This document shows, one piece after another, positions 1 through 36,789 of a stretch of 36,789 nucleotides of DNA. The DNA is from an uncultured Pseudomonadota bacterium (lineage in GTDB: Bacteria > Myxococcota_A > UBA796 > UBA9615). Location: the NCBI GenBank assembly GCA_937891735.1, contig CALAGR010000512.1, forward strand, positions 1 to 36,789, read 5' to 3'. The notes under the pieces were generated by a model. It made no database searches, was not told the DNA's origin, and saw only the letters and a program-made list of their open reading frames with translations. The translations under genes and the position numbers were made by a program. Every line of letters begins with the position of its first letter. The stretch's first letter is position 1.

Positions 1-1
1 G

Positions 2-1318
2 CACGACCGCGCGGTCGCCGCCCACCGCGCCGGTCAGCGGGCCCGGGAGGCGTTCAAGAGAGAAGGTCCTCAACGACGGCGGGAGCTCGCAACGCTCTGC
101 GTCGCCTCGGTCGGGCCTCTGACCGCGACGGGCATCGCAGTCCTCAAGGACGCTGGGCTGGCTTCACCCGTCCCCGATCCCACGCCGGCCCCCATGCCTC
201 CGCCGACGCTCCCGTCTGCTCCGGCTCCGCCGCCGACTCCAGCCCCTGCGGTCGCCGCTGACGGCCCCATGATCAAGGCCACCACGGAGCTCGATTCGCA
301 GGGCGCCGCGCCCAGTCTCGTGCGCGCGGTCCAGCGCCGAATGGCCCCGGTGGGCCAGTGCCTCCGCATGAGGACCAGCGGCCGGATCACCTCCGTGGAC
401 ATCGATGTGACGTTTTCGGGCCAGCCGGACGGAGTTGTCCGATTGTCGCGGACCGCCGTCGTTCCTTCGGGCGAAGACGCGATCGAGACGTGTGTCGAGG
501 AGTACCTCTCCAAGGTCGAAGTGCCCGACGCAGGGGACCAGGAGCAGACCCTCCGATTCAAGGTCACGTCCATCGAGGAGCCGGCCGAGCCGGACTGGTT
601 GGTCGGGGGGACCGGCGCACAGGTCGGGCACTGCGCCGCCAACGAGACCCCCTTCTTCTCCTGCACGGTCGGCGGCGACAAGACCCTCTCGGTCTGCGGC
701 TCCACGCCCTCGCCTCGAGGCTGGCTGCAGTACCGGTTCGGTCGCCTCGGCGCCGTCGAGCTGGCCTACCCGGACGACCGCGCCTACTGGCACTTCACCT
801 ACGAGCACACGCAGGACTCCCGAGGTGAGTCGACCAACCTCGAGTTTCGCGATGGCGGGCACCACTTCACCGTCTCCCGGCAGGTCGGTGGTGGCGAAAA
901 GAACTTCGTGGGGGTCCGCGTTGTCCGAGACGGCGAGACCGTCTCCCGGAGGGGGTGCAAGGGCGATGACCTCGTCGTCGATCTCGTCGCTCTGTCCGCT
1001 GTCGTTCCGCTGGCGGTCGAGGGGAAGTACGAGAACGAGCGCGGGAGCGTCTCGATCCGGGATCGCGGGCAGGACGAGCTCGGGCTCTCGCTCGACATCA
1101 GCCGTGGCCCCCCGTCGTACAACCTGGGCACGCTCGACGATGTGCTCGCCCACCGCGACGGCAACCGAGCGGTCTACAAGTCCACGGAGCCTGGCGAGTG
1201 CACCATCAGCCTCGCGTTCGAACCCGGTCGGGTCACCCTCGCGCAGGAGGGAAGCGACATGGACTGTGGATTCGGTTACGGGGTCCTCGCCGGGGGTGTC
1301 TTCCTCCGGAAGAGGTAG
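2..1318 (+). CDS. Left-truncated protein with Pro-rich linker and AgmX/PglI-like C-terminal region; function unknown
   Basis: The frame of ORF 194..1318 is open back to base 2 (HDRAVAAHRAGQRAREAFKREG...), so the true start lies outside the window. A Pro/Ala-rich stretch is followed by an 'AVQRRMAPVGQCLRM...VEEYLSKVEVP..' block similar to AgmX/PglI C-terminal domains. Confidence 0.6.
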   Translation, partial: HDRAVAAHRAGQRAREAFKREGPQRRRELATLCVASVGPLTATGIAVLKDAGLASPVPDPTPAPMPPPTLPSAPAPPPTPAPAVAADGPMIKATTELDSQGAAPSLVRAVQRRMAPVGQCLRMRTSGRITSVDIDVTFSGQPDGVVRLSRTAVVPSGEDAIETCVEEYLSKVEVPDAGDQEQTLRFKVTSIEEPAEPDWLVGGTGAQVGHCAANETPFFSCTVGGDKTLSVCGSTPSPRGWLQYRFGRLGAVELAYPDDRAYWHFTYEHTQDSRGESTNLEFRDGGHHFTVSRQVGGGEKNFVGVRVVRDGETVSRRGCKGDDLVVDLVALSAVVPLAVEGKYENERGSVSIRDRGQDELGLSLDISRGPPSYNLGTLDDVLAHRDGNRAVYKSTEPGECTISLAFEPGRVTLAQEGSDMDCGFGYGVLAGGVFLRKR

Positions 1319-1580
1319 CGGTCTGGCCGTAGCCGCAGTTGGTCTAGTTCAGCAGATCCGAAGTCGTGCCCTGGTTCTTGTCCGTCCCGAAAACCCCATC
1401 CGAGCGTTCGAGGGGTGGCGAAGCCAGCGATCACCGAGCGGCCGACGGCGTCCTGTCCAACTGCTCAGCCGGGCTTGACGTCGACCATTCAAGCAGGCGG
1501 TCCAACGGCTGGGTCGCCGCAGCGCGACTGACGCCATCTTGGCGCCAGCACCGATCTCTGACGCATGAGCAGCCGCCGTG

Positions 1581-1635
1581 GGCTTTAGGACAAGATCCCC
1601 TCTAATGACATCAGAGGGGATCTTGTCCAAAAGCC
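1581..1635. repeat. Long near-perfect inverted repeat (23-nt arms, one mismatch, 9-nt loop)
   Basis: GGCTTTaGGACAAGATCCCCTCT (1581-1603) / AATGACATC / AGAGGGGATCTTGTCCaAAAGCC (1613-1635). The inner 16-nt arms are perfect. Confidence 0.93.
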
Positions 1636-1682
1636 GACGTCTCGCCTGTCGGAGTGATCGAGGGGCGGCTACCGTTCTCCCC

Positions 1683-2333
1683 ATGCCCACGATGTTGCCC
1701 CCACCGCTTGCCCTCAAGGCAGACAATCGCGCGATCTGCCCCTCAACCGGCTCCGCTGGCTTCCTGCTACGCGCACTCAAGTCCATGGACCCCGAGGTCC
1801 TGCAGGCCCTCAAGAAGATCCAGCGCGACGCGGTGAAGCGGGAGCCCCGCGTCGAGCCCGAGCTGTCGGGGATGGACTTCATCGAGTTCGAGTTCGCGCG
1901 CCTTCAAGCACTGCCGTTCGCCACGACCGACGCGGGGTCCGAAGCTGACCCGCCGATCGCCGCCGAGGACGTGCAGCTTGCGATGCGGCTGCGCGAGCGG
2001 CCAGCCCACTGGCACTCCGTCACGGGCGCCCACCTGCCCGAGCAGGGCTGCATCACGATCACCGCAGACCCCGAGGCAACCAGAGCCGAGATCGCTTCCG
2101 TGCTGATCCACGAGCTTGCCCACGCGGCAACCCCGACGCCCCGCTCACCGTCTGGTCGTCGCACCGTCCACGGTCGAGCCTTCCGCACCATGCTGGTCCG
2201 CGCGGCCAAGGAGGCGTACGGGCTGGACCTGGATCCCGAAGCCATCACCTGGTCATCGTGGCGCATCGACGACGCCATCGTCCGCGAGCTACACGCGCTC
2301 GGCGGCGAGTGGCGCCTTGCTGTGGGCTCGTAG
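1683..2333 (+). CDS. SprT-like zinc metalloprotease domain protein
   Basis: ATG at 1683, in frame with ORF 1578..2333. HExxH-type motif 'LIHELAHAATP' followed by 'VHGRAFRTMLVRAAKEAYG', as in SprT-like families. Confidence 0.8.
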   Translation: MPTMLPPPLALKADNRAICPSTGSAGFLLRALKSMDPEVLQALKKIQRDAVKREPRVEPELSGMDFIEFEFARLQALPFATTDAGSEADPPIAAEDVQLAMRLRERPAHWHSVTGAHLPEQGCITITADPEATRAEIASVLIHELAHAATPTPRSPSGRRTVHGRAFRTMLVRAAKEAYGLDLDPEAITWSSWRIDDAIVRELHALGGEWRLAVGS

Positions 2334-2340
2334 GCCTCAG

Positions 2341-3552
2341 CTACTCCAGGCCCGCCACCCACGTCTCCAGCCGCCGCGTGATGCCCGGTGGAACCCGCAT
2401 GCCCTCAGGCCCAGCAAGCTCCGCGATGGTCCAGCCTCCACCGTCATCGCGGCGCAGCCAGAGGGTCGCTCTGGCGCCCTTTCGGCCCCAGGCCACCGCG
2501 TACATCGCCCCGATCCCCCGAGCGGCGCGCCGCACGTAGCGGTCGTCTCCGGGGATGCAGGACTCCATCTGGAGCCCGTGTGTGCGCATCGCTTCCGACG
2601 TGCACACCGGCAGAAGGGTCAGCAAGGGTCTGCCACAAAGGGCCATCTCGCCAGTCGGCGCGATGAAGTTGCCGGGGTGGTCAGCGGGGTTCCACTGCTC
2701 GGCCTCCAGCCGCCGGAGGTCGGCAGGCAGGGCCTGGTGCGCAGCTTCGACCTCGGCCCGCGAGCGGTACCGGCGGCCTCGGCCTGCACGGTCGAGTCGG
2801 ATCAGGTTCTCGACCAGATCGCCCTCCCCTTTGGCCGGGTCGGCCAGGAGCCCGTAAGTCGTCAGACGTCGGAGCTTGGCGTCGGCGATCGCCACGACGA
2901 CATCGGCGGGCAGGCTGGGGAGGTGCTGGAGCCGCTGTCGGACCTCCCTGTCGGTCGTGCTGAGAAGCTTGATGAGCCCGTCGTCGAGAAGCTCGCGGAG
3001 GACACTCGGGTCCATCTTGGCGATCACCCGGATGATCCAGGCGGCGTCGGTGAGTCCGACCAAAGGGAGGAGCCGGCGACGGGGCTGGTGGATGACGGCG
3101 CGGATCTCCGCGTACGGGGCCGGCTGGCCATCCGGCGAAGGGAACGCCAGCAGCCCCGCGAGCACCGGAAGCTCGCAGGCGAGGTCGAGTGCTTCGGGCA
3201 GCGCGTCGATCATTTGCAAGACGCGCCAGGCGAAGACGCGGGGCTGGCAGGCGATGGCGTCGCGCACCTCCTGGGGGATCTGCGCCAGCAGCGTGCGCAG
3301 GTCGATGTCCCATCCCTGAAGCTCGCGCACGTCGATGTGTTCAGCCTGGGGGTTCGCCAGGGCTGCCCCAGCAGCGCAGACCGGTCCTTGCATCCACCGC
3401 CGCCGACCCGGCCCCGCGAAGGCCATGCGGGGCCCCGGATAGACCCGGAGGGCGATGACTGTGGCCTCGTCCCACCCTCGCTTGACGACCTTGATCGCCT
3501 GCGGCTTGAAAGGGCAGCAGGCGATGATCTCGGGGATCGTGGGTTCGAGCAT
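2341..3552 (-). CDS. PcfJ-like domain protein (403 aa)
   Basis: C-terminal 'LTSEAM-type..HGLQMESCIPGDDRYVRRAARGIGAMYAVAWGRKGARATLWLRRDDGGGWTIAELAGPEG' pattern resembles PcfJ-like proteins; recognised by eye only. Confidence 0.5.
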   Translation of the reverse strand: MLEPTIPEIIACCPFKPQAIKVVKRGWDEATVIALRVYPGPRMAFAGPGRRRWMQGPVCAAGAALANPQAEHIDVRELQGWDIDLRTLLAQIPQEVRDAIACQPRVFAWRVLQMIDALPEALDLACELPVLAGLLAFPSPDGQPAPYAEIRAVIHQPRRRLLPLVGLTDAAWIIRVIAKMDPSVLRELLDDGLIKLLSTTDREVRQRLQHLPSLPADVVVAIADAKLRRLTTYGLLADPAKGEGDLVENLIRLDRAGRGRRYRSRAEVEAAHQALPADLRRLEAEQWNPADHPGNFIAPTGEMALCGRPLLTLLPVCTSEAMRTHGLQMESCIPGDDRYVRRAARGIGAMYAVAWGRKGARATLWLRRDDGGGWTIAELAGPEGMRVPPGITRRLETWVAGLE

Positions 3553-3816
3553 CGGGTACGGACTCCAGCGGTGGTCACCCCAGGGTGAGCGCCTTCAGAT
3601 GAGCCGTCAAGACCGACTGAACCGCTCGACGTCGCCCAAGCCTGAGGACGTGTAGGCCGTATTCCAGAAATGCGAAACCCCCGGATCGGCGCGGGGGGGT
3701 GCACCTACCGGGGGTCTCGGGCGCCCAGGCCACCTCGCGGTGACCAGGCTCCGCACCCATGGTTGGTCGTCCGGGCAGCACGCGCAACCACCAATTCGCC
3801 CGGTACGCTCGCAGAC

Positions 3817-4812
3817 ATGACGCCGATCCACTTCGCCTACCGCATCACCGTCGAGCATGGTCCCGAGGTTCGGGAGTACATCGGCGCTGGCACCAGCTTG
3901 CTCGATGCCACCGAGCACGCCGCGGCTCGCCTGGAAGAGCTGTACGGCCCAGAGGCGAGCCTGATCGCCATCTCGAGGCTGGGGCCCGCCCTGCTGCCCG
4001 GGACGCTCCCAGAGGTTCCTCCGCGGCCTCCCGCCAAGGCGACGGTGAAGCCATCTCCGCCAGCCACGAAGGCGACGAGGCCGGCGAAGGCGAAGCCGTC
4101 GAAGCCCCCCAGGCCCGCGAAGACCGCAACGGAGAGCAAGCTCGCAGGGATAACCCGCGTCGAGCAGCTTGTCGCGCTGCTACAGGAGCGTGGCGGGCAG
4201 GTGCACCTGGATCAGATCGCCAAGGCGCTGGGCACCGGAAAGCAGAACGCGCAGAACGTGATCGCGGCGGGAGTGAAGCAGGGCCTTGTCCGTCGACTCG
4301 GCCAGCGAACGGGTGAGGTCTCCCTGGTGCAGGCTGAGGCCCCGTCGCCGCAACCGGCGGAGCCCCAGGTGGCCAGCACGGTGAGTTCCGGCCCCACCCG
4401 TGCCGAGCAGGTGGTCGCCTTCCTGCATGAGCACGATGGGGAGGCGCACATCACCGAGATCGCGGATGCGCTCGGCACCAACGCCGCGAACGCTCAGAAC
4501 AGCGTCGCGGCGGGAGTGAAGCAGGGGCTGGTGCGGCGTGTGGGCTCTCGGAGTGGACGCGTCGCGCTGATCACCGCTGGGGAGAAGGAGCCGGAGGCCC
4601 AGCCGTCCGTGCGGCCCGAGGACCTCGAAGGATTTCAGCGGCAGGTCTATGACGCGCTCCGTGAGATCGGGAAGCCGGCCACGGCGAAGGAGATCGCCAG
4701 CCGGGTGGGCGGCAGACCGCGGGAGGCGGGAAACGTGGCGGCGCTACTGGTGAGCGCGCGGCTTGCGCGGCGTGTGGGGGATGAGCGGCCTGCGAGGTAC
4801 GAGAGCGTGTAG
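3817..4812 (+). CDS. Tandem winged-helix protein (two near-identical wHTH repeats plus a third divergent one)
   Basis: ATG 3817. Repeats 'TRVEQLVALLQERGGQVHLDQIAKALGTGKQNAQNVIAAGVKQGLVRRLGQRTGEVSLV' and 'TRAEQVVAFLHEHDGEAHITEIADALGTNAANAQNSVAAGVKQGLVRRVGSRSGRVALI', then 'VYDALREIGKPATAKEIASRVGG..'. A Lys/Pro-rich linker precedes them. Confidence 0.8.
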   Translation: MTPIHFAYRITVEHGPEVREYIGAGTSLLDATEHAAARLEELYGPEASLIAISRLGPALLPGTLPEVPPRPPAKATVKPSPPATKATRPAKAKPSKPPRPAKTATESKLAGITRVEQLVALLQERGGQVHLDQIAKALGTGKQNAQNVIAAGVKQGLVRRLGQRTGEVSLVQAEAPSPQPAEPQVASTVSSGPTRAEQVVAFLHEHDGEAHITEIADALGTNAANAQNSVAAGVKQGLVRRVGSRSGRVALITAGEKEPEAQPSVRPEDLEGFQRQVYDALREIGKPATAKEIASRVGGRPREAGNVAALLVSARLARRVGDERPARYESV

Positions 4813-5023
4813 CGGGCATGCAGGGACGCCCAGACGCGTGAACCATGGCATTCGATCTCGGTGTCGCCGTAGCGCTCCTGGAGCACGGGGACACCATGGT
4901 GATCGCCGCGACGGGCACAGAACCCTCGCGCCCCGTCGTAGGCTGACGTCAGGTCCAGGGGGGCCATCGAGGGGATCCCCCGGGAAGTGGATCTGGACGA
5001 GGCGGACGCTTTCGGAGGGGACC

Positions 5024-5869
5024 ATGAAGATCGTCGAGCACCTCAAGAACTTCTCGGAACAGACCCCGGAATGGCTGCGCACGATTCGTGCGGGCGACCC
5101 GTTTGATCGGTCGGCCTTCTTTGGGAGCCGTGTGGTCGTGTATCCCGGTTCAGGTGACGATGGCCATGCAGTGCGGACCTTCGGACGGGCCGCTGCCGCG
5201 CACTGCTTCCTGCACATCGACTACGCGGTTCCCGAGGCGGTGATCCGTCGCAAGCTCGCCCATCCTGTCCAGGGCTTCCGGGGGTACCGGGCGACCATCC
5301 TCCTCAACGTCACCGAGCGAGAGCTGTCGCCCTCCGGCTGGGTGTCCCACCCTCGACAGGGTCGCCTTGACCGACTTGTCCCACCCCTGCCGGCAGTCAC
5401 TCCGTACGCCCTCCTGGCTGTCCTGGATCGACGCGACGGGTTCGACGAAGACCACGGCCCCGCGAGGTTGGCGGTGCTCTTCCTCGCAGGGGATGGCCAT
5501 GCGTCCTTTGACGCCCTCTTCTGCCAGAAGGACTCCCTCCGCGCACCTTTCGCAATGCTGCTGGAAGACCACGGTTTCGGAGGCGACTACTCGCGCTGGG
5601 GCGCTGGCGGAATCGCCAACGAGATCGCCGTCGATCAAGGTGTCCTTGCCGACCTCCTGTTGGTGGGGCCCACCACCAGGGTCTGGGAGGGATATGAAAG
5701 CGTGCCAGGCGTCGAAGCCGATCTTGGGGGCGTGTGGGGCAGGCCGCGGCGGCTCTACAAGCGGATCTCCTCGTCACAGCAGCAGTCAGTCTTTGGTGAC
5801 CCCAGCCCCTGGGACACCTCCGCCCGCGACACGCGCTCCCAGCGCGCGAGAGCCGCTCTGTTCGGGTAG
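5024..5869 (+). CDS. Conserved-looking hypothetical protein of unknown function (281 aa)
   Basis: ATG 5024 preceded by a purine-rich 'ggaggggacc'. Non-repetitive globular composition; no domain I can name. Confidence 0.7.
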   Translation: MKIVEHLKNFSEQTPEWLRTIRAGDPFDRSAFFGSRVVVYPGSGDDGHAVRTFGRAAAAHCFLHIDYAVPEAVIRRKLAHPVQGFRGYRATILLNVTERELSPSGWVSHPRQGRLDRLVPPLPAVTPYALLAVLDRRDGFDEDHGPARLAVLFLAGDGHASFDALFCQKDSLRAPFAMLLEDHGFGGDYSRWGAGGIANEIAVDQGVLADLLLVGPTTRVWEGYESVPGVEADLGGVWGRPRRLYKRISSSQQQSVFGDPSPWDTSARDTRSQRARAALFG

Positions 5870-6222
5870 ACGCCGTTCTCGAGGATCTCTGCCCGGCCCC
5901 GAGTTCGCTCTCCGACGAACGGCCTGAGTTCTGGCGGCGGAACGGGTTCGGGAGGCAAGCACGCAGTCAGGCGTGCGTCCGTGGTGGTTGGCCCAGCGGC
6001 CGGGGAGTTCCAACTACCAGCGGAGTTGCCGGAATTGGATCACGTCCCTTGTCTGCGACGGAGGCCTCAGCACGGACGCCGGACCGCCGGTACTCGCTGC
6101 CGCCGCTGGCCTTCAGAGGCGTTATCAGATCCGTTAGCAACTACCCCTGAAAGCGGTCGAGAATGGCCGAAAACGCTGCCAGAGACGATCTGCCATGGGC
6201 TCGCAGTACAGCGTTCGTGGCC

Positions 6223-7650
6223 CTACAACCTCTTGAAGTTGAAATCTCCATCGCCCAGGGTGTCGCTCTCCTCCACCCCGAACCCGTGGTGCCGGCACAG
6301 CGAAATCGCGTAGGGCGCGATGGGCACCCCGGCCAGCTCGTCGTACCCCCGGTAGCGGTCCGTGTCCGCGTCGAGCAGGTACTCCAGCACGGCCCGGGCC
6401 TCCTGCTGCATGCCCGCCCAGGACATGCCCACGATGGCGTAGGCCCCGTCCCGCGGCCACGCGTACGTCCACTGTCCCGGCGGCAGGCTCGCGAGCACCC
6501 CGCCCGCCGCTGCGTGCTGCACCATCGCCGGGAGCTGGGCCCCCGATCCGGTCCAGCGGGGCTCGCCGTCGGTGCTGAGCCACTGCCGCAGATACGCCTG
6601 CGTCTCCCGCACCTGGGCCATGCGCAGGACCACCGCGCTGTGCCGGTACAGCGCCTCCTCGTCCGGGGTCAGGTTCACAGGCACGCTCAGCCCGTCCTGG
6701 AAGGCCTGCCAGCTCGTCCGCTCCGCGGTGAGGATGGCCTCGATGGTGCGGCCACCGATCCACGTGTCCACGTCCGCAGACGCCGCGGCGTAGGCGAAGG
6801 GATCGCCGTGGTGGGCCATCACGAGCCCGAAACGCCCCGTCTCCCCGACCCCCAGAGCGCCGCTGTTCCATTGGTAGTAGGCCACGGAGTCGTCGTGCAC
6901 CCCCTGGTCGCCGGCCACGCCGACGAGATCCGTGCTGCCTCCGCCGTTGACGACTTCCCAGGGGTTCGGGCCGCTGGCGCCGGGGTACCAGACGCTGGCG
7001 GATACCGGCTCCCGGAGGGGCGCGGTGGCGATCACCCCGGCGAATCCACGCTCCTGCATGCGTCGCGTCGCTCCGTCCACGGAGATCGTCTCGTTCTGGG
7101 CCCCGATCTCCTGGGTGGGTCCCGGGCGGCCCTCCCCCAGGTGCAGGTTCTGGATCGAGAACACGCTGATGCCCCCGGTGGCCGCGCTGCCCACGTTCTG
7201 CACCTCCAGGGCCAGCGCCATCGCCGAGCGCTCCAGCCCCCAGGGCGCCCAGGCCCAGGTGGTCAAGCGCAGGTCGCCCAGGCTCTGGACCATCTGCACC
7301 ACGTTCGTGCCGGGCAGCCAGCCGCTGGCGTCCAGATCCACCGGCAGGTCCGTCAGCCAGCGCTGCTCGCCGTCCACCCGGACCCCGAAGTAGGCGTCGA
7401 ACAGCAGGTCCCGGGAGGGCACCGCCTGCGGAAGCCCGCCGCTCCAGACCTCGACCCCGGCCGCGTCCCAGCGCGGCTCCTCGGTGGCGAACAGGTGGTC
7501 GCGCCAGTGATGGACCCGCGCCTGCTGCAGATCGAGCACGACCGCTCCCCACCCGTTACTCGAGGGCAGATCGAAGAAGCTGCGGTGGGGCTCCGCGGCG
7601 GACGCGGAGGCCGCCCTGAGCAGGACGAGGCCGACCAGGATGGTGCGCAT
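6223..7650 (-). pseudogene. Secreted GH15 (glucoamylase)-like protein, C-terminally truncated
   Basis: Signal peptide 'MRTILVGLVLLRAASASAAEP'. GH15-like '..GQWTYAWPRDGAYAIVGMSWAGMQQEARAVLEYLLDAD..' ends at 'GDGDFNFKRL*', where GH15 catalytic domains would continue. No GH15-like continuation seen in other frames downstream. Confidence 0.6.
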
Positions 7651-7694
7651 TCCGCCAGGGTACGGGCGATGACACCGGGGGATCCGGTCCTCGC

Positions 7695-8687
7695 TCAGTA
7701 CACCTCGAGGAAGGTGCGCGGGGTCGGCTTCAACCCCCGCCGCACCTCGCGGTCCGGCCACTGGTTGGGGTCGGTGCCCGCGAGGTCGGCCGGCACCGTC
7801 ACGTAGGCATGGGCGAGCCCGTGAAACGCCAGCGTGCGGAACAGCCCGGTCTGCATGCCGTCGAGGCCGCACACGTACAGCAGCGTCCGCGGATCCTGAA
7901 GCAGCGTGCGGTAGTGGTGCATGCGGCGATTGATCAGGTGGTGCGTGTACTCACCGTGCCCCTCGGGCCCCTCCTCCCGCGAGATCGCCTGCGCGTAGTC
8001 GAAGTTGCCGTGCCGCTCCGCGAGGGCGCAGAACGCGTCGTGGTAGAGCAGATCCGTCCGATAGGGGCTGCCCGTCACCAGGCTCACCCGGCTTCGGACC
8101 GGACCCTCCGGGCGCTCGAACAGCTCCCGCAACATGCCGCGGAAGGGCGCCACTCCCGTGCCGGCGGCGACGAACAGGAAGTGGTGCCGGTCCGGATCCT
8201 GGGGCAGCACGAACGCCTTGCCTGCGGGGCCGGTCAGCTGGATCTGTGTTCCCAGGGGCGCGTCGCACAGGAAGTTGCTGCAGGCGCCCACGAAGAGCCG
8301 GTGGTCGTCAGGACCCTCGGCCTGCTTGTCCGGCGGATGTTCGGCGAGGTCCCGCTTGACCGTCATCGACAGTACCTGACCCTGGCCGTCCTCGCCCCAG
8401 GCGGGGCACGCGATGGAGTACAGGCGCACCTTGTGCGGCTTGCCCCGCGCGTCCAGGCCCGGCGCGAGCACCCCGAGCGACTGGCCCGGTCGGACCCGGC
8501 CCGCGAGCACGGTGCCCGACACATCCACCGCGATGTGCCGCACGAAGCTCGCCGACTTGCCGTTCATGCACAGGTCACTGCCCACCAAACGACCGGTCAC
8601 CGGCTCCTTGCTGCGCGCCAGGTTCAGCTCGACATCGGGGAGCAGGGGGGCGTTGTCGGCGTGATCCGGGGGAGCCGTCGATGCCAT
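7695..8687 (-). CDS. Plant-type ferredoxin-NADP+ reductase
   Basis: FAD motif 'RLYSIA', NADP motif 'AAGTGVAPFRGMLREL', 'YVCGLDGMQ', and typical C-terminal '..EVY'. Confidence 0.9.
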   Translation of the reverse strand: MASTAPPDHADNAPLLPDVELNLARSKEPVTGRLVGSDLCMNGKSASFVRHIAVDVSGTVLAGRVRPGQSLGVLAPGLDARGKPHKVRLYSIACPAWGEDGQGQVLSMTVKRDLAEHPPDKQAEGPDDHRLFVGACSNFLCDAPLGTQIQLTGPAGKAFVLPQDPDRHHFLFVAAGTGVAPFRGMLRELFERPEGPVRSRVSLVTGSPYRTDLLYHDAFCALAERHGNFDYAQAISREEGPEGHGEYTHHLINRRMHHYRTLLQDPRTLLYVCGLDGMQTGLFRTLAFHGLAHAYVTVPADLAGTDPNQWPDREVRRGLKPTPRTFLEVY

Positions 8688-8764
8688 GGCCCACTGTACA
8701 AAGGGCGGCGAGCGGTTGCTTCCTGTTGACCCGGCCGGGCCCGGCGCGGCACCCTCGCGCTCCC

Positions 8765-11700
8765 ATGCCTTCGACCCTTCCCCGTGTCCTCGACGCCCGC
8801 GGTCCCCTGGATGTTCGCGCCCTGCTGCAGGACGCCCAGATCCTCATCGTGGGCGGCACCGGCTTCCTGGGGAAGGTGTTCCTGTCGATGCTGCTGCACC
8901 GCTTCCCCCGGATCGGGCGCGTGCACCTGGTCGTTCGGGGCAAGACGGGGCTCGATCCCGAGGCCCGGTTCTGGGCCGAGATCGCGTCGTCCCAGGTCTT
9001 CGATCCGCTGCGCCAGGCCCACCCCGGCACCGCCTACGACGGCTTCATGCGGGACAAGGTCAACCCGATCCAGGGGGATGTGTCCAAGCCCTTCGCCGGC
9101 GTGCCCGCCGAGGTGCGCCACCACCTCCGGGGCCAGCTCGCCGCGGTGATCAACGCCGCCGGGGTGGTGGACTTCAACCCGCCCCTGGACGACGCCCTGG
9201 GCGTCAACGCCTTCGGCATGCAGAGCCTCGTCGCGCTGAGTCGGGACCTGGGTGACGTGCCCGTGCTGCACACCTCCACCTGCTTCGTGGCGGGCCTGCG
9301 CACGGGTCAGGTCGATGAGATCGACCCGCGACGGCACCCGTTTCCCCGGGCTGGTCAGCTCGAGGGCTCGCACTGGGATCCGGAGCAGGAGATCCGCGAG
9401 TGCGTCGATGTCGTCGAGCACGTCCGGCACCGCGCGAAGGACACGTTCCGCCAGTCGGCGTTCCTGGACGAAGCGAAGGGGAACCTGCGGGCGAAGGGGG
9501 AGCCGGAGCGCGGCAGCGCCCTGGATGACGAGCTGACCAAGGTCCGGCGCCGCTACATGGACAAGGAGCTGGCCCGGGCCGGCACCGAGCGCGCCAACCA
9601 CTGGGGGTGGCCCAACACCTACACCTACACAAAGTCCATCGGCGAGCAGATCCTGCTCGCGTCGGGGCTGCGGTGCGCCATCAACCGGCCCGCGGTGATC
9701 GAGTCCTCCCTGGAGTTCCCGGTGCCCGGCTGGAACGAGGGCATCACCACGTCCGCGCCCATCATGTACCTGTCGATGCAGGGCATGACCGGCATGCCCA
9801 GCTCCGAGGGCTCGGTGCTGGACGTGATCCCCGTGGACACCGTCGCCGCCGGCATGATCCTCGTGCTCGCGGAGCTGCTCGACGACAGCCATCGGCCCGT
9901 CTATCAGCTCGGCACGAGCGACGTGAACCCGCTGCCCATGAAGCGCCTCATCGAGCTCACGGGCCTGTACAAGCGGCGCCACTACACCGGCAAGACGAGC
10001 GGCAACCCCCTCATGAACTGGGTGCAGTCCCAGTACGAGACGGTGCCGATCACCGCCGAGCACTGGCGCACCAAGGGAGCGGGGCGCACCGCGGAGCGGC
10101 TCCAGGGCCTGTCCCGGTTCCTGCGGGACACCACGAAGAAGATCGCGGTGCTCGAGCCCCTCACGGCCCCCACGGCGCGCCTCGTGGACACCATGGCGAG
10201 CGCCTCGGCAGGCACCCACAGGGTGATCGACCAGTACGTGCCGTTCACCGCGCTGAACACCTACGTGTTCTCGTGCCGGAACGTGCGGGATGCGCTGGCG
10301 CGGGTGCCCCAGGACCAGGCCGCGCTGCTCCCCTGGGACCCGGAGGCCCTCGACTGGCGGCACTACCTGATGGAGGTGCACCTGCCCGGCGTGGAGACGC
10401 TGGTGTGGCCGCGCATTGAGGAGCGCCTGCATCGCCCCGTGAAGCCGCTGCGAGCCCACGACGACCTCGTGTCGCTGCTCGACCAGGTGGCGGCCCGACA
10501 CGAGCACGCGCCCGCGCTGCTCCTGCGGCACCCCGACGGCTTCGCTCGGGTGACCTACGCCGAGCTCCGGGACCGGGCCCAGGTCGCCGCGGCGACGCTG
10601 ATCGGCGTGGGCATCGAGCCCGGTGACCGCGTGCTCCTGTCGGGCCGGAACCACCCCGACTGGGTGGTGGCCTACTTCGGGATCCTGCTGGCGGGGGCGG
10701 TGGCGGTGCCGACGGACCCCGAGCTCACCGCCGCCGAGATCACCAACATCGCCCGCACCGCGTCCATCGCCGCCGCCGTGCTCGACGCCGCCGCGGCGAC
10801 CCGGTTCGGCGAGGCGCTGGAGCCCGCCAACGCGCCCAACGGCTCGGCGCTGCTGTCGCTCTCCGAGCTCACGGCGCCGGGCGATCCGGCCCTGTGGGAC
10901 GAGGTCCGCGGCCAGGCGGGGCGTGGGCGCCCGACATCGCCGGACCAGCTCGCGTCCATCCTGTTCACCTCGGGCACGACCGGCGAGCCCAAGGGCGTGA
11001 TGCTGACTCACGGCAACTTCTGCGCGCTGCTCGCGGCCCTGGCGCGGGTGTTCGACATCGGCCCCGATGATCGGGTGCTGTCGGTCCTGCCCCTGCACCA
11101 CACGTTCGAGTTCACCTGCGGGCTCCTGCTGCCGCTGTCCCGGGGGGCCCGCATCGCCTACCTCGACGAGCTCACGGGGGACGCCCTCGGCTCGGCCCTG
11201 GACGAAGGACGGGTGACCGCGATGATCGGGGTGCCGGCCCTGTGGCAGCTGCTCGAGCGCCGGATCCAGGCCCAGGTGAGGGCCCGCGGTCCGCTCTTCG
11301 CCAGCGCCTTCGACGCGGCCCTGGAGCTCAACCGCATGCTGGGCCGCACCACCGGCCTGGACATGGGGCGGCTCCTGTTCGGCGTGGTGCACCAGCAGCT
11401 GGGCGGCGAGATCCGCCTGCTCGTCAGCGGCGGCGCGGCCCTGCCCGCCGACACGCACCGCTTCTTCGCGGGCCTGGGCCTGCCCCTGTCCGAGGGCTAC
11501 GGCCTCACCGAGGCGGCGCCGGTCCTGGCCGTGGCCAGCGCGCGACCCGGCAGCAAGCCCGGCGGCGTGGGCGTGGCCATCCCCGGCGTGGACCTGCGGA
11601 TCTCGGAGCCGGACGCCGATGGGGTCGGGGAGGTGCAGGCCCGGGGCCCCAACGTCATGGCCGGCTACTTCCGGGATGAGAAGGCCACGTCGGCGGCGCT

Positions 11701-13525
11701 CACGGACGACGGCTGGCTGCGCACGGGCGACCTGGGGCGCCTGGACCGCCGCGGAGGCCTCAAGCTGGTGGGGCGGGCGAAGGACGTCGTGGTCACCGCC
11801 TCGGGCGAGAACGTGCACCTGGACGACGTCGAGCGGAAGCTCGGGGTCATCCCCGGCGTCAGTGAGTTCTGCCTCGTGGGCCTGCCCGATCCCCGGGGAG
11901 GCGAGCGCCTGGGTCTGCTGGCGGTGCCGGAGGCGAGCGACTCGGAGCTGGGGCGTCAAGCCGCCCACACCCGGGCCCGCAAGGCGATCCGGGACGCCGC
12001 GGCGGCCCTGCCCGGCTGGTCCCGGCCCGGCGTCGTGCACCTGGTGGAGGCGCCGCTGCCCCGCACCGCCACCCGCAAGGTCCGGCGCAACGAGGTGCGC
12101 GATCTGCTGGCGCGGATCGAAGCCGCCACCGCCCGTCCCCAGGCCGGCCCGGAGGGCGCGACCACCCTGGTGCGCCACGCCCTGGCGCAGGTGTCGGGCG
12201 TGCGCGGCGCGGAGCTGTCGTCGGCGAGCCGGCTCGCTGAAGACCTGCGCTTCGACTCCCTGATGTGGGTGGAGCTGTCCGCCGCCCTCGATGATCTGCC
12301 CGGAGCCCGTCCCGGCGTCGAAGCCCTGGCGCGCTGCGAGACCGTGGGCGACGTCGAGGCGCTGGTGGCGGTGGCCCGCCCGGCGACCCAGGCACCGGCA
12401 GAGGCCGTCCCCGTCCAACGGATCGTCATCCCCGCCGCCCTCGTGCCGCCGCTCAAGAGGGCCCTGCGGGAGGGGCAGCGGGCGATCTACGACCGGGTGC
12501 TGGACGTGAGCGTGAGCGGGCGCGCCTTCATCCCCCAGAACCGCAACTGCGTGATCGTCAGCAACCACACGTCCCATCTGGACTTCGGCCTCGTGAAGAC
12601 CGCCCTGGGCCGCTACGGGGAGGGCATGGTGGGGCTCGCCGCGGCGGACTACTTCTTCGAGGGAAACGGCTGGTGGGTCGCGTACTTCGAGCAGCTCACC
12701 AACCTGCAGTCGTTCGACCGGGGCACCCGCTTCCGCCAGTCCCTGCGCCAGGCCTCTTCGGCGATCCGCAGCGGCCACGTGGTGGCGCTGTTCCCCGAGG
12801 GAGGGCGGCAGCCGGACGGGCTCCTCAAGGAGTTCAAGCCCCTCGTGGGAAAGCTCGTGCTCGAGACGAGCGTCGACGTGCTGCCCATGTGGATCGACGG
12901 GACCCACGCCGTGCTGCCCAAGGGCGGCCGGATCCCGCGGGTGGGCAAGCCGATCCACGTGCGCATCGGACCGGCGCTGCCCAACGGGCGGCTGCGTGAG
13001 CTGGCCCTCACGCCGGAGCGCACGCGGGGGCAGGCGGCCCGGGTGGTGTCGTCCATCCTGCACGACGCGGTCGATGCCCTGGGGCGCGGCTCGGTGCTCG
13101 ATCTGCAGCCCCTGGAGCGCTGGGACCTCCCGGACGAGGCGCCGGTCGATCCGCTGCTGTCCCTGTTCGGAGAGCTCAGCCACCGCTTCGTGCCCGACGG
13201 CGTCGAAAAGCCCCTGACCTGGTACTTCAGCCTGGGCGGCGATCACGGGAGATGGACCGTGAGCGTGAGTCCGGCTCACGGCGACGTGGCGGCGTCCTGC
13301 ACGGTGGCCGAAGGACGCGCAGAGGGCGAGGCGGACTGCGTGGTCAAGACCGCCGGGGGGCTGTGGATCCGCATGGTCCGGGAGGCCTGGGCGCCGGAGA
13401 TCTCCGACTTCATGGGCGGCACCATCAAGACGAACGACATCGAGCTGCTGCTGAGCTTCGCGCGCTGCTTCCGTCTGGGGCCCGAGGGGCTGGACGGCCC
13501 GTCGCTGGCACGGTCGCGGTCGTGA
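8765..13525 (+). CDS. Multidomain acyl reductase / AMP-ligase / ACP / PlsC acyltransferase / SCP2-like protein (ElbD-type ether-lipid enzyme candidate)
   Basis: N-terminal 'ILIVGGTGFLGKVFLSMLLHRFP' (NAD_binding_4 reductase), 'ILFTSGTTGEPKGVMLTHGNF' and 'SEGYGLTEAAPV' (AMP ligase), 'LRFDSLMWVEL' (ACP), 'NHTSHLDF' and 'FPEGGRQPDG' (PlsC), C-terminal 'GEADCVVKTAGGLWIRMVREAWAPEISDFMGGTIKTNDIELLLSF' (SCP2-like). Confidence 0.9.
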   Translation: MPSTLPRVLDARGPLDVRALLQDAQILIVGGTGFLGKVFLSMLLHRFPRIGRVHLVVRGKTGLDPEARFWAEIASSQVFDPLRQAHPGTAYDGFMRDKVNPIQGDVSKPFAGVPAEVRHHLRGQLAAVINAAGVVDFNPPLDDALGVNAFGMQSLVALSRDLGDVPVLHTSTCFVAGLRTGQVDEIDPRRHPFPRAGQLEGSHWDPEQEIRECVDVVEHVRHRAKDTFRQSAFLDEAKGNLRAKGEPERGSALDDELTKVRRRYMDKELARAGTERANHWGWPNTYTYTKSIGEQILLASGLRCAINRPAVIESSLEFPVPGWNEGITTSAPIMYLSMQGMTGMPSSEGSVLDVIPVDTVAAGMILVLAELLDDSHRPVYQLGTSDVNPLPMKRLIELTGLYKRRHYTGKTSGNPLMNWVQSQYETVPITAEHWRTKGAGRTAERLQGLSRFLRDTTKKIAVLEPLTAPTARLVDTMASASAGTHRVIDQYVPFTALNTYVFSCRNVRDALARVPQDQAALLPWDPEALDWRHYLMEVHLPGVETLVWPRIEERLHRPVKPLRAHDDLVSLLDQVAARHEHAPALLLRHPDGFARVTYAELRDRAQVAAATLIGVGIEPGDRVLLSGRNHPDWVVAYFGILLAGAVAVPTDPELTAAEITNIARTASIAAAVLDAAAATRFGEALEPANAPNGSALLSLSELTAPGDPALWDEVRGQAGRGRPTSPDQLASILFTSGTTGEPKGVMLTHGNFCALLAALARVFDIGPDDRVLSVLPLHHTFEFTCGLLLPLSRGARIAYLDELTGDALGSALDEGRVTAMIGVPALWQLLERRIQAQVRARGPLFASAFDAALELNRMLGRTTGLDMGRLLFGVVHQQLGGEIRLLVSGGAALPADTHRFFAGLGLPLSEGYGLTEAAPVLAVASARPGSKPGGVGVAIPGVDLRISEPDADGVGEVQARGPNVMAGYFRDEKATSAALTDDGWLRTGDLGRLDRRGGLKLVGRAKDVVVTASGENVHLDDVERKLGVIPGVSEFCLVGLPDPRGGERLGLLAVPEASDSELGRQAAHTRARKAIRDAAAALPGWSRPGVVHLVEAPLPRTATRKVRRNEVRDLLARIEAATARPQAGPEGATTLVRHALAQVSGVRGAELSSASRLAEDLRFDSLMWVELSAALDDLPGARPGVEALARCETVGDVEALVAVARPATQAPAEAVPVQRIVIPAALVPPLKRALREGQRAIYDRVLDVSVSGRAFIPQNRNCVIVSNHTSHLDFGLVKTALGRYGEGMVGLAAADYFFEGNGWWVAYFEQLTNLQSFDRGTRFRQSLRQASSAIRSGHVVALFPEGGRQPDGLLKEFKPLVGKLVLETSVDVLPMWIDGTHAVLPKGGRIPRVGKPIHVRIGPALPNGRLRELALTPERTRGQAARVVSSILHDAVDALGRGSVLDLQPLERWDLPDEAPVDPLLSLFGELSHRFVPDGVEKPLTWYFSLGGDHGRWTVSVSPAHGDVAASCTVAEGRAEGEADCVVKTAGGLWIRMVREAWAPEISDFMGGTIKTNDIELLLSFARCFRLGPEGLDGPSLARSRS

Positions 13526-14481
13526 AGGTCCTCGTCACCGGCGCCAGCGGCTTCCTGGGGCGGCATCTGCTCGCCCGCCTGCACGCCCGTCCGGATCTGG
13601 AGGTGTCGGGCCTGTGCCGGCATCCCGAGCGCCTGGGGGATGTGCCCGTGCCCGTACACCGCGCCGATCTGCTCGACGGGCAGGCCCTGGCCGCGGCGCT
13701 GGAGGGGATCGACGCCGTGGTGCACGCCGCCGGCGCGGTGACCCACCTGCCCGACGGCGCCGAGGCGATGTACGAGACCCATGTGCGCGGCACGGAGCGC
13801 CTGCTCCAGGCGGCGCAGGCCCAGGGCGTCACCCGCCTGGTGCACCTGTCCAGCTCCGGCACCATCGCCGTGAGCCGCCGTGAGTCCACGCTGAACGAGA
13901 CGGCGGAGCGGCCCCTGGCGGTGATCCGGGGCTGGCCCTACTACCGCGCCAAGCTGTTCGCGGAGGACGCGGTGCTCGCCTCGCCCCTGTCCACGGTGGT
14001 CCTGAACCCGTCGCTCCTGCTCGGTCCCGTGGCGCCACCCCCCTTCGATCAGAACGGCACCGCCCGGGCCCGGCTGCTCGAGCCCCTGCTCGCCTCAGAG
14101 CTGCCCGTGGCGCCCTCCGGGGGCGTGTCCTTCGTGGACGTGCGCGACGTGGCCGACGCGGCCCTCGTGGCGCTGCTGCGCGGGCACCCGGGCCGGCGGT
14201 ACCTGCTCGCCGGGGCGAACTGGACCTTCGCGGACTTCTACGCGCGGGCCGCCCGGATCGCGGGGGTGGCCGCACCGGTGGTCCGGGCGCCGAAGCTCGC
14301 CGGCCGCCTGCTTGGCCTGCTCCCCCCCAAGCAGGCCGACCGCCTCCCGGCCGATCCGATCGAGCTGCAGATGGCGTCCCACTACTGGTGGGCCGACGCG
14401 TCCCGGGCCCGCGCCGAGCTGGGCTGGTCCACGCGGGAGCCGATGGAGACGTTGGCGGAGGCCGTCGCGGCCTCGATCTGA
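13522..14481 (+). CDS. NAD(P)-dependent epimerase/dehydratase (extended SDR)
   Basis: GTG 13522. 'VLVTGASGFLGRHLLARL' Rossmann motif, 'HLSSSGTIA' and 'YYRAK' (YxxxK). The start overlaps the upstream stop as GTGA. Confidence 0.9.
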   Translation: MKVLVTGASGFLGRHLLARLHARPDLEVSGLCRHPERLGDVPVPVHRADLLDGQALAAALEGIDAVVHAAGAVTHLPDGAEAMYETHVRGTERLLQAAQAQGVTRLVHLSSSGTIAVSRRESTLNETAERPLAVIRGWPYYRAKLFAEDAVLASPLSTVVLNPSLLLGPVAPPPFDQNGTARARLLEPLLASELPVAPSGGVSFVDVRDVADAALVALLRGHPGRRYLLAGANWTFADFYARAARIAGVAAPVVRAPKLAGRLLGLLPPKQADRLPADPIELQMASHYWWADASRARAELGWSTREPMETLAEAVAASI

Positions 14482-14482
14482 G

Positions 14483-15313
14483 CTACCGCCGGGGGAGGCT
14501 GAAGGTCATGCCTTCGCGCGCCGCGAAGGTGTTCGGCCGAATCGCCTGGGCCTGCTGCTCGATGGCCGCGACCTCCGGGTCGGTGCGCTCGGGCAGGTGG
14601 TGGAAGATGACGAACGTCTCCACGTCCGCCCGCGCGGCGAACTCGACCCCCGCCTCCCAGGTGGCGTGGCCCCAGCCCAAGCGGGCCGGGTACTCCGCCT
14701 CGGTGAACGAGCAGTCCATGATCAGGACGTCCGCGCCGCGAATGAAGTCGATGAACACCGTGTCCAGGTCCGAGCCGTGCTCGATGTCCGTGGCGTACAC
14801 GACGCTGCGGCCTGCGTACTCCACCCGGTAGCTCAGGGCGTGCTGGGGATGGTTCAGCCGGCAGGTCTTGACCGTCACGTCACCCAGGACCACGTCCTCG
14901 TCGGGCTCGACGGGAGTCCAGTCGATGTCGGCGGTCACCATGTTCCACTTGATCGGGAAGTACGGCGGGTGCATCTGGCCGGACAGGATCTCGAGCACCG
15001 ACTGGCCGTTCTTCGTCTCGCCGTACAGGTGCAGCGGCGCGCCGGACACGTAGATCGGCGCGAAGAACGGGAACCCCATGATGTGGTCCCAGTGGTAGTG
15101 CGAGAAGAACAGATGCACCGGCGGGGGCGATCCGCCCTGCATCAGCGACGTGCCCAGCTCACGGATCCCCGTGCCGGCGTCGAAGATGAGGACCTGATCA
15201 CCAGCGCGCACCTCGATACACGAGGTGTTGCCACCGAAGATCTGGGTGTGCGGACCGGGCGCGGGCAGCGACCCACGCGTCCCCCACAATCGCACCTCGA
15301 GACAGTCGCTCAT
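14483..15313 (-). CDS. MBL-fold metal-dependent hydrolase
   Basis: 'GGNTSCIEV', 'FDAGTGIRELG', 'FFSHYHWDHIMGFPFF' (HxHxDH), 'YATDIEHGSD', 'FHHLPE'. Confidence 0.92.
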   Translation of the reverse strand: MSDCLEVRLWGTRGSLPAPGPHTQIFGGNTSCIEVRAGDQVLIFDAGTGIRELGTSLMQGGSPPPVHLFFSHYHWDHIMGFPFFAPIYVSGAPLHLYGETKNGQSVLEILSGQMHPPYFPIKWNMVTADIDWTPVEPDEDVVLGDVTVKTCRLNHPQHALSYRVEYAGRSVVYATDIEHGSDLDTVFIDFIRGADVLIMDCSFTEAEYPARLGWGHATWEAGVEFAARADVETFVIFHHLPERTDPEVAAIEQQAQAIRPNTFAAREGMTFSLPRR

Positions 15314-15436
15314 AGACCGCTGGGCTCTCTGCAGACGTCCATCATTCCCGCGTTCGCGTCACCCTATCGCGTGCAGGGGCGCCGGTCCACGACCCCACAA
15401 GAAGGAGTGACGGATGCGGGTGTGGGCCGCCCAACG

Positions 15437-15464
15437 AAAAAGGGCGGAGCCGAAGCCCCGCCCT
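15437..15464 (-). terminator. Rho-independent terminator with C(UUCG)G tetraloop
   Basis: On the minus strand AGGGCGGGGC TTCG GCTCCGCCCT TTTT: ~9-bp GC stem with one mismatch, UUCG loop and a T run, ~25 nt downstream of the stop at 15490. Confidence 0.88.
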
Positions 15465-15489
15465 GTCCGGATCCGGCTGGGCAATCGGT

Positions 15490-15786
15490 CTAGTTGACCT
15501 CTTCCTCCGGCCACTTGAACTCGATGTGATCCCGTCCCGTGGACTTCACGATCGCGTCGCGAAGCGTCTCGCGCACCTCGGGCTGGGGGAAGCGGGGCGG
15601 CTGGATGAAGAGCCGGTTGCTGTTGGAGCAGGTGGCGACCATCCAGACGTAGGGAGCACCGATGCCCGGGTCCAGCGTGAACGAGCGCCACCGCAGGGTG
15701 GTGCCGCGGCGAAAGACGCCGTTGTGGGTCCAGGTAAGGGCCGCGACGCTGCCCTTTACGATTTGGTACTGCGAAGTCCTAAGCAT
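15490..15786 (-). CDS. Small hypothetical protein (98 aa)
   Basis: ATG complement at 15784-15786; 'MLRTSQYQIVKGSVAALTWTHNGVFRRGTTLRWRSF..'. Followed by a strong terminator, which supports it as a real transcript. Confidence 0.7.
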   Translation of the reverse strand: MLRTSQYQIVKGSVAALTWTHNGVFRRGTTLRWRSFTLDPGIGAPYVWMVATCSNSNRLFIQPPRFPQPEVRETLRDAIVKSTGRDHIEFKWPEEEVN

Positions 15787-15858
15787 TCTCGCTCCGGCAC
15801 CCGGCATGTGCCGGGGCCAGCGAAAGGTATTGCCGCGACCGCGGAATCGCAAGCTCGG

Positions 15859-17721
15859 TCAGTTGGAGAGGGCCTCCGTGACGATCTGCAGATTCGTCCG
15901 ACAGGCCTTGCCCGTGTCCCCCTCCAGCTCCGGGCAGGCGGCCCCCAGCAGCTCCCTGGCTTCGGCGTTGCGACCCGCGACGCCGAGCGCCGTGCCGGCG
16001 TTGTAGTGGGTGATCGGATCCGCGGCCCGGTGCCGTGCCCAGGTCAGGGCCTGGTCCAGCTCCCCGCGATCCAGGTGCGCGGAGACCAGCAGCGCCACCG
16101 CCCAACCGCCCTGCGGTCCGTCGGCCGACCCACAGCGCCGCAGGTGCGCGATGACCGCGTCGAGCTGCCCTGCGTCGTACAGCTGGTCCGCGTGGCTCAC
16201 CGCGGCCCAGGCCGGCACGGATCCCCAGCCCGCGAGCGCACCGAATCGCTCCGCGGCAGCGAGATCCGGCTGCCGGACGGCGCAGTCGTAGCCCAGGCCC
16301 AGCACCCCGGGGAGCAGCTCGGGGAGGTCCTGCACCCACCGCGCGAGGTCCGCGCGCTTCGGGTCCGGCGCGGCCACGAGCACGTCCACCAACGACAGGC
16401 AGCGCCCCTGCAGTCCCGCGTTGGTGGACCCCACCGCGAGGTTGTAGACCAGGGTCGGGCTGCCCCTCTCGGCGACCGCCAGGACCGCGTCATCCGTCGC
16501 CGTGGCGGGGGACTCGGCCACCAGCACCGACGCGATGCGCAGCACGTAGGAGGACGACTCTCCCCGCAGCGCGTGGGCCAGCATCGACCAGGCCTTGCCC
16601 TCCTGCCCCTGGGCCCGCACCACCATCGCCTCGGCCGCCTCCAGGGCCGGGAAGTCCCCGAACGCCAGCCGGGCGTCCACCACGGCCTTGCTCGCCCCCT
16701 TCAGGTCTCCCTCATCGACGTGCAGCAGCACCAGCACCGCGGCCCCACCGCGCATCCACTCGCCCAGCTCGAGCTCCTGGCTCTTCGTGAGCACCCCCGT
16801 GAGGGACCCCTGCTTCGTCACCCGGACCCAGCTGCCGTCATCGCCGAGCACCTCCCGCAGGTCCTTCCGCGCCGCCGCCGCCTTGCCCAGCTCGTATCTC
16901 GCCCGCGCCCGGAGCAGGGTCGGGGCAGGAGTCGGGTACTGCAGCTTGATCGCGCGGCTGGCCAGCGCCTCGACCTCGTCGAACCGACCCTGGTTGAAGG
17001 CGTCGATGGCGTGATTGAAGGCGGTGGACGCGTCGTCGCCCAGTTCCTCGGCGAACCGGCTGACCGCCTCTGCGTCCCCGCGGGCCTCGGCCACCGCGGT
17101 CTCCGAGTTCCAGACCAGCGCCTCGCTCTCGGCGTCGCGGCACACCATCATGGCGGCCTCGGCGGCGTCCGCCTGCTCCATCTCCGCCAGCACCTGCGCC
17201 GCGTAGCAGGCCAGGTCCGGCGTGTCCCTGACGGCACGCAGGCTCGCCAGCCGGTCGGCGATGCGCGGGTAGGTGCCCAGCCGCACCTCGGACATCACGA
17301 GGATCTGCCAGGCGTCCTGGGCGTCCGGCAGGGCATCCACCGCGCGGGAGGCCGCGGCCTGGGCCTCTTCGAAGCGCTGCGCGCCGAACAGCGCGTACGC
17401 CAGCGGCGCCAGCACCTCTGCGTGGTCGGGAGCCGACGCCACCACCCGCTCGTACGCCGAGATCGCCTCGCCGGGCCGGTCCAGCCGGTACAGGGTCTGG
17501 CCCAGGGCGATCCACGCGGGCCCGAAGTCCTCCTGGAGCTTGAGGACCTTGCGAAACCGCGCCTCCGCCGGGCCGGGCTGGCCGGTGTTGAGCAGATCGA
17601 TGGCCGCGTTGAACACCCCCACCACCCGGTTGTCCTTCGGCTCCCAGACGAGCCCGTCACCGGCCACCGCGGGCGAGGCCAGCGTCAGCAACCCCACCAA
17701 CAGCCAGCCCCCCGCCCTCAC
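15859..17721 (-). CDS. Secreted TPR-repeat protein
   Basis: GTG start 17721. Signal-like 'VRAGGWLLVGLLTLASPAVAGDG', then TPR-like helices 'AEARFRKVLKLQEDFGPAWIALGQTLYRLDRPGEAISAYERVV..'. Confidence 0.85.
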   Translation of the reverse strand: MRAGGWLLVGLLTLASPAVAGDGLVWEPKDNRVVGVFNAAIDLLNTGQPGPAEARFRKVLKLQEDFGPAWIALGQTLYRLDRPGEAISAYERVVASAPDHAEVLAPLAYALFGAQRFEEAQAAASRAVDALPDAQDAWQILVMSEVRLGTYPRIADRLASLRAVRDTPDLACYAAQVLAEMEQADAAEAAMMVCRDAESEALVWNSETAVAEARGDAEAVSRFAEELGDDASTAFNHAIDAFNQGRFDEVEALASRAIKLQYPTPAPTLLRARARYELGKAAAARKDLREVLGDDGSWVRVTKQGSLTGVLTKSQELELGEWMRGGAAVLVLLHVDEGDLKGASKAVVDARLAFGDFPALEAAEAMVVRAQGQEGKAWSMLAHALRGESSSYVLRIASVLVAESPATATDDAVLAVAERGSPTLVYNLAVGSTNAGLQGRCLSLVDVLVAAPDPKRADLARWVQDLPELLPGVLGLGYDCAVRQPDLAAAERFGALAGWGSVPAWAAVSHADQLYDAGQLDAVIAHLRRCGSADGPQGGWAVALLVSAHLDRGELDQALTWARHRAADPITHYNAGTALGVAGRNAEARELLGAACPELEGDTGKACRTNLQIVTEALSN

Positions 17722-18701
17722 TGGTCCACCTCGTCCAACGCGATGGGCGACGGCGTGGAGGAGAACCCGAAGGTGACCGCGTCCGGGACCCCGTTGCCGT
17801 TCGTGTCCACGTCCGGCCGGCTCCCGGCGATGGCGGTGTGCCAGCCCTCGCTCACGTCGGCCAGGAGCAGCAGGGAACGGGTGCCGAGCACCCCCGTGAG
17901 CGTGAGTGAGTCCAGACTCACGGTCGTCCCGGCGAGGGACGCCGTGCCCGTCAGGGTCACCTCGGTCATGTGCAGGAGCGACACGCCCTCCGAGCTCCAC
18001 AGCGGCAGGAACAGGGCATCGGCCTGCGCGCTGAACCCACCGTCGGCGCCGAACGCCACGCCCCGCACCACGGACACGAAGCCCCACTCCACGTGCACCA
18101 CGTACTGGGGCGACACGTCGTCGAGGCGGCTGGGCGCGAAGACGAAGTCCACCACCTGGGGGAGCGTGGCGGGGGCGCTCACCCCTTCCAGCTGCAGGGT
18201 CCACAGCGGGAAGCTCCCCGGGATGAAGAGCTCGTTGATCAGCCCCAGCTGGCCCGTGCCGCCGCCGAACCGCTCCACATCCAGACCCGTGCTCATGTTG
18301 TACGCAGGCCCCGTCGGCGACGCGGTCGTGAAGTCCAGCTCGGCGCTCGGCAGGCCGCCCAGGCTCAGCTGGCCCGAAAACCCGCGGTCCCGCTCGAGCA
18401 CCCCGGCGGCGAACCGGACCCCCAGGTCGTCGGCGTCGCGGCGCGGCGTCGTGGGGATCGCCTCCCCGGCGTCGTCCACCAGGTCGAGGGTGACGCTCTC
18501 GGTGGTCCGAAGGGGCCGGCTCAGCAGCAGGTAGGGCGAGAACTCCTGGCTGATCCCGACGCTTCCGGCCGTCGGCAGCGAGTCGACCACCGCGAGGGGC
18601 AGCCCCTGCATGGCGTCCAGGGTGACGGCCCACTCGTCTTCGAGCCGGCTCGTCGAGCAGCCCACCAGCAGGGCCAGCAGAACGGACCAACGCGTCGCCA
18701 T
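17718..18701 (-). CDS. Putative lipoprotein with Ca-binding-like DxDxNGNGxPD motif
   Basis: 'MATRWSVLLALLVGCSTS' lipobox; C-terminal 'DVDTNGNGVPDAVTFG'. Overlaps the downstream TPR gene by 4 nt. Confidence 0.82.
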   Translation of the reverse strand: MATRWSVLLALLVGCSTSRLEDEWAVTLDAMQGLPLAVVDSLPTAGSVGISQEFSPYLLLSRPLRTTESVTLDLVDDAGEAIPTTPRRDADDLGVRFAAGVLERDRGFSGQLSLGGLPSAELDFTTASPTGPAYNMSTGLDVERFGGGTGQLGLINELFIPGSFPLWTLQLEGVSAPATLPQVVDFVFAPSRLDDVSPQYVVHVEWGFVSVVRGVAFGADGGFSAQADALFLPLWSSEGVSLLHMTEVTLTGTASLAGTTVSLDSLTLTGVLGTRSLLLLADVSEGWHTAIAGSRPDVDTNGNGVPDAVTFGFSSTPSPIALDEVDQ

Positions 18702-18741
18702 CACATCGCCTCCGGGATCGGATCTGGAGCACAGTACCCAC

Positions 18742-19449
18742 ATGTCCTCCCTGGCCAACCCGCTTCGCAGATTCGTCGCGTCCGCCCTCGCCGAGCGTGC
18801 GAACCCGGAGCACGCCGGGCCGATGCAGGCCTACATGAAGACGGACATGCCGTTCCTGGGCGTCAAGAAGCCCGACCGGATCTCCATCGAGCGGGAGATG
18901 AAGAGGCGCTTCGCCCCGGCGGATCGGCAGGAGTGGGAGGAGGGCGTGCTGGCGCTCTGGTCGCTGCCCCACCGGGAGGGCAAGTACCTCGCGATCGAGT
19001 ACGCGAAGGCGTATCGGGCCCATGCGGTGCCCGCGAGCCTGCCGCTGTTCGAGCGCCTCATCCGGGAAGGCGCGTGGTGGGACCTCGTGGACGACGTCGC
19101 CGCCCACCTCGTGGGGCGGGTGTGGAGCACCGCCCGGGACTGGACCGGACCCCGCATGGACGCCTGGATCGACGACCCGGATCTGTGGATCCGCCGGACC
19201 GCCATCATCGGCCAGCTCAAGCACAAGGCCGACACCGACAGCGAGCGCCTGTTCCGCTACTGCCGCGCCCGCATGCACGAGCGGGAGTTCTTCATGCGCA
19301 AGGCGATCGGCTGGGCGCTGCGCCAGTACGGTTACAGCGCGCCGGGACCCGTTCGTGAGTTCCTGCTCACGCACCGTGCGGAGCTGAGCGGCTTGAGCTT
19401 TCGGGAAGGTGCTCGCGTCCTGATCAAGCAGGGCTTGATGGAGCCCTGA
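18742..19449 (+). CDS. AlkD-family DNA alkylation repair protein
   Basis: 'YMKTDMPFLGVKKPDR', 'WWDLVDDVAAHLVG', 'DLWIRRTAIIGQLKHK', 'EFFMRKAIGWALRQYG' are characteristic of the ALK repeat / AlkD family. Confidence 0.9.
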   Translation: MSSLANPLRRFVASALAERANPEHAGPMQAYMKTDMPFLGVKKPDRISIEREMKRRFAPADRQEWEEGVLALWSLPHREGKYLAIEYAKAYRAHAVPASLPLFERLIREGAWWDLVDDVAAHLVGRVWSTARDWTGPRMDAWIDDPDLWIRRTAIIGQLKHKADTDSERLFRYCRARMHEREFFMRKAIGWALRQYGYSAPGPVREFLLTHRAELSGLSFREGARVLIKQGLMEP

Positions 19450-20422
19450 CCCGTCGGGCCACGACCATCACGATGTCGCCCTGCCAGCGGTTGAGCAGCG
19501 GGCCCAGGGTCGCGTCGAAGAGCAGCACGAAGGGCATCCCCAGGAGCCCCGCGGCCCAGCTCACCCCCTTCATCAGGGGGTTGTTCGCGAAGCGGCTGCG
19601 ACGGCCCAGCGTGTTCTGCACGCGGTGCACCCAGGACGCCGAGAGGGTGAGCGGGTAACCACTCACGCCCCAGCTCACGGGCTCCAGCCCCGCCGCGCGC
19701 AGCGCCCGCTCCAGGCCCGGGCGGGAGAACAGGTGCACATGCTGGGGCGGCAGATGCGGCCACCACCAGCGGCCCAGCAGGCGGATCCCCCAGCCGTCCC
19801 CCCGGGGCACCTCGACCTCCACCAGCCCACCCTCACGCACCAGGCTCGCGGCGTGGGCGAGGGCCTGCTCGGGTCGCGGATGGTGCTCGAGGAAGTGGTT
19901 CATGGACACGACGTCGGCGGGCGCCTCGAGCGTGACGTCGTCGAACAGCCGACGGATCACGCGGGGTCCCGACCCTGCCCCGAGCGCCTGCTCCAGGCGC
20001 GCTTCGGTCGCGTCCGCCGCCGGGCCGCCCAACTCGACGCCCTGCGCATCGGTGGTGCCCAGCGCGACGGCGAGCTCGCTGAGGAAGTGGCCCAGCCCAC
20101 AGCCCACGTCCAGGATCCGGACCGGCCCCTCCGAGTCCAGCGCCGCCACCACGGCCGCGATCCGCGCCCGGCGCAGCCCCCGGTCGAACCCCGACTCGTT
20201 CGCCTTGCGCATCACCTCGAGGTTCTCGGGCGTGTAGAGCTGCCCGTAGAACTCCGCCAGGACCGCCGCGTCGGGCATCGGGGCGAGGGTGCCATGTCCG
20301 CAGGCGCACCGCGCGAACGTCCAGGTGCCCTGCCCGTGCAGGACGAGGTCCCGAACGGGATAGGCCGCGGTGGCCTCATTGGCGCCACACACGGGACACG
20401 GAGGGGTGCTGACGGTGCTCAC
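19424..20422 (-). CDS. Class I SAM-dependent methyltransferase with N-terminal zinc-ribbon-like CPVC module
   Basis: '[18 protein letters not shown]', SAM motif '[18 protein letters not shown]', '[15 protein letters not shown]'. GTG start 20422 overlaps the upstream stop as GTGA. Confidence 0.88.
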
Positions 20423-21927
20423 GGCGCGGATCGTACCGGTCCCTGCCGCCAACGCAGGCGGCGCAGCAGCGTGTTGCGGCCGATCCCCAGCCGACGGGCG
20501 GCCTCGGAGTGGTTTCCGCCGCAGGCCTGCACGGCGTCGGCGACGTAGTCCGACACCACCTCCCGCAGGGGGCGAATCGCGTCGGGGCGCCCGGGGCGTG
20601 GTGCCGCCACCGGTGGGGGCACGGGCGTGCTCCCCTTCGCCCCCCGCAGCTCCAGGTCCGCGACGCCGATCCGCTCCCCCGGGGCCAGCACCACCCCGGA
20701 CTCCACGGCGTGCTCGAGCTCCCGCACGTTCCCGGGCCACCCGTGTCCGTGCAGCCGCGCCCTCGCCTCAGGGGTCAGCCGCATGCCGGACCGACCGTAC
20801 TTGCGGGCCGCCTCGAACAGGAAGTGGTCGATCAGTCGATCCAGATCCGCGTGGTCCCGCTCCCGAAGCGGCGGGACCCGGATCTCCACCACCCGAAGGC
20901 GGTAGTACAGGTCCTGCCGGAACGTGCCCTGCTCGATCCGCTCCTCCAGATCCTGGTGCGTGGCCGCCACCACCCGCAGATCCGCGGTGTGCAGGGCCGT
21001 CCCCCCCACGCGGAACCAGGTCCGGTCCTGCAGGAGCCGCAGCAGCCGGCTCTGGGCTGCGATGGGCAGCTCTGCGATCTCATCGAGGAACAGCGTGCCG
21101 CCGTCCGCCGCCGCCACCTTGCCGTCCACCGCCTCCCCGGCGCCGGTGAAGGCGCCCCGCTCGTGGCCGAACAGCTCGTTCTCCACCAGCCCCCCGGGCA
21201 GCGCGCCGCAGTCCACCTTGATGAACGGCCCCTGGGCGCGGGGTGAGTTGTGGTGCACGGCCCGCGCGATCAGCTCCTTGCCGCTGCCGCTCTCTCCCAG
21301 CACGAGCACGGTGGCCTGGGTGCGGCTCGCCCGCTGCGCCCGGTCGTACACCCGCTGCATCGCCGCCGACTCTCCGACGATGCCGTTGAAACGGAACGAG
21401 AGGGGCCGGGCACCCTCCCGGAGCTGGCTCCACAGGGACGTCGCGTCGAGCAGGCGACCCAGCTCGATGGCCGTGATCTCCAGCTCACGCCGGTCGCCAG
21501 CGCCGAAGCGCCCGTGCAGTCGATTGAGGACCTGGACCACGCCCACCAGCTCCCCATCCGGGGTGCGGATCGCCGCGGCCATCAGCGAGTCGGTGCGGTA
21601 GCCGGTCAGGGCGTCGTAGCGGGCCGCGAACCGCTCGTCGGCGGCGGCGGTGTTGACCACCACGGTCTCGCCGGTGCGCGCGACCTCGCCGGCGATGCCC
21701 TCCCCCACGGCAAGGCGGATCTCCTGGTTGGACAGCGCGGTGGCGACCCGGCTGATCAGCTCGCCCCGGGCGCGATCCAGCAGGTACAGCGTCGCTCGGT
21801 CCGATCCCAGGTGCTCCGCGACCCCGAGCATCAGGACGGCGAGCAGCTCGTCGAGATCGACCGGCGCCGCGCCGAGGTCGGCGGTGACCCGTGCGATCCG
21901 TTTCGGATCATATGAGGCGGTCTTCAT
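20419..21927 (-). CDS. Sigma54-dependent transcriptional activator: GAF + AAA+ + Fis-type HTH
   Basis: '[16 protein letters not shown]', '[10 protein letters not shown]', '[13 protein letters not shown]', '[16 protein letters not shown]', C-terminal '[23 protein letters not shown]'; N-terminal GAF-like region. Confidence 0.95.
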
Positions 21928-22005
21928 CGATCCACTATGAACCACCTGGACGATTCTGGCGCACATCGATCTGCCCGATTCGCACGACGCCGCACCGTGG
22001 CCGCG

Positions 22006-22021
22006 TTGGCACGGCCATTGC
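22006..22021 (+). promoter_or_regulatory. Sigma54 (-24/-12) promoter
   Basis: TTGGCACGGCCATTGC matches the consensus YTGGCACGrNNNTTGC; GG-to-GC spacing is correct and an SD 'aaggagaggag' lies ~20 nt downstream. Confidence 0.88.
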
Positions 22022-22057
22022 TCTCCCGAGGTGGGCCCGAAGGAGAGGAGTCCACCC

Positions 22058-22252
22058 ATGACGGATCACACCCACCTGCTCACCAACGCCATCGCCGGCC
22101 TGCGCGGCGGGGGCCCGACGCCGCCCGACGAACCCCTGAGCCCTGAAGACGCGATGGCCCTGGCCGCGTTCCTCATCGCGGAGCTGGCTCCCCTCCGCGA
22201 GACACGGCTGGACATCGCCACCTTGAGGAGGGACCCGGAGCCAGAGGGCTGA
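22058..22252 (+). CDS. Small protein (64 aa) under a sigma54 promoter; function unknown
   Basis: ATG 22058 directly after a strong SD (22040-22050), '[64 protein letters not shown]'. Confidence 0.75.
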
Positions 22253-22330
22253 GGGGTCTGCGGCGCCGTCGAGAGTCCTCGTGACCCATTCGTCTCAAGT
22301 CCGCGGCGGGACCGGCCGATAGGTGCCGCC

Positions 22331-23512
22331 ATGGCAGGTGTATTCGGGCGACTGAAGGGATGGGGCGCAGCGCCCGGGGGGACCCCTGCGCCGGTCGAGG
22401 CCCCGGCCCCTGGATCCGACGGGCTCGTCACCGCGGATGCAGGGCTCGACGCCGCCCTGGACACGCTCGCCTCGGTGCTGCGTTCCTACGGCCGGGCCGC
22501 CCTGGACACGGAGACGGCCACCGCCGAGAGCATTGACGAACGCTGTGAGTCCTGGGCCCGCCACGTCCTGAACGGCTCCCCGATCCCGGGCCCGCACGGC
22601 GCGTCGCCGACCGACGAAGAGCCGGCCCCGGTGCCCGTGGAGCAGCGCGCGTGGGCCCCCTTGCGCAGGTTCTTCCGGGACCAGCGGCAGGGGGAGGTGG
22701 CCCACCACGGGCAGGTCGGAACCACGCTGCGGGGCACCGTCCTGGAGCTCGTGGACGTCGTCTACAAGGCCTTCGAGGACGGACGCGGGGTGGACGAGGA
22801 GCTCAGCGCGCGGGCCTGTGAGCTTCGGGCGGCCCTCGCCAGCGAGGACGTCACGACCCTGCGCACCGCGGCCCAACGGGTGACCGCATCCCTGGAGCAG
22901 AGCCTGGAGCGCCGGGAGGCCATTCACGAGCGGGCCGTGAAGTCCCTGGGGCGCCGGCTCCGGGTGGTCCGGGACCAGCTCAAGGAGGCCACCCGGGCCG
23001 CGGAGGTGGATGCCCTCACGGGGCTGGCCAACCGCGCCGCGCTGGACCGGCGCATCGAGGCGAGCATCACCCTGAGCCGCTTCACCGGCCAGCCCGAGTG
23101 CCTGCTCATGCTCGACATCGATCACTTCAAGACCGTCAACGACACCCACGGCCACCGGGTCGGCGACCGGGTGCTCGCCGAGATCGGCGCCTGCCTCGCG
23201 CGCACCGTCATCCGCCGCAGTGACTTCGTGGCCCGTTATGGCGGCGAGGAGTTCTCGGTGGTGCTGAGCGACACCGACTCCGAGCAGGCCGTGTCCGTCG
23301 GGGAGCGGGTGCTGCGGGACATCCGGGCGCTCCGCGTGCCCCTGGAGGGCGGTGGGAGCCTGTCCGTGACGGCGAGCCTGGGCCTCGCGGACCTGCGCAG
23401 CGACGACGACGCGCCGAGCTGGATCGACGCGGCGGATCGCGCGATGTACCGCGCGAAGGATGAGGGCCGCGACCAGCTCTGCGTTCGGGGGTCCACGTCG
23501 GGCGGGCGCTAG
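22331..23512 (+). CDS. Soluble diguanylate cyclase (GGDEF)
   Basis: 'DALTGLANRAALDRRI', 'LLMLDIDHFKTVNDTHGH', 'RRSDFVARYGGEEFSVVL': active-site GGEEF plus an upstream RxxD I-site. No TM segment. Confidence 0.95.
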   Translation: MAGVFGRLKGWGAAPGGTPAPVEAPAPGSDGLVTADAGLDAALDTLASVLRSYGRAALDTETATAESIDERCESWARHVLNGSPIPGPHGASPTDEEPAPVPVEQRAWAPLRRFFRDQRQGEVAHHGQVGTTLRGTVLELVDVVYKAFEDGRGVDEELSARACELRAALASEDVTTLRTAAQRVTASLEQSLERREAIHERAVKSLGRRLRVVRDQLKEATRAAEVDALTGLANRAALDRRIEASITLSRFTGQPECLLMLDIDHFKTVNDTHGHRVGDRVLAEIGACLARTVIRRSDFVARYGGEEFSVVLSDTDSEQAVSVGERVLRDIRALRVPLEGGGSLSVTASLGLADLRSDDDAPSWIDAADRAMYRAKDEGRDQLCVRGSTSGGR

Positions 23513-23521
23513 ACTGCCGGC

Positions 23522-24562
23522 GTGCCGCCCGTCCACCGCAGCGAATCGCCCCTGTGGCAGGTCACCCGCGAGCCGCTGATCCACCAGCTGCTGGGCTACC
23601 TGACCGACGCGCGCCGACGCATCGACGAGGGCCCCGGGCCCCACCGGCTCGAGTTCAGCCGCAGCCGCATCGCCGAGGTCGAGCACGCCTACCGCCGCAT
23701 GGTCCGACAGGGCGAGGAGCGCCTGCATCGGCTGGGGCAGCTGATGTGCGACTCCCTGTTCGAGGCGGGCCGCGATCTGGACAGCGTGGTGGTGGGCGAG
23801 GTGGTGGCCACCGGGCGCCGGTTCACCCTCACGCAGCCCCTGAGTGAAGCGGACCTCTTCGGACTCACGGACCTGGAGCTGGGGGACCGCGTCCTGCGCC
23901 GGGTCGCCATCGACGGAGGCGCCTGCCGCCTGATCGCGAACCGGGTCGAGTACCTGCCCCACCGCGAGAACCCCTTCGGAGTGCACAAGCTCGTGTGCCG
24001 GGTGAAGGCCGAAGAGGAGCTGTGGAACAAGGTCATCGACGAGCTGTTCGACCTCGACTCCATCGTGCAGCGCGACAAGGAGCTGCGGCACCTGTCCAGG
24101 TACGTCAAGGACGTCTTCGGGCTCAAGTTCGTGGTCAGCAACGAGCAGCAGGTGCTCGCGCTCCAGCGCCACCTCACGGACCTGCGCTGGAGCCGCGACG
24201 CCCTGTCCGAGCGGGAGATCCCCGCCAGCGACGACACCGTGCGCCTGCACTTCCTGGAGACGAAGGACTACCTGAGCCGGAGCAAGTCCTCGGGATGGAC
24301 GGCGGTGAAGTCCGTCGTGCGCTGGTGGGATGGGCTCTTCGAGATCCAGGTGCAGCCGCTGGTCAACTACTACCGTGAGCGGGAGCGGCTCACGCGCGAG
24401 AGTCACCAGGCTCACAAGCAGCGCCGGGACCTGCTGCGGGAGCAGGTCGGGGAGCGACTCCCCCTGCTCACGTTCACCCGCCAGCTCCTTCAGTGGCTCT
24501 TCACGGGAGCCCAGGGAGCGCCGCCGGAGCACCCGGGAGTGCAGATCGTGGTGGGGCCCTAG
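23522..24562 (+). CDS. Divergent RelA/SpoT-like (alarmone synthetase fold) protein
   Basis: GTG 23522. Ordered motif set 'CRVK...[15 protein letters not shown]...[21 protein letters not shown]...FEIQVQP...ESHQAHKQ' parallels RelA/SpoT 'RVK..DiaGlRi..DYI..K.sGYrSyH..EIQIRT..EH..YK'. Confidence 0.65.
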
Positions 24563-24627
24563 TCTCTCTGTCGCCCCTGAACCCCGGGTATCGAGGCCTC
24601 TGGATCGACTCCTCGCCGATCCACCCT

Positions 24628-24678
24628 TTGAATCTGGACCAAATTGGTCCATTATTGCATCGTGGACTGAAACGGTCC
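24628..24678 (+). promoter_or_regulatory. Sigma70-like promoter with palindromic operator in the spacer and a second GGAC-N7-GTCC site downstream
   Basis: TTGAAT (24628-24633), 16-nt spacer, CATTAT (24650-24655). TGGACCAA-A-TTGGTCCA palindrome at 24635-24651; GGACTGAAACGGTCC at 24664-24678. Confidence 0.6.
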
Positions 24679-24722
24679 GCGCTGCGAGACCAAGGGCGCA
24701 GCCAACGAGACCCGGAGCAGAC

Positions 24723-25577
24723 ATGGCAGGCAGCCGTCGTGAGAACCGCATCCTCGACCACTACCTCAAGGTAATGGGGGCCCATCCCCTCATGAACCGC
24801 GCCGACGAGTACGAGACAGGGCGCTTGATCATGGAAGGCACCCCCGTGGAGAAGATCCGCGCGCGGGAGAAGATGATCAACTGCAACCTGCGCCTCGTCG
24901 TGCACATCGCGAAGCAGTACGGCTACCGGGGCATGCCCCTGTCCGACCTGATCCAGGAGGGCAACATCGGGCTGATGCGCGCCGCGGAGAAGTTCGAGTA
25001 CCACCGCGGGTTCAAGTTCAGCACCTACGCCACCTGGTGGATCCGGCAGGCCATCGTGCGGGGCATCGAGTCCAGCTGCCGCACCATCCGCGTGCCCGTC
25101 TACAAGGTCGGCCTGATGAACTCCGTGCGCCAGAAGGGCAAGGAGATGGCCGGGATCCTCGGACGGGAGCCCAGCCGCGAAGAGCTCGCCGCAGAGATGC
25201 ACATGGAGCTCGGTGAGCTCGAGGACCTGCTGGGCATGGGGCGTGATCCCGTGAGCCTGGACAAGCCCGTGGGCGAAGACGGCACGACCTCGCTGGGCGA
25301 GCTGATCGCCTCCGACGCGGAGATGCCCGACAAGGCGCTCGTGGTGGAGGCGCTGCAGGATCAGGTGTTTCGCGCCCTCGCGACCCTGACCCCCCGGGAG
25401 GAGCAGGTGCTCCGGCTGCGCTACGGCATGGACGAAGGCGACGCCCTGTCCCTGGAGAAGATCGGCCGCGAATTCAGCCTCACCCGGGAGCGGATCCGGC
25501 AGATCGAGCTCCGGGCGTTGGAGAAGCTGCGCGGCACCAAGCGCCAGCACTACCTCGCGGACTTCGCGGTCGCCTGA
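24723..25577 (+). CDS. Sigma70-family (group 2, RpoD/RpoS-like) RNA polymerase sigma factor
   Basis: '[57 protein letters not shown]', '[15 protein letters not shown]', '[20 protein letters not shown]'. Confidence 0.95.
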
Positions 25578-25600
25578 CTCCGACGTAGACTGGTCCCCGC

Positions 25601-27001
25601 GTGGCCGGACCGGACACCACCTTCGACGTCGCAGAGACCCGCTCCCTGCACGCCCACCTCCCGGCGGATCTGTCGATCTCCCGGCTGCTCGTGGCGTGGT
25701 CGCCGGACGCGGACCAGGTGGGGCGCGCGGTGGCGCTGGAGTCGAGCCCGGTGCGCATCGGTCGCCGCTCCAAGAAGAGCGGACCGGAGCTCCAGCTCGC
25801 CGACGCCGCCGTGTCCCGCGAGCACGCGGTGGTCGAGCCGGCCCAGGGGGGCTGGCAGGTCCGAAACCTCGGCAGCCGGAACGGCACCTGGGTGCACGGT
25901 CAGCTCCGGGACGTGCAGGTCCTGAGCCACGGCACCGTGATCCGCATCGGCGAGACCCTGCTGCTGTTCCAGGAGCTGACCGTCAAGCTGAACGAGCGCC
26001 TGCTCGCCGAGGTCGCACCCCTCATGGGCCCGTCCCTGGCCATGGAGCGGGTGCGCGGGCAGGTCGCCGACGTCGCCCGGTCCGACATCCCCGTCCTGGT
26101 GACCGGGCCCTCCGGCACCGGCAAGGAGCTCGTCGCCGCCGAGGTGCACAAGCGATCCGGGCGGCGCGGGGCCTTCGTGCCCGTCAACTGCGGGGCGCTC
26201 CCGCGGGAGCTGGTGGAGAGCGAGCTGTTCGGACACGTGGACGGCGCCTTCACGGGGGCCCGCAAGGCGGCCCCAGGCCTGTTCCGGGCGGCCGACGGCG
26301 GCACGCTGTTCCTCGACGAGATCGGTGAGCTGCCCCTGGAGATGCAGCCGCGGCTGCTGCGCGTGCTGGCCACCGGCGAGATCCGCCCGGTGGGCTCGGA
26401 GCGGGCGACCCGGGTCGATGCGCGGGTCGTCGCCGCCACCAACCGCGACCCCGAGGGCGACGTCGCCGCGGGCACCTTCCGCGGGGACCTGCTGGCGCGC
26501 CTGTCGGGGTGGCGGATCCACATGCCCACGCTCCGGCAGCGCCGGTCGGACGTGCTCCCCATCGCGCGCCACTTCGCGGACGGGCGACTCATCCTCACCG
26601 CCGACGCCGCCGAGGCGCTGCTGCTTCACGACTGGCCCTGGAACGTCCGGGAGCTGGAGCAGACCATCCGGGCCAGCCGGGTGCGCGCCGGCAGCGGGCC
26701 CCTGACCCTGGAGCACCTGCCGGAGGCGATCCGCGAGCCCCTCGACGCGCGACACCGCGCGATGGATCAGAGGGTGACCGACGCCCTGCCCCCGGTGAGC
26801 GTGCAGGCGCCGGCGCGGATGCCCCCGGCGCTCAGCGTGCCCCGGGACCGCACCCCCGACGCGGCGGATCTGCGGCGGGTGCTCGACTGGTACGAAGGCA
26901 ACGTCTCGCAGGTGGCGGCGTTCTTCGGCAAGGAGCGGGCCCAGGTGTATCGCTGGGCGCGCCGGCTCGAGATCGACCCCACCGACTTCCGCAAAGCATG
27001 A
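25601..27001 (+). CDS. FHA-domain sigma54-dependent activator
   Basis: FHA signature 'VRIGRRSKKSGPELQLADAAVSREHAVVE...VRNLGSRNGTWVHG'; AAA+ 'GPSGTGKELVAAEVH', 'GAFTGA', '[13 protein letters not shown]', 'WPWNVRELEQ'; C-terminal HTH. Confidence 0.94.
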   Translation: MAGPDTTFDVAETRSLHAHLPADLSISRLLVAWSPDADQVGRAVALESSPVRIGRRSKKSGPELQLADAAVSREHAVVEPAQGGWQVRNLGSRNGTWVHGQLRDVQVLSHGTVIRIGETLLLFQELTVKLNERLLAEVAPLMGPSLAMERVRGQVADVARSDIPVLVTGPSGTGKELVAAEVHKRSGRRGAFVPVNCGALPRELVESELFGHVDGAFTGARKAAPGLFRAADGGTLFLDEIGELPLEMQPRLLRVLATGEIRPVGSERATRVDARVVAATNRDPEGDVAAGTFRGDLLARLSGWRIHMPTLRQRRSDVLPIARHFADGRLILTADAAEALLLHDWPWNVRELEQTIRASRVRAGSGPLTLEHLPEAIREPLDARHRAMDQRVTDALPPVSVQAPARMPPALSVPRDRTPDAADLRRVLDWYEGNVSQVAAFFGKERAQVYRWARRLEIDPTDFRKA

Positions 27002-27402
27002 CGCCTGCCCCCCTGCGCGTGGCGTTCCTCGGCCTGACGGCGCTCCTGGCGTCGTCCTGCACGGGCCCCTCGTGTTCGTCCGCGATCTGCGGCTGCTGGG
27101 AGCCGTTCCGGGTGGATCTCGAGATCACGGTGGTGGACCAGGACGGCGACCCACTTCAGGACATCGAGGCGATCTGCCTCAACGAAGGGGAGCCCATCGC
27201 CGTCAGCGGCGTGGACGGCGTCATCGCCCACTCCTTCGACACCCGCGTGAGCCCCGGGTGCGGTCCCGAGCGCTGCAGGACGATCACGCTGTCGGATCCG
27301 GCCGGGCTGTGTGACGGCACCCAGAGCACCATCGCCGTCTTGAACTTCACCACGGTCGAGCTGACCTGCGAGGCTCCCGGGGACGACGACTCGGCGCGCT
27401 GA
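26998..27402 (+). CDS. Cys-rich putative lipoprotein
   Basis: ATG overlaps the upstream stop (ATGA). 'LTALLASSCTGPSCSSAICGCW' lipobox and Cys cluster. Confidence 0.8.
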   Translation: MTPAPLRVAFLGLTALLASSCTGPSCSSAICGCWEPFRVDLEITVVDQDGDPLQDIEAICLNEGEPIAVSGVDGVIAHSFDTRVSPGCGPERCRTITLSDPAGLCDGTQSTIAVLNFTTVELTCEAPGDDDSAR

Positions 27403-27412
27403 TCAGGGCTCG

Positions 27413-28606
27413 TCAGAGCGCGTCGGGGCCCACCATGCAGCCGTCGGGAGCCTCCGAGCGGCCCTCGAAGCCAGCCTCCCACTGCCAGCTCAGGTGGATG
27501 TGGTGGTGGTGGAACGGCCAGCCACTGCCGTAGGCCAGCAAGCCCACGACCTTCTGCCGCTCGGTGTTGCTGATGAGGCCCTCGTCCTCCATCTCGTAGG
27601 CCCGCGGCTCCACCAGCTCCGCCACCGCCGGATCGACCCCCGCGACCCGCACGTGCTCCGAGTCCATGAGCTTGGCGAGGAAGAACGTGGTGCGGTCCAC
27701 GTCCAGGTCCGAGGCGGGCCCGGTGCAGAAGTAGTTGTCGTTGGTGCAGATCGCCTTGCCGTTGTTCCCGTCGGACAGGCTGTAGTAGGCGATGTCCATG
27801 TCGTTGCCGTTCTCGTGGGTGCCCTCGGGGTGGCGCAGCGAGCCCACCATCCGCCCCGGCACGTCCCCGTCCCACTGGCTCATGTCCATGAACGCCAGGG
27901 CCTCGGTGTCCTCGAACTCGGCCATGGTCTCGCGGGCGGCGTACCGCGCCAGGTAGGCCACCTCCCGGCGCAGGTTGCTGTAGTGGGCCTCGTGCTCGAC
28001 GAAGTAGCCCTCCTCCAGGCTGTTGGTCTGGGGGAACTGCATGATCCGGTTGCAGGGTCCGCCCTCGTCGTCGGGATCCTCGTCGGGGAAGAAGGCGTCG
28101 CAGTCCAGGCCCTCGTGCCAGGCGCTGTTGCGGATCTCGATGTTGTAGTCACCGCGGCCGCCGTTGTACCCCTGCACCCGCAGGAACCGGCTGTAGGGGA
28201 CATCACCCGGGTTGAACCACGCGAGGCGCTCGAAGGGCTGGGAGGCCGCGGACATCCAGACGTCCTCGTCCTCTTCGTTCACCTCGTACAGGTCCAGGTC
28301 GTCCTGACCGGAGCCGTCCTCCATCTCGATGGTGACCTGGAGCCAGCGGCGGGGCGGAACGTCGACCCGGTAGTAGTCCAGATCGTCGCTGCACAGCCGC
28401 ACGCCTTCGTGGCGGGTCCAGTTCTCGGACGCGAGCCCCGCGGCCTCGTCCAGTCGGTCGTTCACCCCGGCGCCGCAGTCCTCGGAGAACGCCGGCAGGG
28501 GGTTGCTCTCGGCGTCGTCGTCGTCACCCACACCAGCGGTGGTGCAGGCCAGGGCCGGCGTGAAGAGCAGGAACAAAGCCAGGGAGCGGGTCGGTCGCAC
28601 AGCCAC
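27413..28606 (-). CDS. Secreted PPC-like + LAS-type (MepA/M15-like) metallopeptidase
   Basis: 'LFLLFTPALACTTAG' lipobox-like; 'DYYRVDVPPRRWLQVTIEMEDGSGQDDLDLYEV' (PPC-like); 'HPEGTHENGNDMDIAYY' and 'GWPFHHHHIHLSW' metal ligands. Exact GTG start (28606 or 28600) uncertain. Confidence 0.72.
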   Translation of the reverse strand: MAVRPTRSLALFLLFTPALACTTAGVGDDDDAESNPLPAFSEDCGAGVNDRLDEAAGLASENWTRHEGVRLCSDDLDYYRVDVPPRRWLQVTIEMEDGSGQDDLDLYEVNEEDEDVWMSAASQPFERLAWFNPGDVPYSRFLRVQGYNGGRGDYNIEIRNSAWHEGLDCDAFFPDEDPDDEGGPCNRIMQFPQTNSLEEGYFVEHEAHYSNLRREVAYLARYAARETMAEFEDTEALAFMDMSQWDGDVPGRMVGSLRHPEGTHENGNDMDIAYYSLSDGNNGKAICTNDNYFCTGPASDLDVDRTTFFLAKLMDSEHVRVAGVDPAVAELVEPRAYEMEDEGLISNTERQKVVGLLAYGSGWPFHHHHIHLSWQWEAGFEGRSEAPDGCMVGPDAL

Positions 28607-28713
28607 CTCCGGCGCGGGGAGGGGCTGTTGAAGCGACCCCACGCGGCCGCGGCTTGTACCAGCGGGGGCTCTGGGGGTCCAGGCGAGTCGGGGGTGTCCG
28701 GGCCCCGGAGCGC

Positions 28714-30483
28714 TCAGACTTCGGCGTGGGTCACGTCCTTGCGAAGGAGCCGGACGGTGCCGCGGGTCAGCGCCAGCATCCCGGCGTCCCCGGCGTTCAG
28801 ATCGGCGGCGTTCGCCTCGTCGGTGTCGATGTGCATCTCGAGCAGGTAGCTGCTCTTGACGCGCACCAGCACGTCCCCGAAGACCAGATCCCGGGCCTCG
28901 GAGTCCACCGCCACGCTGACCACGTCACCGTCCTTCACGCCGTAGTGCTCGGCGTCCTCGGGCTGCATGTGGATGTGTCGCCAGGCCTGGACCACGCCCT
29001 CTTCGAGGGTGAGCCGCCCCGCCGGACCCTGCAGGGTGATGCCGGGGCTGTTGGCGACCTGGCCCGAGCGTCGGATGGGCGCATCCAGGCCCAACGCGTA
29101 CTCGTCCGTGCGCGAGACCTCGATCTGGCAGTCCCGCCGCACGGGTCCGATGATCCCGACCCGCTCGATGCTGCCGCGGGGCCCATGCAGCGTCACGCGC
29201 TCCTCGCACGCGAACTGGCCCGGCTGGGACAGCCACTTGCGGGGCGTGAGCTTGCCGTCCGGGCCGAAGAGCGCCTTGACCGCGTCCTGCGTCAGGTGCA
29301 CGTGACGAGCCGACACGGCGATGGGGATCGGCTTGTGGGCCCCCACCGCGCCCAGGTCGAGCACCATGCGCGCGACGTCCCGGGCGATGGCGTGAGCCTC
29401 GTCGGTCTTCACCACGAGGATCCGGCAGCGGGCGTGGGGCGGGCTGATCTCCACCACCGGAGCGTCCCGGGTGACCTCGCAGTCCCGGTTGAGTTCCTCG
29501 TCCAGACGCGCACCCAGGAACTCCAGCCGCTGGGCCGTTCGGTGGCGCACCAGGGCGCTGTTCTCGCCGATCCCCGCCGTGAACACGATCGCGTCCACGC
29601 CGCCCATGACCGCGGCGTAGGCGCCGATGTACTTGCGCAGGCGGTGACAGAACGCGTGCAGCGCGGCCCGGCATCGATCGTCGCCGTTCGCGGCGGCCTC
29701 CTCGATGTCCCGCATGTCGTTGCCGATCCCGCTCAGGCCCGCCAGACCGGACTCCTTGTTGAGGATCCGGTCGAGCCCGTCGGCGTCCAGGCCCTCCTGC
29801 CGCACCAGGTGCAGCAGGACGCCGGGGTCCACGTCCCCGGAGCGCGTGCCCATCACCAGCCCCTCGAGCGGGGTCATGCCCATCGACGTCTCGACGCTGC
29901 GGCCGTACTCGACGGCGGTGGCCGAGGCCCCGTTGCCCAGGTGGCAGGTGATGATGCGCAGTTCCTCGAGCGCGGCCCCGAGGTGCTCCGCGGCGCGCTC
30001 CGCCACGTACTTGTGCGACGGCCCGTGGAACCCGTACCGCCGGATCCCGTGCTTCTCCGCGAGGGCCAGGGGCAAGGCGTAGCGACGCGCGCGGTTGGGC
30101 AGGGTCGCGTGAAACGCGGTGTCGAAGACCGCCACATGAGGCACGTCGGGCAGGACGGCCCGCGCCGCGGCGACGCCCGCGAGGTTGGCGGGCACGTGCA
30201 GCGGAGCCAGCGGGATCAGGCCCCGGATCGCGTCCGTGACCGCGTCGTCGAGGTGGGTGGGGGACGTGAACAGCTCACCGCCGTGCACCACCCGATGCCC
30301 GACCGCGGCCAGCTTCACGCCGCCGGACGCGAGCAGGGCCGGAAGGGCCCCCTCCAGCGCCGCCTGGTGCCCTCCTGCGGGGATCCGCTCCACCGTGGAC
30401 TCCGCCGCGCGCGCGCCGGTGGCAGGCTCGACGATGCACAGCTTCAAGGAGCTGCTGCCAGCGTTGACTACGAGGACATGCAT
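28714..30483 (-). CDS. Acetate kinase - PduL-type phosphotransacylase fusion
   Basis: N-terminal AckA 'VLVVNAGSSSLKLCIV', 'AVFDTAFHATLP', 'RRYGFHGPSHKYV', 'CHLGNGAS', 'VFTAGIGENS'; C-terminal PduL 'PIAVSARHVHLTQDAVKALFG', 'RVGIIGPVRRDCQIEVSRTDEYALG', 'HIHMQPEDAEHYGVKDGD', 'EMHIDTDEANAA'. Confidence 0.93.
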   Translation of the reverse strand: MHVLVVNAGSSSLKLCIVEPATGARAAESTVERIPAGGHQAALEGALPALLASGGVKLAAVGHRVVHGGELFTSPTHLDDAVTDAIRGLIPLAPLHVPANLAGVAAARAVLPDVPHVAVFDTAFHATLPNRARRYALPLALAEKHGIRRYGFHGPSHKYVAERAAEHLGAALEELRIITCHLGNGASATAVEYGRSVETSMGMTPLEGLVMGTRSGDVDPGVLLHLVRQEGLDADGLDRILNKESGLAGLSGIGNDMRDIEEAAANGDDRCRAALHAFCHRLRKYIGAYAAVMGGVDAIVFTAGIGENSALVRHRTAQRLEFLGARLDEELNRDCEVTRDAPVVEISPPHARCRILVVKTDEAHAIARDVARMVLDLGAVGAHKPIPIAVSARHVHLTQDAVKALFGPDGKLTPRKWLSQPGQFACEERVTLHGPRGSIERVGIIGPVRRDCQIEVSRTDEYALGLDAPIRRSGQVANSPGITLQGPAGRLTLEEGVVQAWRHIHMQPEDAEHYGVKDGDVVSVAVDSEARDLVFGDVLVRVKSSYLLEMHIDTDEANAADLNAGDAGMLALTRGTVRLLRKDVTHAEV

Positions 30484-30522
30484 GGGGACTCCGTGCAACG
30501 CCGGGCGGGATCGGCGCGGGAC

Positions 30523-30843
30523 TCAGCTCAGGGCGCGCGCGAAGCGCTGAAGCGCCGACACGGTCACTTCGAGCTGCCTTTGGGCCTGGGTGAGGTTGGT
30601 CAGGATCGTGCGGAGCTCGGCGAGGTCCGCCGCGGCGGGCCCGTGGGCGGCCGGCCCGAGGCTCTCGAGCGCTCCCACGAGCACCTCGTCGAGGCTGAAC
30701 AGCTCGAGGCCGAGGGTGCCCAGCGGGTTGTTCAGGTCGTGGCAGCTCTGCCGCAGATGCTCGCCCAGGGCCTCGCGCGCGGCATCGGTCATGTCCGCGC
30801 GGAGCTCAGCGACGAGCTTGGTGGTGTCGGTCCCCCCGGCCAT
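30523..30843 (-). CDS. Stand-alone HisKA/DHp-like protein (106 aa), no ATPase domain
   Basis: H-box 'LRQSCHDLNNPLGTLGLELFSLDEVL...LRTILTNLTQAQRQLEVTVSALQRFARALS' parallels the H-box of the nearby hybrid kinase ('AAGVAHEINNPLTWVLGNLEELEEGL'). Confidence 0.7.
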   Translation of the reverse strand: MAGGTDTTKLVAELRADMTDAAREALGEHLRQSCHDLNNPLGTLGLELFSLDEVLVGALESLGPAAHGPAAADLAELRTILTNLTQAQRQLEVTVSALQRFARALS

Positions 30844-30857
30844 CACACCCCTCCGCG

Positions 30858-31457
30858 TCAGGCGCGCGTCTGCGCCACCCGCAGCGGCGGCGGCAGCATC
30901 GCGTCCACGATGTCATGCACCACCGTCGGCGCCAGCGGCTTGCGGAAGCAACGCTCGACCCCGAGCCTGAGGAGCTCGCGCTCCGCCTCGTCCGTCAGGA
31001 AGCCGGACACGATGACGATGCGCACGCTGTTCAGCGCTGCGTTGGCGCGGATCCGACGGACCACCTCGACCCCGCCGAGCCCCTCCATCTGCACGTCGAG
31101 CAACAGCAGGTGGGGCTGCTCTTCGGACACGAGCATTCCGCCTGAGAACCCGTCCGAGGCGGTGAGCACGCGGGCGTCCGGGCGGCGCGCCGACACGATG
31201 CGACGCAGCGCGCTGGCGAAGCCCACGTCGTCATCGACGATGACCACCGTCGGACTGGCGGGCGCCAGGTCCAGCGGGATCGGCATGCCCCGGGCCTGCA
31301 TGAAGGACACGAGATCGGTGCGAAGGATCCGCCAACGCCCGCCGCCGGTCTGGTAGCTCGAAAGCACACCCGCCTTGACCCACCGCAGCATGGAGCGTCG
31401 GTCCACCCCACACAGCGCGGCGGCCTGCTGCGTTGAAAATGCTTCCTGTTCAGTCAC
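30858..31457 (-). CDS. N-terminal excisionase/MerR-type HTH fused to a C-terminal receiver domain
   Basis: GTG 31457. 'FSTQQAAALCGVDRRSMLRWVKAGVLSSYQTGGGRWRILRTDLVSFMQ' then REC 'TVVIVDDDVGFASALRRIV..HLLLLDVQMEGLGGVEVVRRIR..IVIVSGF..CFRKPL'. Confidence 0.9.
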   Translation of the reverse strand: MTEQEAFSTQQAAALCGVDRRSMLRWVKAGVLSSYQTGGGRWRILRTDLVSFMQARGMPIPLDLAPASPTVVIVDDDVGFASALRRIVSARRPDARVLTASDGFSGGMLVSEEQPHLLLLDVQMEGLGGVEVVRRIRANAALNSVRIVIVSGFLTDEAERELLRLGVERCFRKPLAPTVVHDIVDAMLPPPLRVAQTRA

Positions 31458-31525
31458 CGTTTGCCCTTCGTCCCGCCCCGGAATGCGACAGATGAGACCT
31501 GCCCGTCGTCGTACATGACCGGGAT

Positions 31526-33766
31526 TTAAGCAGAATCGGCGGCATCCGTCCCGGGGACCCCCGGCCCGTCCGGGCCCATCAGCCGTCCGACCGCAGCCCG
31601 CAGTTCCAGAGGCTGGACCGGCTTCTCCAGGCAGGGGTTGGAGATCTGGTCGAGGAAGCGCCTCGCCTCCTCCGTGAACGCCCCACCCGTCAGGAACAGC
31701 GTGCGCCGCGCGAGCTCGGGGTGGTCCGCCTCCAGCCACCCGTGCAGGTCCATTCCCGAGCCGTCGTCCATCATCAGGTCCGACACGATCACGTCCCAGG
31801 TGCCGTTGCCCTGGACCTGGGCGAGGGCCTCCCGCCCCGACGAGGCGATGCTCACGTCGTACTGCCGGCGCAGCAGGCGGCTGATCGCCGCGGCCACCAG
31901 CGGCTCGTCATCGACCACGAGGACCCGTGGCCTGTCGCCGGGGTCCACCACCGGCGACGCCTCCACCGCAGCGGCGCCGCGCTTCTTGAACCCGAAGCCG
32001 ACCGGGGACGGGAAGACCCCCGAGTCGTCGGCGCTGCGCGGGAACTCGGCCGTGGTGACCGACTGCGGCTCGGAGGACAGCTCCTGTGGACGCGCGCCGC
32101 CGACCCGGGGGATCCGCACGCGGAACGAGGTGCCGGTGCCCACCTCGCTCTCGACCTCGATGCTCCCGTCCACGGACCGGATGATGTTGTGGCAGATCGA
32201 CAGCCCGAGCCCCGAGCCCACCCCGACGGGCTTGGTGGTGAAGAACGGATCGAACAACCGCGACAGGTTCTGCGCCGAGATCCCCGGGCCGTTGTCCCTG
32301 ACCTCCGCCACGACCTGGTCCCCATCGGCCCAGCTGGACACCCGCAGCAGGTTCCGCTCCGGGTCCGCCGTCTCGAACGCCTGCGACGCGTTCACCACGA
32401 GGTTCAAGAACACCTGGGACAGGCGCCCCTCGTTCACCAGGACGGGGGGTGTGTCCCCGAAGACCCGCTCCACCGACGCCCGATAGCGAAGCTCGTTGCG
32501 CGAGACCTTGAGGGCCACCTCCAGGGCGGACTCGACCTGCACGGGCTCCCGGCGGTCGTCGGCGCCGTGGCTGAACGTCTTGAGGGCCTTGACGATGGCC
32601 CGGATCCGGCGCGCCCCCTCGCTCGCCTCCCGGGCCCGCTCCAACAGGTCGGCGGGATCGGCGGTGGTGAACCGCTCCAGCCCCTCCTCCAGCTCTTCGA
32701 GGTTTCCGAGCACCCAGGTCAACGGGTTGTTGATCTCGTGGGCCACGCCGGCGGCGAGGGTGCCCACGGAGGCCATGCGCTCGGCCAGCGCGAGCTGCGA
32801 CTCGGCCCGCTTCCTGCGCTCCCGTTCCTCGATGGACTGCAGCGTGGAGACGACCTCGACGATCCGGCCCTCGGCGTCGAACACCCCCTGGCTGTTGAAG
32901 ATGACGGGGATCTCGGTGCCATCGACGCGGGTGGCCACCATCTCCACCCCGAACCGCGCGATGGTGTCGTGGGCGGTGCGCCTCGGTGGCAGGTCGTTCC
33001 ACCGCTGCACCTCGCCCGACGGGGTGCGGAAGAGGCACTCGGTGATGCGGTCCACCGGGGCGTCCGGGGGCAGGCCCAGTATCTCCCGGAGCCCTTCGTT
33101 GATGCGGGTCGGATCCCCGGACGCGTCGGTCACGAGGATCCCGCCGGGCACCGTGTCCAGCACGGAGGCGAGCTTGGCGGCGGTAGCCTTCTCGCGCTCG
33201 CTGAGGGACTGACCCAGCCCCACCACGTCCTCGAACGCGCTGACGAGGAGCGACAGGATGTGCTCCCGATCCGACGCGATCCGGTACTCGTGCCCCAGCA
33301 CGCGGACCCGCGCCGCCACCGCGTCCGGGTCCGTCTGGCGCCAGGTCGCGGGGGGCTCCTCCAGGAGCCGGCCGACCCGCTCGACGATGCGCTCGGTGCC
33401 CGCGGAGCGCGGCAGGAACGCGTCCACCCCGGCTTCCAGGGAGCGCAGCACGTTCCCCGGATCGGCCTGGTCGGTGAGCATCAGGACGGACGCGAAGCGA
33501 TGCTCCGGGTGCCTGCGGATCGCACGACACAGCTCGAACCCGCTGCCCTGCCCGAGGGCGAGGTCCAAGATGATCAGGTCGCAGGGCGTCTCGTCGAGCT
33601 GGACGAGCGCGGCCTCCTCGTTGAACGCCGCGGCGGTCCGGTACCCCTCGCCCTTGAGCCGCAGCGTCAGCATCAGCGAACGCGCGGGCTGCTCCTCGAC
33701 GATGAGGATCCGCGCCGGCGCCAACGAGAAGTCGCGGCGCCGCCCTGGTGCTGGGGTCGAGGTCAT
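31526..33766 (-). CDS. Hybrid sensor histidine kinase REC-PAS-HisKA-HATPase-REC
   Basis: N-terminal REC 'ILIVEEQPARSLML..DLIILDLALG', PAS region, 'VAHEINNPL', 'NLVVNASQAF', 'DNGPGI', 'GSGLGLSICHNII', C-terminal REC 'RVLVVDDEPLVAAAI..IVSDLMMDDGSGM..CLEKPV'. Confidence 0.95.
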   Translation of the reverse strand: MTSTPAPGRRRDFSLAPARILIVEEQPARSLMLTLRLKGEGYRTAAAFNEEAALVQLDETPCDLIILDLALGQGSGFELCRAIRRHPEHRFASVLMLTDQADPGNVLRSLEAGVDAFLPRSAGTERIVERVGRLLEEPPATWRQTDPDAVAARVRVLGHEYRIASDREHILSLLVSAFEDVVGLGQSLSEREKATAAKLASVLDTVPGGILVTDASGDPTRINEGLREILGLPPDAPVDRITECLFRTPSGEVQRWNDLPPRRTAHDTIARFGVEMVATRVDGTEIPVIFNSQGVFDAEGRIVEVVSTLQSIEERERRKRAESQLALAERMASVGTLAAGVAHEINNPLTWVLGNLEELEEGLERFTTADPADLLERAREASEGARRIRAIVKALKTFSHGADDRREPVQVESALEVALKVSRNELRYRASVERVFGDTPPVLVNEGRLSQVFLNLVVNASQAFETADPERNLLRVSSWADGDQVVAEVRDNGPGISAQNLSRLFDPFFTTKPVGVGSGLGLSICHNIIRSVDGSIEVESEVGTGTSFRVRIPRVGGARPQELSSEPQSVTTAEFPRSADDSGVFPSPVGFGFKKRGAAAVEASPVVDPGDRPRVLVVDDEPLVAAAISRLLRRQYDVSIASSGREALAQVQGNGTWDVIVSDLMMDDGSGMDLHGWLEADHPELARRTLFLTGGAFTEEARRFLDQISNPCLEKPVQPLELRAAVGRLMGPDGPGVPGTDAADSA

Positions 33767-33833
33767 TTCTGGGCAGTGTACTGCTGGGTCGGGGGCACGG
33801 CGAATCGGGCGACGTGGCATCCTCGGAGCGCCC

Positions 33834-36128
33834 ATGGCTCGCCGCACGCTGCTCACCCTGGTCGCCCTGCTCGCCGGCTTCACGCTGCCCGCACCCGCCG
33901 CCGGGGCCGAGCTGCTGACCGGCCACGCAGTGGATCCGCGCGGACGGCCCGTTCGTTGCGAAGGCGCGGTGCTGGTCGAGCTGGACCTCGCCGCGGCCTG
34001 TGATGACTCCGGGCTGTTCACCTTCACGCTGCCCGAGCAGCGGCCCGCCGAGCTCTCCGTGGTGGTCTACGCCCCCCGCTACCGGGACGCGCACGTCCGG
34101 ATCGAGGCCGGCGCCGATCTGACGATCACGTTGCGGCGGGGGCGCTCGAGCCGGTCGCAGTCGACGACCTTCGGCGGGGGGTGGCGCCCGCTGGACCGCA
34201 CGCCTCCGAGCGTGGACGAGGGGCTGGAGATCGGGGCCGCCTCGGTCACTCCCAGCACCCACGCCCTCCAGGGCGGAGGCTACGGCGACGTCAATCGGAG
34301 CCTGCAGGCCCTGCCCGGCGTCACGGGGGACACCGCAGCCTCGGCGCGGATCCGGATCCGCGGCGGCGAGCCCCACGAGACCCTCGTGTTCGTGGACGGG
34401 ATCCGGCTCAGGGAGCCCACCCACCTCGGAGGCCTGTTCGGCGCGTTCGACCCCGACCTCATCGAGCGGGTCACCGTGTCCACGGGGCTGTCCTCCGCGG
34501 CGATGCCCGAGTCCCTGGCCGGCTCGGTGGACGCGGAATACGTGGACGGGCCGCGGGACCGGATGGACGGGACCATCGACCTGTCGTTCCTGGCCGCGGC
34601 GGCCAACATCGCGGTGGCCCTGGACAAGGACCGGGAGCAGAGCCCGCGGGCCTCCCTCGTGCTGGGCGCGCGTCGTTCGCTGCTGCAGGCCTACCTGGGC
34701 GCGTTCCAGGCGGCGGGGGCGGTGGACATCCCGCTGCGCACCGTGGACTACGGCAGCTACCTGGGGCGCTTCGTGCTGGAGCCCACGGATCGACAGCGGC
34801 TGCGGGTCTCGTTGCTGCATCTGCACGACCGCTCGCTCTTCGACGACGTGAACGAACGACACCGGGTCTGGGGCGGGTCGCTGGACTGGACCGCCCAGCC
34901 GGGGCCGCGCACCCGCCTGTCCACCCTGGTGGCCTGGGGCTGGGAGCAGCTCGCCGAGCCCGAGACGGACTTCCAGTACCCCGGAAAGCGCACCTGGACC
35001 GACGAGGAGCACCGGGGACGCGTGCGGGGGATGGTGGAGCAGGGCTTTGGCGAGGCGCACCTGCTGCGGTTCGGCGTCGACGCCGGGCTGGTCCTGAGCC
35101 GCACCCGGGGGGAGTTCGTGGACACGCGGAGCCTGCCCGCCTGGGCCGCGCTGCCCAACGCCGACCTGCTGCGGCCCCTGGTCCTGCTCGACGAGGAACG
35201 GAACCACGCCGAGCTCGATGCGTTCGCGGAGGTCGAGCTCCTGGATCTGGGTGGGCTGGTGAACCTGCGGGGCGGGCTGCGGGCGACGGTGCTGGACGTC
35301 ACGCTGGTGCCTCGGCTGTCCCCGCGCCTGGCGATCACGGTGCCCCTGCCGAGCGGCACGGTGCTGCGCGGCTCTGCGGGGCTCGTGCACCAGGCCCGCA
35401 CCGATCCCCTGATCCTGTCCGAGGCGCTGGGCACCGAAGGTCTCAAGCCCGAGCGGGCCTTCCTGGCGCTGCTGGGCGCGGGTCAGGATCTGGGCCCCGC
35501 CGGCGTGGTGGAGGTGCTCGGCTGGGTCCGGGCCATGGACCACCTCGTGGTGGCCACCGACAGCGAGCTCGGCGAACCGGTGTGGACCAACGAAGGCACG
35601 GGCCTCGCGGGCGGCGCGGACGTGAGCTGGCGCTGGGCGCTCGGGCGCTTCGAGGCGGACGCCGCCTACTCGCTGCTGGTGTCGCGGCGCCACAACCCCC
35701 GGCACGTCGTGTTCCCGAAGTCGGTGGCCCCCGGGGGCGATCAGCGGCACGAGGTGACCCTGGGCGGCCGGGTCTTCCTGGGGCGTCGGCGGGGCTTCGT
35801 CATCGGTCTGGGGTGGACGAGCAAGAGCGGCTGGCCCGCCTCCACGCTGGAGCCGGTGCGCACCGATGATCGCTGGGCCTGGCAGGTGGTGGGCTTGAAC
35901 GACCGACGCCTGCCCGCGGTGCACCGGCTGGACCTGCGCCTGGAGCACCGGATCCCCACGCGGCGGGTACGGATCCGCGGCAGCTTCGAGCTCAACGCCG
36001 ATCTCGGCGGCCGGGTCTTCCTCGAAAACTGCGGCGCCGAGGGACCGGCGTCCGAGCCGCCGGAGTGCCAGGCCCTGACCTTCTGGCCGCCCCTGCGGCC
36101 CTGGCTGGGCCTCAAGGTGGACTGGTGA
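33834..36128 (+). CDS. TonB-dependent receptor-like outer membrane protein with N-terminal carboxypeptidase-regulatory-like domain
   Basis: Signal peptide; 'GHAVDPRGRPV' repeat-like domain; plug 'NRSLQALPGVTGDTAASARIRIRGGEPHETLVFVDGIRLREPTHLGGLFGAFDPDLIERVTVSTG'; C-terminal aromatic residue. Confidence 0.87.
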   Translation: MARRTLLTLVALLAGFTLPAPAAGAELLTGHAVDPRGRPVRCEGAVLVELDLAAACDDSGLFTFTLPEQRPAELSVVVYAPRYRDAHVRIEAGADLTITLRRGRSSRSQSTTFGGGWRPLDRTPPSVDEGLEIGAASVTPSTHALQGGGYGDVNRSLQALPGVTGDTAASARIRIRGGEPHETLVFVDGIRLREPTHLGGLFGAFDPDLIERVTVSTGLSSAAMPESLAGSVDAEYVDGPRDRMDGTIDLSFLAAAANIAVALDKDREQSPRASLVLGARRSLLQAYLGAFQAAGAVDIPLRTVDYGSYLGRFVLEPTDRQRLRVSLLHLHDRSLFDDVNERHRVWGGSLDWTAQPGPRTRLSTLVAWGWEQLAEPETDFQYPGKRTWTDEEHRGRVRGMVEQGFGEAHLLRFGVDAGLVLSRTRGEFVDTRSLPAWAALPNADLLRPLVLLDEERNHAELDAFAEVELLDLGGLVNLRGGLRATVLDVTLVPRLSPRLAITVPLPSGTVLRGSAGLVHQARTDPLILSEALGTEGLKPERAFLALLGAGQDLGPAGVVEVLGWVRAMDHLVVATDSELGEPVWTNEGTGLAGGADVSWRWALGRFEADAAYSLLVSRRHNPRHVVFPKSVAPGGDQRHEVTLGGRVFLGRRRGFVIGLGWTSKSGWPASTLEPVRTDDRWAWQVVGLNDRRLPAVHRLDLRLEHRIPTRRVRIRGSFELNADLGGRVFLENCGAEGPASEPPECQALTFWPPLRPWLGLKVDW

Positions 36129-36789
36129 GCCAGCTCGTCAGGGCCCTCCGCGGGGCCCTGCGGGCGCTGGACGAGTCACCGAGCGACGCCCGCCGGCTGC
36201 TGGATGCGGTGGGGCCGCGGCTGCACCGGGCGGGACCCGCAGCCCGCATCGCGGCAGGCCTGATCGCCTTCGACGCCCGCCGGTACGACGAGGCGCTGGG
36301 CTGGGTGGAGGAGGCGGCGACGGACCCGAGCCCCCTCGGCGCGAGCGCCCTGAGCCAGGCCGCGGCGCTCGCCCGCCAGCTGGGGTGGAACCACCGGGCG
36401 ATCCGGCTGCTGCGCCAACGCCTCGAGCTGGACCCCACCCACCGGGGCACGCGGCTGCGGCTCGGATCGATCTTCGCCCTGAACCGCAACCATGAGGACG
36501 CGGCGCTGGTGCTCGGGCAGGGACCGGTGAACAGCGACGGGGCCCGGCTGCGGGCGGAGATGCTCGTGGCGCTGAACAGCGCGGACGCCGACGCTGCGCT
36601 GACGACCTGGGAGCGCGGCCTCCGGTTCCTGGAGCCCGACAGCGCGACGCACCTGGCCTCCCTGCGGGGCCGGCTGGATGGTCCCGAGGCGGCGCTGGCG
36701 GTGCTCGCGCGGACCGAGGCGACCCCGGAGGTGCTGGCCCAGCAGGCCCTGTACCTGCTCCGGGCCGGGCGCTACGCCGACGCCGCGAG
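36125..36789 (+). CDS. TPR-like protein, truncated by the right window edge
   Basis: GTG 36125 overlaps the receptor stop (GTGA). The frame stays open to the edge: VSQLVRALRGALRALDESPSDARRLLDAVGPRLHRAGPAARIAAGLIAFDARRYDEALGWVEEA... Confidence 0.82.
   Translation, partial: MSQLVRALRGALRALDESPSDARRLLDAVGPRLHRAGPAARIAAGLIAFDARRYDEALGWVEEAATDPSPLGASALSQAAALARQLGWNHRAIRLLRQRLELDPTHRGTRLRLGSIFALNRNHEDAALVLGQGPVNSDGARLRAEMLVALNSADADAALTTWERGLRFLEPDSATHLASLRGRLDGPEAALAVLARTEATPEVLAQQALYLLRAGRYADAA

Follow-up and report, generated by a model that had tools for sequence, protein, structure and literature searches.

Enzymes of the RelA/SpoT fold synthesize (p)ppGpp and (p)ppApp or pyrophosphorylate the ends of tRNAs. 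The closest described systems to the protein reported here are the small synthetases RelP and RelQ (SAS2 and SAS1), the long Rel proteins, and the toxic SAS FaRel2, CapRel and Tas1/Apk2. In SaRelP, AMPCPP is bound by R78 and R112 around the adenine, by K80, K88, R91 and S84 on the phosphates, and by H190 on the ribose, with Mg held on D107 and E174 (PMC5794853; PMC7983052). The motifs syn2, syn3 and syn4 set apart guanosine 3′-pyrophosphokinases (AVR, SxH, IR) from adenosine 3′-pyrophosphokinases (RYT, GxN, YH), and exchanging these motifs did not convert specificity (PMC12226406, 2025).

The family described below shares with RelP and RelQ a SYNTH fold, by structure prediction, together with the Mg-binding Asp and Glu, the R-x-K...K donor motif, the ribose His and the lack of an HD domain. 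It differs from them in its length (346 aa, with a ~150-aa N-terminal domain), in a Glu for the donor-contacting Ser, in GWxAxK for GYRSLH, EIQVQP for EIQIRT and GxK for AxR, and in an extra segment that follows the first helix of the domain and precedes its second strand. Long Rel proteins are homologous to it at the profile level in the synthetase region; however, the family lacks their HD hydrolase, TGS and ACT domains and its syn2, syn3 and syn4 motifs are altered. The toxic SAS also have the SYNTH fold, some with extra domains and non-GTP acceptors, whereas the family is chromosomal and single copy, has no toxin-antitoxin context, and does not carry RYT/GxN/YH.

We favor, with a probability of roughly 0.55, the reading that this family is an active new SYNTH subfamily with an acceptor site unlike that of the (p)ppGpp synthetases, acting as a stand-alone regulator. 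The family is new at the subfamily level, not at the fold level. A conserved chromosomal branch outside any toxin-antitoxin context, with its catalytic core intact and all three of its acceptor-specificity sites rewritten, offers a direct and inexpensive test of whether the RelA/SpoT fold makes further signal molecules, and the family is common in the Obscuribacterales, a little-studied group. The literature that we searched, which covered few subscription papers and not the toxSAS census, describes neither a cyclase/alarmone-synthetase pair nor such a family; an informal name may exist.

The locus and its two genes

We analysed a 36,789-nt stretch of DNA (the window). The contig that encodes the cyclase and the RelA/SpoT-like protein, C512, is one of 542 in an assembly of 7.87 Mb. 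The two genes are laid out as follows.

22331-23512 (+): soluble diguanylate cyclase, 393 aa (PF00990, 3.4e-42; TIGR00254, 1.8e-46)
23213-23224 (+): RRSD inhibitory site of the cyclase, residues 295-298, read from the translation
23240-23254 (+): GGEEF active-site motif of the cyclase, residues 304-308, read from the translation
23513-23521 (+): intergenic gap of 9 nt from the cyclase stop to the GTG start, from the ORF reading
23522-24562 (+): RelA/SpoT-superfamily protein of an unnamed family, 346 aa, GTG start (Pfam, Foldseek, hhalign)
23522-23980 (+): N-terminal domain, residues 1-153, family-specific (predicted structure, mean pLDDT 87.8)
23981-24457 (+): SYNTH-like (pyrophosphokinase) domain, about residues 154-312 (predicted strands and helices; Foldseek; hhalign)

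The cyclase is an ordinary GGDEF protein, with both a GG[DE]EF motif and an RxxD I-site. Its GGDEF domain is C-terminal (residues 224-382) and its N-terminus matches no named family. Reading the translation directly places RRSD five residues ahead of GGEEF, at the canonical I-site spacing. The original prediction had proposed a soluble GGEEF cyclase with an intact RxxD I-site, followed 9 nt later on the same strand by a protein with RelA/SpoT motifs, and the domain matches and ORF coordinates agree with both parts. The GTG at 23522 is the sole in-frame start ahead of a conserved SPLW block, and no AGGAGG-type ribosome site was found ahead of it.

RelA_SpoT is the only Pfam match of the 346-aa protein, which has a SYNTH domain and no HD, TGS or ACT domain; the absence of an HD hydrolase had been predicted. 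The N-terminal domain is modeled with confidence and contains a small beta sheet, a single long helix and further helices that are short. Its fold gave no PDB match at E<=0.001 and its sequence gave only noise against Pfam. It had been described as an extension of ~120 aa that could not be named; no name emerged here either, and its length was revised to ~150 aa before the first SYNTH strand. Its conservation comes close to that of the catalytic domain (0.57 vs 0.64, as the mean fraction of the majority residue), and it would probably serve in signal sensing or acceptor recognition. No library that we searched names the ~350-aa family.

Membership in the RelA/SpoT superfamily

We place the 346-aa protein in the RelA/SpoT superfamily with near certainty. 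PF04607 was matched by all 35 aligned family members (best 1.6e-6) and was the top family in each; the window protein alone fell under the Pfam cut-off (E 0.021), and two Obscuribacterales-type members exceeded it when the whole frame was taken. In hhalign, a profile of 46 family members aligned to 28 long Rel/SAS with a score of 54.4 (P 7.8e-7), and the highest score among 20 column-shuffled control profiles was 18.7. The consistent PF04607 matches and a score far above the shuffled controls argue that the order of the motifs is not due to chance. These motifs run from R160-V-K162 through to ESHQAHK in the order originally listed, and only the exact letters of one of them, given as 'YVKD-x-GLKF', needed a small correction.

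The AlphaFold2 model of the protein has a mean pLDDT of 83.9 and a pTM of 0.83. Foldseek against the PDB returned RSH proteins as its leading matches (RelQ, RelP, CapRel, SpoT and RelSeq; best entries 5ded, 6fgx and 6ewz; best probability 1.00), although the whole-chain superpositions are poor, with a TM by target of ~0.4 and an rmsd mostly of 9-18 Å. PF04607, Foldseek and the controlled hhalign comparison support the assignment to the RelA/SpoT fold. Searches of PDB sequences with the protein and with the family profile yielded no RSH match; SPT4/5 and OSCP had the best scores, which were at chance level, and were discarded. NCBIfam and PADLOC scans of the family gave noise only.

Catalytic and donor sites

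The motifs of the synthetase domain align to SaRelP as follows.

23999-24031 (+): donor motif R160-x-K162-x7-K170, equivalent to SaRelP R78/K80/K88; R, K and K in 46/46 members
24110-24127 (+): syn2, from D197 (SaRelP D107, Mg-binding) to K202 (SaRelP R112), with GxK for AxR, by alignment
24263-24310 (+): syn3/G-loop, K248-D-Y250...K255-S-S-G258-W259-T-A261-V-K263, with AxK for SxH, by alignment
24341-24358 (+): syn4, E274-I-Q276-V-Q278-P (EIQVQP for EIQIRT), with E274 equivalent to SaRelP E174, by alignment
24404-24406 (+): H295, equivalent to the ribose-contacting SaRelP H190; His in 46/46 members

We examined the conservation of these residues across 46 family members, down to 27% identity. 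The equivalents of R160, K162, K170, D197, E274 and H295 are each invariant, so that the Mg-ligand Asp and Glu and the donor R-x-K...K expected of an RSH protein are present in every member, and the spacing of the donor motif (R+2=K, +10=K) is the same as in SaRelP. The donor site is nevertheless not fully canonical. SaRelP Ser84, which contacts the alpha-phosphate of the donor, corresponds to Glu166 in the window protein (43 Glu and 3 Gln in the family); among 28 long Rel/SAS from the same bacterial class, 27 have Ser there. SaRelP R112, the second Arg stacking on the adenine, is replaced by Lys in 46/46 members and is Arg in all 28 of those long Rel/SAS. We had also considered the change of SaRelP R91 to Asp (D173), and dropped it since this position varies in canonical Rel/SAS.

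Two of these changes bear on the suggestion in the original prediction that the protein could be a nucleotide sensor that lost its activity, i.e. a RelA/SpoT-fold protein that binds a nucleotide without transferring pyrophosphate. A Glu or Gln near the donor phosphates and a Lys for the R112 equivalent fit such a pseudoenzyme. However, one would expect drift in a degenerate site, and the Mg ligands, the phosphate-binding Lys pair, R160 and H295 do not vary among the 46 members, even at 27% identity, which favors an active enzyme and makes a pseudoenzyme improbable. We consider it likely, judging from this conservation pattern, that the protein is catalytically active. The other half of the suggestion, a divergent alarmone-type transferase, gains support from PF04607, Foldseek and hhalign, with the activity itself predicted from sequence.

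In the favored reading, an NTP would be bound through R160, K162, K170 and H295, as in RelP, RelQ and Rel, with Mg2+ held by D197 and E274. The beta-gamma pyrophosphate would then be moved to a hydroxyl of an acceptor that is stacked on W259 of the G-loop.

Acceptor-specificity sites

The acceptor side of the domain is altered throughout the family. The alterations of 'GYRSLH' and 'EIQIRT' that had been noted in the single protein are a family-wide pattern (GWxAxK and EIQVQP), and all 46 members have GxK at syn2, AxK at syn3 and [VIF]Q at syn4. The Rel/SAS comparison set has AxR/GxR, [SAG]xH and [IVF]R at these positions, and the 28 long Rel/SAS of the same class all have Arg, His and Arg at the three specificity sites. 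The guanine-stacking Tyr, present in 28/28 of the latter, is Trp in 45 family members and Phe in 1. The family thus carries neither the guanosine-type signature (AxR, SxH, [IV]R) nor the adenosine-type signature RYT/GxN/YH of (p)ppApp makers.

Since swapping the syn motifs failed to convert specificity (PMC12226406), the family signature indicates a different acceptor but does not prove it. The odds that the acceptor is something other than GDP or GTP are about even or slightly better. A pocket uniformly rebuilt as GxK, AxK and [VI]Q would make GDP or GTP in the standard pose improbable, and another nucleotide or an RNA end would be a plausible acceptor. Taken further, the family could represent a third RelA/SpoT pyrophosphokinase specificity class, neither (p)ppGpp nor (p)ppApp, with an undescribed 3′-pyrophosphorylated product or an RNA-end modification, and serve as a core single-copy regulator in the Obscuribacterales. 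We put this forward tentatively, as a possibility that the odds are against.

The changes could also be neutral drift in an old lineage of ordinary small alarmone synthetases, which use ATP with GTP, GDP or GMP to produce (p)ppGpp or pGpp. The fold and catalytic residues are those of RelP and RelQ, and we infer that Trp could stack guanine like Tyr and that Lys for His or Arg could bind phosphates. Yet all three specificity sites have changed and have since stayed fixed across 46 members from several phyla, all 28 same-class long Rel/SAS retain Arg, His and Arg, and the window's own genome already has a long Rel. An ordinary synthetase is therefore a fairly unlikely account of the family.

Distribution of the family

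In the species genomes of GTDB, a translated search recovered 36 related loci at 35-53% identity, and members are ~350 aa long. Of 379 genomes sampled from the window's phylum, 16 carry the family, as do 33 of the 194 from the class to which Obscuribacter phosphatis belongs, always in one copy. Its range is mainly the Obscuribacterales with scattered Myxococcota. One Thermoanaerobaculia MAG also has a member. Copies in Ignavibacteria MAGs group with Obscuribacterales sequences at 65-67% identity and so reflect transfer or mis-binning. In one Ignavibacteria copy (L037, 6001-7296), similarity is lost about two-thirds of the way along and resumes in another frame (6698-7033); an unreadable base lies nearby and the break is probably an assembly error. 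A divergent branch (L083, L084 and L085), confined to a single family (f45) within the window's phylum, is 26-35% identical to the rest; it keeps all catalytic residues and has Gln for Glu166 and EVQIQT for EIQVQP.

The window's own genome encodes a normal long Rel (L042; TIGR00691, 7.5e-228), as do 4 of the 5 other family-bearing genomes that we checked. This co-occurrence makes a simple stringent-response backup unlikely.

The distribution also bears on whether the protein is a toxic SAS, an effector that arrests growth or counters phages and either modifies tRNA or synthesizes (p)ppApp. The fold is related, CapRel is among the PDB matches and the N-terminal extension could bind tRNA; this domain, for which neither Pfam nor the solved folds gave a match, may instead have an antitoxin-like role. 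However, tblastn of plasmids and phages found no family member, the gene is single copy, PADLOC gave no match above noise, and the (p)ppApp signature is absent. No candidate antitoxin partner is conserved and the neighborhoods differ between clades. A toxic effector thus has little chance of being the right description, and a chromosomal, single-copy, stand-alone regulator would fit our favored reading of an active SYNTH subfamily.

Other RelA/SpoT-related proteins occur in these genomes. A TIGR04552 protein (L044, 958-2484, +; 2.9e-96) is encoded on contig C124 of the same genome (G000:C124:2509-3507). A profile of 31 TIGR04552 sequences aligned to the long Rel/SAS profile with an hhalign score of 56.3 (P 4e-7), and TIGR04552, named in a single paper of the literature searched, looks like a distant RelA/SpoT homologue too. 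Its model spans ~350 aa; its similarity to the family profile is at noise (score 18.5). It is near universal among the sampled relatives (35/39; absent in 14 control genomes), whereas the family is rare there. Further RelA_SpoT proteins of 326-391 aa (L067 in G004, L091, L092 and L095) are present in relatives and family-bearing genomes; none of them matches the profile of the family, and outside the synthetase region they look different.

Gene neighborhood

The common strand and the 9-nt gap make it plausible that the cyclase and the RelA/SpoT-like gene are co-transcribed here, which would fit a two-messenger operon in which both proteins have a joint function. The original prediction of a pairing with c-di-GMP synthesis was not borne out elsewhere. 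No cyclase homologue was found beside the 36 other family loci, and no GG[DE]EF ORF in 12 further neighborhoods extracted from the Myxococcota phylum. In a genome of the same genus (G001) and one of the same family (G003), unrelated genes adjoin the RelA/SpoT-like gene. A close orthologue of the cyclase is missing from the nearest relatives, the most similar cyclases in nearby genomes being 34-41% identical, and the window's genome has at least 4 other strong matches to its GGDEF domain. Because the pair occurs at no other locus examined, the same genus included, the case for c-di-GMP coupling is weak. We regard the cyclase as a lineage-specific neighbor and functional coupling to it as unlikely, with a dedicated two-messenger operon a long shot.

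Recurring neighbors of the family are clade-specific only (SufB-SufC-SufD, a Ser/Thr kinase, DUF4440 and ABC-F). An 'ABC' neighbor that seemed to recur at 18 loci was rejected, as it pooled SufC and ABC-F type proteins by their ABC domain.

After a gap of 160 nt, the RelA/SpoT-like gene is followed by the gene of a sigma-70-family sigma factor with regions 2, 3 and 4 (24723-25577, +) and then by that of an FHA-domain sigma-54 activator (25601-27001); a GAF sigma-54 activator (20419-22059) lies upstream on the opposite strand. At 28714-30498 (-), acetate kinase (PF00871, 8.3e-133) is fused to a PduL-type phosphate propanoyltransferase (PF06130, 6.3e-74), giving one polypeptide for both steps from acyl-CoA to the free acid.
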